Shown piece by piece: positions 1-64,000 of a stretch of 64,000 nt of DNA. This DNA is from Hydrogenovibrio halophilus DSM 15072 (lineage in GTDB: Bacteria > Pseudomonadota > Gammaproteobacteria > Thiomicrospirales > Thiomicrospiraceae), in NCBI RefSeq assembly GCF_000384235.1, contig NZ_KB913033.1, positions 124,001 through 188,000 on the forward strand, read 5' to 3'. Position numbers and translations under genes: made by a program. Numbering within the stretch: position 1 is the first letter of the stretch; each line of letters opens with the position of its first letter. The notes beneath the pieces are model-generated. The model saw nothing but the letters and a program-made list of their open reading frames with translations. It was not told where the DNA came from and made no database searches.

Positions 1-32
1 TCGTTCACATCTTCGCATGCAAAGGAATCGCC

Positions 33-1874
33 ATGCCGATCGACAACATCATGTTACTGGCCCTGATCATCGGGTTGGTCAGTGCCGTCTCCCTGCCACT
101 GGGCACTCTGACTACGCTGATCTGGACACCTCAGGACAAGGCCATTGCCTGGTTGATGGCATTCGGGGCCGGAGCCCTGCTCTCTGCGGTCACCATTGAC
201 CTGTTCGCCCCGAGCCTGAGCAACAACCTTTTTCTGGAAACCGCGCTCGGCGCGCTGGCCGGCAGTGCTTTTTACCTGTCGCTCAACGCCCTTTTGAACC
301 AACAAGGCGGTTTTTTGCGCAAGACCGCCACCACCATTCAGTATTTCCGGGGCAAACAGACCGAACAGCGTCTGCAGTTTCAGGCCTCGCTCAATCGACT
401 GCCGTTTTTCAACCGCCTGCCGGACGCCGACAAGCACGTGTTTCTGCAACAGGCCACCCAGCGGCGCTTCAAGCAAGGGCAAATGGTGTTTCACCATGGC
501 GATTCGCAAAACCGTTTTTTCATCATTCAGCAAGGCACGATCAAACTGCGCGACCCCACCCTGGAACTGAAAACCTTTATGGAGCTGGGCCCCGGCGACA
601 CCTTTGGGCGCATGGCGTTTTTCACCAACCGCAACAACGCCACCCTGGCTCAGGCCGCCACCGACACGGTGTTATGGGAAATCAGCAAGGACAACCTCAA
701 TCAGCTGCTGAAAACGCGCTCGCCCCTGAGCGAAAGCCTGTGTCGTTACTACGACGAAGACAGCGAACTGCGCCACTACCTGCGCACCCGCCATGCCATG
801 ACCGAAGCCGAAACCCAACAACACCTTGCGCAAATCCGGGACGAACTGCAGACGCACCACGCGCTGCCGATTCATCCACCGACCCCCAGAGACCTTTCTT
901 TGGCGCAAAAGCGCCTGCAACGGGCACGGCGTTTTTCCGTCCTCACCGGTCTGACCGAAGACCTGCAAAGTCTGGTGGCCTCCAAAATGGCTCTGCACAC
1001 CCTGCCCGCCGGACAGGCCATCTTCAAAAACAAAAGCCCAGCTGACCGCTTGTACCTGCTCGAAAGCGGCACAGTGAAACTGGTGGACCCCAAAAAGAAA
1101 CAACAGGATTTTGAACGGCTCCAGCCAGGGGATTTTTTCGGGGTCATGGGGTTTGTGGTCGGCGGTGACCACGCCACCACGGCCATCACCCAAAGCGACT
1201 GTCAGTACTGGGTGATCGAAAAACCGGCGTTTATTCAGTTGCTGCACCAGATTGACCAGCTCAATGCCCGGGTTCGCGACTTTCTGCGCACCGACGACAT
1301 CAGCCATTACCTGACACAGGAACAGCGACTCAAACAACTCCAGGCGCAGAAATGGCTCAATCGTTCGATCAAGCACCTGCTACCGGGACAACTCCCCACG
1401 CTCGCCGACGCTTTTCCACCCGCGCGCCACAATATGCCGAAGGCCGCCTACATGGCCATCTGGCTGGGCATCCTGCTGGATGGAATACCGGAATCACTGA
1501 TGATCGGGGCCCATTTAAGCCAAGGCGAAATGATCTCCATGAGCCTGGTGGCCGGACTGTTTCTGTCCAACTACCCGGAAGCCCTGTCGAGTTCGGCCAG
1601 TATGCGCGAACAGGGCATTCCGTTTTATCGGGTTCTGGGAGCCTGGACCCTGTTGATGCTGCTGACCGGTTTGGGCGCAGCTCTGGGCCAATGGCTGCTC
1701 GCTGACGCCAGTGCCGAAACCGCCGCACTGATCAGTGGCATTGCCGCCGGAGCCATGCTCACGGTCATCGCCGAAACCATGCTGCCCGAAGCTTACTCCA
1801 AAGGCGGGTCCATTATCGGCATGGTCACCCTCATCGGCTTTATCACCGCCATGAGTTTCAAACTGTTTGACTGA
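33..1874 (+). CDS. ZIP-like metal transporter with two inserted cNMP-binding domains
   Basis: This 613-residue protein opens with about three hydrophobic helices (residues 5-95). Two cyclic-nucleotide-binding (CRP-type) domains follow, at about 125-235 and 310-410. It ends with about four to five hydrophobic helices (470-613). The helical parts resemble the ZIP family: the first C-terminal helix reads GILLDGIPESLMIG where ZIP proteins usually have a His-x-x-Pro-Glu metal site, and the next holds NYPEALSSS. The CRP domains sit where ZIP proteins have their long cytoplasmic loop, so I infer a transporter gated by a nucleotide or other small ligand. Asp and Asn at positions normally held by metal-binding His make zinc transport uncertain. 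The ATG is preceded by AAGGAA. The gene stands alone and ends before a terminator that faces the other way. Confidence 0.72.
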   Translation: MPIDNIMLLALIIGLVSAVSLPLGTLTTLIWTPQDKAIAWLMAFGAGALLSAVTIDLFAPSLSNNLFLETALGALAGSAFYLSLNALLNQQGGFLRKTATTIQYFRGKQTEQRLQFQASLNRLPFFNRLPDADKHVFLQQATQRRFKQGQMVFHHGDSQNRFFIIQQGTIKLRDPTLELKTFMELGPGDTFGRMAFFTNRNNATLAQAATDTVLWEISKDNLNQLLKTRSPLSESLCRYYDEDSELRHYLRTRHAMTEAETQQHLAQIRDELQTHHALPIHPPTPRDLSLAQKRLQRARRFSVLTGLTEDLQSLVASKMALHTLPAGQAIFKNKSPADRLYLLESGTVKLVDPKKKQQDFERLQPGDFFGVMGFVVGGDHATTAITQSDCQYWVIEKPAFIQLLHQIDQLNARVRDFLRTDDISHYLTQEQRLKQLQAQKWLNRSIKHLLPGQLPTLADAFPPARHNMPKAAYMAIWLGILLDGIPESLMIGAHLSQGEMISMSLVAGLFLSNYPEALSSSASMREQGIPFYRVLGAWTLLMLLTGLGAALGQWLLADASAETAALISGIAAGAMLTVIAETMLPEAYSKGGSIIGMVTLIGFITAMSFKLFD

Positions 1875-1889
1875 ACGCGTTTTACACCC

Positions 1890-1921
1890 AAAAAAAACGC
1901 CCGACGGAAACCCGCCGGGCG
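1890..1921 (-). terminator. Rho-independent terminator of the chemoreceptor gene
   Basis: A GC-rich 10-bp stem (1898-1907 with 1912-1921, one mismatch) has a 4-base loop. On the minus strand it is followed by a run of seven U from the A-run at 1891-1897. It lies just past the stop of the minus-strand chemoreceptor. Confidence 0.8.
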
Positions 1922-1951
1922 CTTGATGCTCACAACTCATATTAAAGCAAG

Positions 1952-4531
1952 CTAGCCGCGTCCGTGATCCTCGGCCATCTCATTCTCCATATCATTGAGC
2001 AGGTTCACCACCTCGTTACTGAGCCGTTCCAGCTCGTCCAGCTGCGCTTCCGCCGCCTTGGTGTCGCCCAGGTTTTTCAACTCAATGATCTTGCCGACGT
2101 GCGCATGCATGGCCACGTGGGTTTGTTCAAGCGTCTGGAATTTCGGATTGCCTTGATATTGTTGGCCACTGCCGTAAATCCAGGCACCCAGCTCACAGGC
2201 TTTGGGATCGACCGCTTTTTCCGGCACCACACCCACATCAAAGCCGTGAATGAACGCACGAGCCTTGGCTCGCCACTGACGGTGGGCCATACGGATGCGC
2301 ACAAAATTCACATCCGAGTTCAAGGCCGAGGCGTGATTACGCGGCAGGATTTTAAAGCTGTCCGCGTTTTTGGTCATGGCCGCGGTCAGCATTTCCAACT
2401 GTTCGGCGGACTGATTGGTGTCTTCGGCCATGGCCGCATTTTTCTGCACCCCGCCGTCGATTGACGCAATCGCTTCATTGATCTGGGCGATGCCTTTGCT
2501 TTGCTCCTGGCTGGAACGTGAGATTTCCTCAATCACCGCCAGGGTGTCTTCGATCGCGGTCTGAATCTCATTGAGGGCTTCACCCGAATCGTTGACATAG
2601 GTCGAACCCTGTCCGACTTTTTCAATGGTGTCTTCAATCAACCCCCGAATTTCCTTGGACGCCTCCGACGACTTGCCGGCCAGCGAGCGTACCTCACCGG
2701 CCACCACGGCAAAGCCGCGACCGTGTTCCCCGGCGCGCGCCGCTTCCACCGCCGCATTCAGCGCCAGCAGATTGGTCTGAAACGCAATCGAATCAATCAG
2801 GCTGATGATGTCGCCAATGCGCTGACTGGCGGTATTGATCGAATCCATGGATTCAATCGCCTGCTGCATCACCGACACCCCACGCTTGGCGCGGTCCACG
2901 GCCGACTGGGCTTTCTGTGAAGCCTGAATCGCATTGTCGGAACTGCTTTCCACCGCACTGGTGATCTGTTCCATGGAGGCCGAAGTTTCTTCCAGCGAGG
3001 CCGCCTGATTCTGCGAACTCTCACTCAAAGTCGCGCTGGCCGTGTGCACACGACGAGAGTCTTCGTCAATAAAGCTGGAAATTTCCTGTACTCCGGCCAG
3101 AATGTCGGAGATGTTCTCCATACTCACCGTCAAAGCTTCTTTAACCACGCCAAAATAACCCGGGGCATGCGCCTTGATTTTCTGGTCAAACTGCCCCACC
3201 GACATATTGATCGCCACGTGAGAAGCCATATCAATTGAGTCGACAATGGCATCCAAGGTCATATTCAAGGCTTCGGCCACAGGGCGAATGGACTCACCGG
3301 CCAATTCCAGATTGACCCGGTAATCCAGATTGCCTTCGATAATGCCTTCGTGAATGTGCTTCACCTCGTTTAGCAACTCATGCTCGGAAGTCTTGTCGGC
3401 CCATTCCACTACTGTGCCGATGCGCATACCCATCCGGTTGGTCACCGGCACGAATTTCAGTTTGAGATACAGATCCCCCAAATGGATGTCACTGAAATGG
3501 GTTTGATCTTCCGGTTCAAAAAACGTGGATTTTCCAGCTTGGTCAAACATTTCGATGTTTTTGCCGACCACCTTTTTGGGGTCAAAGTCAGGCAATACAG
3601 ATCGAAACTGCTCTTGACGCTCTTGGAAAAAATCATTCAGCTGCTGGTTGGCATAAACGATGGTGTGATCCTTATCCATCATCATCATATTGGTCCATGC
3701 CTGATCCACCGCAAAATGCAGTCGGTTGCCGCGATCGCGTTCGCTCTCGGTGTCTTCCCGGTAGGCCCCGATCGCCAGCGCGGCCGATTGAATGGCCGCG
3801 CGCAAACGTCCCATATAGGTCTTGCGAATGCTCATGTCCAGCTTAGGCTTACCACCGGAAAGCTGGCGCAGGTAGCCGATGGCCTGACTGATACGATTTT
3901 GCAGGAAAGACCCTATCCACCAAGCAACGCCCAACATCACTAAGGAAAGCGCCATCAACCCCCAAACGGGCATCTGATCCACCAAGGTATGCGTCAACAC
4001 CAACGGCAGTACACCAACCAACAAAGCCAGTCCGACCATCTGGGTCTGTGGCCCCATTTTGGAAGTGACAAAATTGCGACGCATGCCCGTATGAAATTCG
4101 CTGTGATAAATCTTCAGCTTGCCCTGGCGCACCTGCTCATAAGCCTGCATGGCTTCCTGCTTGGCCGACTCGGACACTTTCTCCCGCACTGACAGATAAC
4201 CGGTAATCTGCCCTTGGTCGTCATACACTGGGGTGGCATTGGCCTGAACCCAGTAATGACTGCCGTCCTTACACCGGTTTTTCACCACCTGGGTCCAGGG
4301 CAAGCCCTCTTTGAGGGTGCGCCACATGTCGGCAAACACCGCTTCGGGCACGTCCGGATGGCGCACAATATTATGATTGGCACCCAAAAGCTCCTTGCGG
4401 GAGAAGCCACTGATCACTTCAAACGCATCGTTGCACTGGGTGATGGTTCCGTGCAAATCGGTGGATGAGACCAGTCGCAGTCCCTCGGGGATCGGCGTTT
4501 CTTTGTTTGTTACCGGTTGGTTGTTTCTCAT
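1952..4531 (-). CDS. Methyl-accepting chemotaxis protein with PAS domains and C-terminal CZB domain
   Basis: This is an 859-residue chemoreceptor. An Aer-type PAS domain (about 10-120) carries the usual NIVRHPDVP segment. Two close membrane helices follow (about 165-210), then a second PAS-like domain (about 270-380) and a HAMP-like linker. The MCP signalling coiled coil (about 480-720) contains the conserved hairpin tip [20 protein letters not shown]. The last 110 residues form a CZB domain with Hxx[11 protein letters not shown] and HxxxH motifs, a known zinc-binding fold. There is no periplasmic sensing domain, so it most likely senses redox or energy state and zinc or an oxidant in the cytoplasm. 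Monocistronic, with its own terminator downstream. No other che genes are in the window. Confidence 0.9.
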
Positions 4532-4602
4532 AGTGCACCACTTTTATCATTTACTTGTTTTTTATCAATAACGATCACGCAAGCATAAATAATGCCATTT
4601 TT

Positions 4603-4614
4603 AACAGGCCTGGT
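4603..4614. repeat. ACCAGGCCTGGT palindrome, one mismatch
   Basis: Copy with A in place of C at position 2. It lies between the chemoreceptor start and the dapB terminator. See the finding on this motif. Confidence 0.6.
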
Positions 4615-4667
4615 AAAAACAGCAAAACCCTGGACATACTTGAACGTTTTTTGCATATTTTAGGTAA

Positions 4668-4695
4668 CAAAAAAGGCGCCGAAGCGCCTTTTTTT
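4668..4695 (-). terminator. Rho-independent terminator of dapB (bidirectional shape)
   Basis: A 9-bp stem (4671-4679 with 4684-4692) has a CGAA loop and is flanked by A and T runs on either side. It lies directly after the dapB stop codon on the minus strand. Confidence 0.85.
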
Positions 4696-4699
4696 GGAA

Positions 4700-5506
<807 letters not shown>

Positions 5507-5528
5507 TTACCCATCCTGTTTGTCGCGT

Positions 5529-6680
5529 TTATTTCCAGGGCTCTTCCCGGTCGCCTTTGTCCGCCTCGTCATCGCCCTTGAAAAAGGCGCGCACCGCGTC
5601 CAGAAAACTCTGCGATTTGGGGCTGTGCTTATGATGCTTGCCCTCAAAGCTTTGTTCCAACTGCTCAAGCAGATCTTTCTGCTCGGAGGTCAGTTTCACC
5701 GGCGTTTCAATATGAACCTGCACAATCATATCACCGATGCGGTTGGAACGCACCGACTTGACCCCTTTGCCCGCCAGCTTGAAACGCTGCCCTGACTGGG
5801 TGCCGGGCGGAATCTTCAGATTGGCCTTGCCTGCCAGCGTCGGCACTTCAATGGTGCCGCCCAGCGCCGCGGTGGTAAAGGAGAGCGGCAACTCGCACAG
5901 CAGGTTATTGCCGTCACGGGTAAAGATTTTGTGTGACTTGACGTGAATGCGCACATACAAATCGCCATGTGGTGCGCCCGGCTCGCCCGCTTCGCCTTCG
6001 CCCTGCAAACGAATGCGATCGCCATTGTCCACGCCCGCCGGAATTCTGACCGACAGGGTCTTGTGACTGCGCTTGAAGCCTTCGCCCCGACAGGCTTTAC
6101 ACGGCGTTTTCACAATCTTGCCGGTGCCATGACAGGTCGGACAAGTACGCTCCACCGCAAAGAAGCCCTGCTGCATGCGGACCTTGCCCATGCCCTCACA
6201 GGTCGGACAGGTCTGCACATCGGAACCGGGTTCCGCACCCGAGCCGTCGCATTTGTCGCAGGGTTCTTTGGTCGGAATCCGAATGTCGACTTCGGTGCCG
6301 CTGACAGCGTCTTCCAGGCTCACATCCAATTCGTACTGCAGGTCATTGCCCGGCTGGGGACCGCGACGACCGCCGAAGCCGCCACCGAAAATGTCGCCGA
6401 AAATGTCGCCGAAATCAAAACCGCCACCGCCGAAGCCGCCGCCTTGCGCCTGACCGTCCACGCCGGCGTGACCAAACTGATCATAGGCCTGACGCTTTTG
6501 CGGGTCCGAAAGCACCTCGTAGGCTTCCGACGCTTCCTTGAACTTGGTTTCCGCTTCGGGGTTGTCCGGGTTGCGGTCCGGGTGGTAGCGCATCGCCATT
6601 TTGCGGTACGCCTTTTTGATTTCGCCTTCGGTTGCGGTTTTAGACAGTTCTAAAACCTCATAATAATCGCGTTTGCTCAT
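5529..6680 (-). CDS. dnaJ: Molecular chaperone DnaJ (Hsp40)
   Basis: This is the cochaperone that delivers unfolded clients to DnaK and stimulates its ATPase. The 383 residues hold a J domain with the HPD motif (about residues 33-35), a Gly/Phe-rich linker (about 75-110, with repeated FGGG-type segments), four CxxCxGxG zinc motifs ([32 protein letters not shown]; about 145-210) and a C-terminal substrate-binding region. It is a full-length class I DnaJ. It lies between dnaK, 522 bp upstream, and dapB, 25 bp downstream. The long gap to dnaK with hairpins suggests that it may also have its own promoter. Confidence 0.97.
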
Positions 6681-6700
6681 AAATGATCACTTAACAGTTT

Positions 6701-6928
6701 CGGGTAAACCCAAAGGCTCTGGCCCGAATATTTACCTTCGGTTTCTTCGATTCACAAATTTGCACCGATCTCGCTTGCCCCTTGATTCTACAAGAAATAT
6801 TTTCTCAGTTGGTCGTAATCAAGGATACGACGCGCCTTCGAAAATTTCCTTGTGAAACCAAGTTCCTGCGCGACCTCAGCGCAAATTCATGAAACATTCG
6901 GGCTAAAACAAAGCGTTTGGGTTTACCC
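6701..6928. repeat. Imperfect long inverted repeat between dnaK and dnaJ
   Basis: The 522-bp gap 6681-7202 holds no credible gene. Within it, 6701-6714 (CGGGTAAACCCAAA) is exactly inverted at 6915-6928. Inside these ends are further inverted matches (around 6791-6804 with 6840-6852) and a perfect inner stem GTCGTA/TACGAC (6812-6817 with 6826-6831). The whole could fold into one long, imperfect hairpin. A second small hairpin, CTCGGC-GAAA-GCCGAG, lies at about 6979-6994 and recurs before pilT (about 42419-42435). Confidence 0.55.
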
Positions 6929-7149
6929 GGTATTTTGTTTAAAAAATACTGGGCGAGCCCTTTGCTCGAAACGAAGAACTCGGCGAAAGCCGAGAATCAG
7001 GGGCGTGATAAAAATGAGAAAAAATTTTGCTGATCAAGGCGGGAAATGCAGGCCATGGCAGGGCCATGGTCAAATTTCCCAACGCAGAACAGCGGAATTT
7101 TAGCCATTTTTAGCCGTCATCTGACCTCGTGCGAAGGGCTCTCAATAAA

Positions 7150-7183
7150 AGAAAAGCACGAGAGCGCCGAAGCGCTCCGTGCT
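7150..7183 (-). terminator. Terminator downstream of dnaK
   Basis: A stem of about 12 bp with one bulge (7155-7167 with 7172-7183) and a CGAA loop is followed on the minus strand by a U-rich tract. It lies 20 bp after the dnaK stop. It probably limits read-through into dnaJ. Confidence 0.65.
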
Positions 7184-7202
7184 CACCAGGACTTTGACAA
7201 TC

Positions 7203-9134
7203 TTATTTCTTGTCTTTGTCGTCGTCCACTTCTTCAAACTCTGCGTCCACGACGTCGTCGTCGGCGTTGTTGTCAGAACCTTGCTGCTGACCTTCCGCTC
7301 CGGCATCGCCCGGCTGCTGTTGGCTGTAAGCTTTTTCGGCCAGCTTCTGGCTGGCGGTGGCCAGCGCCTGCGATTTTTCATCAATCGCTTCTTTGCTGTC
7401 ACCTTTGATCGCTTCTTCCAGCTCGGTAATGGCTTTTTCAATCGCCTCTTTTTCCGACGCGTCAACGCCTTCGCCCTGCTCGTCCAGCAGTTTACGAGTG
7501 CCGTGAACCATGGCATCGGCCTGGTTACGTGCCTCGACCAGCTCCTTGAGCTTGGCGTCTTCTTCGGCGTGCGCTTCCGCGTCTTTCACCATTTTCTCGA
7601 TTTCGTCTTCGCTCAGACCGGAAGACGCTTGAATGGTGATGTGCTGCTCTTTATTGGTCGCCTTGTCCTTCGCCGAAACATTGAGGATACCATTGGCGTC
7701 AATATCGAACGTGACCTCAATCTGAGGGGTGCCACGCTGTGCCGGTGGGATCTCATCCAGATTGAACTGACCCAGCGACTTGTTGCCGGACACCATTTCA
7801 CGCTCACCCTGCAGGACATGAATGGTCACCGCCGACTGATTGTCCTCGGCGGTTGAGAACACCTGCGACTTGCGCGTCGGGATGGTGGTGTTTTTCTCAA
7901 TCAGCTTGGTCATCACACCGCCCATGGTCTCAATCCCCAGTGACAGAGGCGTGACATCCAGCAACAGCACGTCGTTGACGTCACCGGCCAGCACACCGCC
8001 CTGAATGGCCGCGCCCATGGCAACGGCTTCGTCCGGGTTCACGTCCTTGCGTGGGTCCTTGCCAAAGAACTCTTTCACTTTGGCCTGAACCATTGGCACA
8101 CGGGTGGAACCGCCCACCAGAATCACGTCGTCGATTTCCGACGCGCTGACACCGGCGTCTTTCATCGCGATCTTACATGGCTCAATCGAACGGGCCACCA
8201 GATTTTCGATCAACGACTCGAACTTGGCGCGGGTGATTTTCATGTTCAGGTGCTTCGGACCGGACGCATCCGCGGTCACATACGGCAGGTTAATGTCGGT
8301 CTGTTCACGCGAAGACAATTCGATTTTGGCTTTTTCCGCCGCTTCACGCACACGCTGCAAGGCCAGTTTGTCGGCTTTCAGGTCCACGCCCTGGTCCTTT
8401 TTGAACTCGGCGGTGATGTAATCGACGATCACATTGTCAAAGTCTTCGCCGCCCAGGAAGGTGTCACCGTTGGTGGCCAATACTTCCACCTGTTTTTCAC
8501 CGTCCAGATCGGCCACTTCGATGATGGAAATATCGAAGGTCCCGCCGCCCAGATCGTATACGGCCACTTTCTTGTCGTTCTGGACCTTGTCCATGCCATA
8601 AGCCAGCGCCGCTGCAGTAGGCTCGTTGATGATCCGCTTGACTTCCAGACCGGCGATTTTACCGGCGTCCTTGGTCGCCTGACGCTGAGAATCGTTGAAG
8701 TAGGCCGGAACGGTGATCACCGCTTCGGTGACTTCTTCGCCCAGGTAATCTTCTGCGGTCTGCTTCATTTTCATCAAGGTGCGTGCCGAGACTTCCTGTG
8801 GCGACAGTTTTTTGTCGCCCACTTGCACCCAGGCATCACCGTTGTCGGCCGCCACAATCTTGTAGGACACCATGTCCTTGTCTTTGGCCACAACCGGATC
8901 GTCGGCACGACGACCGATCAGACGCTTGATCGCAAACAGGGTGTTTTCCGGATTGGTCACCGCCTGACGCTTGGCCGAATCCCCGACCAGCACTTCGCCG
9001 TCATTGGCATAAGCCACAATCGATGGGGTGGTACGCGCGCCTTCGGCGTTTGGAATCACTTTGACTTCTTTGCCCTCATTGATGGCCACACATGAATTGG
9101 TGGTCCCGAGATCAATCCCGATGATTTTTCCCAT
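7203..9134 (-). CDS. dnaK: Molecular chaperone DnaK (Hsp70)
   Basis: This is the ATP-dependent Hsp70 chaperone of the cytoplasm, working with DnaJ and GrpE. The ATPase domain opens [15 protein letters not shown] and contains the [14 protein letters not shown] phosphate loop and VGGSTRVP. The substrate-binding domain starts near residue 390. The C-terminus ends in the usual acidic [10 protein letters not shown] tail. I start at the ATG at 9134 because GGAG lies 7 bases before it. An in-frame TTG at 9146 would add four residues and overlap that site. The length is then 643 residues, normal for the family. It is downstream of grpE by 141 bp and upstream of dnaJ. Confidence 0.97.
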
Positions 9135-9256
9135 AATTTTCTCCAAAATTTTTGAGTCGTTTCAACCGACTGCTGAGAGTAAATAAAAACGTTTTAAATC
9201 CTTAACGTTTATGTGGGGCAACGACCTGACCTTTTCAACCCCTGAACTGTTTTTTT

Positions 9257-9268
9257 ACCAGGCCTGGT
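9257..9268. repeat. ACCAGGCCTGGT palindrome, perfect
   Basis: Extends to 14 bp (TACCAGGCCTGGTA). Lies 7 bp past the grpE stop, between T-runs on both sides, in the grpE-dnaK gap. Confidence 0.85.
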
Positions 9269-9275
9269 AGTTTTT

Positions 9276-9905
9276 TTACTGCGCCACCACCACGCGCGCG
9301 GCTCTCACCAGCCGCTCATTCAGGCGATAGCCTTTTTGCACCACTTCCACCACCGTGTTGGAATCGTGGTCTTCAGACGGCATCATGGTCATGGCTTCAT
9401 GCAACTGCGGATCAAACGTTTCGCCCTTGGGGTCCAGACGCTCAACATGGAATTTGTCCAATACATCCAACATCTGTTTGAACGTCATCTCCATGCCTTC
9501 CACCAGCGGGGTCACGCCCTCGCCCTGTTCCTGCTCGGCTTTCTTCGCCGCTTCCAGCCCCATTTCCATTGAATCCACCACCGACAACAATTCGGTGACA
9601 AATTTTTCCAGGCCAAACTTGTGCGCCTCTTCCACATCTTTGCGGGTGCGGCGCTTCAGGTTTTCCATATCGGCCAGAGTGCGGACCGCCAGATCCTTGT
9701 GCGAATCCGCTTCCTTGCGGGCATCGTCCAGCATTTCCTGCAGACCTTTGTTTACGGCGTCTTCGGCCTGATGGGTTTCGTCCGACATTTCGTCGTCCCC
9801 AAGCTGTCTGGTTTCGGCTGAACTTGCAGCCTCAGCCGCCTGTTTGGCCGCCTCGGCCTTTTGCGCGGCTTCCTGCGCTTGCTTTTCTGCGTCCTGTTTC
9901 GCCAT
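9276..9905 (-). CDS. grpE: Nucleotide exchange factor GrpE
   Basis: GrpE releases ADP from DnaK. The 209-residue protein has a long charged, Ala- and Gln-rich N-terminal stretch (about 1-55), the central coiled coil with the conserved ADMENLKRRTRKDVEEAHKF segment, and the C-terminal beta domain ending in PKGETFDPQLHEAM and VVEVVQKGYRLNERLVRAARV. All are standard GrpE signatures. The N-terminal extension is slightly longer and more Ala-rich than usual. It is the first gene of the grpE-dnaK-dnaJ-dapB group. A sigma-32-like promoter lies directly upstream. Confidence 0.96.
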   Translation of the reverse strand: MAKQDAEKQAQEAAQKAEAAKQAAEAASSAETRQLGDDEMSDETHQAEDAVNKGLQEMLDDARKEADSHKDLAVRTLADMENLKRRTRKDVEEAHKFGLEKFVTELLSVVDSMEMGLEAAKKAEQEQGEGVTPLVEGMEMTFKQMLDVLDKFHVERLDPKGETFDPQLHEAMTMMPSEDHDSNTVVEVVQKGYRLNERLVRAARVVVAQ

Positions 9906-9942
9906 GTATCACTCCCAATTGATTTGAATGCAAACACCCAAT

Positions 9943-9970
9943 CAATAATGCCGCACCAAACGAATTCAAG
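9943..9970 (-). promoter_or_regulatory. Putative heat-shock (sigma-32) promoter of grpE
   Basis: Read on the minus strand, CTTGAA at 9970-9965 is followed about 14 bases later by GGCATTATTG (9952-9943). This resembles the sigma-32 pattern CTTGAA-N13/14-CCCCATNT; the -35 box is exact and the -10 partial. It is 38 bases before the grpE ATG. Confidence 0.5.
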
Positions 9971-10197
9971 ACCCGGACCCAATTTTTTGCATCACAAGGC
10001 AAACCAAAGCCAACTCAGGACCGAACCAAAACAGTGCAACACTGTTAGAACATTGGTGCAATTAAAGACAGAAATCTTACCAAACACGAAAACAAAAACA
10101 CCATCCACTTGTTTTAATTAGTTTTTTACATTTCTGGCACGAGTCCTTCTTTGTACTCGGCGAACTTGATTCAAACCATAACGACACGGAGCGTAAA

Positions 10198-10965
10198 ATG
10201 AAAAAAACCTTTCCTTTAAAATCACTGTTGGTTTCCATGGCTGTGGCGTCTTCTGCCGCGTTTTCTGTCGCACCTGCGACAACACAAGCGGAAGTCACAG
10301 GCAACATGGGTGCCGTGACTCAATATTACGTTTTCGGCTTGAAGCAAACAGATGCTGCAGCAGCACAGGGCGGAATTGATTACGCACATGACTCAGGCTT
10401 CTATCTCGGGACTTGGGGCTCATCCCTTTCAAACGGCGGGAATAACCAAGGTGTGGAATATGATTTCTACGGCGGCTGGGGAGGATCCTTTGGCGACGTA
10501 GACCTGGGTGTTGGCGCAACCTATTATGGCTATTCCAAAGACTATAAGTCTGACGACAATTGGTGGGACTCTTCATACATGGAAGCAAACCTATCTCTGG
10601 GCTATAAATTCCTATCATTTGATGCCGCTTTCGGTGAACACGAAGCCGCAAACGAAAAAGTGTCCGGCAGCACCAATAAAGACCAAAGCTACCAGCGTTA
10701 CGCTTTGACCGCAAGCTACGAAGGTCTGTCAGCAACTTACGGTATCGGTAAAAACTTTGTGGGTACCGTTAATGGCGGCGCCGGCGCAGGGAGCACGGAC
10801 CACTCGTGGTATAACATCACCTATTCAACCAGCGTTGCAGACATGTTTGATGCCTCAATTAGCTACATCTCAACCGATATCGACAAAAACAGCAAAACCG
10901 GCTGGGATAGCGATGATGACAGCGCTTTGGTCTTTGGCGTAACAAAGTCTTTCGACATTATGTAA
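10198..10965 (+). CDS. TorF-family (Gcw_chp-type) outer-membrane protein
   Basis: This 255-residue secreted protein has a typical signal peptide (residues 1-31, MKKTFPLKSLLVSMAVASS... cut after QAE or QA). The mature part is rich in aromatic residues and alternating beta strands, as in small porin-like barrels, and ends in a hydrophobic strand. Repeated patterns such as YDFYGGWGGSFGDVDLGVGATYY and ALTASYEGLSATYGIG match the family annotated as TorF putative porin or TIGR02001. The substrate is unknown. It is transcribed alone, with GGAG before the ATG and a strong terminator after it. Confidence 0.75.
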   Translation: MKKTFPLKSLLVSMAVASSAAFSVAPATTQAEVTGNMGAVTQYYVFGLKQTDAAAAQGGIDYAHDSGFYLGTWGSSLSNGGNNQGVEYDFYGGWGGSFGDVDLGVGATYYGYSKDYKSDDNWWDSSYMEANLSLGYKFLSFDAAFGEHEAANEKVSGSTNKDQSYQRYALTASYEGLSATYGIGKNFVGTVNGGAGAGSTDHSWYNITYSTSVADMFDASISYISTDIDKNSKTGWDSDDDSALVFGVTKSFDIM

Positions 10966-11005
10966 TTTAGCAGCGAGTCGTTTCCTCAAATCGTTAGTTG
11001 TGATT

Positions 11006-11036
11006 ACCGGCCACGGGCAACCTGGCCGGTTTTTTT
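11006..11036 (+). terminator. Rho-independent terminator of the TorF-like gene
   Basis: The 8-bp stem ACCGGCCA/TGGCCGGT (11006-11013 with 11023-11030) is followed by seven T. Confidence 0.9.
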
Positions 11037-11072
11037 GTTTCCAAAAAGAATTTTTGCGTATCCTGACTCTCT

Positions 11073-12011
11073 TTGATAGAGTTGTTTTTAAATATAAATA
11101 CGCAGAGAATTACTATCAAACTTCCTGCTTCTTCGCAAAAAAACGGCAAAGTTTTTATCCCTCAGCGGGGTTACGGGCTGATCATTCTGGTTGCCGTCCT
11201 CTTAACAATCAGCCTCAGCACCATCGGCATACAAACGCTTTCCAGCAGCACAAACGCACTTCAATTGCGCACAACCTTGAAAAATCAACAGGCACTGGAA
11301 GAAGCCGGTCGACAACTGGAAATATTTTTGCACGCCATCCCGGAAATTTACGCCACCGATTCCAATGAAAACTTCTATGCGCCCAACCGGGTTCCCGGCC
11401 CAGGTTATTTACCATGCCCGGACACCAACCAAAATCAACAGTCCAACGCGCCTTGTGGACAGGGACAATTCTTTGTCTGGGGGCGCTTGCCCGTCCGAAT
11501 CGCCTCCCGCCATATTCACTTCGTGCCGAGACCGGCTTCCACACCCGTAATCTGGTACGCCGTAGACAGCCGCTACGTCATACAAAACACCGACTTCAAC
11601 AACCCACCCACCAAGCGCTACAGCCCGTTGAACCCCGACAACCCCGGCGATGGGCGACTGGCACTGGGCAACCAGACCGACCTTGTGGCATTGCTGTTTA
11701 TCACAGACGAAACCATGCCGACCGGCGCCTCCGACCTAAGCCTTCACAGCCACCCTCACTTACCGGACATAACAACACCAACATTTGTTCGGAAAGCCGG
11801 ACAATTCTGGGTCCTCACTCATAACCGATGGCAACGGTTAATCACACAACGAGCGGCCCAAGCCAAAGGACTTTGCACCAAACCCGATTCGGAACCGGGC
11901 TGGTTCAATCGCTGCACAAACGCCCAGGACCCAACGCCAGACTGTCCCGCCCCGGCAGGGTCTGATCCGTCAAATCCCATTGGCAATAACTGGCGGGAAT
12001 CGCTATGCTGA
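11073..12011 (+). CDS. PilX-like minor pilin/pseudopilin, first gene of an operon
   Basis: This protein of up to 312 residues has one N-terminal membrane helix (RGYGLIILVAVLLTISLSTI) followed by a helical stem and a secreted domain. It lacks the GFTLxE prepilin site, as PilX- or GspK-type minor pilins often do. It shares with the neighbouring prepilins the motif GYLPCPDTNxNxxxN followed by a Cys and a G(x)LP segment. The start is uncertain: the only in-frame starts before the helix are TTG codons at 11073 and 11082, neither with a clear ribosome-binding site. Its stop overlaps the next gene's start, so the two are translationally coupled. It probably initiates or caps a pilus-like fibre. Confidence 0.6.
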   Translation: MIELFLNINTQRITIKLPASSQKNGKVFIPQRGYGLIILVAVLLTISLSTIGIQTLSSSTNALQLRTTLKNQQALEEAGRQLEIFLHAIPEIYATDSNENFYAPNRVPGPGYLPCPDTNQNQQSNAPCGQGQFFVWGRLPVRIASRHIHFVPRPASTPVIWYAVDSRYVIQNTDFNNPPTKRYSPLNPDNPGDGRLALGNQTDLVALLFITDETMPTGASDLSLHSHPHLPDITTPTFVRKAGQFWVLTHNRWQRLITQRAAQAKGLCTKPDSEPGWFNRCTNAQDPTPDCPAPAGSDPSNPIGNNWRESLC

Positions 12012-12856
12012 AATCGGTGAATCAAGGGTTTACATTACTGGAATTGATGGTGGTTTTGACCGTGCTGTCCATTCTTCTGGTCCCTGCCATGGGCATCAAA
12101 CACAGCTTTTATCACTACGAAAAATCAGTGGAAAACCGGGAAAAACTTTTGGAAATCAAACGCGCCCTGAAAACCTTTATCCAAATCAATGGCTATCTGC
12201 CCTGCCCCGATACCAGTGGCAACGGCCAACAAAATCGCATCAGCAACAAGCGTTGCAGGGATGATCAGGGGCAACTGCCCTACCTGGATTTGCAAGCACC
12301 CGCGAGAGACGTGTATGGCAACCCATTTCTGTATGCGGCCAACACCAATGCAGACAACACAGACATTTTAGAGGCATGCACATCGGCCAGCCTCTTTGGT
12401 CATGCCGGAGAGGTCACCAACCAATGGCAACAATGCAATACCACCGAAAAAAATTTTTGCAAACTTTCGCAATGCCAACACGCTTGCGATGGCACCTGCA
12501 AACATCACGAGAAAACACGAAACAAACCGCCATACATTCGCACTCTCACACCGCCACGAGGCATGACTTCGGCACTGAATGGCGCACTCAGAGTCTGTGG
12601 CAACGAAGCCACTGACTGCAAAAACAAAACCCCTCTCAGCAAAGTCGATGGCAACCTGCTACCCGTCGTGATCGTCAGTTTCGGGCAAGGGGGCGACCAA
12701 ACCTGGCAGGACTGCGACAACGCCTTTGAGAGCGAACAACTCAACTGCAATGGCAAGCGGTACTTCCACCAGAAAACCCTAAGCGACCAATTCCGTCATC
12801 AACTCACCTGGCTAACCACCCCGGAAGTCAAAACGCTCATTAACACCCATTGGTAA
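12005..12856 (+). CDS. Type IV prepilin-like minor pilin with PCPD motif
   Basis: This 283-residue protein has a short leader and the prepilin site QGFTLLELMVVL, so it should be cut after Gly and N-methylated by a PilD-type peptidase. The secreted part has GYLPCPDTSGNGQQN and a Cys-rich stretch (about 120-165: ATNxW, CQHACDGTCKHH). It ends with a block shared with the minus-strand prepilins: VIVSFGQGGDQTW, SEQLNCNG and LTWLTTPEVK. The start overlaps the previous gene by 7 bp, with CGGGAA before it. The stop is 4 bp before a copy of the ACCAGGCCTGGT palindrome. The two-gene operon looks like a reduced relative of the minus-strand trio at 13.5-17.3 kb. Confidence 0.7.
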   Translation: MLKSVNQGFTLLELMVVLTVLSILLVPAMGIKHSFYHYEKSVENREKLLEIKRALKTFIQINGYLPCPDTSGNGQQNRISNKRCRDDQGQLPYLDLQAPARDVYGNPFLYAANTNADNTDILEACTSASLFGHAGEVTNQWQQCNTTEKNFCKLSQCQHACDGTCKHHEKTRNKPPYIRTLTPPRGMTSALNGALRVCGNEATDCKNKTPLSKVDGNLLPVVIVSFGQGGDQTWQDCDNAFESEQLNCNGKRYFHQKTLSDQFRHQLTWLTTPEVKTLINTHW

Positions 12857-12860
12857 TGTA

Positions 12861-12872
12861 ACCAGGCCTGGT
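12861..12872. repeat. ACCAGGCCTGGT palindrome, perfect
   Basis: Lies 4 bp after the stop codon at 12856 and just before the repeat array. Confidence 0.85.
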
Positions 12873-12883
12873 AATCGACCGAC

Positions 12884-13502
12884 CGCCACCTGTCATCCCG
12901 ACCGAAAACACCCTGTCATCCCGACCGAAGCGGAGGGATCTTGCAAATACCGCTTAATAGCGCGGCGGGCCTTTAAAGATCCTTCGGCTTCGCTCAGGAT
13001 GACATACGATTGGACCATTGCCACCCTGCCATCGCGACCGGAACACTCTGTCACCCTAACCGCCTCCCTATCATCCCGGCCAAACACACTTGTCATCCCA
13101 ACCGACCGCCACCTGTCATCCCGACCGAAGCGGAGGGATCTCTCAAACACCGCTTGGTAGTGCGACGGGCCTTTAAAGATCCTTCGGCTTCGCTCAGGAT
13201 GACATACGATTGGACCGTTGGTACACTACCATCGCGACCGGAACACTCTGTCATTCCAATCGCCCCTATCATCCCGACCGAACACACTTGCCATCCTAAC
13301 CGACCGCCACCTGTCATCCCGACCGGAGCGGAGGGATCTCTCAAACACCGCTTGGTAGCGCGGCGAACCTTTAAAGATCCTTCGGCTTCGCTCAGGATGA
13401 CATACGATTGGACCATTGGCACCCTGCCATCGCGACCGGAACACTCTGTCATACCGACCGAACAAACCTGTCATCCCGACCGGAGCGGAGGGATCTTTCA
13501 AG
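12884..13502. repeat. Tandem array of an inverted-repeat intergenic element (about 200-bp period)
   Basis: Three near-identical units of about 200, 198 and 150 bp plus a partial fourth. Each unit holds a left arm GTCATCCCGACCGAAGCGGA and GGATCT, a variable middle with CCGCTT(G/A)(G/A)TAGCG, and an inverted right arm (GATCCTTCGGCTTCGCTCAG, GATGACA), followed by a spacer with ACGATTGGACC and CGCGACCGGAACACTC. The arms are imperfect inverted copies of about 27 bp. Open frames through it only translate the repeat and are not genes. It fills the 658-bp gap between two convergent prepilin operons. Confidence 0.9.
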
Positions 13503-13514
13503 GCATGGCTCGTC

Positions 13515-15239
13515 TTAATTCAAACGCTCAATATCAAATTCATAAAAGTAACTGTCAGGGCTGGACCAAGTTCGAAACCCGGTAAACAGCTTTCGATCAC
13601 TACCGAATTCGTCTTTCGGATCCAACGTATGTGTCTGGGTAAAATCAAACCGCGGACGCCAGTTACCGTAATAATCAACCATATCATAGACCGTCACTGT
13701 CACTTGGCGCTGAAGCATGGATTCGGCATCACTGTCATCCTCCGTTGGCGTCACGCCTGTTACTTTGATCGTCATTTTGTGAATCTCTTCCCACCAGTCA
13801 GGATCATTGTCCTTATCGGGGATACCGCCATCATTTGGTTCATCACCCGAGCCGGGACGTGTGTTGTATCGATAATAAGCGCCGTCATAAGGCCCATCAT
13901 CGCTTTCTTCATTTTCGCCTTCTTTCCAATCACGTAACAAAATGCTGCTTTCATTCTCAGCCGCACCACTGTAGCCGCGATTAAACTGGGTGACATACCC
14001 GCGATCCACCACCGCATTCTCAGGCTCATCTGCTTCCAGCAACGTATCAAAAAAAACACCGTAGCCACCAGAGTCACCCTCACCCAATTCAACAACACTG
14101 TGCAGAATGTATTCATCCGTTCCTTCAGGTATTTCGATAAACAATGCCCGTTCGCCATTCTGCGTCTGGGTCAGAACGGTCACCTCTTCGGTATCGCCGT
14201 CACTGTTGACGGTAATGGTTCGGCGTTCAATCTCATCACCTGAATCCGTGGCAACCTCCCAACCACTTTGGCCACCAGTGCGATCCAACCCCCCTGTTGA
14301 CGGGGAATTCAGAAAATCCTCAATGCCTTGGGAAGTCTTAAAATCATTTCTGGATGAATAAGTGGGCTCGGAAGGTCGCTTTCCCATACCCAAAAGCTTT
14401 TTCACTTCATAGGCCGAAACCCAGATCATGGCGTCATCAAAACCGTCTTTGCTCTGCTGGGCATTGTGTAAAAGACGGGCCCGCTCAACATCGGCAATCT
14501 TCCCGGCTGGTGCATGATTGCAATTGAGTTTTTCTGCCTCGCTATCGAGCGAACCCGGGCAAGCGGGAACACCGTTTACAGGAACCGAAGAAGCACCGCC
14601 TTTCCAGGTTTGATCACTGTTGGCCCCAAACGAAACCACTGTCGCAATCATGGAACTGGCTTCATAAGATGGGTTTTTCTGACAGGAATTCGGATCAGAG
14701 GGCGGCACATCGGGCACAGACCGATCACAAACAAAAATCAACCCCTCTCCAACATCGGTTGCTGTGGGGGGCGTATCCAGCGCAAAATAAGGGGCCTGGT
14801 CAAAAGGGTCAGTATTGTCTTTGGGCCGACCAAAATAGCTGCCGGAGGAAGAAGATAGCGTTGCGCCACTCTTGTTTGTTGAATCTGCGACTGTCACATA
14901 ATAAAACCGTTCGCCATACGCATTGCGAGCATGGGTTTTTAACGTCTGGTAGGGCAAATACCCTTCATTGGCCTCACAGTGCTGCTGACCAGTACCAATT
15001 TCAGGATTTTCTTTTCCATCTTTATTCGAATCCGGGCATGGCAAAGTACGATAACGCGCCACATAAGCCATGATCGACGCCTTGATGTCCGCCAGTTTCT
15101 GCTGGTCTTCCACATATTTAGCGCTGGATCGTGGACCATCGAACATGCGTAACATCCCAACAGTGACAAAGCCTATAATGACCAGAACCACTGCCAATTC
15201 AACGAGAGTGAATCCATTTCGTTTTTTTGAATTAATCAT
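13515..15239 (-). CDS. Large type IV prepilin-like protein with long C-terminal beta-rich domain
   Basis: 574 residues if started at the ATG at 15239, which gives the leader MINSKKRNGFTLVELAVVLV with a standard prepilin cleavage site. A farther upstream start would put a long hydrophobic stretch before the leader and is unlikely. The pilin part shows LPCPDSNKDGKEN, SFGANSDQTW, EKLNCNH and FDDAMIWVSAYEVKKLL, shared with the neighbours. From about residue 300 it continues into a unique domain of about 250 residues, rich in aromatic and acidic residues and predicted beta. This is several times larger than a normal minor pilin tail and resembles a lectin- or ConA-like adhesin tip by composition only. 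It overlaps the upstream gene by 8 bp and is the last gene of the trio. Confidence 0.7.
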   Translation of the reverse strand: MINSKKRNGFTLVELAVVLVIIGFVTVGMLRMFDGPRSSAKYVEDQQKLADIKASIMAYVARYRTLPCPDSNKDGKENPEIGTGQQHCEANEGYLPYQTLKTHARNAYGERFYYVTVADSTNKSGATLSSSSGSYFGRPKDNTDPFDQAPYFALDTPPTATDVGEGLIFVCDRSVPDVPPSDPNSCQKNPSYEASSMIATVVSFGANSDQTWKGGASSVPVNGVPACPGSLDSEAEKLNCNHAPAGKIADVERARLLHNAQQSKDGFDDAMIWVSAYEVKKLLGMGKRPSEPTYSSRNDFKTSQGIEDFLNSPSTGGLDRTGGQSGWEVATDSGDEIERRTITVNSDGDTEEVTVLTQTQNGERALFIEIPEGTDEYILHSVVELGEGDSGGYGVFFDTLLEADEPENAVVDRGYVTQFNRGYSGAAENESSILLRDWKEGENEESDDGPYDGAYYRYNTRPGSGDEPNDGGIPDKDNDPDWWEEIHKMTIKVTGVTPTEDDSDAESMLQRQVTVTVYDMVDYYGNWRPRFDFTQTHTLDPKDEFGSDRKLFTGFRTWSSPDSYFYEFDIERLN

Positions 15240-16596
15240 CGCAGTTTTGCACACAATTCCAATCATCACCATCTTTTTCATACACTCTAACACTTGAAGA
15301 GATAGAACCATTCATATCCGCTAACGTTTCACTTTCCAAGTAAACTTCATTGTTTAGTCCTGAAGATACTATGGAATAGTCAACAGACTCACCCACGTAG
15401 ATTTCATTGTCGCTACCAGATAAAGTAATTGGAGAATCAACGCTACCTTCAATCCGGATTAAGTTTTTATTTCCACTTACTTCCAAATCAGCTTTAAGAT
15501 CACTGGAAAGCTCCAATTTATTATCATTACTGTTAATTTTTATAGGGGTATATTTACCGGAATTCCCTGGCCCTGAGTTACCCATTTCATTTATTCGAAC
15601 AGTATTTTCTCCACCCTCCAAATTTAAAGGACTGTTTCCTTCAAGGTCTAATTCTCCTATATCGACAACTTCATTACCTTTAATTTTATTACTCTGATTC
15701 ACATATTCCTCAACATATCGGGCATCTTCTACCTCAAACTCTTCATCAGGTAAAGATGACAGGGGATACCCTCCACCACCTCCACCTCCACCTCCACCTC
15801 CGCTGGAACCATCAGGCAAAACACCGGGAGTAAAACGTTTTATTTCCAAAGCCGTCAACCAAATCAACGCATCATCAAAAAAATCATTGTCCTGGCGGCT
15901 TTGTTGGCCACGAATAAATGGATCAGAACCTCCGGCGAATAAAGCTTCACAATTGGCTTTTTCATCACCATCAAAGACGCTGCAATCACCTGCATCATCG
16001 GCATTTATGTGATTGGACCCCATTGATAAAACAATCAATGGCGCAGTACCTTCCCAGTCCCCAGATGAATTTTTATGGCCCATTAAATATTTATCACCTG
16101 CATCCTTAATCAAATAGTTTCCGTCACCGCTTTCAGAGGCTGTAGGTTCTGTGGTAATTTCAAAATGTGGAGCACCTGTTTCATTATTAAAATAACTCGC
16201 AGATTCAGGGTGCGTAAGCAAACTGATTGCTTCACTGTTCACAACATATTGATAAGAGTGACCCCATGGATTTTTTGAATGAGTCCCCAAATCCGCAAAA
16301 GGAAGCTCATCACTTGAGGACGTACAAGAGTTGTCACCATCTCGATTTTCCCGGCCATCACCATCCGTATCCGGACATGGCAAATACCCATTCACGGCGA
16401 CAAAACTCAACAAGGCCTCTTTGATGTCTTTCAGCTGTCGCTCGTCCTGTTTAAAGTCCGCGCTGTCGCGAAACGCACCGAGCCCACCGAGGATACCGGC
16501 TGTCAGAAACCCGAGAATCGCCAGTACGATGGCGATTTCGACCAGCGTAAAACCATTTTGGCGGTGCGTTCTAGGCGCATAAGTAAAGGGTTTCAT
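15232..16596 (-). CDS. Prepilin-like protein with poly-Gly linker and Asn-rich repetitive beta domain
   Basis: The 454 residues begin with a 15-residue leader and NGFTLVEIAIVLAILGFL, a class III-type prepilin signal. The first 255 residues are like the other PCPD prepilins (YLPCPDTDGDGREN, EKANCEALF, FFDDALIWLTALEIKRF). An uninterrupted run of about 11 Gly (DNA 15773-15805, hexamer repeats) then links to a low-GC domain of about 180 residues. That domain carries recurring NxI/L and GxxN patterns (such as SGNKNLIRIEG, SGSDNEIYVG, SGLNNEVYLES), as in right-handed beta-helix surface proteins. The C-terminus ends with a Cys pair. GC falls from about 50% at the head to about 30-40% in this tail, suggesting domain acquisition. 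Confidence 0.7.
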   Translation of the reverse strand: MKPFTYAPRTHRQNGFTLVEIAIVLAILGFLTAGILGGLGAFRDSADFKQDERQLKDIKEALLSFVAVNGYLPCPDTDGDGRENRDGDNSCTSSSDELPFADLGTHSKNPWGHSYQYVVNSEAISLLTHPESASYFNNETGAPHFEITTEPTASESGDGNYLIKDAGDKYLMGHKNSSGDWEGTAPLIVLSMGSNHINADDAGDCSVFDGDEKANCEALFAGGSDPFIRGQQSRQDNDFFDDALIWLTALEIKRFTPGVLPDGSSGGGGGGGGGGGYPLSSLPDEEFEVEDARYVEEYVNQSNKIKGNEVVDIGELDLEGNSPLNLEGGENTVRINEMGNSGPGNSGKYTPIKINSNDNKLELSSDLKADLEVSGNKNLIRIEGSVDSPITLSGSDNEIYVGESVDYSIVSSGLNNEVYLESETLADMNGSISSSVRVYEKDGDDWNCVQNCDD

Positions 16597-16619
16597 AGCG
16601 ATATTCCTTTTGATTGATC

Positions 16620-16631
16620 ACCAGGCCTGGT
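16620..16631. repeat. ACCAGGCCTGGT palindrome, perfect
   Basis: Lies in the 38-bp gap between two prepilin operon genes, 4 bp after the stop at 16635 on the minus strand. Confidence 0.85.
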
Positions 16632-16634
16632 CAT

Positions 16635-17252
16635 TCAGCAACCTAATTCGTTTCTATAAACATAGACTGTCGGTGTTGTTGCATTAGTAGGGCATTGCGT
16701 CAATGAAGAAACATTTCCTTCTTTCACCCAACAAATCTTTAAAAGCAAATTTGGTAAAGAAGAACCACAAACCTTGCTGTCCGAGGTGGCAAAAGACCCA
16801 TTGCTATCGCCCGAATCTTCATCACAAAGACTTATCGAGTTGCTATCGTAGTCAGCAATAAGTGGTTCATAAAAAATTCGGTTTTTATAAGGTTTGAACT
16901 GTGTAAACCCGGTTTCCTCATAACCTTTAAAATCGTTTTCAGAATCCGGGAAAAACAGATAACCTGAATGACTTTGATTATCTGCATCGGCACAAAACAA
17001 CCCAGGATACTTCGCAAACAGAATCATCTGAGTCTTCAGATCATTCAACCGCTGTTCAATCTTCTGGTACTGATCCCGCTGCATCTCATTCGATGTTTCC
17101 ATTGAAGCGTGATACAAAAACGGCGTGGCCATCATAATCAGCAACATCATCGCCATCAGCAGAACATAGCCCTGTTGCTTTGAGTAAGCCCTTGTTCTGT
17201 CGGGCAAATACAAAGGGCCTGCTTCCGTTTTTTTTAAGTGTCGCTGATTCAT
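16635..17252 (-). CDS. PilX-like minor pilin, first gene of the minus-strand trio
   Basis: A protein of about 205 residues with a basic N-terminus and one membrane helix (QQGYVLLMAMMLLIMMATPFLYHASME), then a coiled stem and a Cys-containing domain. There is no GFTLxE site, like the first gene of the plus-strand operon at 11.07 kb. This suggests that both operons are built on the same plan: a PilX-like protein, then PCPD prepilins. I use the ATG at 17252; a GTG two codons upstream is possible. The helix and stem (METSNEMQRDQYQKIEQRLN) are well formed, but the soluble part matches nothing I recognise. It is 38 bp upstream of the next prepilin and likely shares its transcript. Confidence 0.6.
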   Translation of the reverse strand: MNQRHLKKTEAGPLYLPDRTRAYSKQQGYVLLMAMMLLIMMATPFLYHASMETSNEMQRDQYQKIEQRLNDLKTQMILFAKYPGLFCADADNQSHSGYLFFPDSENDFKGYEETGFTQFKPYKNRIFYEPLIADYDSNSISLCDEDSGDSNGSFATSDSKVCGSSLPNLLLKICWVKEGNVSSLTQCPTNATTPTVYVYRNELGC

Positions 17253-17352
17253 GCTCACCGCTGATGATTGAAATTCCTTATCAAATCTTACTCTTAAACC
17301 CCAAAGTTGTCACCCAACCATGCGACTTCATCAGCAAATCCATTTATAACGC

Positions 17353-17947
17353 TGTCGTCCTGAGCGAAGCCGAAGGATCTCCCAAACACCGCCGAGCTAC
17401 CAAGAAACCATGGAAAGATCCCTCCGCTCCGGTCGGGATGACAAAGAATTCAGGGCGAAGATAACTGCTTATGATGCCTTCCTAGCAAAAAAACCTGTCA
17501 TCCTGTGCGAAAAAAAACTGCCATCCCGAGCAAAAAAAAACTGTCATCCTGTGCGAAAATACTCTGTCATCCTGAGCGAAGCCGAAGGATCTCCCAAACA
17601 CCGCCGAGCTACCAACCGGCCATTGAAAGATCCCTCCGCTCCGGTCGGGATGACAAAGAATTCAGGGCGAAGATAACTGCTTATGATGCCTTCCTAGCAA
17701 AAAAACCTGTCATCCTGTGCGAAAAAAAACTGCCATCCCGAGCAAAAAAAAACTGTCATCCTGTGCGAAAATACTCTGTCATCCTGAGCGAAGCCGAAGG
17801 ATCTCCCAAACACCGCCGAGCTACCAAGCAACCACTGAAAGATCCCTCCGCTCCGGTCGGGATGACAAAGAATTCAGGGCGAAGATAACTGCTTATGATG
17901 CCTTCCTAGCAAAAAACCTGTCATCCTGAGCGAAGCCGAAGGATCTC
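17353..17947. repeat. Tandem array of inverted-repeat element (212-bp period)
   Basis: Three units of exactly 212 bp (phase marker TGAGCGAAGC at 17361, 17573, 17785) and a partial fourth at about 17919-17947. Each unit has the inverted pair GTCATCCTGAGCGAAGCCGA / TCCGGTCGGGATGACA around CACCGCCGAGCTACCAA. A spacer follows with three short copies of (G/C)TGTCATCC(T)GTGCGAAAA-like sequence. The units are almost identical, so the amplification is recent. No gene is present in the 840-bp gap 17253-18092. Confidence 0.9.
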
Positions 17948-18058
17948 CAATTGCCCCGAACAGACGATATTGTAACTTTTTTCACCGAAAACGATTGCGT
18001 TCGCTCAATATCTTATTAAAATAACAAGGGAATCATTCAAGTGGCCTGAGCGATTTGA

Positions 18059-18070
18059 ACCAGGCCTGCT
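18059..18070. repeat. ACCAGGCCTGGT palindrome, one mismatch
   Basis: Ends in GCT instead of GGT. Located 23 bp upstream of the pilin start at 18093. Confidence 0.6.
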
Positions 18071-18092
18071 TTATAAAAAACAGGGAGATACC

Positions 18093-18650
18093 ATGCACTC
18101 TAACGAGAACAAAACAGAAACCAAGAAAAACCAAAAAGGCTTCACCCTCGTCGAAATCGCCATCGTACTGGTCATTATCGGCTTGCTTTTGGGCGGTGTG
18201 CTTAAGGGGCAGGAGTTGATTCAGAACTCGAAACTCAGCTCGGTCGTACAAGATTTTGAAGGCATCCAATCTGCTTATTATGCTTATCAGGACAGATTAG
18301 GTCGAGTGCCGCAAACAGATAGTGACGGCAACAGTGATCTTTCAAACTTCTGGGCTAATTTGCAATCTGAAGGCTTTATAAGCGGTGCTCAAGGCACTGC
18401 GGAGGCTGACAACGGGCCTAATCACAGCCTTGGTGGGGCTTTTGTATTTTACCCAGACGATACAACTGACGTTGGTGGAAGTACAGGTGTATTTTCAACA
18501 CCACAGATTTGTGCAACACAGTTACCTAACACAAATGATGATGATGTTGCTACACAGATTGACAGGAAGATTGATGACGGTAATTTAACGGATGGAAATA
18601 TTACAGAACTTACTGATGCAGACCCAGCTACATTGTGTATGAAGCTTTAA
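18093..18650 (+). CDS. Type IV pilin-like protein
   Basis: This 185-residue prepilin has leader plus site KGFTLVEIAIVLVIIGLLLGG, followed by GVLKGQELIQNSK and YYAYQDRLGRVPQTDSDGN. The C-terminal part carries ICATQLP, the acidic loop DRKIDDGNLTDGNI and a final Cys, giving a probable disulfide-bounded D-region. Its head is nearly the same at DNA level as the broken copy at 19137 and is shared with the pilins at 20745 and 22613. The tails differ and are poorer in GC. GGGAG lies 6 bases before the ATG. It is an isolated single-gene unit between repeat arrays. Confidence 0.8.
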   Translation: MHSNENKTETKKNQKGFTLVEIAIVLVIIGLLLGGVLKGQELIQNSKLSSVVQDFEGIQSAYYAYQDRLGRVPQTDSDGNSDLSNFWANLQSEGFISGAQGTAEADNGPNHSLGGAFVFYPDDTTDVGGSTGVFSTPQICATQLPNTNDDDVATQIDRKIDDGNLTDGNITELTDADPATLCMKL

Positions 18651-18730
18651 AAGCCCCCTCAATCGTACCCACGCTCCCGCGTGGGTACGCACACACAGTA
18701 AACGACACGACTCGACTATTTTAAGAAAAC

Positions 18731-18822
18731 AAGAAAGAAAAAGGACACCCATGTTTCTTTGCTTTCCTTCGGCTCTTTTCCTATACTGCATTTAACTTAA
18801 TCTTACTTCGGAGCCCTCATTA
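18731..18822 (+). repeat. Copy A of the RAYT leader (no coding part)
   Basis: About 90 bp nearly identical to the transposase leader at 19395-19481, starting at AAAGGACACCC and running to GGAGCCCTCATTA. The sequence leaves the homology exactly where the ATG would be. It is followed at once by a second, shorter AAAAAGGACACCC copy (about 18826-18860). The rest up to 19136 (about 275 bp) shows no gene I can support. Confidence 0.7.
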
Positions 18823-19136
18823 AGTAAGAAAAAAAGGACACCCATATTTCTTTTCCGTTCCTCTAACCACTGCCTCAAATTCCCGCTCCCCAAAATCGAT
18901 TTTCTAAAAAACTCCTGGCTACGAGTCAATCGACTGCAGCTGATTTCATCAGCTTTTGGGTCCATGCCTTCAAAACAGCAATCGACAGGCAAGCCACCAA
19001 AACCACGATCAGATTTCGCTACCGAACATAAAATCTTAAACATTTTTACGGATGATATATTGTGACAATCTCGCGCTTATGGTTTACAATCACACTAAAA
19101 ATCAGTAGTTAATCTTATCAAAACAAAGGACGATCC

Positions 19137-19292
19137 ATGCGTTCTGAAAACAACAAAGGCTTCACGCTTGTTGAAATCGCCATTGTACTGGTCATAATCG
19201 GATTGCTTATGGGCGGCGTTTTAAAAGAAAAAAAGGACACCCAAGTTTCTTTGCTTTTCCTCTCCTCTTTTTCTATACTGCTTTTAACTTAA
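19137..19292 (+). pseudogene. Broken pilin head interrupted by RAYT leader
   Basis: The first 30 codons (MRSENNKGFTLVEIAIVLVI... GGVLK) are a near copy of the pilin heads at 18093 and 20745. At 19227 the reading runs straight into the RAYT leader (GAAAAAAAGGACACC) and stops at 19292, leaving 51 codons. The original pilin tail is missing. It could still be translated as a short membrane peptide with a prepilin cleavage site. The junction suggests insertion or recombination at the AAAAGGACACCC boundary. Confidence 0.75.
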
Positions 19293-19313
19293 TCTTATTT
19301 CGGAGTCCTCGTT

Positions 19314-19394
19314 ATGACCCGTGCCCGTGATTCGCAAATCAATCTTTCTGAAACCCCTTGGTATCATCTGGTTAATCGTTGTGTTCGCCGATAA
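19314..19394 (+). pseudogene. Truncated RAYT transposase head
   Basis: 26 codons (MTRARDSQINLSETPWYHLV, NRCVRR) that match the start of the full transposase at 19482 at about 93% DNA identity by eye. A stop comes at 19392, where another AAAAAGAAAAGGACACCC leader begins. The truncation point is directly at a leader boundary. Confidence 0.8.
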
Positions 19395-19481
19395 AAAGAA
19401 AAGGACACCCATGTTTCTTTGCTTTCCTTCGGCTCTTTTCCTATACTGCATTTAACTTAATCTTACTTCGGAGCCCTCATT
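19395..19481 (+). repeat. Leader of the intact RAYT gene (copy D)
   Basis: Same sequence as copy A at 18731-18822. A further diverged copy (C) spans about 19227-19313. It contains CTATACTGC and CGGAGCCCTCATT, which supplies the ribosome-binding site (CGGAG) for the transposase. Confidence 0.75.
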
Positions 19482-20552
19482 ATGACTCGTGCCCGTGATT
19501 CTCAAATCAATCTTTCTGAAACCCCTTGGTATCATCTGGTCAACCGCTGTGTCCGTCGGGCGTTTTTGTGTGGCATAGATGCCATTTCCGGACGCAATTA
19601 TGAGCATCGCAAGCCCTGGATTGAACAGCGCATGATGCAGTTGGCATCGGTCTTTGCCATTGATGTGGCGGCGTTTGCGGTAATGAGCAACCATTATCAT
19701 TTGGTGGTACGGGTCAATCAGGTGAAAGCGGAAAGCTGGTCAATGGATGAGGTGTTACTTCAATGGACCCAGTTGTTTGCAGCGCCAAAGTTGGTGCAGG
19801 ATTATTTGGCTGATCCCAAAGCATTAAGCGCCGGGTCATTAAAGCGAGTACAGGAACAGGTTGAGATTTACCGTGAGCGTTTGATGGATATTTCCTGGTA
19901 TATGCGGGTGTTGAATGAGTCGATTGCCCGTTATGCCAACCAAGAAGATGAGGTCAAAGGCCGGTTCTGGGAAGGCCGCTTCAAGTCTCAGGCCTTGTTG
20001 GATGAACAGGCGGTATTGGCGGCGATGGCGTATGTGGATTTGAATCCGGTGCGGGCCAATATCGCTCGAGAGTTGTTGGATTCGGATTTTACCTCTGTGC
20101 AGCGTCGTTTACAGGGGGTGTATCACTTTGAGGCAGCACCTGAAAAACTACCAGGCCTGGTTAAAAAGACGTCTGACAAAGAATCTGCATTTGCGCAACC
20201 GTTTCTGGAACGGCTGGAGAAGATTCCCACAGCACCATTGCTGGCGTTTGATGCGTCTGGTCTGGAAGACTCCGCCATCCCTTGCTCGGCTACGGATTAC
20301 ATGGCGTATGTGGATTTTCTGGGCCGTGCGGTGCATCCGGATAAGTCCGGGCACATGAATGAAAATCTACCGCCTTTGATGCAGCGATTGGGCTTGGATG
20401 ACAAACACATGGAAGCTTTTGTTCAAAGTAGCTGGTTGAACAAGTTTGGTGGCGCTGTGGGTCAGGTGATGAGCCTGAACAAACACCGGGATGAGCGTGA
20501 TCAACGGTTTGTCAAAGGACAAAGCACCGCCAGAAGGCTGTTCGGTGCTTAA
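19482..20552 (+). CDS. REP-associated tyrosine (Y1) transposase, RAYT family
   Basis: The 356 residues are a Y1 HUH single-strand transposase of the IS200-like RAYT group. The N-terminus MTRARDSQINLSETPWYHLV is typical of the family, the HUH motif reads VMSNHYHLVVRV (about 69-80), and the catalytic Tyr is expected in WYMRVLNESIARYANQ, followed by GRFWEGRFKSQALLD. The C-terminal extension of about 150 residues is normal for the longer RAYTs. These proteins are single-copy, domesticated-looking nucleases linked to dispersal of REP palindromes. Here the gene sits inside a region packed with inverted-repeat elements and truncated copies of its own head. A copy of ACCAGGCCTGGT is embedded in its coding sequence (codons for LPGLV). 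Confidence 0.9.
   Translation: MTRARDSQINLSETPWYHLVNRCVRRAFLCGIDAISGRNYEHRKPWIEQRMMQLASVFAIDVAAFAVMSNHYHLVVRVNQVKAESWSMDEVLLQWTQLFAAPKLVQDYLADPKALSAGSLKRVQEQVEIYRERLMDISWYMRVLNESIARYANQEDEVKGRFWEGRFKSQALLDEQAVLAAMAYVDLNPVRANIARELLDSDFTSVQRRLQGVYHFEAAPEKLPGLVKKTSDKESAFAQPFLERLEKIPTAPLLAFDASGLEDSAIPCSATDYMAYVDFLGRAVHPDKSGHMNENLPPLMQRLGLDDKHMEAFVQSSWLNKFGGAVGQVMSLNKHRDERDQRFVKGQSTARRLFGA
20150..20161. repeat. ACCAGGCCTGGT palindrome, perfect
   Basis: Inside the RAYT gene, read as Leu-Pro-Gly-Leu-Val. Confidence 0.85.
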
Positions 20553-20744
20553 AAGGCGTCACGATCAACCGTAAATACCTTTAATGATGCCTCCACTTCG
20601 GGCGGCATGACAAAATCATCAATCTGCGCCAAAAAGCCGCTCCCCTCTCATTTCGCATGGGTGACATGACTGACGTTTGGCTCTATAATCCCAAGTTAAT
20701 ATCGGGATTTTCAAACATAAACGATTGATCCATAAGGTGGTCAC

Positions 20745-21338
20745 ATGCACTCTGAAACAAACAAAGGCTTCACCCTAATCGAAATTTCGCTGGTCCTTGT
20801 GATTATCGGCCTGTTGTTGGGCGGTGTTCTCAAGGGCAGTGAAATGATTGAGAATGCCAAGATCAATCGAGTGACATCCGATCAGGAAGAAGTGCGGGCG
20901 ATTTTGTATGCGTTTCAGGATCGCTATGGTGCCTTGCCGGGTGACTTTGATCGCGCTGACGAAACCCTGAATTTGGATGGAACCAATGGCAATGGCAACC
21001 ATATCATCGAGGGTGATTGGTATGGCAGCGATGGGGAAAGCCGAATGATGTGGATGCACTTGCGTGCAGCCGGTTTTATCTCCGGAAACACCACCTCTTC
21101 TACACAGCCTCGAAACAGTTTTGATGGCATTATCGGTGTAGAAACCAATGCCTTTGGCATGACCGGTCATGTGATTTGCATGTCCAACATTCCACGTGAT
21201 GTGGTGATTGGCCTGACCACCAAACATGACAATGGCGAAACCGACGACGGTCAGATCCGGGCCGGTGACAGTGAAACTGGCTCGGAACCCATTTCTGAGC
21301 TGGACAGTGAGCGAGTCAACGTCTGCTTCGCAGAATAG
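20745..21338 (+). CDS. Type IV pilin-like protein
   Basis: This 197-residue prepilin has a 7-residue leader and KGFTLIEISLVLVIIGLLLGG, then GVLKGSEMIENAKINRVTSDQ and YAFQDRYGALPGD. The tail contains VICMSNIP, KHDNGETDDGQIRAGD and a last Cys four residues from the end, the same layout as the pilins at 18093 and 22613. It is an isolated unit downstream of the RAYT gene, with AAGGTGG before the ATG. GALPGDFD resembles the segment found in many major pilins and pseudopilins. The gap 20553-20744 holds a half copy of the intergenic repeat near 20590. Confidence 0.8.
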   Translation: MHSETNKGFTLIEISLVLVIIGLLLGGVLKGSEMIENAKINRVTSDQEEVRAILYAFQDRYGALPGDFDRADETLNLDGTNGNGNHIIEGDWYGSDGESRMMWMHLRAAGFISGNTTSSTQPRNSFDGIIGVETNAFGMTGHVICMSNIPRDVVIGLTTKHDNGETDDGQIRAGDSETGSEPISELDSERVNVCFAE

Positions 21339-21387
21339 CTTTCTGGTTTGAACAGGATGTGTCGTCATCCTGAGCAAAACAAACCTG

Positions 21388-21604
21388 TCACCCTGAGCGA
21401 AGCCGAAGGGCCTTTCAACGACCGTGCCAGGCCTCAAAAGATGCCTCCGCTTCGGTCGGCATGACAAGGTAGTTTGATTGCTCTCGGTCAAGGCTTCGTT
21501 AAACACATATCCGGCGAAACACCGGTCATCCTGAGCGAAGCCGAAGGGCCTTTCAACGACCGTGCCAGGCCTCAAAAGATGCCTCCGCTTCGGTCGGCAT
21601 GACA
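21388..21604. repeat. Two copies of the inverted-repeat element (138-bp period)
   Basis: Units at about 21388-21472 and 21523-21604 share CTGAGCGAAGCCGAAGGGCC, CGACCGTGCCAGGCCTCAAA and the inverted arm CTCCGCTTCGGTCGGCATGA. The second unit, with the leader after it (to about 21715), is duplicated upstream of the pilin at 22613. Confidence 0.85.
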
Positions 21605-21615
21605 ATATGTCGGGG

Positions 21616-21715
21616 CATCCTTCCTAAAACCCATGCAATAAAATACGTACACCTTTTTTATTTACGCTATTTTATGTAAATATAGACTTGTCGCATGATT
21701 TTAGGAGGTCTGTGC
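21616..21715 (+). repeat. Orphan copy of a pilin leader region
   Basis: About 100 bp aligned by eye with 22514-22614, the leader of the pilin at 22613. It includes TACG(T/C)ACACCT, TTTACGCTATTTT(A/G)TGTAAA and the strong ribosome-binding site GGAGGTCT. In this copy the binding site is followed by GTG and a short frame that stops after about 36 codons with no pilin sequence. The pilin gene has been lost or replaced by the two small membrane protein genes downstream. Confidence 0.7.
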
Positions 21716-21838
21716 GGCCCTCCAAGCCTTTCTTGTCTCCATGCTGGTACATTGGATCTGTGTTTGATTTCACAGCATATCTGTTTGTGCTAACATTCAC
21801 ATTTAATATGTGCCTAATAAACTTTTGAAGTTACTTGC

Positions 21839-22066
21839 ATGTCACAGGAAAAACAACTAGAACAGGAGATTGGCTGGTACAAGGTCGTTTTTGCAGTGCT
21901 GGCGGCGATTGATGTGTCTCTGCTTGCCTGGTTTGCTCAGAACTATGAATCTCAGAGCACCGTCTTACTCACAACCTGTTTTATTGCCATAATTTTTGTA
22001 TCCATTGGCATCGCTCTGATTAATTTCAACGTTTTCAGATGCTTAAAAAAATTAAAGGATCTCTGA
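21839..22066 (+). CDS. Small two-helix membrane protein of unknown function
   Basis: 75 residues: an acidic start (MSQEKQLEQEIGWYKVV), two hydrophobic helices (about 14-33 and 42-63) separated by the short loop AQNYESQST, and a basic end (FRCLKKLKDL). I recall similar small proteins, with GWYK near the N-terminus and KKIKEL(K)DL at the end, annotated as hypothetical proteins in mobile regions of many bacteria. They are often paired with a tiny one-helix protein, as here. No function is known to me. It is translationally coupled to the next gene (TGATG overlap). Confidence 0.6.
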   Translation: MSQEKQLEQEIGWYKVVFAVLAAIDVSLLAWFAQNYESQSTVLLTTCFIAIIFVSIGIALINFNVFRCLKKLKDL

Positions 22067-22146
22067 TGGAATACCTGGTCGCCATTGCACTCGCTGTATT
22101 CATTGCCAGTCTGATGTTTGTTGTGTACAAATCTTTCAAGCATTAA
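22066..22146 (+). CDS. Tiny single-helix membrane protein, partner of the preceding gene
   Basis: 26 codons: MEYLVAIALAVF, then a helix through FIASLMFVVY and the basic end KSFKH. Its ATG overlaps the TGA of the previous gene (TGATG). The coupling, the membrane helix and the partner's presence suggest a real gene. A membrane-complex subunit or a toxin-like peptide are both possible, and neither can be shown from sequence alone. Confidence 0.5.
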   Translation: MEYLVAIALAVFIASLMFVVYKSFKH

Positions 22147-22261
22147 TCCCTCGTCATTAATCTTAATGGCTTTGACTTAACACACCTGTGGATTGCATCA
22201 TCAGGTGAGCAATCTGATCTCTAAATAATAATGAAGTAAACAGGAAAAGAACCCTCATTAC

Positions 22262-22500
22262 CCGATCATCTGAGCGAAATCAAAGGGTCTTCCAACGAGC
22301 CTGCCAAACCCATAAAGATGCCTCCGCTCCGGTCGGAATGACACAGAGAGCAAGATCGTGCATGACTTCGTTAAATACATGCTTGGCAAAACGCCTGTCA
22401 TCCTGAGCAAAAACTCTTGTCATCCTGAGCGAAGCCGAAGGATCTTCCAACGACCGTGCCAGGCCTCAAAAGATGCCTCCGCTTCAGTCGGCATGACAAA
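22262..22500. repeat. Two further copies of the inverted-repeat element
   Basis: Units at about 22265-22343 (degenerate left arm CATCTGAGCGAAATC) and 22415-22499 (full arms). The stretch 22360-22614 is a diverged duplicate of 21486-21715. No gene is present in 22147-22612. Confidence 0.8.
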
Positions 22501-22612
22501 GCATATCGGGTGCAGCCTTCCTGAAAAACCATGCAGCAAAGTACGCACACCTCTTTTTATTTACGCTATTTTGTGTAAAATATAGGTCTTTCCGTATCAT
22601 TTTGGGAGGTCT

Positions 22613-23188
22613 ATGTTTTCCCGTGACAACCCGACCTGTTCCAACGGTTTCACCCTGGTTGAAATCGCCATCACCCTTGTGATCATCGGCTTGCTTTTAA
22701 GCGGCACCCTGAAAGCTCAGGAGTTGATTCATTCTGCGCAGATCAACCGTGCCATTGAAGATTTAAAAAACTTTCAGGTGGCTTACTGGAGCTACCGGGA
22801 CAGGATGGGGGAGATTCCCGGAGCCATGAACTCCCATTCGGGACGTCTTTACAAAGTGACGTCCGATGAACCCACTTCCTCAGGCGAACACAGGTTTTTT
22901 TATGAAATTCATGACCAGGGGTTTATCAAGCAAAAACGTTTGGTACCGGACAGCGCTATTGGTGACGTATATCAGGTCGCCTACGGCTCCACGGCCAATG
23001 TCGACACCCATAACAACGCCACCATTGAAAACAAAAATCAGGTATGTGCCAGTGGTCTGAAAGACCCTGACATGGCGCGGCAATTGGACAACAAGCTTGA
23101 CGATGGTGCTTATGATGATGGTAATGTCCGAGCCGATGAAGATTATGAATCTGAGGACATTTCGATTGTTTGTCTGGCACTGGACTGA
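22613..23188 (+). CDS. Type IV pilin-like protein
   Basis: This 191-residue prepilin begins MFSRDNPTCSNGFTLVEIAI with a 12-residue leader, then GLLLSGTLKAQELIHSAQINRAIEDLKNFQ and YWSYRDRMGEIPGAM. The tail has VCASGLKDPDMARQLDNKLD, DGAYDDGNVR and a Cys near the end, matching the D-region plan of the pilins at 18093 and 20745. GGGAGGT lies 5 bases before the ATG, the strongest ribosome-binding site in the island. It is preceded by a leader also found as an orphan copy at 21616-21715. It stands alone between repeat elements. Confidence 0.8.
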   Translation: MFSRDNPTCSNGFTLVEIAITLVIIGLLLSGTLKAQELIHSAQINRAIEDLKNFQVAYWSYRDRMGEIPGAMNSHSGRLYKVTSDEPTSSGEHRFFYEIHDQGFIKQKRLVPDSAIGDVYQVAYGSTANVDTHNNATIENKNQVCASGLKDPDMARQLDNKLDDGAYDDGNVRADEDYESEDISIVCLALD

Positions 23189-23204
23189 ATCAGGCCATGC
23201 ATGA

Positions 23205-23660
23205 TCAAAGTTCAAAGATCCTTCGGCTTCGCTCAGGATGACAAGAGTTTTTCGCTTAGGATGACAGGCGTTTTTGCAAAGCATGCATTAAACAAGACCA
23301 TGGTCACACGATCAAGCCTCTGTGTCATGCCGACCGAAGCGGAAGCATCTTTCAGTCGCTTGTTAACGCGGCGGTAATTAAAAGGTCCTTCGGCTTCGCT
23401 CAGGACGACAGTTTTTTTCGCTCATGAGTCAATATAAACTGTCATGCCGACCGGAGCGGAGGCATCTTTTTGAAGTCAGCGTGGTCTTTGAAAGACTCTT
23501 CGGCTTTTCTCACGGTAACAAAATAATGTTTGGGAAGTTGTTGAAGCGTGCAAAAATCAGAGTCGTCATCCCGGACTTCGATCCACCATCTTTTTCGGAG
23601 GCATGGGGGGGGGGGTTGATACCCTGTGGACGCTGAGAGATTCCGGGGCAGGCCCGGAAT
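23205..23660. repeat. Mixed copies and fragments of intergenic repeat elements
   Basis: Single arms (GATCCTTCGGCTTCGCTCAG at 23217), a complete degenerate unit (about 23324-23411) and another (about 23440-23520). They are followed by a different palindromic element built on GTCATCCCGGACTTCGATCC and CCGGGGCAGGCCCGGAATGA (about 23574-23664) with an uninterrupted run of 11 G at 23605-23615. A relative of this second element is at about 25399-25440. No gene is present in 23189-23844. Confidence 0.75.
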
Positions 23661-23844
23661 GACGTGAGGCCTAGAAGACTCCGAATCAAATGCCCACGCG
23701 TGCATCACCGCATTAATTTTTTTTCAAACGACACAACCAAGGCTGACTATTTCATTTTGGCTTTAAATATGCCAGAATGTTAACATTAACTAACTTATAG
23801 GTGTTTAACGATACTTTTAATTAACCTGAATTACACAAAAACCC

Positions 23845-24159
23845 ATGCAATCTGACGCAAAGATCCTCACATCCATAGGTCTTTATCTGGAGCAGGCTCG
23901 CCTGGCCAGGCGTTTGAAACAGTCTGAACTGGCCGAACGTGCCGGAGTGACTCGCCAGACCATTGGCAAAATTGAATCCGGCCAGCCTGTGCAAAGTAAA
24001 AACCTGATTAAAACCATTTGGGCGCTGGGGCTGGATGAAGCGCTATGCCAGGCTCTTGCACCGGAAAACGATGCGCTGGCCAGAAGTCTGGCATTTGGTT
24101 CTCTGCCGAAAAAAATCCGCAGCAAGTGGGATCAAGCAGATGAACAAGGAGAATTCTGA
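23845..24159 (+). CDS. hipB: HipB-like antitoxin, XRE-type repressor
   Basis: This 104-residue protein has a helix-turn-helix domain (about 15-70): RLKQSELAERAGVTRQTIGKIESGQPV. It is the usual DNA-binding antitoxin of HipBA modules: it neutralises HipA and represses the operon. A Glu- and Asp-rich C-terminus follows (KWDQADEQGEF). It overlaps hipA by one base (TGATG), the normal tight coupling. The pair lies at the right edge of the repeat-rich island, and an AT-rich stretch upstream (about 23710-23840) probably holds the autoregulated promoter. Confidence 0.85.
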   Translation: MQSDAKILTSIGLYLEQARLARRLKQSELAERAGVTRQTIGKIESGQPVQSKNLIKTIWALGLDEALCQALAPENDALARSLAFGSLPKKIRSKWDQADEQGEF

Positions 24160-25370
24160 TGGGGCTGCAAAAACTGTATGTGTTCGGATCAGATACCAAG
24201 CTACTGGGCAGGCTTGAAAAACGTCTGGATGGATACGAGTTTAAGTACGCTAAAAGCTACCTTGATGACCATTCTGCCTTGGCTCTGAACCCGGTTCGCC
24301 TCCCACTGGTGGAAAAAACGTTCTTTGCCAAGTTCGCTGGCTCCGAAGAAGGCTTTACGGGCATTTTAAGCGTTTTTGGTGATGCATTACCCGGTGCTTG
24401 GGGCAAAGCGGTGTTAAACGCTCAGGCCAATCGAAAACTAACTCCCTTTGAACAGTTATTGGAAAATCAACGGGACCGGATTGGCCACCTTGTCTTCAGC
24501 GAGGACATGACCTTTCCTGTTCTGACCGACTCTCGCAGTTTGCCCCCTTTTCAGTGGGAAGACATCCTTGATGCCAAAGACGAGTTTGAACGACGCAAAC
24601 GGTTTCCACCGGCTTTTTCGGCACTTTTCAAACAGGGAGCCAGCCAAGGTGGTGCCCGTCCCAAACTCAGCGTGATCAAAAACAATCAGCCCTATTTGGC
24701 CAAACTGCCGACCATTCAGGATTATGAGAACAAAGCACAAATCGAACACGGTACCCTTGCCCTTGCAAGGGAAGTGGGCATTCAAACGGCAGAATCCAGC
24801 CTAATCAAGGTGCGCCCAACTCAGGACATTTTTCTGACCAAACGATTTGATTACACTGGCCAGTACAAGCGGCCCTTTTTAAGCATGAAAGCGCTATTGG
24901 CTGCAGACCATTGCGCCGATGTGTCTTATGGTGATTTTGCTCTGGCACTTCAACGAATCAACGGAGGGAAAGACTCGCATGAAATTTTCAAAAGGATGCT
25001 GTTGAACGCCATGATCAGCAACCATGACGATCATTACTTGAACCACGGTGTACTTTGGGTGGATGGCCAGTGGCGCTTGAGCCCTGCTTTTGATGTGGTC
25101 GCAGGTGAAGGTCATCGCCGAGACCTGGCTATCAGGGCCGGAGAATACGGTGCAGCCCCGACGGAAGAAAATCTGCTGTCTGAACACGACAAGTTTTCAC
25201 TCACCCGAACAGAGGCCAAAGACATTTTTGATCAAATGAAAGACACAATCGCAGAAAAATGGGAGGCCGTTTTTTCACAAAATGGCGTTGATGACGATGT
25301 CATCCAGTCCATTTCCTGGGCCATTTTGGATGGCTTTGATCTACCAGTTCAAAAAAACAACGGTTCTTAG
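24159..25370 (+). CDS. hipA: HipA-like Ser/Thr kinase toxin
   Basis: This 403-residue kinase belongs to the HipA family. Such toxins phosphorylate a translation component (glutamyl-tRNA synthetase in E. coli) and halt growth. It has the N-terminal subdomain (about 1-115, ending near GDALPGAWG), the loop GASQGGARPKLSV (phosphorylated Ser/Gly-rich loop region), the catalytic loop SNHDDHYLNHG with the base Asp, and SPAFDV with the metal-binding Asp. All key residues appear intact, so the toxin should be active. It is coupled to hipB. A repeat element follows the stop. Confidence 0.88.
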   Translation: MGLQKLYVFGSDTKLLGRLEKRLDGYEFKYAKSYLDDHSALALNPVRLPLVEKTFFAKFAGSEEGFTGILSVFGDALPGAWGKAVLNAQANRKLTPFEQLLENQRDRIGHLVFSEDMTFPVLTDSRSLPPFQWEDILDAKDEFERRKRFPPAFSALFKQGASQGGARPKLSVIKNNQPYLAKLPTIQDYENKAQIEHGTLALAREVGIQTAESSLIKVRPTQDIFLTKRFDYTGQYKRPFLSMKALLAADHCADVSYGDFALALQRINGGKDSHEIFKRMLLNAMISNHDDHYLNHGVLWVDGQWRLSPAFDVVAGEGHRRDLAIRAGEYGAAPTEENLLSEHDKFSLTRTEAKDIFDQMKDTIAEKWEAVFSQNGVDDDVIQSISWAILDGFDLPVQKNNGS

Positions 25371-25446
25371 GAGATTCCCGTCAGACGGAATGACGGTCAT
25401 CCTTATTGTCATGCCGGACTTCGATCCGGCATCTTTTCTGTTGGCG

Positions 25447-25704
25447 TTATCTACTCAATACCCACGTGCCATTTTTTTGAATCTCATCGTGCATTGCATC
25501 AGGAGCCAAGTCCAATTCACCCGGCCATGTGACAACGCCATCAACAACACTTACTTGGCGAAACTCTTTGGGATTTTTCAATCGCTCAAAAACCCCATAG
25601 AAAAATGAATTGTCAAATTCGACAGTTCCTTGAACACCATCCGTAAAGTGAACATGCAAGGCATTGTCGGCTTTCACACGAACCTCAATCACATCCCATT
25701 CCAT
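25447..25704 (-). CDS. DUF2442-domain protein
   Basis: 85 residues with the DUF2442 pattern: a beta-rich start (VIEVRVKADNALHVHFTDGV), DNSFFYGVFERLKNPKEFRQ, then VVTWPGELDLAPDAMHDEI. DUF2442 genes commonly sit next to DUF4160 genes, as here (3 bp downstream), and the pair has been proposed as a toxin-antitoxin-like unit. Which member would be toxic is not clear from sequence. Small soluble protein with no membrane or signal segment. Confidence 0.75.
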   Translation of the reverse strand: MEWDVIEVRVKADNALHVHFTDGVQGTVEFDNSFFYGVFERLKNPKEFRQVSVVDGVVTWPGELDLAPDAMHDEIQKNGTWVLSR

Positions 25705-25707
25705 AAC

Positions 25708-25968
25708 TTACTCCAAAGGCGCAATAGGTTTTGGTTTTTGATGGTTTGAACAAAGCTCCCAGTCTTCCATTAATTCAGACTGATGCAACTCAACCCAGTC
25801 CAAAACCAAATTGGCAGCACGACGAGGTAAAGAGCCTCTGATAACTTCCATCTTTTGGAAATCTACAACCGCTTTATGCCCACTATATTTAACGTGAATG
25901 TGAGGCGGCGCATGATCACCATAAAACATCTGAATGATGATGCCATAGAATGAACTGATTGTGGGCAT
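25708..25968 (-). CDS. DUF4160-domain protein
   Basis: 86 residues from the ATG at 25968 (a TTG six codons upstream is less likely). The DUF4160 signature is clear: MPTISSFYGIIIQMFYGDHA, then PPHIHVKYSGHKAVVDF and RRAANLVLDWVELHQSELME. It is the first gene of a two-gene unit with DUF2442. A role as part of a small toxin-antitoxin-like module is inferred from the frequent pairing only. It lies between HipBA and the tRNA-Ser gene, a typical place for accessory genes. Confidence 0.78.
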   Translation of the reverse strand: MPTISSFYGIIIQMFYGDHAPPHIHVKYSGHKAVVDFQKMEVIRGSLPRRAANLVLDWVELHQSELMEDWELCSNHQKPKPIAPLE

Positions 25969-26234
25969 ATCTGAAAACCTTATCAATCATGGATTCAGTT
26001 TCATTATTTCATAACAGATTTTGAAGAACAATTATAAGCCTTCCTACCGCATAACCCATTTTGGGCAACAGAGTTGTTAGGCTCTGGCTTGAGAGCTGAC
26101 AGCGGGTTCTACCCAGATTTTACGTGTGGAAAGAATTAAGGCCAACTTGAGGGGAGGACAAAGGGGAAGGACTTTAAAAAAATGCGCAGTCTCTAAGGTG
26201 TTGTTTTAAAAGAAATGCGGACAGGAATAACGAA

Positions 26235-26327
26235 TGGTGGAGAAAGAGGGATTCGAACCCTCGATGGAGCTATAAACCCCATACTCCCTTAGCAGGGGAG
26301 CGCCTTCAGCCACTCGGCCATTTCTCC
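26235..26327 (-). tRNA. tRNA-Ser (anticodon GCU)
   Basis: The minus strand folds as a 93-base tRNA with a long variable arm: acceptor GGAGAAA/TTTCTCC, D arm GCCGAGTGGCTGAAGGC, anticodon loop CTGCTAA between CCC and GGG stems (anticodon GCU), and T loop GGTTCGAATCC. The 3' CCA is encoded. The discriminator reads as A, where G is more usual for serine tRNAs. The A/T-rich stretch 26328-26428 should carry its promoter. It marks the right border of the accessory island. Confidence 0.95.
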
Positions 26328-26428
26328 GTCGAAGTGTGCGCGTATATTAACGCGTAATCGGGTGTTTGTAAACCTTGAAAACACCCAGTTTTGACGCTTT
26401 GTTTTTTGCTTTTGCCGCTAATGAAACA

Positions 26429-26464
26429 AAAAAAGCGGTTGCGCAAACAGGCAACCGCTTTTGC
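26429..26464 (-). terminator. Terminator of the HbpS-like gene
   Basis: The stem AGCGGTTGC/GCAACCGCT (about 26434-26442 with 26451-26459) is flanked by A-run and T-run. It lies downstream of the minus-strand gene at 26535. Confidence 0.8.
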
Positions 26465-26497
26465 GTACGCATCGAACGTACTTGCCCTGCATTTTTC

Positions 26498-26509
26498 ACC
26501 AGGCCTGGT
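26498..26509. repeat. ACCAGGCCTGGT palindrome, perfect
   Basis: Between the stop of the HbpS-like gene (26535) and its terminator. Confidence 0.85.
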
Positions 26510-26534
26510 CAAACCGGCTGGTGAATCTGACAGA

Positions 26535-27029
26535 TCACATCATTTCCAGATCCATCTGGATGGCTTCGACGCCGGCTGCCGCGCATTTTTCGTCGTCCAT
26601 GCCGTCTGGTGCGCCACTGACGCCTACGGCACCGTAGTTTTTACCACCGGCCTGAATCAGAACCGATCCGGCCATAAAGGCCACGCCCAGTTCCTGGCTT
26701 TGCAATGGGCTGTCGGAACGGCCTTCCAGATCAGACCCGTTGGCTCCGAACTGCACGGCTGTGTAGGCTTTGTTGCGGCTGATTTCCCAGGACACTTGCG
26801 GTGCCATGGTGTCGCGCAATTGCGCCTGTGGCAGGCCATTGCGGTCCACCACGGTGGCGGTCACCGGAATGCCCATTTCACTGCAGGCGTCGACGGCACC
26901 CTGCGCCACTTTTTGTGCTGCGGACAGCGTCAGTACGCTCTGACTGATGGCCATGTCTTCTGCTTTGGCTGGCAACGCCACGGCCATGGCCAGCGCGGCG
27001 GGTACGAATAAACGGGAAAGTGTTTTCAT
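26535..27029 (-). CDS. Secreted GlcG/HbpS-family heme-binding-type protein
   Basis: 164 residues with a signal peptide (MKTLSRLFVPAALAMAVALP, cut near AKA-ED) and one GlcG/HbpS (DUF336) domain: LSAAQKVAQGAVDACSEMGI, VTATVVDRNGLPQAQLRDTM, NKAYTAVQFG and the end block GAVGVSGAPDGMDDEKCAAA. HbpS members bind heme or cobalamin and sense oxidative stress; many others have no known role. The export signal puts it in the periplasm. It is monocistronic, with its own terminator. Confidence 0.85.
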   Translation of the reverse strand: MKTLSRLFVPAALAMAVALPAKAEDMAISQSVLTLSAAQKVAQGAVDACSEMGIPVTATVVDRNGLPQAQLRDTMAPQVSWEISRNKAYTAVQFGANGSDLEGRSDSPLQSQELGVAFMAGSVLIQAGGKNYGAVGVSGAPDGMDDEKCAAAGVEAIQMDLEMM

Positions 27030-27242
27030 GCATCACTCCTTTTGGTAGCGTCCTGCACTCAGGACCCTGATATTCAAATATTATGCTTTGATTCCACTGA
27101 GATTATACAGTCAAACTTTGCCAAACGGCATGGGTCTGTTTATGAAAACAATATGCAAGGCACCTTCGGGCCGACCGCGATGCCCATCGCATTCAACCCG
27201 ACCATCCATTATAATGCCCGGAACCCTTCAGAGGCCTGATTT

Positions 27243-28343
27243 ATGGATGCATCCCGTCGCACACTGAGCCAGTCGCCCGCCAAACTGATCATCAGTGGCG
27301 AGCACGCGGTGGTGTGTGGCGCGCCCGCGTTGAGCCTGTGTCTGGACCTCCCCACCCTTTGCGACCTGACGTTCAAGCCTTTGCAGCAACGCGAATCCAG
27401 CACTCTGACTCTGGACCTGCCCGCCCTCGGCCTGCATCAGACCTTTGATTTCAAACAGTGGCAACGCATTGCGACCGATGTGGCGGCGCGTTATCGGCTT
27501 TACCAGAACAATCATCTGGCCATTGACCGTGTTTTCAGCGCCCCGTGGGAATTGACGATCATGGTGTTTCAGACGTTTCACAGACACTGTCGGCTCAAGC
27601 CGGGACACTGGCAGTGCCGGGTGCAACAGGCAGACACCTCGCCGTTGCACTTCATGGGCAAGGGGCTGGGCAGTTCGGCCGCAATGACCGTGGCCCTGCT
27701 CAAGGGATTGTTTTGTCATCACGATTTGCGCGAAGACGACCTGAAGTTGCTGGCGCTGGCACAGGAAGTGGAGCATTTTCAGCACGGTCATTCCAGCGGG
27801 CTGGACCCGGCCACGGTCATAAACGGTGGACTGATGCGATTTGAACCCCACAAGGCTCCAATGCCTTTGCCCGACAAACCGTTTGAGGGCTGGCTGATCG
27901 ACACAGGCACCCCCGCCAGCGCCACCGGACAGGTGGTGGAAGCGGTTCAGCGCCGCTTTGAACACAAGCATTCCATCTGGCAGGATTTCAAACACACCAC
28001 GGACCGAGCCACCCAGGCCTGGCAAAATCAGGACGATATGGCACTGAATCAGGCGCTCAATGCCAATGAAACCCTGCTGGAACAACTGGGCGTGGTGCCA
28101 GCGCCCATTCAGGAATTTATTGCGCGCTTGCACCAGCGGCTTGATACCGCCGCTGGTCCGGCCGGGATCAAACTCTGCGGTGCCGGGGCCACCTCAGGTG
28201 AACGCGGCGGCATTTTACTGGTGCATCACCCGAAAATGGATCAGGCCCTGTGCGAGGCATTCGGCTATCGGTCGTTTCCGATTCGGCCTGCGCAAGCCGG
28301 CGCCCACTGCCGCGAGCTGAACAAGGCCGACGATGCAGTTTGA
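27243..28343 (+). CDS. GHMP kinase, probable phosphomevalonate or mevalonate kinase
   Basis: This 366-residue GHMP kinase has motif 1 SPAKLIISGEHAVVCGAPAL, the phosphate loop GKGLGSSAAMTVALLKG (about 140-155) and the C-terminal motif GIKLCGAGATSGERGG. It is the first of three mevalonate-pathway genes. Because the second gene looks like a regular mevalonate kinase and the third is diphosphomevalonate decarboxylase, this one most likely does the remaining step, phosphomevalonate kinase. Yet its motif 1 (GEHAVV) is mevalonate-kinase-like, so the roles could be swapped. A TATAAT box lies 28 bases before the start. It overlaps the next gene by 11 bp. Confidence 0.7.
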   Translation: MDASRRTLSQSPAKLIISGEHAVVCGAPALSLCLDLPTLCDLTFKPLQQRESSTLTLDLPALGLHQTFDFKQWQRIATDVAARYRLYQNNHLAIDRVFSAPWELTIMVFQTFHRHCRLKPGHWQCRVQQADTSPLHFMGKGLGSSAAMTVALLKGLFCHHDLREDDLKLLALAQEVEHFQHGHSSGLDPATVINGGLMRFEPHKAPMPLPDKPFEGWLIDTGTPASATGQVVEAVQRRFEHKHSIWQDFKHTTDRATQAWQNQDDMALNQALNANETLLEQLGVVPAPIQEFIARLHQRLDTAAGPAGIKLCGAGATSGERGGILLVHHPKMDQALCEAFGYRSFPIRPAQAGAHCRELNKADDAV

Positions 28344-29289
28344 GACCAGCGCCCCGGCCAATACCATGATTCTGGGAGAACACGCGGTGGTCCACGGCCA
28401 TCCGGCACTGGTCGCGGCGTTAAGCCCACGGCTGCGCATCCGCTGGCAGACGCTGACCGAAAAACAGGTGGTGATTGAATCCGATTTGGGAAATCTGAGT
28501 GCCGACTGGTCGGAGCTTGACCCGGATCAGTGCCCGCCCCTGAAATGGGTGATCCATGCGCTGCTGACCCAACGCCGGGCGCTGGCAAACACCGGATTGC
28601 GTCTGCGCATTGACAGCGAGATCGATCCCACTCAAGGCCTGGGCAGTTCGGCGGCGCTGGCGGCGGCGTTGGTCGGTGGTCTGGCCGTGCTGACCCGACA
28701 ATCCCTTGAAACCGAATCGCTGTTTGCAGCGGGCCTGAACCTGATTCATCGGGTTCAGGGCCGAGGCTCGGGCGCGGATTTGGCGGCCAGCCTGAGCGGC
28801 GGCCTGGTGCGGTTTGTGCCCGGTCAGTCGCGACAGCGGAAAATACTACAGATACAAGCACCACAGATACAAACGCTGCAGGCTCCGCTGGCCCTGACGC
28901 TGGTCTACAGCGGCTACAAAACGCCCACGGCAGAGGTGCTGGCCTGGGTTGAAACCCAATGGCAACCCTTCCCCGAGTTATTGAACCATTTGTATCGGCA
29001 AATGGGAGAGACCACCGAAGCCGCGTTTGACGCCCTGCGGCAAAACCAGCTGGACGAGTTTTTCTGGCTGGTGCGCCATTATCAGGGGTTGATGCATGCG
29101 CTGGGCGTCAATGATGCCCGGCTGAGCGAACTGGTCTGGCAGTTGCAACAACGCTGGCCCGCCGCCAAGATTTCCGGGTCCGGGCTGGGCGACTGCGTAC
29201 TCGGCATCGGCTCTCAGACCGATCACAATGAGATTGACCCGGTCTGGACACTCAGCCCACAGGGCCTGATGGTGACCGAAAACTCATAG
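28333..29289 (+). CDS. mvk: Mevalonate kinase
   Basis: This 318-residue GHMP kinase opens with APANTMILGEHAVVHGHPAL, the motif typical of mevalonate kinase. The ATP loop is TQGLGSSAALAAALVGG (about 97-113), GRGSGADLAASLSGG follows, and motif 3 is AAKISGSGLGDCVLGI. It phosphorylates mevalonate to 5-phosphomevalonate for isoprenoid synthesis in the cytoplasm. The length is near the lower end for the family. It is translationally coupled to the first kinase by an 11-bp overlap and is followed 31 bp later by the decarboxylase. Confidence 0.78.
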   Translation: MQFETSAPANTMILGEHAVVHGHPALVAALSPRLRIRWQTLTEKQVVIESDLGNLSADWSELDPDQCPPLKWVIHALLTQRRALANTGLRLRIDSEIDPTQGLGSSAALAAALVGGLAVLTRQSLETESLFAAGLNLIHRVQGRGSGADLAASLSGGLVRFVPGQSRQRKILQIQAPQIQTLQAPLALTLVYSGYKTPTAEVLAWVETQWQPFPELLNHLYRQMGETTEAAFDALRQNQLDEFFWLVRHYQGLMHALGVNDARLSELVWQLQQRWPAAKISGSGLGDCVLGIGSQTDHNEIDPVWTLSPQGLMVTENS

Positions 29290-29320
29290 TACTCACACTT
29301 AATCAAACGGAAATGCACGT

Positions 29321-30349
29321 ATGAGCGAGATTTTTGAGCAACGCCGGGCCTTTGTGCAACAGGTACTGGGCCAGAGCGTACACCAATCACTGACCCGCCC
29401 GGTTCAGGCCGAAGCCGAGGCCCCGGTGAACATTGCCCTGTGCAAATACTGGGGCAAGCGCGACCCGGTGCTGAATCTGCCGGTCAACAGCAGCCTGTCG
29501 GTCAGTTTGCCCGGGTTTGGCACTCGAACCCGACTGCACTGGACGCCGGACCCGCAAACCAAAGGCCTGCAGCGATTGTCGCTCAACCGGCAGCCGCTCC
29601 AACCGGAAGATCCGATGTTTCAACGGCTGGCGCAGTTTCTGGCCTTGTTTCCCTCTGCCGAACAGGGCCATTTTGAGATTGAGACCCACAACAGCGTGCC
29701 CACCGGAGCCGGATTGGCCTCTTCGGCTTCGGGGTTTGCGGCACTGGTCAAAGCCATGAACCAGGCGTTTGACTGGCAGCTGTCGTCGAAAAACTGTTCG
29801 CTCTTGGCCCGAATCGGCAGTGGCAGCGCCTGCCGCTCGCTGTATTCCGGGTTTGCGCTGTGGCAACAGGGCGTGCGCGACGACGGGCTCGACAGCTATG
29901 CCATCGCCCTGCCGCAGACCTGGCCGTCTCTGTGTGTGGGACTGGTGGAGGTGGACACCTCGCAAAAACCGATTGGATCAACCGCAGGCATGCAGCAGAC
30001 TGTGTCCGACTGCGATCTTTACCAGGCCTGGCCAAAACAGGCTCAGAAAGCCCTTTCCACACTGCAACTGGCACTGGAAACCCAGGATTTTGTCACCTTT
30101 GGCAAAACCGCCGAACACAATGCGTTGAACATGCATGCGACCATGATCGCCACCTGGCCGCCGATTCTGTATTGGCAGCCCGAAAGCGTGCAAGCGATGC
30201 AAACCGTCTGGAAATTACGGGAAGAAGGGGTGGGTGTGTATTTCACCATGGACGCTGGGCCCAATCTGAAACTGCTGTTTGAACAAACGGATACGGCCAG
30301 AATCCAACAGGCCTTTGGCGACCTGCGCATACTGCAACCGTTTCACTAA
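29321..30349 (+). CDS. mvaD: Diphosphomevalonate decarboxylase
   Basis: MvaD makes isopentenyl diphosphate from 5-diphosphomevalonate with ATP. The 342 residues hold the family signatures: APVNIALCKYWGKRD with the conserved KYWGK, LPVNSSLSVSLPGFGTRT, ETHNSVPTGAGLASSASGFA, the catalytic region ARIGSGSACRSLYSGFALW, and GVYFTMDAGPNLKLL. All are typical of true decarboxylases and not of plain kinases. It completes the lower mevalonate pathway with the two kinases upstream. HMG-CoA synthase and reductase and the IPP isomerase are not in this window. Confidence 0.93.
   Translation: MSEIFEQRRAFVQQVLGQSVHQSLTRPVQAEAEAPVNIALCKYWGKRDPVLNLPVNSSLSVSLPGFGTRTRLHWTPDPQTKGLQRLSLNRQPLQPEDPMFQRLAQFLALFPSAEQGHFEIETHNSVPTGAGLASSASGFAALVKAMNQAFDWQLSSKNCSLLARIGSGSACRSLYSGFALWQQGVRDDGLDSYAIALPQTWPSLCVGLVEVDTSQKPIGSTAGMQQTVSDCDLYQAWPKQAQKALSTLQLALETQDFVTFGKTAEHNALNMHATMIATWPPILYWQPESVQAMQTVWKLREEGVGVYFTMDAGPNLKLLFEQTDTARIQQAFGDLRILQPFH
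30021..30032. repeat. ACCAGGCCTGGT palindrome, one mismatch
   Basis: Inside mvaD, read as Tyr-Gln-Ala-Trp-Pro. The last base is C instead of T. Confidence 0.65.
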
Positions 30350-30381
30350 CCCTGAACCGATTGATTCAGGCAAGGAAAAGC

Positions 30382-30837
30382 TTATTTCACCACGCTCAAA
30401 TGACTGCGTTTTTTGGCTTTTTCAGCCTTGTCTGAAGACGTTTTGGAAGAATCCTCGGCGGACGGGGTTTCGGTCTGCGAACCATCAGCGCCCGTGTTTT
30501 CCTCACCCGCGTTTTCTTCGGTCGGATAGGCTTCCGGCGGGAATGGCATGCCCTGACCGTTTTCACGGGCGAAAATGGCCAACACCGCTTCGGGCGGAAA
30601 GTTCAGCTTGCGCTCCACCCCGCCGAAACGGGCCTTGAAGGTCACCAGGTCATTGTTGATTTCCAGAGCCCGCACCGCTTCGGGATGCACATTGAGCACA
30701 ATCATGCCATCCTTGGCAAATTCCTGCGGCACTTCGATCCACGGATAATTGGCATCCACCTGCAAATGTGGGGTCCAGCCATTGTCGACAATCCATTCAA
30801 ACAAGGCTCGAATCAGATAGGGGCGATTGGAAATCAT
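30382..30837 (-). CDS. sspB: ClpXP protease specificity-enhancing factor SspB
   Basis: SspB binds ssrA-tagged proteins and hands them to ClpXP. The 151 residues start SNRPYLIRALFEWIVDNGWTPHL, as in other SspB proteins, and contain YPWIEVPQEF, GMIVLNVHPEAVRAL and FKARFGGVERKLNFPPEAVL. A flexible acidic linker (about 100-140) leads to the short C-terminal ClpX-binding motif (RSHLSVVK). It is 23 bp downstream of sspA, the conserved order. Confidence 0.95.
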   Translation of the reverse strand: MISNRPYLIRALFEWIVDNGWTPHLQVDANYPWIEVPQEFAKDGMIVLNVHPEAVRALEINNDLVTFKARFGGVERKLNFPPEAVLAIFARENGQGMPFPPEAYPTEENAGEENTGADGSQTETPSAEDSSKTSSDKAEKAKKRSHLSVVK

Positions 30838-30860
30838 AGCACTCCTTAGCTTACCAAGTC

Positions 30861-31502
30861 TCAGGTGACTTCACGCATGTCCAGCTCATCGTCAGACAGG
30901 CTCTCGGGGAACACCTCTCTGGCCAGAACCTTGTCAGCGTAATCCTTGACCGCTTTGGCCGATTTGGGCAGTTCAATTCCCAGATACGGCAGACGCCACA
31001 TCAACACCGCCAGACTCACGTCCACCAGCGAATATTCCTCGTTCATAAAATAAGGCTGATGCTCAAACACCGGAATCATCTGAATCAGACGTTCCTGCAG
31101 ATCACGGCGTGCATTTTTGACCGCTTTTTCGTCGTCGGACTGGGTGATGGTGTCGGCCAGCGAATACCATTCCAACTCGATCTGGCGCAACATCTGGCGC
31201 GAACGGGCTTTGGAAATGGGGTCGACCGACAGCAGCGGCGGATGCGGGAAACGTTCGTCCAAATATTCAATGATCACCTGCGGGTCATACAGCACCAGAT
31301 CGCGGTCCACCAGAGTCGGCAAAGTGCCGTAAGGGTTGAGCTCCACCAGGTCTTCGGGCATGCCTTCGGAGGTGTCCACCTCAACGATTTCCATGGGAAT
31401 GTCTTTTTCCTTGGCCATCAGGCGCACACGATGCGAACTGGGGCTTTTGGAATCGGAAAAAAGGGTCATCACAGAACGTTGTGTGATCGGCAGATCGGAC
31501 AT
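30861..31502 (-). CDS. sspA: Stringent starvation protein A
   Basis: SspA is an RNA-polymerase-associated regulator with a glutathione-transferase fold that lacks transferase activity. The 213 residues show the thioredoxin-like N-terminal half (MTLFSDSKSPSSHRVRLMAK, ELNPYGTLPTLVDRDLVLYD), then YLDERFPHPPLLSVDPISKA and the all-helical C-terminal half. AGGAGAC lies before the ATG. It is the first gene of sspA-sspB. The operon is expected to respond to starvation, but no operator is obvious by eye. Confidence 0.95.
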   Translation of the reverse strand: MSDLPITQRSVMTLFSDSKSPSSHRVRLMAKEKDIPMEIVEVDTSEGMPEDLVELNPYGTLPTLVDRDLVLYDPQVIIEYLDERFPHPPLLSVDPISKARSRQMLRQIELEWYSLADTITQSDDEKAVKNARRDLQERLIQMIPVFEHQPYFMNEEYSLVDVSLAVLMWRLPYLGIELPKSAKAVKDYADKVLAREVFPESLSDDELDMREVT

Positions 31503-31615
31503 GGGCTGTCTCCTGAATCGAAATCATCATTTATAATTAAAGTGCTAACAGCATTATACCCTGCCCGTCAAGCCCTGCGGGACAAACGGGTGAAAGCGAC
31601 TCCTGGTCAGACGGT

Positions 31616-32659
31616 TCAGGCCTGGTCAAATCCGAACGGCATCACCGCTTCCAGCCGCTCTTCTCCCAGCGCCAGCGCCAGCAGACGGTCCACGCCCAGT
31701 GCCACGCCCGAACAGGCAGGCAGGCCACCGCCTTCCAGCGCCGCCAGCAGGTTTTCGTCCACGGGCATGGCGGGTTTGCCCAGCGCCTGTCGAGTGTTCT
31801 GTTCCCGTTCAAAGCGGCGACGATGCTCAGCCGGGTCTTGCAACTCCTGATAGCCATTGGCCAGCTCTTCGCCCTCAACATAGACCTCAAAGCGCAGAGC
31901 CAGACGCGCATCCTGCGGATCGAGGCGGGCCAGCGAAGCCTGAGAGGCCGGATAATGACTGACACAGGTGACCCGCCCACGTCCCAGCTGAGGTTCGATC
32001 ACTTCGGTGAACACCAACTGCGCCCAGAGTTCGGTGTCGTCCGCGTCCACGCCTTCAATCGGGGCAATCCGGTGCGCCTCAAGACAGGCCTGGTAAGTTT
32101 GGCTGTTTGCGCCAAAAGGGTCGTCCATGCCCGCATAACGGGCATAAGCCTGTTGCCAGGTCAGAACTTCCAATGGCCGGGTTGGTTGGGTCAGAGCAAC
32201 GCCATCCTCCTCGCCCAGCGCTTGCAAAACGCTTTCGATCAATTCGGCGGTCTCCAGCATCATCTGCTTCAGATCAAATCCCCGTCGGTACCATTCCAGC
32301 AGAGTGAATTCGATCTGGTGACGGCGTCCCAAATCCCGATCCCGAAACACCTTGCCCAGATAAAACAGGTCGCCGCTGCCAGCGCAGAGCAGGCGTTTCA
32401 TCGGGTATTCGGGCGAGGTGTGCAGATAACGCCTGACCGGATTGGCCTGTCCCGGCGCCTGCACATCCAGCGCCAGCGAGTCCAGCTGAGCGTCCGGGGT
32501 GGCCGCCGCCGAAAGCATTGGCGTGTCCACTTCGATCAGGTCGCGCTGATACAAAAACGCCCGCAGATGCTGCAGGCATTGCGAGCGTTTTTTCAGGGTC
32601 GACAAACGGGCACTGGGTGCCCAGTTTGACTTGGGTTCAGTCTTTGGCGCGTGAGACAT
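31616..32659 (-). CDS. epmA: EF-P lysine ligase EpmA (PoxA/GenX)
   Basis: EpmA is a truncated class II lysyl-tRNA-synthetase-like enzyme that attaches (R)-beta-lysine to a lysine of elongation factor P. From the ATG at 32659 (GGTGAC before it) the protein has 347 residues and lacks the tRNA anticodon domain. Class II motifs are visible: motif 1 region [19 protein letters not shown], motif 2 [20 protein letters not shown] and motif 3 [15 protein letters not shown]. Its start lies inside the end of efp (23-bp overlap), so substrate and enzyme are coupled. Its stop lies next to a degenerate copy of the 12-bp palindrome (31615-31626). Confidence 0.95.
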
Positions 32660-33206
32660 AGTCACCGGTCTGGGTGTTGCAGATCACTTTTTCACCGATC
32701 TGAACAAACAACGGCACCTGCACCACCGCCCCGGTCGACAGGGTGGCGGGTTTGCCGCCGGTGCCGGCTGTGTCGCCTTTCAGACCCGGATCGGTTTCGA
32801 CCACTTCCAGCGTCACCTGGGTCGGCGGCGACACCGTAATCGGATCGTCGTTCCACAAGGTCACGGTGCACATGTCCTGCTCGACCAGCCATTTGTCCAT
32901 GTCGGCCACGGCTGCGGCGCTGGCCTGGTACTGCTCAAAGCTGCCTGGGTCCATAAAATGCCAGAATTCGCCGTCGTTATACAGGTATTGCAGATCGACT
33001 TCCAACACGTCGGCGGCTTCGACCTTTTCGCCCGATTTGAAGGTTTTTTCCAGTACTTTGCCGGTGATCAGATTGCGAAATCTGACCCGGTTGAACGCCT
33101 GCCCTTTGCCGGGTTTGACCAATTCGTTTTCGATGATGTTACAGGGTTGACCGTCCATCAGAAATTTCAGGCCGCCCTTGAATTCACTGGTACTGACTGT
33201 TGCCAT
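32637..33206 (-). CDS. efp: Elongation factor P
   Basis: EF-P relieves ribosome stalling at polyproline stretches. The 189-residue protein starts [20 protein letters not shown] (the ATG at 33206 follows AGGA by 6 bases; an in-frame ATG two codons upstream overlaps that site). The loop [17 protein letters not shown] holds the lysine that EpmA modifies. The C-terminal OB domain ends [19 protein letters not shown]. It lies between its two modification genes: epmA downstream overlapping, epmB divergent on the other strand. Confidence 0.97.
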
Positions 33207-33297
33207 CTTCATTCCTCATACGTATTCGACCTTTTTTGCGTAAGACCATCCGATCTGGTCAATCTGGCTGCGAAAAAACGCCGATTCGGTTAAAATT

Positions 33298-34341
33298 GTG
33301 CGGTATTTTACATCAAAGCCTTGTGCTTATTCGAGTTTCCCGGAGCCAGTCATTCAGACCCCCATTGCCAAAACCGTCAGTCTGGAAAGCCTGTGTCAGT
33401 CGCTGGCACTGGACCCGCAAGCCGAGCAGGCGCCGCCATTGGACCCGCAACCGGATTTTCCTCTGCGCGTGCCCGAACATTTTGCGCAACAGATGCGGCC
33501 GGGAGACTGGCAGGACCCGCTGTTGCGCCAGATTCTGCCGCTGGCCGAGGAACGCAACACGGTTGAGGGCTATCACTCAGACCCGGTCGGCGACCGCTCG
33601 GCCAGCCTGCAACCGGCTTTGATCCAGAAATATCAGGGCCGCGCCCTGCTGATTGCCAGCCCCAAATGCGACATTCACTGCCGTTATTGCTTTCGCCGCC
33701 ATTATCCTTACGAACAGGCACGGCAAACCCACTGGCGGGCCGCGCTCCAACACCTGCACCAGCGCCCGGACATCCACGAACTGATCCTGAGCGGCGGTGA
33801 TCCTTTGAGCCTCAGCGACGGGGCCCTGACGGCGCTGCTGGATGACATCGCCGAAATCGAACATCTGACCACCCTGCGCATCCATTCACGCACGCCGGTC
33901 GTGGCCCCGGACCGGGTCAGTAACACATTGATCGAACGATTGCGACAACTGCCTCTGTCGGTGGTCCTGGTCGTGCATTGCAACCATGCCAATGAGCTCA
34001 GTGACCAGACTCAGGCGCTGTTTGCTCAATGCAAAGCCGCGGAGATGACCCTGCTCAACCAAACGGTCTTGCTCAAAGGTGTGAACGACGACTCAGAGAC
34101 GCTGGCGGCACTGAGCCACAAACTGTTTGCACAAGGGGTCCTGCCCTATTACTGTCATCTGCTCGACAAGGTCGCCGGGGCCGCGCATTTTGATCTGCCG
34201 CAACACCAGGCCTGGTCAATTCTGGATGCGCTGCGGCGGCAACTGCCCGGTTATCTGGTCCCCAGACTGGTCCGGGAAGACGCCGGTGAACCCTATAAAA
34301 CCCTGGTGACACCGCAAACCATCGCCGCCATGCAGGAGTAA
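33298..34341 (+). CDS. epmB: EF-P beta-lysylation protein EpmB (lysine 2,3-aminomutase type)
   Basis: EpmB is a radical-SAM, PLP-dependent enzyme that converts lysine to (R)-beta-lysine for EpmA. The cluster motif CDIHCRYCFRRHYPY (CxxxCxxC) is intact, with LILSGGDPLSLSD, RIHSRTPVV and YCHLLDKVAGAAHF as in known EpmB and KamA proteins. The PLP lysine is expected in this last block. The start is unclear: the first usual start is GTG at 33298 with no ribosome-binding site. GGAG at 33342 stands 6 bases before an ATT (33352) where similarity to E. coli EpmB would begin. Divergent from efp-epmA. Confidence 0.92.
   Translation: MRYFTSKPCAYSSFPEPVIQTPIAKTVSLESLCQSLALDPQAEQAPPLDPQPDFPLRVPEHFAQQMRPGDWQDPLLRQILPLAEERNTVEGYHSDPVGDRSASLQPALIQKYQGRALLIASPKCDIHCRYCFRRHYPYEQARQTHWRAALQHLHQRPDIHELILSGGDPLSLSDGALTALLDDIAEIEHLTTLRIHSRTPVVAPDRVSNTLIERLRQLPLSVVLVVHCNHANELSDQTQALFAQCKAAEMTLLNQTVLLKGVNDDSETLAALSHKLFAQGVLPYYCHLLDKVAGAAHFDLPQHQAWSILDALRRQLPGYLVPRLVREDAGEPYKTLVTPQTIAAMQE
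34205..34216. repeat. ACCAGGCCTGGT palindrome, perfect
   Basis: Inside epmB, read as His-Gln-Ala-Trp-Ser. Confidence 0.85.
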
Positions 34342-34512
34342 AGGGGGATTGTTTTGCTTTCGTATTTCTGCCGGTTTCAGGCTAAGATAACGCCCTGAGG
34401 CTTTCATCGAACGGGGAATTTCGTCATCGAAAACGCACAATCCGCTGACCACAAAATCGCTCACCAGCCGCGCTGGCTCAAATGGGGTGTCTCTGCGCTG
34501 TTTCTGATCGCC

Positions 34513-35379
34513 GTGGTTGCGGTCATTCACTGGTGGCTGGGCTGGCCTCGCCTGTGGCAGGCCTGGCAGACGCTCAGTTTGTTCGAGGTGGTGCTGGTAT
34601 TGGTCATGCTGCTGCTGAGCTACCATTTTCGCGCTTTGCGCATCTACTACTATTTTCGGCATCAAGGGCCATTGACCCGTCTGGGTTGTGACAAACTGGT
34701 GCTCAATCATACCGCCTGGAACAATTTTCTGCCCATGCGCTCGGGCGAGTTGTCTTATCCTTTGCTGGTCAAGCGCTATTTCGGCATCGGTTACAGCCGC
34801 TCTCTGGCCAGTTTGCTCTGGCTGCGCCTGATGGACCTTCACACTCTGGTCATGCTGGGACTGGGACTGGTCTGGGCCCTGTGGCCTCACTGGGCGCTGG
34901 TCCCTCTGGCGTTGCTGACACTGAGTTTGCCGCTGCTGACGTTTGCTTTGAAGCGGCGACTGCAACGCTGGAACCGGCAGCGCTCCGCGCGTTTGGATCA
35001 GGCTCTGGCCGGTTTGCCGCACCGGCTGGGCCTGCTGATCCAACTTTGGGGATTGACCTGGTTGAACTGGGGGGTCAAGCTGGTATTATTCATTCTGGTG
35101 ATTCAGGCAATGAGCGACGTGCCCGCAACGATTGCACTGGCCGCCGCCATTGGCGGTGAACTGTCCAGTGTGCTGCCCATTCACGGCATCGCCGGTTTTG
35201 GCACCTACGAGGCCGGGATGATGCTGCCCTTGATCTGGGCCGAAATGGACGCCAAAGATTTGCTGGCGGCCGCGGTCAATGTGCATCTGCTGATTCTGGG
35301 CGCCAGCGTTCTGGGCCTGATGCTGGCGCAATGGCTGCCCGTTCCCAATTCCACTACCGAGAAGAGACACACCTTATGA
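34513..35379 (+). CDS. YbhN/UPF0104-type (flippase-like) membrane protein
   Basis: This is a multi-pass inner-membrane protein of the lysylphosphatidylglycerol-synthase-transmembrane (UPF0104) family, with motifs NHTAWNNFLPMRSGELSYPL and ELSSVLPIHGIAGFGTYEAG. The coordinates start at the first usual start codon (GTG), but coding sequence clearly extends upstream in frame to at least about 34426: the first membrane helix begins WGVSALFLIAVVAV and would be cut in half. No ATG, GTG or TTG is present there. GGGGAA at 34413 precedes an ATC at 34426. It overlaps the glycosyltransferase gene by 4 bp and probably helps lipid-linked sugar handling with the two genes after it. Confidence 0.8.
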   Translation: MVAVIHWWLGWPRLWQAWQTLSLFEVVLVLVMLLLSYHFRALRIYYYFRHQGPLTRLGCDKLVLNHTAWNNFLPMRSGELSYPLLVKRYFGIGYSRSLASLLWLRLMDLHTLVMLGLGLVWALWPHWALVPLALLTLSLPLLTFALKRRLQRWNRQRSARLDQALAGLPHRLGLLIQLWGLTWLNWGVKLVLFILVIQAMSDVPATIALAAAIGGELSSVLPIHGIAGFGTYEAGMMLPLIWAEMDAKDLLAAAVNVHLLILGASVLGLMLAQWLPVPNSTTEKRHTL

Positions 35380-36464
35380 CCGACACCGCGACCGACACGG
35401 CGACCGAGATGACAAACGGGGCCGCGACGACCGTCTCCATTGTCATCCCTTTGTACAACGAACAGGACAATGTGCAGCCACTGGTGGACAAAGTCATGGA
35501 CGCCTTGGACGGTTTTGAATCCCAATGGGAGCTGATTCTGGTCAATGACGGCTCGCGCGATCAAACCTATGAGCGCCTGCAGGCCCTGTCGGTTGAACAT
35601 GCCTTTCTGCACCCGATCCATCTTCAGCGCAATTTCGGTCAGACCGCGGCCATGCAGGCGGGCATTGATGCGGCCCGGGGCGAAGTCATTGTGACGCTGG
35701 ATGGCGATCTGCAAAACGATCCGGTGGACATTCCCCGCATGGTGCGCCGCTTGATCCGCGACGACCTTGATCTGGTGGCCGGCTGGCGCAAAAACCGCAA
35801 GGACGGCTTGTGGCTGCGCAAAATTCCTTCGCGGATCGCCAACCGTCTGATCGGCAAAATCACCGGGGTCAAACTCAATGATTACGGCTGTTCGCTCAAA
35901 GCCTTTCGCGCCAAGGTGTTGAAGTCAATCACCCTGTTTGGCGAAATGCACCGCTTCATTCCGGCCTGGCTGGCGACCGAAACCCACCCGGACCGCATCA
36001 AAGAAGAAGTGGTCACACACCACCCGCGCATTCACGGCGAATCCAAATACGGCCTCTCGCGCACCTTTCGGGTGATCATCGATCTGCTGTTTATGTATTT
36101 CTACATGCGCTTTCGCGGGCGTCCGGGGCATTTCTTCGGTCAGGCCGGACTGGTCTCAGGCGGCCTGGGAGGGCTCGGACTGTTTTACCTGTTTGTGATC
36201 AAACTGATGGGTGAGGACATCGGAACACGTCCGCTGTTGATTGTGTCGGTAATGCTGGTCATTCTGGGGGTCCAGTTGATTCTGACCGGGGTGCTGGCCG
36301 AACTGATCACTCGCATCTATTACTCGGCCTCTGATCGCAAATTTTACACGGTGATGAACGCCGACGACACCAAACCCGCCGCCGAAAAGGGCTGGCAGGC
36401 CTCGAATCTCTCGGGTTCCAGAACAGCGCCTTTCGATACTCACGCCCCATCTCAGAGTGATTGA
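35376..36464 (+). CDS. Family 2 glycosyltransferase, ArnC/DPM1-like
   Basis: 362 residues from the ATG at 35376 (ATGA overlap with the previous stop). The GT-A domain (about 15-240) contains VSIVIPLYNEQDNVQPLV, LVNDGSRDQT, HLQRNFGQTAAMQAGI and the DxD-like VTLDGDLQNDPVDIP. Two C-terminal membrane helices follow (about 255-330). This is the layout of enzymes that move a sugar onto undecaprenyl- or dolichyl-type phosphate, as ArnC and GtrB do. With the ArnT-like gene directly after it, the likely role is supplying a lipid-linked sugar for transfer to a periplasmic acceptor such as lipid A. The sugar cannot be predicted. Confidence 0.88.
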   Translation: MTDTATDTATEMTNGAATTVSIVIPLYNEQDNVQPLVDKVMDALDGFESQWELILVNDGSRDQTYERLQALSVEHAFLHPIHLQRNFGQTAAMQAGIDAARGEVIVTLDGDLQNDPVDIPRMVRRLIRDDLDLVAGWRKNRKDGLWLRKIPSRIANRLIGKITGVKLNDYGCSLKAFRAKVLKSITLFGEMHRFIPAWLATETHPDRIKEEVVTHHPRIHGESKYGLSRTFRVIIDLLFMYFYMRFRGRPGHFFGQAGLVSGGLGGLGLFYLFVIKLMGEDIGTRPLLIVSVMLVILGVQLILTGVLAELITRIYYSASDRKFYTVMNADDTKPAAEKGWQASNLSGSRTAPFDTHAPSQSD

Positions 36465-38051
36465 ATGAACGCCACAACGCACAAAGTTCTTCCGGCGGTT
36501 TCTCTTTCCCACTGGCTTTGGCTGCTGGCCGTGATCTGGGTCAGCACCCTGTTTCAACTGGGTGCCGTACCGCTGTTTGATCTGGACGAAGGGGCCTTTT
36601 CCGAAGCCACTCGGGAGATGCTGGTCAGCGGCGATTATGTTTCCACCTGGCTCAATGGCGAGCCGCGCTTTGACAAACCCGTGCTGATTCACTGGCTTCA
36701 GGCGGCCAGCGTCGGCCTGTTTGGTCTGAATGAATGGGCGCTGCGCCTGCCTTCGGCGTTGGCCGGCGCTGCGACCCTTCTGATTCTGTTTGCGTTTGTG
36801 CGCCGTCACTGTGATACGACCACCGCTTTGCTGGCCGTCGCCATGACGGGCTTGAGTCTCAACATCGGCTTGATTTTCAAGGCCGCAACCGCCGATGCCC
36901 TGCTGATTTTCTTTCTGACCGCGACCCTGCTGGCCATTTTTGAACATTACACCCAGCCACGCAAAGGTTTGCTTTATCTCATTTATGCGCTGATGGGGTT
37001 CGGACTTTTGACCAAAGGGCCGGTCGCGGTGTTTTTTCCGGTACTGATTTCGCTGATCTTTTTCGCACTCAACCGGCGCTGGCAGGACTGGTTTCGGGCG
37101 GTCTTTTTTCTGCCCGGCTGGGTTCTGCTGCTAGTCATTGCCCTGCCCTGGTATGTGTTGCAATACCTGAAGATGGGCGATGCGTTCATTGATGGCTTTT
37201 TCTTTCAGCACAATCTGTCACGCTTTGACAGCGCGATGGAGGAGCATGAAGGCTCGGTATTCTACTATCTGCCTGTGCTGTTGCTGTCGTTTGTGCCCTT
37301 CTGGGCGTTACTCAAACCGGTCGCACAGCAACGCGGGGGCTGGGCATCGGACAGCCTGCGCCAGTTCAGTCTGGTCTGGCTGCTGTCGGTGGTGGTTTTT
37401 TTCAGCTTTTCGGGCACCAAGCTGCCCCACTACATCAATTACGGCCTGCCGGGGCTGATGATCTGGCTTTCGGTGTATCACTCACAACTGTCTTCCAGTC
37501 GCTGGCTGCTCTGGCCGGGCTGGCTGATGCTGGCGCTTCTGTGGCTGTTGCCCACCCTTCTGATGCATTTTTCCGGCGAGGTGGAAAAGCCATTCTATCG
37601 CAGCATTTTGGCCAATTTTGACCAGACGGCCAATGACGTTCACTGGTATGCATGGATGACGGGCTTCACCCTGGTGATGCTCGCACTGACGGCGATGCGC
37701 TGGCCGACGACGCAACGGTTGATCGGCTCGGCCCTGGTGGTCATGGCGGCGTTTTTAACGCTGGTGCTGCCGGTCACCGGACAACTGCAGCAAGGCCCGA
37801 TCAAGGAAGCGGCATTGAAAGCGAAATCTCTGGAAAAACCCGCGGTGCTCTGGCGCTTTAACCGACCCAGTTTCAGTTTTTATTACCGGGATGTCACGCC
37901 CAGCCGCGCACCCGAACCCGGTGAGCTGGCATTGACGCAGGTCAGCAAATTGTCCGATATCCCGTTTGCTTACCAGGTGCATTATCAGAAACACGCTGTG
38001 GTGTTGATTGAGCGTCTGGCCAATAGCGGTTCAGCGCAGACGGACCAGTAA
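36465..38051 (+). CDS. ArnT-like family 39 glycosyltransferase
   Basis: 528 residues with about 11-12 membrane helices. The first periplasmic loop has LFDLDEGAFSEATREML with the Asp-Glu pair typical of GT39/PMT and ArnT enzymes, followed by WLNGEPRFDKPVLIHWLQ. It transfers a sugar from a polyprenyl phosphate carrier to an acceptor at the outer face of the inner membrane. It begins directly after the stop of the ArnC-like gene. Its last 21 bases overlap, tail to tail, with lptG on the other strand. Confidence 0.88.
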   Translation: MNATTHKVLPAVSLSHWLWLLAVIWVSTLFQLGAVPLFDLDEGAFSEATREMLVSGDYVSTWLNGEPRFDKPVLIHWLQAASVGLFGLNEWALRLPSALAGAATLLILFAFVRRHCDTTTALLAVAMTGLSLNIGLIFKAATADALLIFFLTATLLAIFEHYTQPRKGLLYLIYALMGFGLLTKGPVAVFFPVLISLIFFALNRRWQDWFRAVFFLPGWVLLLVIALPWYVLQYLKMGDAFIDGFFFQHNLSRFDSAMEEHEGSVFYYLPVLLLSFVPFWALLKPVAQQRGGWASDSLRQFSLVWLLSVVVFFSFSGTKLPHYINYGLPGLMIWLSVYHSQLSSSRWLLWPGWLMLALLWLLPTLLMHFSGEVEKPFYRSILANFDQTANDVHWYAWMTGFTLVMLALTAMRWPTTQRLIGSALVVMAAFLTLVLPVTGQLQQGPIKEAALKAKSLEKPAVLWRFNRPSFSFYYRDVTPSRAPEPGELALTQVSKLSDIPFAYQVHYQKHAVVLIERLANSGSAQTDQ

Positions 38052-39170
38052 CACCCCGGCAATGGCCACCAGTACCATCGAAGGCATGAACGCCCCGAGA
38101 AAAGTCGGCAACTGATAGATCACACTCAGGTTGCCAAAAAACTGGTTGAGTAGGTGAAAACTCAAACCGATCAGCACACCGACAAACACCCGCTGCCCCA
38201 TACTGACCTGGCGCTGTGAACCAAACACCAGCGGAAAGACCATCATCAGCATGCCCAGCAGCACAAACGGCATCGCGATTTTGCGCCAGAAAGCCAGCTT
38301 GAACGCTTCCGCCTCCAGGTCATTGGCCTCCAGAAAATCGATGTAGGCATACAGGTCCAGCACCCCCATCAGACGGGTTTTGACGCTCAAACTCTGCAAT
38401 TGTTCCGGCGACAAACCAAATTGCAGTGGCGACCGGGCAACGGATTCGTGTTCCAGCTGCATCCAACGATGGACAACCTCTCCGGGTTGATCCAGCGCGG
38501 CCCGGGCCTGATTCAATATTTCGGTGACTGCGGCATCCTGCTGCCAGGTCAGGCGATGATGACTGGCCTGCATCAATTGCCACTGCTCATTGCGGTATTC
38601 GGCGCGCGGTGACTGGGTCCAGCTCTGCAAACGCTGACCATCCAGTTCGTACACGGTCACATTCAAAAACACCTTTTCCGAGACCACCCGGCCAATGTGG
38701 AGCAGGCGGTTCTGTTCCCGGATCCAGAGATCGCTGCTCTGACCGATGGAAAAGTTTTTGTGCAGTGCCTCCACCCGCACTTTTTCTGCGGCCATCTCCG
38801 ACTTGGGGGCCAGGCCTTCGCCCAGCACAAAAAACACCGCCCACAAAAGCGCCACCGATTTGATGACCGCCCAGAAGATGCGGGGCAAAGACCAGCCAGT
38901 GACCCGCAACACCACCAGTTCGGACTGGTTGGCCAGCCCGCCCAGACCAATCAAGGCCCCAATCAGCACCGCCAGCGGAAAGATTTCATAGCCATAAACG
39001 GGCATTTTAAACAGGCTGAAACGCAGCACCTCAGCCAGCCCGTAGTCCTTTTCCATTTTGCCGAGCTGATTGAGAAACTCAAAAAACACAAACAGGCTCA
39101 ACAACACCAGCCACACCAGCAAGGCGTGCTGGACCAGTACCCGGCCCAGATAACGCTCGATTCGATTCAT
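38031..39170 (-). CDS. lptG: LPS export ABC transporter permease LptG
   Basis: LptG pairs with LptF to pull lipopolysaccharide out of the inner membrane, powered by LptB. From the ATG at 39170 the 379-residue protein has three N-terminal helices, a beta-jellyroll periplasmic domain (about 120-270) and three C-terminal helices, the standard plan. Its start MNRIERYLGRVLVQHALLVW and the segment LVVLRVTGWSLPRIF fit the family. The start overlaps the lptF stop (ATGA). The gene ends inside the end of the convergent ArnT-like gene. Confidence 0.95.
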   Translation of the reverse strand: MNRIERYLGRVLVQHALLVWLVLLSLFVFFEFLNQLGKMEKDYGLAEVLRFSLFKMPVYGYEIFPLAVLIGALIGLGGLANQSELVVLRVTGWSLPRIFWAVIKSVALLWAVFFVLGEGLAPKSEMAAEKVRVEALHKNFSIGQSSDLWIREQNRLLHIGRVVSEKVFLNVTVYELDGQRLQSWTQSPRAEYRNEQWQLMQASHHRLTWQQDAAVTEILNQARAALDQPGEVVHRWMQLEHESVARSPLQFGLSPEQLQSLSVKTRLMGVLDLYAYIDFLEANDLEAEAFKLAFWRKIAMPFVLLGMLMMVFPLVFGSQRQVSMGQRVFVGVLIGLSFHLLNQFFGNLSVIYQLPTFLGAFMPSMVLVAIAGVLLVRLR

Positions 39171-40249
39171 CCGGCCCTCCCGACGCGCTTGAACCCAAAT
39201 ATCCGCGGACCGTTCAGGGTCAGCCCATACAGCAAAAACGCGATCCAGATCGGCCAAAGCCCGATGGCCACCGGCCATTCCCCATCGCCCATCATTGAGC
39301 GCAGGCTGATCACCAGTTGATAATAAGTCACATACAACACCAACGCCAACGCCACCTTGGCGAAACGTCCCTGACGCGGCCCGGTTCGGCTGAGCTTCAA
39401 CCCGATCAGCCCCATGACCAACACACTGATCGGCGCACTGAGGCGCCACTGCCAAAGCGCCTGATGCTTGGGCTCGCTTGATGCCAGCAACGCCTGATTG
39501 CTCAATTCCTCTTCGTCAGGCGGGGTTTTTACCGACTGAAAGCTGGGCAGAAAGCCTTCAAAACGTTCGAACGTCCGCACCGCCAGTTCCTGCGGCTGGT
39601 CCAGATGTTCATAAACCGAACCGTCGAACAGCACCAGTGCCATGCGGCCATCGATGGTTTCAAAGCGCCCTTCCGGAGCCATCAGAATCGTTTCCCCGCG
39701 CTTGTTGCTGGCCGGCAATTTGATCCAGACATCGCTCATGTCCGAGTCCTGACTCAGAGTCCGGGCATAAAACACACCCTGACCATTGGGCAGTTCATTG
39801 AACCGGCCGGGAGTCAGTGCCCTGACCGGCGACATGGATTGGGCATCGTCCATAATCAGGCGCGACTGCTCGTGACTCCAGGGCGTCACCCAGCCACTAA
39901 CCCACGCGGTCATCATCACCAACGGCAGCAAAAACAGCAGCAAGCGGCGCTGAAACCAGCGCAGCGAGACGCCACAACTTTGCAGCACCACCATTTCCTG
40001 ATCCTGATACAGCCGCCCCATGGTCAGCATCACACTGAGCAAGGCCACCAGCGGCATAATGATCTCCAGCGCCGGCGGAATGTTATAAAGCAGCAGGGAA
40101 AATACCAGGCCTGGTGGAATTTCGCCTTCGACCGCCACCGCAAGCAAACGAGTGGCCTCCGAGCCGAATGTCACCAACAGCAACACACTGAGCACAGCCA
40201 GCAAAGTGGCCAGAAGAGATCGAAACAGATACCGGTCAAGAATTCGCAA
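39167..40249 (-). CDS. lptF: LPS export ABC transporter permease LptF
   Basis: LptF is the partner of LptG. The protein starts LRILDRYLFRSLLATLLAVL from a TTG at 40249, preceded by GGTGG; a more distant TTG (40306) would add 19 poorly fitting residues. It has the same six-helix plus jellyroll plan as LptG, with MGRLYQDQEMVVLQSCGVS and LTPGRFNELPNGQGVFYART as family marks. Divergent from pepA across a 181-bp region, the usual gammaproteobacterial arrangement. A perfect copy of the 12-bp palindrome lies in its coding sequence (Pro-Gly-Leu-Val). Confidence 0.93.
   Translation of the reverse strand: MRILDRYLFRSLLATLLAVLSVLLLVTFGSEATRLLAVAVEGEIPPGLVFSLLLYNIPPALEIIMPLVALLSVMLTMGRLYQDQEMVVLQSCGVSLRWFQRRLLLFLLPLVMMTAWVSGWVTPWSHEQSRLIMDDAQSMSPVRALTPGRFNELPNGQGVFYARTLSQDSDMSDVWIKLPASNKRGETILMAPEGRFETIDGRMALVLFDGSVYEHLDQPQELAVRTFERFEGFLPSFQSVKTPPDEEELSNQALLASSEPKHQALWQWRLSAPISVLVMGLIGLKLSRTGPRQGRFAKVALALVLYVTYYQLVISLRSMMGDGEWPVAIGLWPIWIAFLLYGLTLNGPRIFGFKRVGRAG
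40104..40115. repeat. ACCAGGCCTGGT palindrome, perfect
   Basis: Inside lptF, read on the minus strand as Pro-Gly-Leu-Val. Confidence 0.85.
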
Positions 40250-40430
40250 AAAAAACCACCAACGGTTAGAATAATGGGCAATTATCAGATAGACGACATT
40301 ATACAAACTGAGAGCGCGGCACGAGCCAGAGACGCGATAAAATGCGGAAAAAACTTTCTCGCCTTCCCCTTCGGGCGGCGAGTGCTCCGCTCTGACCCGT
40401 CTGACGCCTCAAACCAAAGGGAAAGCCTCC

Positions 40431-41912
40431 ATGCAAGAAATCCAGTTTACGTTGACCCAAACCTTAGACACCAACGCCTATGACACTCTGGTGGTCCCCG
40501 TGTTTTCAAAAGGCGACCCGATCTCGCAGCTTCACACGCTGGGGCTGGAGCAGGCGGTGAAAAAATGGGTCACACAAAAGGATTTCGACGCCGCAGCCGC
40601 AAGCACCCTGCTGTTGCTGGACAACCCGGACGCTGGCTGCCAGCGTCTTCTGCTGGTTGGTCTGGGCGACCCGGCCAAACTCACGGAAAAAACCTACCGC
40701 AGCGCTTTGAAAGCCGCCACCAACAAACTGCATCAGACCGGTGCACAGCAAGTGTTGTCGGTGTTGAGCGCTGTCTGGCCGGAAAGCCGGGACCAGGCCT
40801 GGTCACTTTACCAGAACACTCTGTTTTTGCAGCATGGACTCTACGACTATCAGCACCCGAGCCGCGGCGATTTCACGCCCAAGGAAACCTGTGTCCGCCA
40901 GGTGACGCTCTTCAGCCAATCACCGGATATGGACGACGCTTTGACCCAGGCTCAGGCTTCGGCTTATGGCATGAAAATGACGCAGGACCTGGCCGACACC
41001 CCCGCCAATTTCTGCACCCCCACTCATTTGGCCGACACCGCCCAAAAACTGGGGCAACAGTATGGGTTTGAGGTCACCATTCTGGAACGTGAGCAGATGA
41101 TTGAAATGGGCATGGGCGCGTTTATGGCCGTTGCCCAGGGTGGCAGCACGCCGCCCAAAATGATCTGCCTGTCCTATCAGGGCGGCGACCCGGACCAGCG
41201 CCCGATCGCACTGGTGGGCAAAGGCGTCACCTTTGACACCGGCGGGATTTCACTCAAACCCGGTCAGGGCATGGACGAAATGAAATACGACATGGGCGGT
41301 GCTGCAGCCGTGCTGGGCACCTTTGAAGCCATTGGCCGACTCAAACCCAATCAGAACATTGTCGGCGTGATTCCCTCGACCGAAAACATGCCTTCCGGCA
41401 CGGCGATCAAACCCGGTGATGTGGTCACCTCCCTGTCGGGCCAGACCATTGAAATTCTCAATACCGACGCCGAAGGCCGACTGATTCTGTGTGACGCCCT
41501 GACCTACGCCCAGCAGACCTACCATCCTGAAAAGGTGATTGACATGGCCACGCTCACCGGGGCTTGCATCATTGCTCTGGGTCACGAAATGTCCGGCATT
41601 ATGGGCAACGACCAGTCGCTGGTTGACGCGCTTCTGGCGGCGGGCAACCACACCTATGACCGCTTCTGGCAATTGCCTCTGGCGGAAGAATACGACGCCC
41701 AGTTGAAATCCAATTTTGCCGACATGGCCAATATCGGTGGGCGCAGCGCAGGCACCATCACTGCCGGTCAGTTTCTGGCCCGTTTTACCAAAGAGGCGAA
41801 CTGGGCGCATCTGGACATTGCCGGCACCGCCTGGAACAGTGGCGAAAACAAAGGCGCCACCGGCCGACCCGTTGCCGCGCTGGTTCATTACCTGACCAAC
41901 GCTTCCGATTGA
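40431..41912 (+). CDS. pepA: Leucyl aminopeptidase (cytosol aminopeptidase)
   Basis: PepA is an M17 metallopeptidase that removes N-terminal residues; in E. coli it also binds DNA in Xer recombination. The 493 residues show an N-terminal macro-like domain and the catalytic half with VGKGVTFDTGGISLKPGQGM (metal-binding Lys and Asp) and the signature NTDAEGRLILCDAL. All metal ligands appear intact. GGGAAA lies before the ATG. One base separates it from holC, the common gene order. Confidence 0.97.
   Translation: MQEIQFTLTQTLDTNAYDTLVVPVFSKGDPISQLHTLGLEQAVKKWVTQKDFDAAAASTLLLLDNPDAGCQRLLLVGLGDPAKLTEKTYRSALKAATNKLHQTGAQQVLSVLSAVWPESRDQAWSLYQNTLFLQHGLYDYQHPSRGDFTPKETCVRQVTLFSQSPDMDDALTQAQASAYGMKMTQDLADTPANFCTPTHLADTAQKLGQQYGFEVTILEREQMIEMGMGAFMAVAQGGSTPPKMICLSYQGGDPDQRPIALVGKGVTFDTGGISLKPGQGMDEMKYDMGGAAAVLGTFEAIGRLKPNQNIVGVIPSTENMPSGTAIKPGDVVTSLSGQTIEILNTDAEGRLILCDALTYAQQTYHPEKVIDMATLTGACIIALGHEMSGIMGNDQSLVDALLAAGNHTYDRFWQLPLAEEYDAQLKSNFADMANIGGRSAGTITAGQFLARFTKEANWAHLDIAGTAWNSGENKGATGRPVAALVHYLTNASD
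40792..40803. repeat. ACCAGGCCTGGT palindrome, perfect
   Basis: Inside pepA, read as Asp-Gln-Ala-Trp-Ser. Extends to 14 bp. Confidence 0.85.
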
Positions 41913-41913
41913 T

Positions 41914-42366
41914 ATGAGTGCCGCACAGCGCCCGGAAAATCAGGACGTCCTCTTTTATATCCTGCCGGGACAGGACCCGGCCGAACTTGATCGCTTTGTG
42001 CTCAAGCTGATCCATAAAATTCACCGTCAGTCGCGCCGGGCAGACCTGTTGGTCGCGGATCAAGCCACGGCGTTGAAACTGGAGACCGATATTTGGGGGA
42101 TGCGCCCGGAAGGCTTTGTCCCCTGCAGTGTCAACGCGGAGATGCCGGCCCCGTTTCAGATTCACACGGCGTTTCCACAAACACCGGGCAATGACGTTCT
42201 GATCAACCTCAATCCAGAGCTGGACCCGGAACAGGCCATTACCACGGCCCGTTACCACCGGTTGATCGAGGTGCTGGACCAGACCCCGGAACGGATTGAA
42301 CTGGGACGAAAACGCTGGCGGCAATACAAGCAACTGGGACTGACACCGACATCGCACAAGTTATAA
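41914..42366 (+). CDS. holC: DNA polymerase III chi subunit
   Basis: HolC is the clamp-loader accessory subunit that contacts SSB. The 150 residues start with DVLFYILPGQDPAELDRFVL and continue KLIHKIHRQSRRADLLVADQ, the chi fold; the end carries ERIELGRKRWRQYKQLGL. It is longer at the N-terminus by about 9 residues than the E. coli protein. It directly follows pepA, as in most gammaproteobacteria. valS, its usual next gene, is not here; pilT follows instead. Confidence 0.88.
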   Translation: MSAAQRPENQDVLFYILPGQDPAELDRFVLKLIHKIHRQSRRADLLVADQATALKLETDIWGMRPEGFVPCSVNAEMPAPFQIHTAFPQTPGNDVLINLNPELDPEQAITTARYHRLIEVLDQTPERIELGRKRWRQYKQLGLTPTSHKL

Positions 42367-42501
42367 CGCACCCTTTGTACGAACCGAACAACTCGGCGAA
42401 TGATCGAGAAACGTAGAACTCGGCGAAAAGCCGAGAAATGAAAAGTCACAAACAGACACTCACAACAATACTCATCGCACTCTGACCGACAGGAGCACTT
42501 G

Positions 42502-43542
42502 ATGGACATCACGCAACTGCTGAATTTTACGGTTGAACAGAACGCCTCAGACCTGCATCTCTCTGCGGGCATGCCACCGATGCTGCGCCAGGATGGCGAT
42601 GTGCGCAGTCTGGATGCGGAACAACTCTCGGCAAAAGCCGTGCATGAAATGACTTACGACATCATGACCGATGCCCAACGCAAACTGTTTGAGCGTGATT
42701 GGGAAATCGACTTTTCGTTTGAATTACCCGAAGTGGCACGTTTCCGGGTCAATGTGTTTCAACAAAACCGGGGCATCGGCGCGGTCTTTCGCGTGATTCC
42801 GAGCAAAGTTCTGTCTCTGAGCGACTTGAATGCGCCAGACATTTTCAAAGACATTGCTCAAACACACCGTGGCCTGGTTCTGGTCACCGGCCCCACAGGT
42901 TCGGGGAAATCCACTACTCTGGCGGCCATGGTGGACCACCTCAACCAAACCCGAAAATCGCACATTCTGACCATCGAAGACCCGATCGAGTTTGTGCACA
43001 CCCCCAAAAAATCCCTGATCAACCAGCGTGAAGTGCATCGCGACACCCAGAGCTTTGCCTCGGCCCTGCGCTCCTCCCTGCGCGAAGACCCGGATGTGAT
43101 TCTGGTGGGGGAAATGCGTGACCTCGAAACCATCAGCCTGGCCATGACGGCGGCCGAAACCGGGCACCTGGTATTGGGCACCCTGCACACCAGTTCGGCC
43201 GCCAAAACCATCGACCGGATCATTGACGTATTTCCAGCTGGCGAAAAACCGATGGTGCGTGCGATGTTGTCGGAATCTCTGAAAGCCGTCATTTCTCAAG
43301 CTTTGCTTAAAAAAACCGGCGGCGGGCGTGTCGCCGCACATGAAATCATGCTGGGATCGCCGGCGATTCGCAATCTGATTCGCGAGGACAAGGTCCCGCA
43401 AATGCAATCGATGATTCAGACCTCCAACAGACTGGGAATGCAGACACTGGATCAGGATTTGCGCCGATTGGTGAATGCTGGCAAAATTTCTCTGGAAGAG
43501 GCGCGCACCAAAGCCGTCAACAAAGACGAATTTCTACGCTGA
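42502..43542 (+). CDS. pilT: Type IV pilus retraction ATPase PilT
   Basis: PilT is a hexameric ATPase that depolymerises pili for twitching and DNA uptake. From the ATG at 42502 (AGGAG 6 bases before) it has 346 residues: an N-terminal PAS-like domain, Walker A GPTGSGKSTTLAAM, Asp box EDPIEFVHTPKKSLINQREV, Walker B DPDVILVGEMRDLETI, His box TGHLVLGTLHTSSAAKTIDR and the AIRNLIREDK retraction motif. All are intact. A hairpin (CTCGGC-GAAA-GCCGAG) lies in the leader at about 42419-42435. pilU follows 8 bp later. Confidence 0.97.
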   Translation: MDITQLLNFTVEQNASDLHLSAGMPPMLRQDGDVRSLDAEQLSAKAVHEMTYDIMTDAQRKLFERDWEIDFSFELPEVARFRVNVFQQNRGIGAVFRVIPSKVLSLSDLNAPDIFKDIAQTHRGLVLVTGPTGSGKSTTLAAMVDHLNQTRKSHILTIEDPIEFVHTPKKSLINQREVHRDTQSFASALRSSLREDPDVILVGEMRDLETISLAMTAAETGHLVLGTLHTSSAAKTIDRIIDVFPAGEKPMVRAMLSESLKAVISQALLKKTGGGRVAAHEIMLGSPAIRNLIREDKVPQMQSMIQTSNRLGMQTLDQDLRRLVNAGKISLEEARTKAVNKDEFLR

Positions 43543-43550
43543 GTATTCAA

Positions 43551-44690
43551 ATGAGCCAAACTTCAGAAACACAACTAAAAACCCTCCTGAACGCCTTTTT
43601 CCAACAAGGCGGCTCGGACTTGTTTATCACCGCCGAAGCCCCGGTCAGCCATCGTTTGGACGGCCAAATCACGCCATTGACACAGGAATCTCTGACATCG
43701 ACTCAATCACAGTCCTTAACTTTGGCACTGATGACGCAGGCTCAACAGGAACAATTTCACGCTCAGAAAGAACTCAACTTCTCTTATCGGTTGAGCGATT
43801 CAGCACGCTTCCGAGTGAATGCGTTTTTTCAGCAGGAGCAGGTCGGCTGTGTGATTCGGCGCATCGCCTCGCGCATTCCAACACTGAGCGAATTGAATCT
43901 GCCATCGGACTTGGGCGAACTGGTGATGGCGCAACGCGGCCTGATTCTGGTGGTCGGGGCCACGGGTTCCGGGAAATCCACCACCCTGGCTTCCATGATC
44001 GACCATCGCAACCGCCACCAGAGCGGGCACATCATCACCATTGAAGACCCGATTGAATTTGTGCATCGTCACCAGAAAAGTTTGCTGACCCAACGCGAAG
44101 TGGGCGTGGACACCGAGAGTTTCAACCAGGCCCTTGAGAACACCTTACGCCAGGCGCCTGATGTGATCCTTCTGGGTGAAATCCGGGCACAGGAAACCAT
44201 GTCGCATGCGATCAATTTTGCGGAAACCGGGCATCTGTGCCTGTCGACCCTGCATGCCAACAATGCGCATCAGGCTCTGGATCGCATCATCAACTTTTTC
44301 CCCCAGGCCAAACGCGATCAGGTTCTGATGGACCTGTCGCTCAACTTGAAAGCCATCGTCTCCCAGCGTTTGATCCCCAGCGAATCCGGTGGCCGGGTCG
44401 CGGCGCTGGAAGTGCTTTACAACACGCCTTATGTGTCGGAGTTGATTTTTGAAGGGCGCGTCAATGAGATCAAGGCCGCGATGGAAAACAGTCAGGAACC
44501 AGGTATGCAGACCTTTGATCATGCTCTGTTCGACCTGTATGAAACCGATCAGATCAGCTATGAAAACGCCCTGCGTCATGCCGATGCGGTGAACGACCTG
44601 AGACTCAAAATCAAACTGCGCAGCCAGAAACCCTTGCCCGAGGCTCTGCAAAGCCAAAGCGCCTCCTTAAGCATCAAACCGGACGCCTGA
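43551..44690 (+). CDS. pilU: Type IV pilus retraction ATPase paralogue PilU
   Basis: PilU is an accessory retraction motor that works with PilT. The 379 residues have Walker A GATGSGKSTTLASMIDHRN, EDPIEFVHRHQKSLLTQREV, DVILLGEIRAQETM and LSTLHANNAHQALDRII. The C-terminal tail is about 25 residues longer than in PilT and lacks the AIRNLIR motif (it reads YVSELIFEGRVNEIK), which is usual for PilU. The pair shows that this strain builds retractile type IV pili, so the prepilin island at 11-23 kb has a plausible assembly machine. Confidence 0.95.
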   Translation: MSQTSETQLKTLLNAFFQQGGSDLFITAEAPVSHRLDGQITPLTQESLTSTQSQSLTLALMTQAQQEQFHAQKELNFSYRLSDSARFRVNAFFQQEQVGCVIRRIASRIPTLSELNLPSDLGELVMAQRGLILVVGATGSGKSTTLASMIDHRNRHQSGHIITIEDPIEFVHRHQKSLLTQREVGVDTESFNQALENTLRQAPDVILLGEIRAQETMSHAINFAETGHLCLSTLHANNAHQALDRIINFFPQAKRDQVLMDLSLNLKAIVSQRLIPSESGGRVAALEVLYNTPYVSELIFEGRVNEIKAAMENSQEPGMQTFDHALFDLYETDQISYENALRHADAVNDLRLKIKLRSQKPLPEALQSQSASLSIKPDA

Positions 44691-44702
44691 TAGCCAACGA
44701 CC

Positions 44703-45617
44703 ATGACGACTCTCAAAACCAACTCAATTCTGGCCCTGACCGTCTGGTGTTTTTACCAGGCCTGGTCATTGCCTGTGCTGGCGGAAACCACTCATCCTCC
44801 GCTGACTACCCCGGTGTCGCTTGCACCGGAACGCGTTGCCCCTTTGTGTGAGGAATGGGCCAACAAACTGCGCACGGTTCAGAAACAAACCTGCCTGGAC
44901 TTTGACCTGCATGCCAGCATGCGCTTTGAATCCTCGCAAGAACGTCCGCTGCTCTACAAAGAGGTGCGCCCAGGCAATGGCCAGCCGCCCAAAGGGCGGA
45001 TTCTGTTTATCGGCGGCATTCATGGCGATGAATACGCCGCCATCAGCATCACCTATCTGTGGCTGCAGGAACTGTTGAAAGAGCGCACCCAGCCGCATTA
45101 TCACTGGCTGTTTCTGCCATTGGCCAACCCGGACGGATTGTTTCAATCGCCAGCCACCCGCATGAATGCCAACGGCGTCGATCTCAATCGCAACTTCCCT
45201 TCCCCGGATTGGAAAGACTCGGCCCTGACCACCTGGCAGAATCACTACCGCGGCAATCCGCGTCGCTATCCGGGAAAAGAGGCGGCGAGCGAACCCGAAA
45301 CCCAGTGGATGGTGCAAATGATCAAACGCTTCCGTCCTGACGCCATTATTTCGGTGCATGCGCCCTACGGGCTGTTGGACTATGACGGACCGGAACACGC
45401 CCAGCCCAATCGCATCGGCCACTTGAAACACCGATCTCTGGGGACCTATCCGGGATCACTGGGACGCTATGCCGGCGAACACCTCAATATTCCGGTACTG
45501 ACGCTGGAACTGCGTTCCGCCGGACGCATGCCCACGCCGGACGAAATCGATCAAATGCTCAAGGATCTGGAAAGCTGGGCCGCAGCGAAAATTCGCCAGC
45601 AGGAAAAGGAGTTGTAA
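44703..45617 (+). CDS. Periplasmic M14-family zinc carboxypeptidase (murein amidase-like)
   Basis: 304 residues with a signal peptide (about 1-27, ending LPVLAET). The M14 zinc site is clear: GGIHGDEYAAIS (His and Glu ligands) and IISVHAPYG (third His ligand). MNANGVDLNRNFPSPDW carries the substrate Asn-Arg pair, and TLELRSAG carries the catalytic Glu. The short catalytic domain is like murein tripeptide amidase MpaA, but here exported, so it probably trims peptidoglycan peptides in the periplasm. It is 12 bp after pilU. It lies next to an L,D-transpeptidase gene on the opposite strand. Confidence 0.82.
   Translation: MTTLKTNSILALTVWCFYQAWSLPVLAETTHPPLTTPVSLAPERVAPLCEEWANKLRTVQKQTCLDFDLHASMRFESSQERPLLYKEVRPGNGQPPKGRILFIGGIHGDEYAAISITYLWLQELLKERTQPHYHWLFLPLANPDGLFQSPATRMNANGVDLNRNFPSPDWKDSALTTWQNHYRGNPRRYPGKEAASEPETQWMVQMIKRFRPDAIISVHAPYGLLDYDGPEHAQPNRIGHLKHRSLGTYPGSLGRYAGEHLNIPVLTLELRSAGRMPTPDEIDQMLKDLESWAAAKIRQQEKEL
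44755..44766. repeat. ACCAGGCCTGGT palindrome, perfect
   Basis: Inside the signal-peptide codons of the M14 peptidase (Tyr-Gln-Ala-Trp-Ser). Confidence 0.85.
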
Positions 45618-45652
45618 AGCGAAGGGATTGGAAACGACGGTGTGGGACTGAC

Positions 45653-45676
45653 AGTCAACGAGTCAACGAGTCAACG
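45653..45676. repeat. Three tandem copies of AGTCAACG
   Basis: A perfect 8-bp unit repeated three times in the 73-bp gap between two convergent genes. Probably slippage-derived. Confidence 0.85.
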
Positions 45677-45690
45677 ACCGTAGGCAAGCA

Positions 45691-46830
45691 TCACTTCTGA
45701 CTCAGCCGCGGCAGATTGGCCGCCGGAATGGTGTTTTCATAAACCAGTTGCCAGCGTCCCTGATCGGCTTCGCGCCAATACTGTTCCACTCTGTCTTCGT
45801 TGCCCACCGGAAAACTGACGTAATACACTCCAAGTTCACCTGGGTAGGCGTAGACGCTGACTTCCGACCAGTCCACCTGATAAGGCGAGTCTTCACGCAA
45901 CCACTGATTGATCCGCGTCAGAACCGATTGTTTGTGGTCATTGATTTCGGCCTGGGTCCGCACGGGCGTTTTTTCGGCAATGATCACCGGCGTGGTCTGG
46001 TTCAGGCCAAAGCGAAACAGCAGATTTTCCATGGCCGGATTGTTGAGCACCACACAGCCACGACTGGCTAGAGGCGGACGGCTGTATGTGGTTCTGGGCG
46101 TGCCATGCAGCCAGATTCCCGACCCTGTCCGCCCTTTGCCTTTGTCCCAGGTATTGGGGTAGTTCAGCGTCAACGCCCCAACCCCATACAGTTCCGGCAG
46201 GGTTTCGTCCGGCAACTGTTTGACAATCTGATAGACCCCGACCGGGGTTTTCTTGTCACCACGAACCTGCTTGCCCGTGCCTTTTTCACCTAGGGTGACA
46301 TAGTAACTGCCAACTTCTTCGTAACCGTTTTCCTGCTGCTGGTACAGGAACAGACGATGTGCCTCGGCATCCACAATCACCAGAAACGGTTCCTGACTGG
46401 TTTTGAGTACATATTGAGACAGGATGTGATCGCGTTGTTGTTGCGCTGAAAGCACTTCCCTGTTCTGACGCCAGCGCACTTTGGCTTCGGTCACCAGTGA
46501 ATCGATGGTTTTGGCATGGCGCTCACGCTGGGCCAGCACGCTTCGGTTCTGACCGGCTTTGATCGCCAGCAATTCCGCTTTGAGCAATTGCGCCAATTTG
46601 TATTCCGGCATGTCTGCGGCCAATTGACTCAAATCGGTCACGGCCGGTTCCATCGCCCCCTGTTCAAGGGCGGAAAGCCCGGTCAGCAATTTTTCTTCCG
46701 CCAACAGCGTAAAGCCGTCTTGTGCCAGCAGCGGCGAGGAAAGCGCCAGCCCGCAGACAGCCAGGCAGGGCCGCAGACGTTTGAACAAAGCTTTGTGGCG
46801 AAAAGGCATCAGGTGCTTATTGAGAAACAT
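45691..46830 (-). CDS. L,D-transpeptidase (YkuD family)
   Basis: 379 residues with a signal peptide (about 1-36, ending SSPLLAQ), a helical region (about 40-130) and a YkuD catalytic domain (about 140-270). That domain starts FLVIVDAEAHRLFLYQQ and holds WLHGTPRTTYSRPPLASRGC, with the catalytic His and Cys of HGTP...SRGC. A C-terminal region of about 100 residues follows. It forms 3-3 crosslinks or anchors proteins on peptidoglycan in the periplasm. GAGGAAG precedes the ATG, and the start overlaps the end of the upstream TPR gene by 14 bp. Confidence 0.9.
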   Translation of the reverse strand: MFLNKHLMPFRHKALFKRLRPCLAVCGLALSSPLLAQDGFTLLAEEKLLTGLSALEQGAMEPAVTDLSQLAADMPEYKLAQLLKAELLAIKAGQNRSVLAQRERHAKTIDSLVTEAKVRWRQNREVLSAQQQRDHILSQYVLKTSQEPFLVIVDAEAHRLFLYQQQENGYEEVGSYYVTLGEKGTGKQVRGDKKTPVGVYQIVKQLPDETLPELYGVGALTLNYPNTWDKGKGRTGSGIWLHGTPRTTYSRPPLASRGCVVLNNPAMENLLFRFGLNQTTPVIIAEKTPVRTQAEINDHKQSVLTRINQWLREDSPYQVDWSEVSVYAYPGELGVYYVSFPVGNEDRVEQYWREADQGRWQLVYENTIPAANLPRLSQK

Positions 46831-47677
46831 TGATTACTTCCTCTAATGCAATCCGCCACTGACCGTTTTCCTTTAGGTGCCAGATCAGTTTTTTGCGCAC
46901 CTGGTCGCGAAAAAAGTCCGACTGATAGGCCTGATCAAAACTCACCTGAATGGACTGATGCCCCAGGGGAATGGCTTGAATGTCTGACAGGGTGATGCGG
47001 ATGAATTCCGGGCGACTCAAACTGGCCTCTCGATTGGCGACCCAGGCCTGGTGGGTTTTATGGTCGTCCGGCAGAAAATCGGACACGTAGTAGTTCAGGT
47101 AGGCCTGCAGATTCTGTCCGGCCCAGGCCTTGCGCCAGGACTCAGTGCGATTGACCACGGTTTGCATGGCCTGTTCAAGTTGACGAAGGCTTCGGTTTTC
47201 GACCGTCTGCATCTCGGTCTGGGCACTCAGCTCCCACTTTGGATCGGGCTGGCGCAACTCTGTGTCAAATACGGCCTGATAGGCTTGCTGCGACTGATAA
47301 GCATAAACCTGAGCAAGATTTTCGCGCAACACCCGAACCTGTGGAATTTCCGCCAGCGCCGCTTCCAGTTCCTGCTGGGCCCGGTCGTATTGTTCCAGTT
47401 GCATCAGGGTGGCCGCTAGGTTGTTGCGCACCGCCAAGTGATCAGGAAAATCGGCTTTCAACGCCTCCAGCCGTTCCAACGCCATTTGATAATCGCCGGA
47501 CTGCGCAGCCTGGGTGGCGGCCTCGAAACGGGACGGAAAGTCCTCGGCCTGCGCCCAGGCGGATGAGATCACACCCCACAAAAAGAACAATAAAACCAGT
47601 GCTTGAAACAACCGGGTGGTCAAACATTGATGAGTTCGGGCACAGTCATGCCTTGGCGTGCAAACGTGTCGGTCCAT
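46817..47677 (-). CDS. Exported TPR protein with NTF2-like C-terminal (Cds6-type) domain
   Basis: 286 residues from the ATG at 47677. The signal peptide ends near SSAWAQA, two to three TPR repeats follow (FEAATQAAQSGDYQMALERL and next), then a linker and a C-terminal NTF2-like domain (WAGQNLQAYLNYYVSDFLPD and onwards, ending NGQWRIALEEVI). Such Cds6-type domains accompany or are fused to L,D-transpeptidases in many proteobacteria. Here the gene directly precedes and overlaps one, so it is likely a partner that binds peptidoglycan or guides the enzyme. No clear ribosome-binding site was seen, so the start is approximate. Confidence 0.78.
   Translation of the reverse strand: MDRHVCTPRHDCARTHQCLTTRLFQALVLLFFLWGVISSAWAQAEDFPSRFEAATQAAQSGDYQMALERLEALKADFPDHLAVRNNLAATLMQLEQYDRAQQELEAALAEIPQVRVLRENLAQVYAYQSQQAYQAVFDTELRQPDPKWELSAQTEMQTVENRSLRQLEQAMQTVVNRTESWRKAWAGQNLQAYLNYYVSDFLPDDHKTHQAWVANREASLSRPEFIRITLSDIQAIPLGHQSIQVSFDQAYQSDFFRDQVRKKLIWHLKENGQWRIALEEVINVSQ
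47041..47052. repeat. ACCAGGCCTGGT palindrome, one mismatch
   Basis: Inside the TPR gene (minus strand His-Gln-Ala-Trp-Val). The first base is C. Confidence 0.65.
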
Positions 47678-47781
47678 GTCAATCAACGACAGCCTCAAAC
47701 GGTTGGGGCGCGCCTAAAACAAAGGCACAGCCGGAATAACTTGAAAAAATTCAATTTTGTATTGATATAAGCCGGTCTATT

Positions 47782-49818
47782 CTAACGCAAATCACCGACC
47801 CCGACCATAGAGGATTTGAGGGTTTTGATTCGGTCGCGCAAACTGGCCGCCGCTTCGAAATCCAAATCCTTGGCTGCCTTGTACATTTTCTTTTCCACCT
47901 GCTTGATTTCAGCGGCCAATTCGGCCGGTGTTTTGTGGGCGTCTTCACCGATGGCAAAAGGGGCTTGCGTTTCGGCGACCTGATCTCTGGCCCGTGATTG
48001 GCTGGGCTTTTTGGCATAGGGCGAGTCTTCGAGAATGTCGGCGACTTTTTTGTTGAGTTTCTGCGGGGTAATGCCATGGGCTTCATTGTGCGCAATCTGT
48101 TTGTGCCGACGGCGCTCGGTTTCATCCATCGCCTTCTGCATGGAACGGGTGATTTTGTCGGCATAAAGAATCGCCTTGCCTGCCACATTGCGCGCGGCAC
48201 GGCCAATGGTCTGAATCAATGAGCGGTCCGAACGTAAAAAGCCTTCCTTATCCGCATCCAGAATCGCCACCAGCGACACTTCGGGAATGTCCAGACCTTC
48301 CCGCAACAGGTTGATGCCCACCAGCACATCGAACTCACCCAGCCGAAGGTCCCGGATGATTTCAATTCGCTCGACGGTGTCAATGTCCGAGTGCAGATAG
48401 CGCACCCGAACCTGATGTTCTTCCAGATACTCGGTCAGATTTTCCGCCATGCGTTTGGTCAAGGTGGTCACCAGCACCCGTTCTTCGACCTCGACCCGCT
48501 TGCGAATTTCGCCCAACAAATCGTCCACTTGCGTGGTCGCCGGACGCACTTCAATTTCCGGATCGACCAGACCGGTGGGACGCACCACCTGCTCGACCAC
48601 TTTCGATTGGTGCTCGGCTTCGTATTTGGCTGGGGTGGCCGAGACAAAAATGCACTGCGGCATGACCCGTTCAAACTCATCAAACCGCATCGGACGGTTG
48701 TCCATGGCCGACGGCAGACGGAAACCGTAGTTGACCAGGTTCTCTTTGCGCGAACGGTCGCCTTTGTACATGCCGCCAATCTGCGGAATGGTGGCATGGC
48801 TTTCGTCAATCATCATCACCGCATCCGGCGGCAGATAATCCAGCAGCGTCGGAGGCGGCTCGCCCGGCCCCCGGCCGGACAGATAGCGCGAATAGTTTTC
48901 GATGCCCGAGCAATAGCCCAGTTCGGCCATCATCTCAATGTCGAGACGGGTGCGTTCTTCCAGTCGTTGTGCCTCGACCAGCTTGCTGCGCTCGCGCAAA
49001 TCGGCCAGACGCTCGACCAGCTCGACTTTGACCTGATCAATGGTTTTGAGAATCTGTGTGCGCGGGGTCACATAATGGGACTTGGGGTAGACCGTGATCC
49101 GGGTCGGACGACTGATCAATTCGCCCGTCAGGGGGTCAAACCATGCCAGCGCCTCCACCTCGTCATCAAACAGCTCAATCCGAATCGCAAACTCATCGGC
49201 TTCGGCCGGAAACACATCGATCACATCCCCACGCACCCGAAAGGTCCCGCGCCAGAGTTCGGTTTCGTTGCGGTTGTACTGCATGGTGCTGAGTTTTTCC
49301 AGAATCTCACGTTGGGGAATCTGGTCACCCAGACGCAGTTGCAGAATCATTTTCAGATACTGGTCCGGGTCCCCCAGACCGTAAATGGCGGAAACGGTGG
49401 CAATCAGCACCACATCGCGCCGTTCCATCAGGGCCTTGGTGGCCGACAAGCGCAACTGCTCAATCTGTTCATTGACCGAGGCGTCTTTGTCGATGTAGGT
49501 GTCCGAAGCGGGCACGTAGGCTTCCGGCTGATAATAGTCGTAATAGGAGACAAAATATTCCACCGCATTGTCCGGGAAAAATCCTTTCATCTCACCATAC
49601 AACTGCGCCGCCAGGGTCTTGTTGTGGGCCATGATAATGGTTGGGCGCTGGACCCGTTCGATCACATTGGCCATGGTGAATGTTTTGCCCGAGCCGGTCA
49701 CACCCAGCAGCGTCTGAAAGGCTTCGCCGTCTTCCAGCCCCTCAACCAATGCATTGATTGCCCCAGGCTGATCCCCAGCCGGCTCGTATTGTGAAACCAT
49801 CTTGAAACGTTTCGCCAC
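47782..49818 (-). CDS. uvrB: Excinuclease ABC subunit B
   Basis: UvrB is the damage-verifying helicase-like subunit of nucleotide excision repair. I choose the GTG at 49818, giving 678 residues, because [20 protein letters not shown] aligns with the E. coli start; a TTG four codons upstream is also open. Motifs: Walker [15 protein letters not shown], the beta-hairpin [12 protein letters not shown], helicase motif [12 protein letters not shown], motif [11 protein letters not shown] and the C-terminal UVR domain ([15 protein letters not shown]) that binds UvrC. No LexA box was found by eye in 49819-50016. Confidence 0.97.
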
Positions 49819-50016
49819 AATCCCTCTCAAATTCCCTTAAAAAACACGCGCAGGCGTTGTAAAATAGCCTTAACAAAAAACGAGACCTTTGCACGGAATC
49901 GCCATGTGTTTTGCGACCTGTCCATGAAACGCTTTTTCAATCCGGTCATTTTAACGCAATCACATCTGCGAGTTACAAACGTTCCGCATCGAACCCATAA
50001 AAACGAGTAGCCTTTT

Positions 50017-51198
50017 ATGTCAAGACTGTCAGATCGCGTCAATCGAGTTCAACCCTCTCTTACGCTGGTGATCACCGCCAAAGCCGCCGAACTCAAACGG
50101 GCCGGCAAAGACGTGATCAGTCTGGGCGCTGGCGAACCGGATTTTGACACGCCCGATCACATCAAAGCCGCCGGGATTCGTGCCATTGAAAACGGCCAGA
50201 CCCGCTACACCGCAGTCGATGGCACCCCGGAACTGAAAGAAGCGATCATGGCCAAATTCAAACGCGACAATGGCATCGACTACCAGATGGACGAAATCCT
50301 GGTCTCGTCCGGCGGCAAACAAAGTTTCTACAACCTCTGCCAGGGCCTGCTCAATGACGGCGACGAAGTGATCATTCCTGCGCCTTACTGGGTGTCTTAT
50401 CCCGACATGGCACTGTTGGCCGGCGGCAAACCCGTAGTGCTGGAAACCGGAATTGAGCAGCGCTACAAAATCACGGCGGAACAACTCAAAGCGGCAATCA
50501 CCGACAAAACCCGAATGATGGTGATCAACAGCCCATCCAACCCATCAGGGGCCGTCTACTCGCGCGATGAACTCGCCGCAATCGGTGCGGTGCTGGCGCA
50601 ACATCCGGAAATTGTCATCGCCTCGGACGACATGTACGAGCACATCATTCTGGGTGAGACCCCTTTCACCAACATTCTGCAGGTCTGCCCGGAACTGAAA
50701 GACCGCACCGTGGTCATGAACGGCGTGTCCAAAGCCTATGCCATGACCGGCTGGCGCATCGGCTATGCCGGCGGTCCCAAGGATCTGATCGGTGCCATGC
50801 GCAAAGTGCAATCTCAAAGCACCTCCAATCCCTGTTCCATTTCCCAGGCTGCCTCAGTCGAAGCGCTGAATGGGCCACAGGACTGCATCGACACCATGGT
50901 CACGGCGTTCAAACAGCGCCATGATTTTGTGCTCGAGACCGCCAACCGGATTCCCGGCATTCAGAGCATTCCCGCAGCCGGCGCTTTCTATGCGTTTCTG
51001 GATGTGCGCGAGGCGATGAAAATAAAGGGGATGGAAAAGGACGCCGACTTTGCGACGGCTCTGCTGGAACAACAGGAAGTCGCCGCCGTCCCCGGTTCAG
51101 GTTTCGGCGCACCGGGGTATTTGCGCATTTCCTTCGCCACCAGTCTGGACCATCTGAAAGAAGCGCTGAAGCGACTGAAAACGTTTATGGAAACTTAA
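50017..51198 (+). CDS. PLP-dependent aspartate aminotransferase
   Basis: This 393-residue class I aminotransferase interconverts aspartate and oxaloacetate with glutamate and 2-oxoglutarate. The PLP lysine is in NGVSKAYAMTGWRIGYAGGP. INSPSNPSGAVYSRDEL (Asn for cofactor ring contact) and the C-terminal GAPGYLRISFATS (Arg for the substrate carboxylate) are intact. The opening LSDRVNRVQPSLTLVITAKA is the pattern of the I-gamma subgroup found in many bacteria, some of which also act as prephenate aminotransferase. It is a single gene divergent from uvrB. Confidence 0.92.
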   Translation: MSRLSDRVNRVQPSLTLVITAKAAELKRAGKDVISLGAGEPDFDTPDHIKAAGIRAIENGQTRYTAVDGTPELKEAIMAKFKRDNGIDYQMDEILVSSGGKQSFYNLCQGLLNDGDEVIIPAPYWVSYPDMALLAGGKPVVLETGIEQRYKITAEQLKAAITDKTRMMVINSPSNPSGAVYSRDELAAIGAVLAQHPEIVIASDDMYEHIILGETPFTNILQVCPELKDRTVVMNGVSKAYAMTGWRIGYAGGPKDLIGAMRKVQSQSTSNPCSISQAASVEALNGPQDCIDTMVTAFKQRHDFVLETANRIPGIQSIPAAGAFYAFLDVREAMKIKGMEKDADFATALLEQQEVAAVPGSGFGAPGYLRISFATSLDHLKEALKRLKTFMET

Positions 51199-51218
51199 CC
51201 CGGATATTCACCTTCCAG

Positions 51219-51506
51219 TTAAGAAGCAACCTGAACGGCGATTTTAAACCCAAGGGCATGCAACAGTTTGTCCAGCGTTTCAAATTTAGGTTGCGTCTCA
51301 CCATTCAACACACGGTAGAGATGTTGACGATTGAGCCCACTGAGTTGGGCGGTTTCACTCATACCTTTCTCTCGCACCAAATGGCGAAGACCATCCAAAA
51401 GGCCGTCAATCCCGCCTTCTTCAAGGAAGGCCGAAAGGTAAAGCGCCATGTCTTCCTGAGTCTCAACATTTTGCGCAAATTGAAATTCATTCAGTTGCAA
51501 TGCCAT
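51219..51506 (-). CDS. Orphan HigA-like addiction-module antidote protein
   Basis: 95 residues of the antidote family seen next to RelE-like toxins (HI1420 type): VETQEDMALYLSAFLEEGGI, then a helix-turn-helix with KGMSETAQLSGLNRQHLYRV and LNGETQPKFETLDKLLHALG. The toxin gene is normally directly upstream. Here the 37 bp upstream and the neighbouring nudE leave no room for one, so the antitoxin is orphaned and could act only as a regulator. It is squeezed between the convergent aminotransferase and nudE. Confidence 0.82.
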   Translation of the reverse strand: MALQLNEFQFAQNVETQEDMALYLSAFLEEGGIDGLLDGLRHLVREKGMSETAQLSGLNRQHLYRVLNGETQPKFETLDKLLHALGFKIAVQVAS

Positions 51507-51543
51507 CGCTCCCCTCCAATCGTGCGCTTAGCGCTTTGGCGCT

Positions 51544-52092
51544 TCAAAGTTTTTGAACAGATTGCAACAGACACAACAAGGCCGCATAAGCGCGGCCTTC
51601 GCTGAATTCGGGGTGGGCCAGCAACTCGGGCCAGTCTTTCAGTGGCCAGCGAATCACTTCAAGCGGTTCGGGTTCGTCGCCTTCGGCGGGGTCTTCGACC
51701 AAATCTTCGGCCAGAACAATGTGGGTATGGTGGGACATGTAACCGGCCGCCAGAGTGACGGTATCCAGCTTTTTCAGCGATCTGGGGCGGTAACCGATTT
51801 CTTCACGCGCTTCTCGCTCGGCCGCCTCCAGCCAGGACTCACCGGGATCGATCTTGCCTTTGGCAAACCCCAGCTCATAACGCCCAACGCCTGCGGCGTA
51901 TTCACGGATCAAAATCAGGTCCTCGCCAATCAGCGGGACAATCAATACCGCCCCTTCCACAGAGCTGACCAGACGTTCAAATTCAACGCGCGTCTGGTTG
52001 GGGTATTCGATTTCCAGCCCTTCGACTTTGAAGACACGGGTGTGTGCCAGGGCCTTTTTCGATAGAATGACTGGGTGAGACGTTTTTTCCAT
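51544..52092 (-). CDS. nudE: ADP compounds hydrolase NudE
   Basis: This is a Nudix hydrolase for ADP-ribose, Ap3A and NADH-type dinucleotides. From the ATG at 52092 it has 182 residues. The Nudix box GKIDPGESWLEAAEREAREEIGY matches the GX5EX7REUXEEXGU pattern exactly. The N-terminus has LEIEYPNQTRVEFERLV, as in E. coli NudE. It is divergent from the YrfG-like nucleotidase gene (29-bp gap), which mirrors the nudE-yrfF-yrfG neighbourhood of enterobacteria. Confidence 0.93.
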   Translation of the reverse strand: MEKTSHPVILSKKALAHTRVFKVEGLEIEYPNQTRVEFERLVSSVEGAVLIVPLIGEDLILIREYAAGVGRYELGFAKGKIDPGESWLEAAEREAREEIGYRPRSLKKLDTVTLAAGYMSHHTHIVLAEDLVEDPAEGDEPEPLEVIRWPLKDWPELLAHPEFSEGRAYAALLCLLQSVQKL

Positions 52093-52121
52093 AAAATCAT
52101 CATACGCAAAGCGAATCAAAA

Positions 52122-52814
52122 ATGCGAGAGAGCCCCCAGAAAAAGCCTTTGAAGCCGGTGACACTGCCCTGGTCCGAGATTGACACCGTCCTGCTCGACA
52201 TGGATGGCACCCTGCTGGATCTGCACTTTGATTTCCATTTCTGGATGGAATATGTGCCCCAGAAATACGCCGAGAAAAACGGCCTGTCTGTCAAGGAAGC
52301 CAGCCAGCTGATCCGGCAGAAAATCCATTCCCAGACCGGCACCCTGAACTGGTATTGCCTGGATTATTGGCAGGAACAGCTGGGTTTGCCCATTGTCGAG
52401 CTCAAGCACGAGCTCAAACATCTGATCGCCGAACACCCGGAAGTGATTCGCTTTCTGGCCAGTCTGCGGGCGCTGGACAAACAGGTCATCATGGTCACCA
52501 ATGCCCACCGCGACAGCCTGGCCATCAAACTGGAACAGACTGAGATCGGCGAATACTTCGATGCGATGGTGTCTTCACACGATTTCGGACTGCCCAAGGA
52601 AGCCACTCAATTATGGGCGCACATTCGCAAGCAAACGCCATTTGCACCCGAACGCACCCTGCTGATTGACGACAACCTGACCGCGCTGCGTTCCGCCCGC
52701 GAATACGGCATTGCCCACCTGCTCTGTGCGGTCCACGTCAGCCCCAGGCTCGACTTTGTCAACCCACAGGAGTTTGCGGGGTTTGAACATTTCAGCCAGA
52801 TCATCCCCTCCTGA
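52122..52814 (+). CDS. yrfG: HAD-family GMP/IMP nucleotidase (YrfG-like)
   Basis: 230 residues with all HAD motifs: DTVLLDMDGTLLDLHFD (nucleophile and acid Asp), VIMVTNAHRD (motif 2), KEAT (Lys) and ERTLLIDDNLTALRSAREYG (motif 4). The segment LDLHFDFHFWMEYVP is typical of YrfG, which dephosphorylates GMP and IMP. The next-door nudE supports the call. It converges on the TPMT gene across a 48-bp gap that contains one perfect ACCAGGCCTGGT. Confidence 0.9.
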   Translation: MRESPQKKPLKPVTLPWSEIDTVLLDMDGTLLDLHFDFHFWMEYVPQKYAEKNGLSVKEASQLIRQKIHSQTGTLNWYCLDYWQEQLGLPIVELKHELKHLIAEHPEVIRFLASLRALDKQVIMVTNAHRDSLAIKLEQTEIGEYFDAMVSSHDFGLPKEATQLWAHIRKQTPFAPERTLLIDDNLTALRSAREYGIAHLLCAVHVSPRLDFVNPQEFAGFEHFSQIIPS

Positions 52815-52840
52815 CTCGGGGAAAACTGCGCCAAAAAACT

Positions 52841-52852
52841 ACCAGGCCTGGT
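52841..52852. repeat. ACCAGGCCTGGT palindrome, perfect
   Basis: In the 48-bp gap between two convergent stop codons, with A-run and TTAAAA flanks. Could also serve as a weak hairpin. Confidence 0.85.
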
Positions 52853-52862
52853 TAAAACCCCA

Positions 52863-53495
52863 TCAGGCTGGCGTCAGCCGATAAGCGGTCTCAACGGTGG
52901 CCACGCCCTTGCGTTCAAAGCGCACGCTTTCCAACACGTCCACATGGTAATCGGGCGCATAGAGTCGTTCGATCTCAGCGCGACCGACACTGAAAGGCGG
53001 CCCTGAAAGCGCAGCCTGATCATACTCCATCGCAATCAGCATCTGCGGCACCGTCTGAGGCAGAATCGCTTTCATGTGGGCCACATAGTCCTGGCGCATT
53101 GACGGGGGCAACGCAATCAGGGCCGCCCGGTCGTACACCGCTCCCACTTCGGCACAATCGCGGGCGCGCAAATGAAAGAAATCCCCGCAGAACAGCGCCA
53201 GGCCATCGACTTCGTAGCCGGTCAAATCCGGATGAGACGTGGGCGTGCCCACCAACCGGTGCTCTTCCAGAAAATCCTGCAACGCTTTTTCGCTGAGTTC
53301 GACGCCGATCACGGAATGCCCCAGCTCTTTCAGCCAGAGCATGTCCAGGGTTTTGCCGCAAAGCGGCACCAGCACGGACGTCTGATTGTCCAGCCCCAGG
53401 CGCTGCCAATGCGCCTGCAAAAACCGGTTGATGTCCGCCTGATGAAACCCGACCCGGCCGCTGTGCCACATCTGATGCCAGAAATCCGCCTGCAT
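52863..53495 (-). CDS. tpm: Thiopurine S-methyltransferase family protein
   Basis: From the ATG at 53495 (GGGAGC before it) the protein has 210 residues, the usual bacterial TPMT length. The start MQADFWHQMWHSGRVGFHQA is diagnostic. SAM-binding segments are SVLVPLCGKTLDMLWLKELG and VIGVELSEKAL, followed by VYDRAALIALPPSMRQDYV. Bacterial members methylate thiopurines, and some act on selenium or tellurium oxyanions. It is divergent from the thioredoxin-like gene. Confidence 0.94.
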   Translation of the reverse strand: MQADFWHQMWHSGRVGFHQADINRFLQAHWQRLGLDNQTSVLVPLCGKTLDMLWLKELGHSVIGVELSEKALQDFLEEHRLVGTPTSHPDLTGYEVDGLALFCGDFFHLRARDCAEVGAVYDRAALIALPPSMRQDYVAHMKAILPQTVPQMLIAMEYDQAALSGPPFSVGRAEIERLYAPDYHVDVLESVRFERKGVATVETAYRLTPA

Positions 53496-53551
53496 ACCGC
53501 TCCCGTTTGTCTGCTTGCACGCAAAGTCTGCGCAAATTCGATGGCAACCAT

Positions 53552-53557
53552 TATAAT
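53552..53557 (+). promoter_or_regulatory. TATAAT -10 box very close to a start codon
   Basis: A perfect TATAAT ends 6 bases before the ATG at 53564. Transcription would then start at or next to the start codon, giving a leaderless mRNA. No convincing -35 box is seen. Confidence 0.4.
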
Positions 53558-53563
53558 GGGCGC

Positions 53564-54094
53564 ATGACAAAAAAACAGCACAACACCCCCCAACGATTCT
53601 GGCAGAAGCACTGGGTCAAAAACCTGCTGTGGATGCTTGTGTTTCTGGCTCTGTTTCTGCTGCTGCGCCCGTTCATGCAGGGCGATGTGGTCGAAGGCCA
53701 GGCCCCGGATTTTGCCGCCACCACTCTGGAAGGCGAACCGGTTCGACTGAGCGACTTCAAAGGCCAGGCGGTGCTGGTGCATTTCTGGGCGACCTGGTGC
53801 CCCATTTGCGAATTCGAAATCGACGGCATTGAAACCGTGGCCGAACACTGGCCGGTCATCAATGTGGCAACTCAGTCCGGCTCTGACCAAACCCTGCACG
53901 ACTATGCAGACAAACACAATATGAACCCGGCGCACATCGTCAATGACGCAGACGGCGAACTGTTTGCCCGTTACGGGGCCAAAGCGGTCCCGGCAACGTT
54001 TGTGGTGAATCCCGAAGGCCGGATTGAATTTGTGGAGGTGGGCTATTCCACCAGCTGGGGGCTGAGAGCGCGACTCTGGTGGGCGAGTCAATGA
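53564..54094 (+). CDS. Membrane-anchored thioredoxin-like protein (ScsD/TlpA type)
   Basis: 176 residues: a short cytoplasmic start, one membrane helix (about 18-37, NLLWMLVFLALFLLLRP), then a periplasmic redoxin domain with APDFAATTLEGEPVRLSDFK, the active site FWATWCPICEFE (CxxC) and the cis-Pro loop AVPATFVVNPEGRIEF. It resembles ScsD and other TlpA-like protein-disulfide oxidoreductases. The partner for electron supply is not in the window. No ribosome-binding site precedes the ATG, while a TATAAT sits 6 bases upstream. It is 19 bp before the next gene. Confidence 0.88.
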   Translation: MTKKQHNTPQRFWQKHWVKNLLWMLVFLALFLLLRPFMQGDVVEGQAPDFAATTLEGEPVRLSDFKGQAVLVHFWATWCPICEFEIDGIETVAEHWPVINVATQSGSDQTLHDYADKHNMNPAHIVNDADGELFARYGAKAVPATFVVNPEGRIEFVEVGYSTSWGLRARLWWASQ

Positions 54095-54113
54095 CGCACG
54101 GGACACTGGCACC

Positions 54114-54839
54114 ATGATCAAAGCCCTGAAGCGTCTGGCCGGAAAATCGGCCAAACCCGAGCTGGTCGATTGCGTGCGCGATGAATATGGGCTGATGCAA
54201 GTGGTGGACACCGCCACCACACGCAGTCTGTACTTCAATACACTGGTCGAACAAAGCCGCCAGTTTCTGCATGCACCGATGACACTGGGGTTTGAGTACC
54301 AGCAGTCATTGTTTGACCGGATACTGGCGTTTGCACAGGACCATGCCGTATCCAATACCCCCAAAATCTGCATGCTTGGGGTCGGTGGCGGCACGCTGGC
54401 CACGCATTGTCATTATGCCCTGCCTGCGGCCCCGCAAACACTGGTAGACATTCGTGAAAGCGTCTTTGATCTGGCCCACGATTATTTTGGCCTGCCGCAC
54501 ACACCGCTCATTCAAACAAAGTGCCAAGACGCCGAAGCCTTTGTGTATGAGGCGGCACAAAACTCTGACCCTGCGTTCGACACTGTTTTCGATATTTGGG
54601 TGGTAGACCTGTATGATCAGCACACCATGCCCGATGCGTTCAGCGAACCGGGGTTTTTGCATCAACTGGCGGCCTGTGTCAAACCACCAGGCCTGGTACT
54701 TTTCAACCTGTGGTGTGGCAATGCCAAAGCCACGGCTCAGGTGATTGAATTCTGGGAGCAACAGGGTGATTTCAGCGTGACCAGTTACCCGACCGTGAAC
54801 ACCGGCAACATTGTGCTGGCCGTACAGGCCCGAACGTAA
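54114..54839 (+). CDS. Spermidine-synthase-like protein
   Basis: 241 residues with the spermidine-synthase fold: an N-terminal strand region (VRDEYGLMQVVDTATTRSLY), FEYQQSLFDRILAFA, the nucleotide loop ICMLGVGGGTLATHCHYALP, then DIWVVDLYDQHTMPDAF in place of the catalytic Asp-containing D(A/S)xDP segment. Substrate residues of true SpeE enzymes are only partly kept, so the substrate is unknown. It probably shares a transcript with the redoxin gene upstream. Confidence 0.75.
   Translation: MIKALKRLAGKSAKPELVDCVRDEYGLMQVVDTATTRSLYFNTLVEQSRQFLHAPMTLGFEYQQSLFDRILAFAQDHAVSNTPKICMLGVGGGTLATHCHYALPAAPQTLVDIRESVFDLAHDYFGLPHTPLIQTKCQDAEAFVYEAAQNSDPAFDTVFDIWVVDLYDQHTMPDAFSEPGFLHQLAACVKPPGLVLFNLWCGNAKATAQVIEFWEQQGDFSVTSYPTVNTGNIVLAVQART
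54687..54698. repeat. ACCAGGCCTGGT palindrome, perfect
   Basis: Inside the spermidine-synthase-like gene, read as Pro-Gly-Leu-Val. Confidence 0.85.
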
Positions 54840-54878
54840 CGACCGACAACCTTAAACATCAGGAACGATTCCCTTTTT

Positions 54879-56840
54879 ATGGCTTTACTACATCTTCGCG
54901 ACATCGAATTGAGTTTTGGCACCCAGTGCATTTTCGACAAGGCCCAACTGACCATTGAGCGCAACGAACGGGTCTGCCTGGTCGGGCGCAACGGTCAGGG
55001 AAAGTCCACCTTGCTGAAAATTATTGAAGGTTCCATGGAACCGGACCGCGGCAGCCGCGTTTTGCAGGACGGCCTGCGCATCACCAAACTGCAGCAGGAA
55101 GTGCCCAATGACCTGACCGGCTCGGTCTTTCACATCATCGCCGAAGGCCTGGGCGAAGCCGGCCAGTTGCTGGAGCAGTTCGCGGAACTGACGCACAGAA
55201 TGGCCACCGACAGCGATCCCAAAATATTCGAGGCCTTTAGTCAGGTGCAGCAAAAACTGGATGCGGTCGATGGCTGGTCACTACAACAGAATGTCGACAC
55301 ACTGGTGTCCAAACTGGCATTGCCGCCCGAAGCCGAATTTGCCGACCTGTCCGGCGGCATGAAGCGCCGGGTGCTGCTGGCGCAGGCCCTGATTCGCTCA
55401 CCCGACATACTGTTGCTGGACGAGCCCACCAACCATCTGGACATCGCCGCCATCGACTGGCTGGAACCGTTTTTGAAATCGCTCAACTGCACCCTGATCT
55501 TCATCACCCACGACCGGGCCTTTTTGCAGGCTTTGGCCACGCGCATCATCGAACTCGACCGCGGCCATTTGAGCAGTTGGGAGTGCGACTACGAAACCTT
55601 CTTGAAACGCAAAGCGGAAAAGCTCGAAGCCGAAGCCAAAGCCGCCGCCGAATTTGACAAAAAACTGGCGCAGGAAGAAACCTGGATTCGCCAGGGAATC
55701 AAAGCCCGTCGTACCCGCAACGAAGGCCGCGTGCGTGCGCTGGAAAAGTTACGCGCCGAACATCAGGAACGTCGCCAGCACGTGGGCAAAGCCAGTCTGC
55801 AGACCAACCAGAGCCAGAACACCGGCAAGCAGGTGATCGAAGTCAAAGACCTGTCATTTGCCTGGCCCAACCTGACCGTGGTCAAGGACTTCTCCAGCCT
55901 GATTCTGCGTGGCGACAAGGTCGGCCTGATCGGTCCCAACGGCTGCGGCAAATCCACCCTGCTCAAACTGCTGCTGGGCGAACTGGCCCCGGACGCCGGA
56001 CAGGTCAAACTGGGCACCCATTTGCAAGTGGCCTATTTTGACCAGCACCGGGCCCAACTGGACCCGGAGCAGAAAGTGGTCGACAGCATTTCGGACACTT
56101 CGGACCATGTGGAAATCAATGGTCAGCGCAAACACGTGATGGGCTATCTGCAGGACTTTCTGTTTACGCCCGAACGTGCGCGCCAACCGGTCAAAGCGCT
56201 GTCGGGCGGTGAACGCAACCGCCTGCTGCTGGCGCGCATTTTTGCCAAACCCGCCAATTTGCTGGTACTGGACGAACCGACCAACGACCTCGACATCGAA
56301 ACCCTGGAACTGCTGGAAGAGCTGCTGTTGAACTACAAGGGCACCGTGATTCTGGTCAGCCACGACCGGGCGTTTCTCAACAGCGTGGTCACCAGCTCGA
56401 TTGTGTTTGATGCCCCGGGACAGGTCCACGAATACGTGGGCGGCTACGACGACTGGTTGCGCCAACGACCGGACTGGGTCAGCTGGGACAACTTTGCCGA
56501 GCAGAAAATGCCGGGGGCCAAGCAGAACCCGCCTGACAAAGGCCAGTCGGAAACGACGCCGGCCACTGGCAAATCCGCCAGCAAGTCATCGGACAATAAA
56601 GCATCGACCGGCAAACCCAAAAAGCTCAGTTTCAAAGACCAACGGGCCTACGATGCCCTGCCCGAGCAGATCGAAGCCCTGGAAACCCGGCTCGAAGCCT
56701 TAAGCGAACAGGTGAGTGACCCGGACTTTTATCAAACCCCGGATTACCAGAGCACACTGGATCATATCCAGACTTGTGAAGACGAACTGGAAGCCGCCTT
56801 TGCCCAGTGGGAGACACTGGAAGCCAAGCGGCAAAGTTAG
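54879..56840 (+). CDS. uup: ABC-F ATPase Uup
   Basis: This 653-residue soluble twin-ATPase acts on ribosomes or branched DNA rather than in transport. Walker A sites are VGRNGQGKSTLLKI and IGPNGCGKSTLLKL, and signatures LSGGMKRRVLLAQAL and LSGGERNRLLLARIF, each followed by LDEPTN(H/D)LD. The linker holds the charged arm (EFDKKLAQEETWIRQGIKAR) and the long C-terminal coiled coil (about 585-653) is typical of Uup, where it binds DNA. Start MALLHLRDIELSFG. Monocistronic. Confidence 0.94.
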   Translation: MALLHLRDIELSFGTQCIFDKAQLTIERNERVCLVGRNGQGKSTLLKIIEGSMEPDRGSRVLQDGLRITKLQQEVPNDLTGSVFHIIAEGLGEAGQLLEQFAELTHRMATDSDPKIFEAFSQVQQKLDAVDGWSLQQNVDTLVSKLALPPEAEFADLSGGMKRRVLLAQALIRSPDILLLDEPTNHLDIAAIDWLEPFLKSLNCTLIFITHDRAFLQALATRIIELDRGHLSSWECDYETFLKRKAEKLEAEAKAAAEFDKKLAQEETWIRQGIKARRTRNEGRVRALEKLRAEHQERRQHVGKASLQTNQSQNTGKQVIEVKDLSFAWPNLTVVKDFSSLILRGDKVGLIGPNGCGKSTLLKLLLGELAPDAGQVKLGTHLQVAYFDQHRAQLDPEQKVVDSISDTSDHVEINGQRKHVMGYLQDFLFTPERARQPVKALSGGERNRLLLARIFAKPANLLVLDEPTNDLDIETLELLEELLLNYKGTVILVSHDRAFLNSVVTSSIVFDAPGQVHEYVGGYDDWLRQRPDWVSWDNFAEQKMPGAKQNPPDKGQSETTPATGKSASKSSDNKASTGKPKKLSFKDQRAYDALPEQIEALETRLEALSEQVSDPDFYQTPDYQSTLDHIQTCEDELEAAFAQWETLEAKRQS

Positions 56841-56981
56841 CGACTGGATTAGCCACTCTCGCAAATGAGATGAGCCAGATGAAATGATAAACGTTTTCAT
56901 TAATGGGTTTTCAGAAGGTGACGAATTTGTTAAGATCGCAAATTGGTTATTTGGCACCAGTAGTGCTTACTAAAACCGAAA

Positions 56982-56997
56982 CCGCTAGATATTGTGG
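56982..56997. promoter_or_regulatory. Possible NrdR box upstream of nrdB
   Basis: The 16-mer CCGCTAGATATTGTGG matches 12 of 16 positions of the commonly cited NrdR pattern ACACTATATATTGTGT. A second box at the usual spacing is not evident, so this is tentative. The 205-bp gap 56841-57045 holds no gene. Confidence 0.3.
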
Positions 56998-57045
56998 GAA
57001 GACGCCCGCTTTCAGACATTTTATCCAATTATGGGGAATCGATTC

Positions 57046-58179
57046 ATGAGCTGTCAGGAAAAACATTCGTATTCAACGTTTTGCCGGTCTTCGAATAACG
57101 CGCTGAAAGAGCCGATGTTCTTCGGTCAGAACGTGAATGTGGCGCGTTATGACCAGCAGAAACACCCCATTTTTGAGAAGCTGATTGAAAAACAACTGAG
57201 CTTTTTCTGGCGTCCGGAAGAAGTCGATCTCTCCAGTGACCGGGGCGAATACGCCAAGTTGCCCGAGCATGAAAAACACATTTTCATCTCCAACCTCAAA
57301 TATCAGACGCTGCTGGATTCGGTGCAGGGGCGCTCGCCCAATGTGGCGCTGCTACCACTGGTCTCGATCCCCGAACTGGAAACCTGGATTGAAACCTGGT
57401 CGTTCTCCGAGACCATTCACAGCCGCTCCTACACCCATATTATCCGCAACATCGTGTCCGATCCGGGCATTGTGTTTGACGACATTGTCACCAATGAAGA
57501 AATCGTCAAGCGCGCGATTTCGGTGACCGAGTATTACGACAAACTGATTCACCTGACCAATCGCATGTACGCCGAAGAAATCGATCTGGCGCAAAATGAT
57601 GCCTTCCGCAAAGAAGTCAAAACCGCGTTGTTTTTGACCATCGTTTCGGTGAACGTGCTGGAAGCGATTCGGTTTTACGTGTCCTTTGCCTGCAGCTTCG
57701 CGTTTGCCGAACGCTCCCTGATGGAAGGCAATGCCAAGGTGATCAAGCTGATTGCACGGGACGAAGCCCTGCACCTGTCCGGCACCCAGCACATCATCAA
57801 TCTGATGACCGAGGGCAAGGACGACCCAGAGATGATGACCATTGCCCAGGAAAACCGCGACAAGGTCGAAGCCATTTTCCGCGAAGCCGCCGAGCAGGAA
57901 AAGCAATGGGCCGATTACCTGTTCCGAAACGGTTCCATGATCGGCTTGAATGCCAGCATTCTCAAGGATTACGTGGAGTACATCACCAATATCCGTCTGA
58001 GAGCGATCCGATACGAGCCGATTTTTGAACAGAAGAGCAATCCCCTGCCCTGGATGAACAACTGGCTGGTGTCGGACAATGTGCAGGTCGCGCCTCAGGA
58101 AGCGGAAATCAGTTCCTATCTGGTGGGCCAGGTGGATTCCAAAGTCGATCAGGACGACTTCAACGACTTCAATCTGTAA
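57046..58179 (+). CDS. nrdB: Ribonucleotide reductase class Ia beta subunit
   Basis: NrdB holds the diiron-tyrosyl radical cofactor for making deoxyribonucleotides. The ATG at 57046 follows GGGGA by 8 bases and gives 377 residues, like E. coli NrdB (376). [33 protein letters not shown], the radical Tyr in [29 protein letters not shown] and the C-terminal tail DDFNDFNL, which docks on NrdA, are all present. nrdA is not adjacent, unlike the common nrdAB operon. A possible NrdR box lies upstream. Confidence 0.97.
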
Positions 58180-58231
58180 CCCAACCGCCGCAATACCCAA
58201 ACCGGCTACCCCCTCAGCCGGTTGAAACCCA

Positions 58232-58255
58232 AAACTGACCAGGCCTGGTCAGTTT
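58232..58255. repeat. 24-bp perfect palindrome centred on ACCAGGCCTGGT
   Basis: The 12-mer (58238-58249) is extended by six further paired bases on each side, with no mismatch. It lies 53 bp after the nrdB stop and just beyond another hairpin, AACCGGCT/AGCCGGTT (about 58200-58224). Confidence 0.9.
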
Positions 58256-58354
58256 GCCAATGGGTTTTCCCAGTTCCTCCCGCTCCCTGTCACTTCAAAA
58301 AACTGTCACAGGACCCACATCCGGCTGTCATTTTTGCGGGATAAACTCTCAAGA

Positions 58355-59101
58355 ATGAATTCTTTAGTCATGGCGTTCTTGCGCCACAGCGATTACCACC
58401 AGCGTCCGGACACGCCCAGTGCTTTGCAGCCCTGGGGTCTGACAGACAAAGGGCGGGAACAGGCCAGAGCCGGAGCGCACAATCTGATGGATTGGGCCAA
58501 AGCGCAGGGTTTCATTCTGGACCCGGCGATTGTCTGTTCCACCAGCCTGCGTGCCTGGCAGACCGCCCAGATCATTGCCACCGAACTCAACCAGAACAAG
58601 GCCCCGTTCCCGGTCACCGGGCGTGCCACCGATCAGGTGTTTCACCCCGTCAGTCTGTTGCCGTTACATGAACGCTCGGTGGGCGCTGCCGCCAACCTGA
58701 CGCTCGATGAAATCGAACAGGCCCTGGCCGCGGACCCGCGCCATGCGGTGCCCGCCCCCGGCTGGAAGTCGGACAGCCATTATTGTCTGCCTTTTGAGGG
58801 TGCCGAATCCCTGATTCAGGCCGGGCACCGGGTCAAAACCGCTTTGGAAACCCTGTGTCAGCCTCTGGCCGAAAACATTCAGGCCAACACCTTGAAAGTG
58901 GTGATCGGCCATGGTGCCAGTTTTCGCCACGCCGCCTACCTGATGGGCGTGCTACGCTTTGAAGACATTCATCAACTGTCGCTCTATCATGCCCGGCCGC
59001 TGTTGTTTCGCTACACTCCCGGCCAGAACCCGGCCTGGGTGCAACTCAGTGGTCAGTGGAAACAGCGTACCGCCAGCGACCCTTCCCCCACCCCGGATTA
59101 A
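58355..59101 (+). CDS. Histidine-phosphatase-family protein
   Basis: 248 residues from the ATG at 58355. The phosphatase core is MAFLRHSDYHQRPD (R-H-S in place of the usual R-H-G), then LTDKGREQARAGA, VCSTSLRAWQTAQIIA and VIGHGASFRHAAYL with the second His. The layout is that of SixA/PGM-type phosphatases, with an insert of about 60 residues (about 95-155). It opens a run of six co-directional genes ending in the GAK cassette. Its partner or substrate may be a phosphorylated protein or metabolite of that system, which is inference from position only. Confidence 0.75.
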   Translation: MNSLVMAFLRHSDYHQRPDTPSALQPWGLTDKGREQARAGAHNLMDWAKAQGFILDPAIVCSTSLRAWQTAQIIATELNQNKAPFPVTGRATDQVFHPVSLLPLHERSVGAAANLTLDEIEQALAADPRHAVPAPGWKSDSHYCLPFEGAESLIQAGHRVKTALETLCQPLAENIQANTLKVVIGHGASFRHAAYLMGVLRFEDIHQLSLYHARPLLFRYTPGQNPAWVQLSGQWKQRTASDPSPTPD

Positions 59102-59115
59102 CCCAAGGAATCTGT

Positions 59116-60408
59116 ATGCCCTCTGCCAATGCACTGAACACCGAAACATGGCACCCAACCCTGGCCGAACCCTCACGTCCCTGCCATCAATGGATGCAGG
59201 CTTTGGCGGCCGATGAGAGACCGCAATGGGGCATCAGTGGGGACCAATGGCTCAGTCCGAATCAAGACACCTATTTTTTCTGTGATCTGCACGCCGATGC
59301 CGACGCCTTTCTGCGCTCGCTCAAGTTAAGCGGACTGGTCACACGAGACAGCATTTTAAGCGATCTGGCCCTGACTTCCGCCGGTCAGCGCAGTCAGATC
59401 ATCATCGGCGGTGATTGCTTCGACAAAGGTCCGAGCAACCTCGAACTGCTGTCTTTGATCGGCCATCTTTATCGAATTCACGCCGATGTGGTGCTGCTGG
59501 CCGGCAACCATGACATGCGCGTCTATGCGGGGTTGATGGCACTGGACGTGATGGACGATCTGCGTCAGGCGCACTTTTTTATTCGCATGGGCCGCAAAAC
59601 CGTCCCCTTGTTTGCCGAAATTTACGCTTACGGACAACAACACCTGAACGAAACCCTGTCCCCCATGACCGAAGCGCAAATCAAGCAAGCGCTGTTGCCA
59701 CCACCGGAATGGTTTGAGTTTTTCCCAGCCTGGGCCCAAGGATTCATGCCCAAAGCCAAAATCCAAAAAGAACTGAAACGGGTCAAGCAGAAACAGATCG
59801 AATTTTTTCAAGCCTGTGGCGAGGCGGGACTGAGTCTGCGCCAGCTCTATCAGGCCACGCTCTGGGCCAAAGAAACCCTGCTCAAACCAGACGGTGCCTT
59901 TGGCTGGTTTCTGCAGTCGCTGGATTTGTTGCACATCAACGGCAGCTACTGCTTCAGTCACGCCGGACTGGACGATCAGATGGCCATGCGTCTGCAGGTG
60001 CAGACGCCCGAGCAGATCAACCGGCATTTTCGCCAGCAATTGTTTGAAGGTCGAATCTTTCAGCTGTACTACAGCGCACTGGGCAACACCTTTCGCACCA
60101 AATACCGCGCAGGGGATTATCCGCTGACCCCCAGAGGGGTGCGTATGCTCAAGGAACGGCGGATTTATGCCATGGTCAATGGCCACCGCAGTCACCCCAA
60201 TGGCCAGCAATTGTTTGTGCGCGAGGGCTTGCTCAATTTTGAATGCGACACCCAGCTCAATGCCAATTGTCGGCGCAAAAAGCAGCGCCACAACCCCGGT
60301 GAAGCTGTTACAATTTTCCATTCCGATGGACGGGTTCAGGGATTGAGCGCCGATTACCCGGCGATCAAACAATTCCACCCCGATCATCTTAACCCGGATG
60401 TTTCATGA
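59116..60408 (+). CDS. Metallophosphoesterase
   Basis: 430 residues from the ATG at 59116 (AAGGA before it). Calcineurin-type motifs: YFFCDLHADADAF (DxH), IIIGGDCFDKGPSN (GDxxDRG-like), LAGNHDMRVYAGL (GNHD) and VNGHRSHPN (GHxH-like). It has a large helical insert (about 165-300) and an FNFECD end block. This is a two-metal phosphatase of unknown substrate. The gap to the upstream phosphatase is 14 bp, so the two are likely one transcript. A position beside a kinase/ATP-grasp cassette suggests that it reverses one of its phosphorylations. Confidence 0.78.
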   Translation: MPSANALNTETWHPTLAEPSRPCHQWMQALAADERPQWGISGDQWLSPNQDTYFFCDLHADADAFLRSLKLSGLVTRDSILSDLALTSAGQRSQIIIGGDCFDKGPSNLELLSLIGHLYRIHADVVLLAGNHDMRVYAGLMALDVMDDLRQAHFFIRMGRKTVPLFAEIYAYGQQHLNETLSPMTEAQIKQALLPPPEWFEFFPAWAQGFMPKAKIQKELKRVKQKQIEFFQACGEAGLSLRQLYQATLWAKETLLKPDGAFGWFLQSLDLLHINGSYCFSHAGLDDQMAMRLQVQTPEQINRHFRQQLFEGRIFQLYYSALGNTFRTKYRAGDYPLTPRGVRMLKERRIYAMVNGHRSHPNGQQLFVREGLLNFECDTQLNANCRRKKQRHNPGEAVTIFHSDGRVQGLSADYPAIKQFHPDHLNPDVS

Positions 60409-60473
60409 ATCCTTTTGAATGAAGCCTTTCATGAAACAAAGGGCTCTGACTGAGAATGGTGCTGGGAGGTTGC

Positions 60474-60773
60474 ATGGGCAAAAAGAACAAACGTTTTGAG
60501 CACGAGTCGCTTCAGGACAAGGACGCCATTGTCTGTTACCTGAAAGCCGTGATTCAGGGCTTCAAAAAAGGGGCGATCGAGGTCTCCGACGAAGAAGACA
60601 CCATCACCCTGAAACCGGAAAAGCTGGCGAACCTGAAGATCAAAGCCGATCAGAGCAAGAACGCCCAAAGCCTCAACATCAAAATCCAATGGTCTTCGGA
60701 CCAGAGCGAAGATTTTGAGGAGACGCCTTTGTTCATTGATCCCAAAACGCCCAAGAAAAAGAAAAAGTCCTAA
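60474..60773 (+). CDS. Amphi-Trp domain protein of a GAK-type cassette
   Basis: 99 residues from the ATG at 60474 (GGGAGG before it). It fits the small amphi-Trp family: FEHESLQDKDAIVCYLKAVI, then QGFKKGAIEVSDEEDTITLK, a strand pattern, and IKIQWSSDQ with the late Trp. It ends in a Lys-rich tail (PKTPKKKKKS). Proteins of this type are known to me only by their repeated presence beside ATP-grasp and HprK-related genes; they may be the protein substrate of those enzymes. Followed 9 bp later by the kinase gene. Confidence 0.75.
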   Translation: MGKKNKRFEHESLQDKDAIVCYLKAVIQGFKKGAIEVSDEEDTITLKPEKLANLKIKADQSKNAQSLNIKIQWSSDQSEDFEETPLFIDPKTPKKKKKS

Positions 60774-60782
60774 GACCTCAGC

Positions 60783-62429
60783 ATGCAACAGCCCGCCTCA
60801 TTATACGAACCCTTGCGGTTTCTGACCCTGGAACTGCAAAAGCAACTCTACCAGGTGGAAACTTACCTGGAGTCGGGCGACCTGAGTCAGGCCGAGCAAA
60901 GCCTGAAGCGGGTGGACTACATTGACAATCACCACCTGAATCTGCTCCGACGCATCAGCGAACAGACCAAAACACCGGACCAGACCCAACCGACCGACTC
61001 GGTGACCCTGCAGAGCTACGACCACATCAACCATGGTCTCAAAGCCCTGTCGCGCCAACTTCAGGCCATCGTTTTTCAGGCTCGAAACGCCCCCAAAACC
61101 GCGTTTCGCTTGCTCAACAAAAAACGCGTGCATGCCACCTTCAAACACCTGACCAGTGGGCTGGAACTGATTGAACCGGCGATTGAGGCCGATGATTCCA
61201 CCCTGGCGATTGATATCTGCCGTCTGCAGGTGCGAATTGATCAGGTCTGTCAGGCCCAGCTGGACAAATACCAGAACCGGCTGCGCAAAGGCCAACAGAC
61301 CGATGCCCTGCTCAATGCCAGCTTTATTGTGCGCGACTTGGGCCGTCTGGGCGAAGCCCTGTTACGGATCGGCGAAGGCATTATCTCCGCCAATCTCGGG
61401 CAGATGATCCAGATCGAACGCTACCATTCGCTGGAAGCGACCCTGTCGGCGCTGTCGTTGAACCCACAGGAAGAAGCTCTGACCATCCGCACCATGGGAG
61501 AAACCAAATCCGGCTGCACCATCTCCGGCGTCATGTCTTCTCAGGAGTCGGAAGGCGAAATGCTGGCGGTGTTCAAGGCCGGGGACAAGGCCAAGCTCAA
61601 GGAAGAAAAAACCGGCATCGAAAACTGGCACGAAGTCTATCCGGGCATCGCGCCCCAAGTGTATTCCTACCACAAAAGCGGCAACAAGGCCGCATTGCTG
61701 TTTGAATACCTGACCGGCGACACCCTGGAAAAACTGCTGCTGGAGCGCGACCGCAAAACCCTGCGCGAGGCGCTTCAAGCGCTGTTTCAAACCCTGGACA
61801 ACATCTGGCAGGAAACCCGGATTGATTCGGTCCTTCCGGCCCACTTTATGCGGCAATTGAAAAAACGGCTCAAAGACATTTATCAGGTGCACCCCGAACT
61901 GGAATCCCAGAGCGTGACCATCAGCGGGGTAAAAAACGCCAACATGAAAACCCTGATTGACCAGGCGGAGGCCTTTGAACAGACCCTGACCACCCCACAG
62001 GCCGTGTATGTGCATGGCGACTTCAATCTGGACAACATTCTTTATGATACCCTGTCGAGAGACATCAATTTTATTGACCTGCACCGCTCGGATTACACCG
62101 ATTATGTCCAGGACCTGTCGGTGCTGATGGTCTCTTGTTACCGGCTCAACCGTTTCGGTCCGCAGGACCGGAAACTGATTGCACAAACCATGCTCGCGAT
62201 TTACGATTACGGGCACAGCTGGGCACAGAAAATCAACGACACCGATTACGATCTGCGTCTGGCACTGGGGCTGAGCCGGTCTTTTCTGACCTCCACCCGT
62301 TTTGTGCTTGATGCCAGCCATGCCAAAGCCATGCAATTTCGTGCCCGCTTTTTGCTGGAATCGCTGCTAAAGCTCACGCCCGAGCAGGCAAGCACTTACA
62401 AAGTCCCCAAAGAGATCTACCATGACTGA
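60783..62429 (+). CDS. APH/protein-kinase-like phosphotransferase with helical N-terminus
   Basis: 548 residues. The first 240 are helical (two long coiled segments) without a known match. The C-terminal part is an aminoglycoside-phosphotransferase or atypical protein kinase fold: EMLAVFKAGDKAKLKEEKTG (nucleotide Lys), LFEYLTGDTLEKLLLERD (hinge), YVHGDFNLDNILYDT (catalytic HGDxxxxN) and INFIDLHRSDYTDYVQD (metal Asp). All catalytic residues are present. Its stop overlaps the ATP-grasp start by 8 bp, so the two are translated together. The substrate is unknown. Confidence 0.8.
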   Translation: MQQPASLYEPLRFLTLELQKQLYQVETYLESGDLSQAEQSLKRVDYIDNHHLNLLRRISEQTKTPDQTQPTDSVTLQSYDHINHGLKALSRQLQAIVFQARNAPKTAFRLLNKKRVHATFKHLTSGLELIEPAIEADDSTLAIDICRLQVRIDQVCQAQLDKYQNRLRKGQQTDALLNASFIVRDLGRLGEALLRIGEGIISANLGQMIQIERYHSLEATLSALSLNPQEEALTIRTMGETKSGCTISGVMSSQESEGEMLAVFKAGDKAKLKEEKTGIENWHEVYPGIAPQVYSYHKSGNKAALLFEYLTGDTLEKLLLERDRKTLREALQALFQTLDNIWQETRIDSVLPAHFMRQLKKRLKDIYQVHPELESQSVTISGVKNANMKTLIDQAEAFEQTLTTPQAVYVHGDFNLDNILYDTLSRDINFIDLHRSDYTDYVQDLSVLMVSCYRLNRFGPQDRKLIAQTMLAIYDYGHSWAQKINDTDYDLRLALGLSRSFLTSTRFVLDASHAKAMQFRARFLLESLLKLTPEQASTYKVPKEIYHD

Positions 62430-63318
62430 TCAGACCCTCAAAATTGCCGTGGTCGGCATTCCCGGAAAATGGTCGACCGAGGTCTTGGCCGATGCCATTG
62501 AAGCCAGAACCGGCTTTCGACTGGTCATTGACATTGAACAGGTCGTGGCGGACCTGGCCAGCAATGAGGTCACTTATCTCGGCCATTCCCTTTGCGATCT
62601 GGATGCCATCATTGTCAAAAAAATCTCTCAAACCTACAGCCCGACGGTGATTGACCGGCTGGAAATTCTGCGGTTTGTGGAAAAATGCGGGGTCAAGGTC
62701 TTTTCCAAACCCAGCGAAATCATTCGTCTGGTTGATCGCATGAGCTGCACCATTTCCCTGAACCGCGCGGACATTCCCATGCCGCCGACGGTGATCACCG
62801 AAAATCTGGACGCCGCCGTCGAGACGGTCAAAACCTACGGGGAGGCGATTCTGAAACCCCTGTTTTCCACCAAGGCCCGGGGCATGGAAGTGCTCAAAGC
62901 CAAAGACGGGGCCAAAAGCCTGCGCCAGCAATTGCAAGCCTATTACGACAAACAGGGGTTTTTGTATCTGCAAAAAAAACTGAACCTGCCTGGACAGGAC
63001 ATGGGGCTGGTGTTTTTGGGCGGCGAATATCTGGGCGCTTACGCCCGCATCAGCGGCGACAAAAGCTGGAACACCACCATCTATGCGGGTGGCAAATACG
63101 CCCCCGCCACGCCCTGTGCTGAGACCATTGCCTTTGCCCAAAAAGCTCAGGCCCAGTTTGATTTGAGCTACACCACCGTGGACATGGCCGAAACCGAAGA
63201 CGGCCCGGTCTGTTTTGAAGTCTCGGCATTCGGTGGTTTCAAGGGCGCGCAGGAAGGCTTGCAGCTGGACATTGCCGATCACTACGCCCAGTTTGTCATC
63301 GACACCCTGACCGCATGA
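62422..63318 (+). CDS. ATP-grasp enzyme of a GAK-type cassette (RimK-like)
   Basis: 298 residues. The N-terminal pre-ATP domain has VVGIPGKWSTEVLADAIEAR and LDAIIVKKIS. The ATP-grasp core has AILKPLFSTKARGMEVL, DMGLVFLGGEYLGAYARISG and the Mg-binding end CFEVSAFGGFKGAQEGLQLD. It resembles RimK/LysX ligases, which join an amino acid to a carboxylate using ATP, and I recognise it as the family named GAK system ATP-grasp enzyme. Its natural substrate is not known to me. Overlaps its neighbours on both sides (8 bp and 4 bp). Confidence 0.82.
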   Translation: MTDQTLKIAVVGIPGKWSTEVLADAIEARTGFRLVIDIEQVVADLASNEVTYLGHSLCDLDAIIVKKISQTYSPTVIDRLEILRFVEKCGVKVFSKPSEIIRLVDRMSCTISLNRADIPMPPTVITENLDAAVETVKTYGEAILKPLFSTKARGMEVLKAKDGAKSLRQQLQAYYDKQGFLYLQKKLNLPGQDMGLVFLGGEYLGAYARISGDKSWNTTIYAGGKYAPATPCAETIAFAQKAQAQFDLSYTTVDMAETEDGPVCFEVSAFGGFKGAQEGLQLDIADHYAQFVIDTLTA

Positions 63319-64000
63319 ACACACCCTCCTTTCCGACCCATCTGAATGCGCTCAGAAACCGGCTCAAAACGGCGCATGCCTCCCATGCCCTCACCCTTCA
63401 GTTGCCGCAGATGACTCTGCGCATCCGCACCGATCAGGCGGCACTGGCGCAAACCCTGAGCGACTATTTTGCCCCCTGCCTTATCCAGCCGGCACCCAGG
63501 TCCCAACCGGACCTTGAAATTCTGGCGCTGGAATCGTCCGAGTGGCTCAGTCTGGGAGAGAACTGGCAGGACTGGCAAAGAGAACCGGGGAAATCCGGGC
63601 GCAAGGATGCGATCTTTGACTTCAGTGACGAAGAACGGTTTGTCTACAAGGTCAAAACCGGGATGGTCTTTTGGCAAAACCCGCATCAGCCCACCGCCAT
63701 CGGCCCCGTGAACCGGCATCCCAATCAAGTGATTAATTTTGCTCTGACCCAATATCTGAATCACCACCTCAATCAGGGCTGGCAACTGGGACACTGTGCC
63801 GCCCTGACTCTCCAAAACCGGGGGCTTGCCATTGCCGGATTGTCCGGAGGGGGCAAGTCCACGCTGATGCTGCATTTGCTCGAGTTGGGCCAGGCCTTTG
63901 TCAGCAACGACCGTTTGCTGATTCGGCCCGATACCACAAGGCCTGGTCAATTTTGCATGCGCGGGATTCCCAAATGGCCCCGCGTCAATCCCGGCACCCT
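63315..64000 (+). CDS. HprK-related kinase B, cut by the window end
   Basis: A partial gene (228 codons so far, no stop before 64000). It starts MNTPSFPTHLNALRNRLKTA, with its ATG overlapping the ATP-grasp stop (ATGA). The P-loop GLAIAGLSGGGKSTLMLHLL and the following FVSNDRLLI are the HPr-kinase-like core (Walker A and catalytic Asp). This matches the HprK-related kinase B family that accompanies the ATP-grasp and amphi-Trp proteins. A CofD-related gene and another small protein often complete the set and may lie beyond the window. Confidence 0.8.
   Translation, partial: MNTPSFPTHLNALRNRLKTAHASHALTLQLPQMTLRIRTDQAALAQTLSDYFAPCLIQPAPRSQPDLEILALESSEWLSLGENWQDWQREPGKSGRKDAIFDFSDEERFVYKVKTGMVFWQNPHQPTAIGPVNRHPNQVINFALTQYLNHHLNQGWQLGHCAALTLQNRGLAIAGLSGGGKSTLMLHLLELGQAFVSNDRLLIRPDTTRPGQFCMRGIPKWPRVNPGT
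63936..63947. repeat. ACCAGGCCTGGT palindrome, one mismatch
   Basis: Inside the HprK-related gene; third base A instead of C. Confidence 0.6.

Follow-up and report, generated by a model that had tools for sequence, protein, structure and literature searches.

An intact RAYT-type transposase gene of Hydrogenovibrio halophilus DSM 15072 stands at the end of a nested array in which four units, each headed by the same short DNA box, follow one another between two pilin genes. The outer edge of these units is fixed relative to the box, and their 3' ends are variable, each abutting the next box. The core of the box recurs upstream of the gene across its family and, in a part of the loci, again in inverted orientation downstream, which suggests that the box marks the ends of the family's element and that pieces starting at the box get copied. 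We propose that the array is a stack of end fragments from a single-strand transposon, whose HUH enzyme would copy box-headed DNA one-endedly onto resident boxes, a reading to which we give about an even chance. The family-wide anatomy is real and belongs to a known kind of element; the one-ended reaction itself is likely but unproven.

The window, that is, the whole 64-kb stretch of DNA analysed here, comprises bases 124001-188000 of the single-contig genome (G000; 2,356,686 bases), and the features of the array are collected in Table 1. The leader of the RAYT gene is found three times, at 18734-18822, 19226-19314, and 19394-19482, with 87-98% identity, and the 12-mer AAAAGGACACCC lies at 18739, 18832, 19231, and 19399, always on the + strand. 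With up to one mismatch allowed, this 12-mer has four sites in the whole window against 0.39 expected, a number reached in none of 100 shuffles. The sequence shared by the units starts a few nucleotides left of AAAAGGACACCC, about 7-12 nt 5' of GGACACCC; the bases immediately left of the units differ by a few nucleotides, so that the outer edge is not base-exact in this genome. The - strand has no GGACACCC anywhere in the 64-kb window, and the window RAYT is without an inverted box on its right.

Table 1. Features of the pilin-RAYT region (window positions 18,093-21,338)
Feature	Position	Strand	Remark or basis
Pilin-like gene A, intact	18093..18650	+	left neighbour of array; Pfam N_methyl
Unit w0: box 18736-18759 and leader only, ends at start codon	18736..18822	+	79/79 nt identical to intact-gene leader
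Unit w1: solo 24-nt box 18829-18852 (2 mismatches), about 285 nt, pilin head	18829..19227	+	
Pilin head of unit w1: about 30 codons, broken off against next box			N_methyl match
Unit w2: box 19228-19251, leader, 26 RAYT codons, ends against next box	19228..19391	+	
Unit w3: box 19396-19419 and leader (promoter region) of intact RAYT	19396..19481	+	box-gene distance same in most homologs
Intact RAYT/TnpAY1 gene, 356 aa	19482..20552	+	NHYH 70-73, WE 163-164, YVDLNP 184-189
Half copy of unrelated genome repeat, fused behind RAYT	20578..20614	+	repeat-family match
Pilin-like gene C, intact	20745..21338	+	right neighbour of array; Pfam

This anatomy modifies the preliminary description of the locus, which had counted at least three leader copies ahead of the intact gene: the repeats are real, but they consist of two extra leaders and one solo box, the third leader being the intact gene's own. 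The copies that it listed separately at 19227 (fused to the pilin) and 19314 (with 26 RAYT codons) are one single copy, in which the leader is followed by the 26 codons and a stop. The short box-only copy that it placed near 18826 is present, and so is the broken pilin, an ORF that starts at 19137, retains about 30 pilin codons, and then reads into the box. The box itself had been described there as a site next to which copies insert; a role as target alone is rejected, since the box lies inside every copied unit and travels as the head of the copy. Beyond that description are also the solo boxes elsewhere in the genome, the conservation of the box in the gene family, and the inverted box at the far end in other genera.

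Two other features of the neighbourhood are recorded here. A different repeat family (GTCATCCTGAGCGAAGCCGAAGG...) is abundant, occurring at 17500-17934, 20578-20614, and 21383-22500 of the window, and a half copy of it is fused 3' of the window RAYT and also of its 1216-kb and 1226-kb relatives. Further along, window 23845-25370 encodes a HipB-like HTH protein (NCBIfam couple_hipB, E 2.4e-10, below the cut-off of the model) followed by a 403-aa protein that is HipA-like by eye and has no NCBIfam match; the box is absent nearby.

Junctions of the same kind occur elsewhere in the genome. A second array at 1224.6-1226.3 kb reads box-leader-79 codons, box-leader-13 codons, box-leader-intact RAYT, and a solo box; a third RAYT, at 1216.8 kb, is without a box and is missing the initial 34 codons; and additional boxes are found at 1345.8-1349.9 kb and at 1439.6 kb. 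Genome-wide, AAAAGGACACCC occurs 14 times (backward control, 0), one of these occurrences, at 2071072, being without the remainder of the 24-nt unit and looking like chance, while the 24-nt unit with up to three mismatches occurs 11 times (control, 0). The exact 21-nt box AAAAGGACACCCATNTTTCTT had no match in genome_contigs, in viral_contigs, or in the 92 other relatives (of 93); the 21-nt form is specific to this genome, whereas the 9-nt core is family-wide. At L016 3068-3253 (1346.6 kb), a gene for a HAD-type hydrolase stops after 61 codons by a degenerate box, like the pilin of the window.

The identities among the copies bear on where the units came from. The leader of w0 matches that of the intact RAYT without a single difference despite the w1 and w2 units in between, and w2 is 138/155 nt identical to the intact gene and 140/155 nt to the 1226-kb copies. 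The 79-codon copy of the second array agrees with the headless RAYT 8 kb away, at 1216.8 kb, in 132/137 positions and with its adjacent neighbour in 295/318; since both contain codons 35-79, they are not two parts of a single gene. In turn, the 79-codon copy is matched by the 13-codon copy in 117/119 positions. This pattern argues against reading the array as recent local duplicates of one gene, though w0 could have stood beside w3 before w1 and w2 were inserted, or could have been equalised by gene conversion. Simple tandem duplication with undefined ends, the alternative named in the preliminary description, was rejected as a sufficient cause, given the fixed left end and the presence of at least two copies that did not arise locally from the unit beside them. 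The empty locus is seen in the congener G005, where two of the pilin genes are adjacent, about 10 nt apart, and RAYT, box, and broken pilin are all absent between them.

RAYT-type enzymes are usually seen as domesticated. The preliminary description had started from the premise that they are immobile, which does not hold for the literature on subclass 2.3 of the TnpAY1 enzymes, described there as multi-copy and spreading (Quentin et al., 2018; PMC6006769). The window protein carries the NHYH, WE, and YVDLNP motifs and the HuH-Tyr spacing of this subclass. General models recover it only below their cut-offs (Pfam Y1_Tnp, E 4.8e-4; NCBIfam REP_Tyr_transpos, 37 bits), and a sequence search against solved structures gave no meaningful match. 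The catalytic signature is conserved among 80 homologs, with N70 and H71 in 79 each, H73 in all 80, W163 (within GRFWEGRF, residues 160-167) in 77, Y184, D186, L187, N188, and P189 in all 80, and V185 in 78. Subclass 2.3 has the same three motifs, a C-terminal extension (356 aa here against a median of 325), an HuH-to-Tyr spacing with a median of about 110 (H73 to Y184 is 111 here), and gammaproteobacterial hosts with several copies per genome, as here (PMC6006769). In the portions of that survey drawn on here, neither automatic nor manual searching found a REP-like sequence for subclass 2.3. Our loci differ from this, a box being present upstream in most of them and inverted downstream in a third; what the survey gives is a reported absence of a repeat and not a defining trait of the subclass (PMC6006769).

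The box was followed through 89 homolog loci, of which 16 came from named genomes, 69 from a class-wide search (29 returned as loci and 40 fetched), and four from the same bacterial family; removing three without a gene start and two duplicates left 84. The family core is GGACA[CG]CCA. Within 160 nt upstream of the gene, [AG]GACAN[CT]CA is present in 61/84 loci against 0.81 expected and the strict form GGACACCCA in 39/84 against 0.055 expected; of the 23 loci with no upstream box, one consists mostly of N there. Of six plasmid loci, two have a GGACACCCA-type box, at -71 and -74, and four have none there. Up to 400 nt downstream of the stop codon, the inverted strict core occurs in 27/78 loci and the same-strand core in 3/78, with 0.26 expected per strand. 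In other genera, the gene thus often lies between inverted boxes, and stacks are found at both outer edges. A conserved REP-like palindrome at the box is not claimed here: arms that look convincing exist in this genome (AAGAAA/TTTCTT), in G037, and in L081, but the family-wide hairpin test is only marginal (mean stem score 10.0 against 9.5 +/- 0.26 for shuffles and 9.1 +/- 0.3 for permutations). GT[AG]G is likewise absent from the consensus positions around the box. Among the matches listed in searches of open-licence papers, none described the box or stacked RAYT heads, and those for GGACACCC as literature text were mostly primer and virus sequences.

The stacking follows a rule that extends beyond this genome. 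The 87 loci contain 116 pairs of direct repeats with a length of 14 nt or more, which are not independent of one another. Of these pairs, 74 begin in the zone 3-15 nt left of a box, to which 1.2% of positions belong, and 42 begin elsewhere; a hand count without the two richest arrays leaves 37/77 in the zone. When adjacent boxes are chosen for at least 4 shared nucleotides left of both, which yields 40 pairs from 19/87 loci, the shared left part measures 4-13 nt in 38 pairs and 35 nt in the other two, while the units range from 19 to 399 nt. Altogether, prefix copies anchored at the outer edge occur in about 20 of the 87 loci; in G036, eight units of 21-128 nt form a run ahead of a further box. 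Truncated gene heads adjoining RAYTs end at a box in 6/6 cases (three in G000 and one each in G036, G037, and L199), a count from which an N-filled locus and the duplicate entries of a locus recurring under a second id were left out. G036 has a further head copy, the seventh, which amounts to a second, near-complete gene. Also in G036, L128 (C2) 5848-6059 has boxes inside or behind the RAYT coding region, beside a second near-complete RAYT. The truncation endpoints recur, at codons 11-13 in three genomes and 78-80 in two (the G000 1226-kb array, G036 C25, G037, and L199), which may hint at preferred stop points inside the gene, so that the ends are possibly not random; no common tetranucleotide was apparent at the variable ends of the junctions examined.

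These observations can be accommodated by a one-ended reaction. The left end of the element would be the box, which reads AGAAAAAGGACACCCATGTTTCTT here, has GGACACCCA as its family core, and lies immediately 5' of the gene promoter; the enzyme would nick the outer edge of the box and retain the 5' end of the box-headed strand. With no second box to set it, the 3' end of that strand could stop anywhere, in box, leader, or gene head, after which the strand would be attached to a resident box, at its outer edge, in the same or at times a different locus. Over successive rounds, 3'-truncated box-headed units would pile up outward, giving leader, pilin head, leader with 26 codons, and intact gene, as in the window. 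A strand with an undefined other end, meeting the nicked edge of a resident box, would produce exactly the observed units. The chemistry has a counterpart in TnpAREP, where one strand is cut, a 5'-phosphotyrosine is formed, and the free 3'-OH serves as primer or nucleophile (PMC8266576). The nick and the covalent intermediate are inferred, as are the transfer of the strand and the direction in which events ran. The preliminary description had suggested that the transposase moved or copied its own 5' end: copies of the RAYT 5' end do exist at the edges of resident GGACACCC boxes, and the enzyme would have had a part in making them.

The main rival holds that full elements once stood side by side at boxes and that the enzyme cut at a box edge, the broken DNA then being rejoined to a point further upstream, so that the upstream element, the pilin, and the HAD-type gene at 1346.6 kb each lost their 3' part. 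Such box-directed deletion accounts for the fixed right and variable left side of every junction, for the few extra bases at junctions, and for both the cut pilin and the HAD gene ending at a box; moreover, two near-complete RAYTs in tandem do exist in G036. However, each unit would first need a full-length insertion, the common units of 19-32 nt, at or near box size, would be a strange residue for random deletion, and no two full RAYTs stand side by side in this genome. We consider deletion unlikely, though it can produce the same junctions and deserves to be taken seriously. An enzyme-free origin, by ordinary slippage in replication or by tandem duplication where the A-rich leader carries its box, would suit the many short, adjacent units and the A/T-rich leader of this genome; yet units start at one place relative to the box in genomes with differing flanks, copies are non-local, and box and gene go together over the 84 loci, which makes this explanation improbable. 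It is very improbable that GGACACCCA serves mainly in autoregulation, as an operator at the RAYT promoter, with stacked copies selected as extra binding sites: a TTGAC-like (-35) word does follow just after the box in 23/61 loci (1.55 expected), but the inverted downstream boxes, truncated heads, and RAYT-distant solo boxes are left unexplained.

Several known systems are close to this family. As in REP/RAYT systems (REPtrons), a Y1 enzyme is accompanied by a short cognate repeat near the gene and a few dispersed copies. In REPtrons, a palindrome has the GT[AG]G tag at its foot; the present box differs in lacking the GTAG tag and a general hairpin and in its few copies (11 in the genome). IS200/IS605 insertion sequences have subterminal hairpins at both ends and are excised as a single-strand circle; in the present family, a hairpin at the box is not general. 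TIRtrons (TIRYT) also have Y1 transposase genes between inverted repeats that are not GTAG REPs, and their TIRs, often dimers or clusters, resemble the box stacks (Di Nocera et al., 2013; PMC3733652). Inverted repeats on both sides of the gene, as in TIRtrons, occur at 27/78 loci of our family by strict cores and are absent at the window RAYT. The TIRtron motif GGGGWSAS (PMC3733652), linked mostly to subclass 2.1 by Quentin et al. (PMC6006769), is not found in the core described here, and box-headed truncated gene heads, present here, are not mentioned for TIRtrons in the parts of that account drawn on (PMC3733652). A precedent for one fixed and one variable end, with truncated end fragments inserted, is IS801 of the IS91 family (PMC3189936). 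Its enzyme belongs to a different family from the RAYT, and tetranucleotides form both the ends of its fragments and the targets of their insertion (PMC3189936), whereas the target here would be the outer edge of a resident box.

Solo boxes also have neighbours of another kind. In this genome, they border HigBA, ParD, HipBA, and a type II-A retron at 1343.5-1350 kb, and a Phd-like/YafQ-like pair with BrnT/BrnA at 1439.6 kb; in G030, they border YoeB-like, Zeta, PIN, and PDC-M68B genes, and in G037 and G047, no such bordering was clear. More specifically, the retron (RT and NDT effector by PADLOC; L016, G000 1343500-1352500, at 4208-6093) ends near box edges of opposite orientation, and the PDC-M68B candidate defence cassette of G030 (L214) lies between two boxes facing away from it. 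At L164 1752-2402 (G005 405500-410000), two GGACACCCA boxes flank a PemK-like toxin-antitoxin pair, a remnant of which is present at the same locus in G000; G005 has no close RAYT of the window family at E <= 1e-5. By a small-ORF criterion (<=150 aa), 4/5 solo-box loci of G000 and G030 have a toxin-antitoxin gene, against 0/35 small ORFs matching a toxin-antitoxin family in a control from the same two genomes (87 ORFs in 20 hand-chosen 4-kb stretches; for the full set, the first 25 of 103 families are among the matches listed). A general toxin-antitoxin cargo was nonetheless rejected: 23 non-RAYT ORFs start no more than 260 nt downstream of a box, and those of toxin-antitoxin type belong to G000, G005, and G030, the judgement outside these three genomes being made by eye; the other loci had no such excess. 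Since boxes and toxin-antitoxin genes both favour unconstrained islands and the pattern is absent in other genera, the association remains an observation only. The broader notion of subclass 2.3 RAYTs as a box-headed cassette system, in which any DNA downstream of a GGACACCC box could be copied from the box outward to a random 3' end and added to the stack at a different box, gathering not just RAYT heads but toxin-antitoxin modules, a retron, and other defence genes into islands, is one that we hold to be improbable.

The 2018 survey, in the portions drawn on here, left this Y1 subclass without a cognate DNA sequence (PMC6006769). The conserved end box, its inverted partner, and the record of truncated copies together provide a concrete substrate for in vitro tests. 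If one-ended copying is true, the puzzling repeats of gene heads would be explained as the products of a one-ended reaction of a RAYT-type enzyme.

Follow-up and report, generated by a model that had tools for sequence, protein, structure and literature searches.

Here we identified a complete GAK operon of six genes in Hydrogenovibrio halophilus, with a PHO-box-like array directly upstream. The chances appear evenly balanced that GAK is a phosphate-starvation system under the control of PhoB. In it, a PhoU-kinase, an ATP-grasp ligase and the HprK-related kinase B (HprK-B) would act with or on a small amphi-Trp protein, and phosphatases would handle reversal or recycling. New here are the cassette membership of the phosphatases, the PhoU-kinase fusion, an amphi-Trp motif found only in GAK-linked proteins, and the PHO-box array.

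The GAK operon

The window analyzed is a 64-kb stretch (64,000 nucleotides; G000:C1:124001-188000). The genome is 2.36 Mb in a single contig. The features of the locus are as follows.

58232-58255, no strand assigned: perfect 24-bp palindrome, terminator-like, in the nrdB-operon intergenic region
58292-58335, + strand: PHO-box-like array of four 11-bp units, upstream of HP
58355-59101, + strand: HP, histidine phosphatase superfamily branch 1, 248 aa
59116-60408, + strand: MPE, calcineurin-like metallophosphoesterase, 430 aa
60474-60773, + strand: GAK-type amphi-Trp protein, 99 aa (TIGR04354)
60783-62429, + strand: fusion of a PhoU domain and an APH-type kinase, from structure-profile matches, AlphaFold2 and Foldseek
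62422-63318, + strand: GAK ATP-grasp ligase, RimK/MptN-like, 298 aa (TIGR04356)
63315-64000, + strand: 5' part of HprK-B; the complete gene, which runs past the window, is L003:6316-7461, 381 aa

The first-pass annotation of this DNA described six co-directional genes that continue beyond the window. All six ORFs were found, and the start codons chosen earlier reproduce the spacings exactly, with gaps of 14 bp between HP and MPE, 65 bp between MPE and amphi-Trp, and 9 bp between amphi-Trp and the kinase, followed by overlaps of 8 bp (kinase/ATP-grasp) and 4 bp (ATP-grasp/HprK-B). The extended sequence completes HprK-B at 381 aa as the last gene of the operon. The next gene (L003:7468-8310), predicted to encode a multi-pass membrane protein, begins after another 6 bp and is convergent, so the operon ends with HprK-B. 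The six-gene layout is not due to chance, since the same genes cluster in dozens of genomes. The genome is close to that of Thiomicrospira sp. WB1, with an ATP-grasp that is 88% identical. The palindrome, with halves AAACTGACCAGG/CCTGGTCAGTTT, was not flagged by a consensus scan; its counterparts in L036 (CAACCAGGCCTGGTTG) and L040 (AACAACCAGGCCTGGTTGTT) differ in sequence and keep the palindromic nature.

The assignment to GAK made in the first pass was right, as amphi-Trp, ATP-grasp and HprK-B all exceed the curated NCBIfam cut-offs. Amphi-Trp scores 68.6 bits for TIGR04354 (cut-off 31), the ATP-grasp 453.6 bits for TIGR04356 (grasp_GAK; cut-off 300), and the complete HprK-B 281 bits for TIGR04355 (HprK_rel_B; cut-off 200), compared with 184.6 for the window-truncated piece. 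A CofD-related gene had also been predicted downstream. CofD_rel_GAK (TIGR04357) was not found anywhere in this genome, and in other genomes it is often divergent and upstream. Elsewhere HprK-B and HP are separated by a gap that was also considered as the position of CofD, and this gap holds a SixA-like/Nudix fusion instead. The cassette described here is thus the compact GAK type, without CofD and without Nudix. In other lineages, an XXXCH-domain protein is a GAK member by its database name. None of the open-access papers searched uses the GAK family names, which may still occur in papers elsewhere. An anti-phage defense role was rejected, as none of the six proteins matched a PADLOC family.

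Cassette content across genomes

We collected 96 loci with such an ATP-grasp gene, a set that includes a few duplicate genomes, and ran profiles of the window's proteins over their ORFs. Besides the locus itself, they come from 80 named genome contigs and 15 further gammaproteobacterial genomes, of which two matched only weakly. The PhoU-kinase, ATP-grasp and amphi-Trp genes occur together in 50/50 well-flanked loci, with HprK-B in 47/50, MPE in 44/50 and HP in 43/50, where contigs from MAGs may miss genes. With these frequencies, both phosphatases count as cassette members, as had been proposed, and they are not unlinked in other genomes that carry it. In T. chilensis, HP and MPE have moved jointly to a different genome site. 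MPE contains an in-frame stop in Thiomicrospira sp. ALE5, and both phosphatases are gone in Sulfurivirga. HprK-B is absent from eight genomes that retain the core genes.

Optional members are the SixA-like/Nudix fusion, a small Nudix protein, CofD-GAK, CYTH-CHAD and PstS. Because CofD_rel_GAK is local in only 18 of the 50 well-flanked loci, we treat it as optional rather than defining. A frequent long order is CofD (divergent), small Nudix, PhoU-kinase, ATP-grasp, HprK-B, SixA-like/Nudix fusion, HP, MPE and amphi-Trp, and the compact order of the window family is HP, MPE, amphi-Trp, PhoU-kinase, ATP-grasp and HprK-B. The set is distributed over gammaproteobacteria, alphaproteobacteria and planctomycetes. 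Across 369 genomes of the class, HprK-B exceeds its cut-off in 12/14 genomes with the ATP-grasp versus 0/355 others, and CofD_rel_GAK occurs in 5/14 versus 1/355. CHAD is found in 12/14 GAK genomes versus 108/355 others, and is common anyway (120/369 overall). These counts ignore phylogeny, and the 14 include one split gene.

A PHO-box array upstream of the operon

The published PHO box consists of two 11-nt direct repeats, each with 7 conserved and 4 less conserved bases, with CTGTCAT as the conserved part in E. coli (PMC4415409). Such 11-bp CTGTCAT direct repeats, a trait of the Pho regulon, are present upstream of HP, where the four units of the array read ACTTCAA.AAAA/CTGTCAC.AGGA/CCCACAT.CCGG/CTGTCAT.TTTT. 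The array is the top site on both strands of the 64-kb window, with 20/28 on a 4-unit score that was applied after the region had been seen, the repeat itself being the published one. By the same score, the pstS of this genome reaches 21/28.

Among 80 cassettes, two-unit sites scoring at least 11/14 occur in 20, compared with a mean of 1.5 and a maximum of 4 in dinucleotide shuffles, and sites reaching 12 occur in 7 cassettes where 0.2 are expected. The forward orientation accounts for 18/20 sites. CTGTCAT ranks first among its 420 letter permutations (20 loci; mean 2.2), and a forward gap of 4 nt, which is the published spacing (PMC4415409), is found at 18 loci, with no other gap exceeding 8. 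Boxes are found in 13/21 cassettes of the window family versus 7/59 elsewhere (about 1.1 expected), keeping in mind that loci of one family are not independent. The Sulfurivirga-type cassettes, directly behind nrdB, are without a PHO box. The orientation and gap preference, the word permutations and the shuffles together support a putative PHO box upstream of GAK. We infer that PhoB controls the operon, a regulation that appears well supported. The neighboring genes for PstS, which adjoins 7 cassettes, and CYTH-CHAD, which adjoins 11, would agree with a link to phosphate.

The PhoU-kinase fusion

The first-pass annotation had counted two kinases. The count holds, but the fusion of one of them to PhoU and the upstream PHO-box array had been overlooked. 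The PhoU domain spans residues about 1-222 (crystal-structure matches with E 8.5e-10) and the APH-type kinase domain residues about 230-548 (APH matches with 2e-7). The AlphaFold2 model (mean pLDDT 90.9) agrees with this two-domain assignment, and Foldseek places APH(3') at the top (2.8e-8). The window protein contains the kinase motifs HGDFNLDN and IDLHRSD, and among its relatives the catalytic HGDxNxDN and the subsequent D-L-H-R motif are near-invariant. Taken together, the fusion and the PHO-box array thus point to phosphate starvation.

The amphi-Trp protein and its GAK-only motif

The amphi-Trp protein carries the motif F8-E-H10-E-S12-L-Q14. The general form, F-x-H-x-S-x-Q, is present in 13/13 GAK-linked amphi-Trp proteins versus 0/16 unlinked ones from genomes without GAK, which have neither the His nor the Ser at these positions. 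Within the GAK-linked members, Phe and His are 100% conserved and Ser and Gln 98%. In the AlphaFold2 model (pLDDT 86.5), which has one helix and four strands, the motif is directly ahead of the single helix. The model has no significant fold match in the PDB, HPr included. Since the motif is found in GAK-linked amphi-Trp proteins and is absent from unlinked ones, it is a candidate GAK-specific contact or modification site.

The Ser is kept in 5/6 aligned proteins from genomes without HprK-B, with Val in its place in the sixth (L050). Judging from this alignment, the motif Ser is not simply the target of HprK-B, and its phosphorylation by HprK-B is not the core reaction, because the residue persists without that kinase. 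The GAK-only motif fits amphi-Trp as a candidate substrate, but the persistence of the Ser complicates this. The protein had earlier been characterized as Lys-tailed. It is Lys-rich here, but its C-terminus varies across the family, and we rejected the Lys tail as a defining trait.

The ATP-grasp ligase, HprK-B and the phosphatases

The ATP-grasp matches RimK/LysX structures with E 1e-18 and is closest to MptN, at 153 bits against an equivalog cut-off of 350. It scores below the RimK and MptN equivalog cut-offs alike and is without the E-x-N of these glutamate ligases. Among its relatives E266-V-S268 is invariant, with Ser268 at the position of Asn in the RimK/LysX-type structures among the matches listed. 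This Ser for Asn in the metal site calls for caution on the exact chemistry.

HprK-B has an invariant H160, GxSGGGKS and N198-D199-R200. With 27.6 bits for TIGR00679, the HPr kinase proper (cut-off 240), it is far under the HprK cut-off, and we rejected it as the ordinary HPr kinase of the genome.

HP matches Pfam His_Phos_1 (E 1e-11) and its invariant residues in the conservation alignment are R10-H11, R66 and H186. MPE matches Pfam Metallophos (E 2e-5), with a weak match to Ap4A phosphatase models, and its invariant motifs are D-x-H, GGDxxDKG, GNHD and HAG. Single-sequence PDB searches with HP and with MPE gave no matches.

Proposed mechanism and alternatives

In the proposed mechanism, PhoB would bind the array at 58292-58335 under low phosphate and switch the operon on, a step supported by the promoter sequence. 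The PhoU domain, assigned above, could link the phosphate state to the fused APH-type kinase. This kinase and the RimK/MptN-like ATP-grasp may work with amphi-Trp via F-x-H-x-S-x-Q, so that amphi-Trp, or a substrate that it holds, would be phosphorylated and have an amino acid attached; ligation of an amino acid is suggested because the ATP-grasp is kin to RimK and MptN. HprK-B would add a further phosphorylation in most genomes, and HP and MPE, elsewhere the SixA-like/Nudix fusion, would remove phosphate. Overall this could be a reversible cycle of phosphorylation and ligation that tunes the phosphate economy, possibly near polyphosphate. In its most specific form, GAK would be an unrecognized arm of the phosphate-starvation response, with the PhoU-controlled kinase and the ligase modifying amphi-Trp at F-x-H-x-S-x-Q and dedicated phosphatases reversing this; we put this version forward tentatively, as less likely than not.

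The kinase and ligase may instead act on a small molecule rather than on amphi-Trp. It is a real possibility, if short of a probable one, that the product of GAK is a small cofactor or metabolite that carries phosphate. In that case the PhoU-APH protein would be a small-molecule kinase, CofD, where present, would transfer a phospho-acid, and the ATP-grasp would add glutamate as in the tailing of F420 or tetrahydromethanopterin; amphi-Trp would serve for binding or as a scaffold, side products would be cleared by phosphatases and Nudix enzymes, and phosphate regulation would still be possible. The proximity of the ATP-grasp to MptN, the CofD_rel_GAK proteins (543 bits) encoded beside related cassettes, and the closest solved relatives of the kinase, which are the small-molecule kinases APH and choline kinase, are consistent with such a pathway. 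However, CofD is absent here and local in a minority of loci, so the core step is not a transfer of the F420 type, and the invariant GAK-only motif of amphi-Trp is left unexplained.

A role in managing polyphosphate or phosphoanhydrides is unlikely. Here the amphi-Trp protein (Lys-rich in this genome), CHAD, Nudix and the phosphatases would act during phosphate starvation on polyphosphate granules or inositol-pyrophosphate-like compounds. CYTH-CHAD, PstS and Nudix are neighbors of the cassette, CHAD is a polyphosphate-binding module (PMC6537752), and a PhoP-controlled ppk-CHAD-Nudix operon is known in Streptomyces (PMC8003754). Against this, no polyphosphate kinase or exopolyphosphatase was found in the cassette, CHAD is adjacent in only 7/50 well-flanked loci, the Lys tail is not a family-wide feature, and an amino-acid ligase has no obvious role in polyphosphate.

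A PTS-like phosphorelay is very improbable and was rejected. In it, amphi-Trp would act as an HPr-like carrier that HprK-B phosphorylates on Ser, that is also phosphorylated on His, and from which the SixA-like protein removes phosphate. In its favor, the invariant His and near-invariant Ser are right ahead of the helix, HprK-like and SixA-like enzymes share one cassette, and the genome is without a true HprK. However, the amphi-Trp model fits no HPr fold, cassettes can do without HprK-B and without the SixA-like gene, the Ser is mostly retained in genomes without HprK-B, and no EI-like donor was seen.

For the phosphate-starvation reading, the link to phosphate tells which growth conditions to use and points to the promoter, to a sensor-like domain and to a site that may be modified, so that an open enzyme family becomes testable. 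PhoU is still poorly understood, and a PhoU fused to a kinase would bear on how it relays the phosphate state.

Comparison with known systems

The locus shares with the NCBIfam GAK system (TIGR04354-TIGR04357) a clustered ATP-grasp, amphi-Trp and HprK-B above the cut-offs, but this genome is without CofD_rel_GAK, and the PhoU-kinase, both phosphatases, the SixA-like/Nudix fusion and the PHO box fall outside the GAK-named models that were matched. The ATP-grasp has the fold of the RimK and MptN alpha-glutamate ligases, with strong sequence similarity across most of its length, whereas its invariant E-V-S is usually E-x-N in those enzymes. Like HPr kinase/phosphorylase, HprK-B keeps the P-loop, the upstream His and an Asp-containing motif, in which Asn presumably takes the place of the first Asp of the usual pair. 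The Streptomyces ppk-pptA(CHAD)-Nudix operon is likewise Pho-controlled and phosphate-handling, with CHAD and Nudix proteins, but it has a polyphosphate kinase, and ATP-grasp, amphi-Trp, HprK-like and PhoU-kinase members are not reported for it (PMC8003754). Finally, this cassette is without a transporter and its PhoU domain forms one protein with an APH-type kinase, unlike in PstSCAB-PhoU signaling, with which it nevertheless shares a full PhoU domain, a PHO-box promoter and, in some genomes, an adjoining PstS.

The GAK ATP-grasp enzyme and genes flanking the cassette

The GAK ATP-grasp enzyme departs from the E-x-N metal site at residues 266-268, where it reads E-V-S, as do all aligned GAK ATP-grasp enzymes (13/13). 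Many members of the window's family have nrdB just upstream of the cassette, an arrangement confined to that family (window, L036, L041-L043, L045-L050, L060 and L069). The gap is 11 bp in Sulfurivirga (L060), where the cassette has no promoter region of its own. Beside other GAK cassettes, a ParA-like ATPase gene adjoins CYTH-CHAD (loci L023, L024, L054, L056, L078, L081, L089 and L109).

Window 56992-58179: nrdB, class Ia ribonucleotide reductase beta, 5' of the cassette
Window 62422-63318: GAK ATP-grasp
L023:11484-12443: fusion of a SixA-like histidine phosphatase and a Nudix domain, ~320 aa
G384:C5:853785-854867: metallophosphatase homologue, Thiomicrospira sp. ALE5

Associated phosphatases

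The SixA-like/Nudix fusion lies between the HprK-related kinase B and histidine phosphatase genes in L023 and about 40 further loci; in planctomycete copies the phosphatase half appears degenerate. The metallophosphatase homologue of Thiomicrospira sp. ALE5 (the genome of L051) looks like a gene in decay, since it carries an in-frame TAG and is separate from the cassette.

Unusual gene content and amphi-Trp proteins outside GAK

Genome G196 encodes a strong GAK CofD-like protein (CofD_rel_GAK, 537 bits) without a GAK ATP-grasp gene. Two HprK-related kinase B genes and two GAK-type amphi-Trp genes in genome G153 (contigs C152, C197 and C208) suggest either one genome with two cassettes or mixed strains. 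A distinct amphi-Trp subfamily, whose members share the conserved pattern RDIEK...KLRRLAD, is found in about 19 GAK-negative gammaproteobacterial genomes (loci L129-L145).
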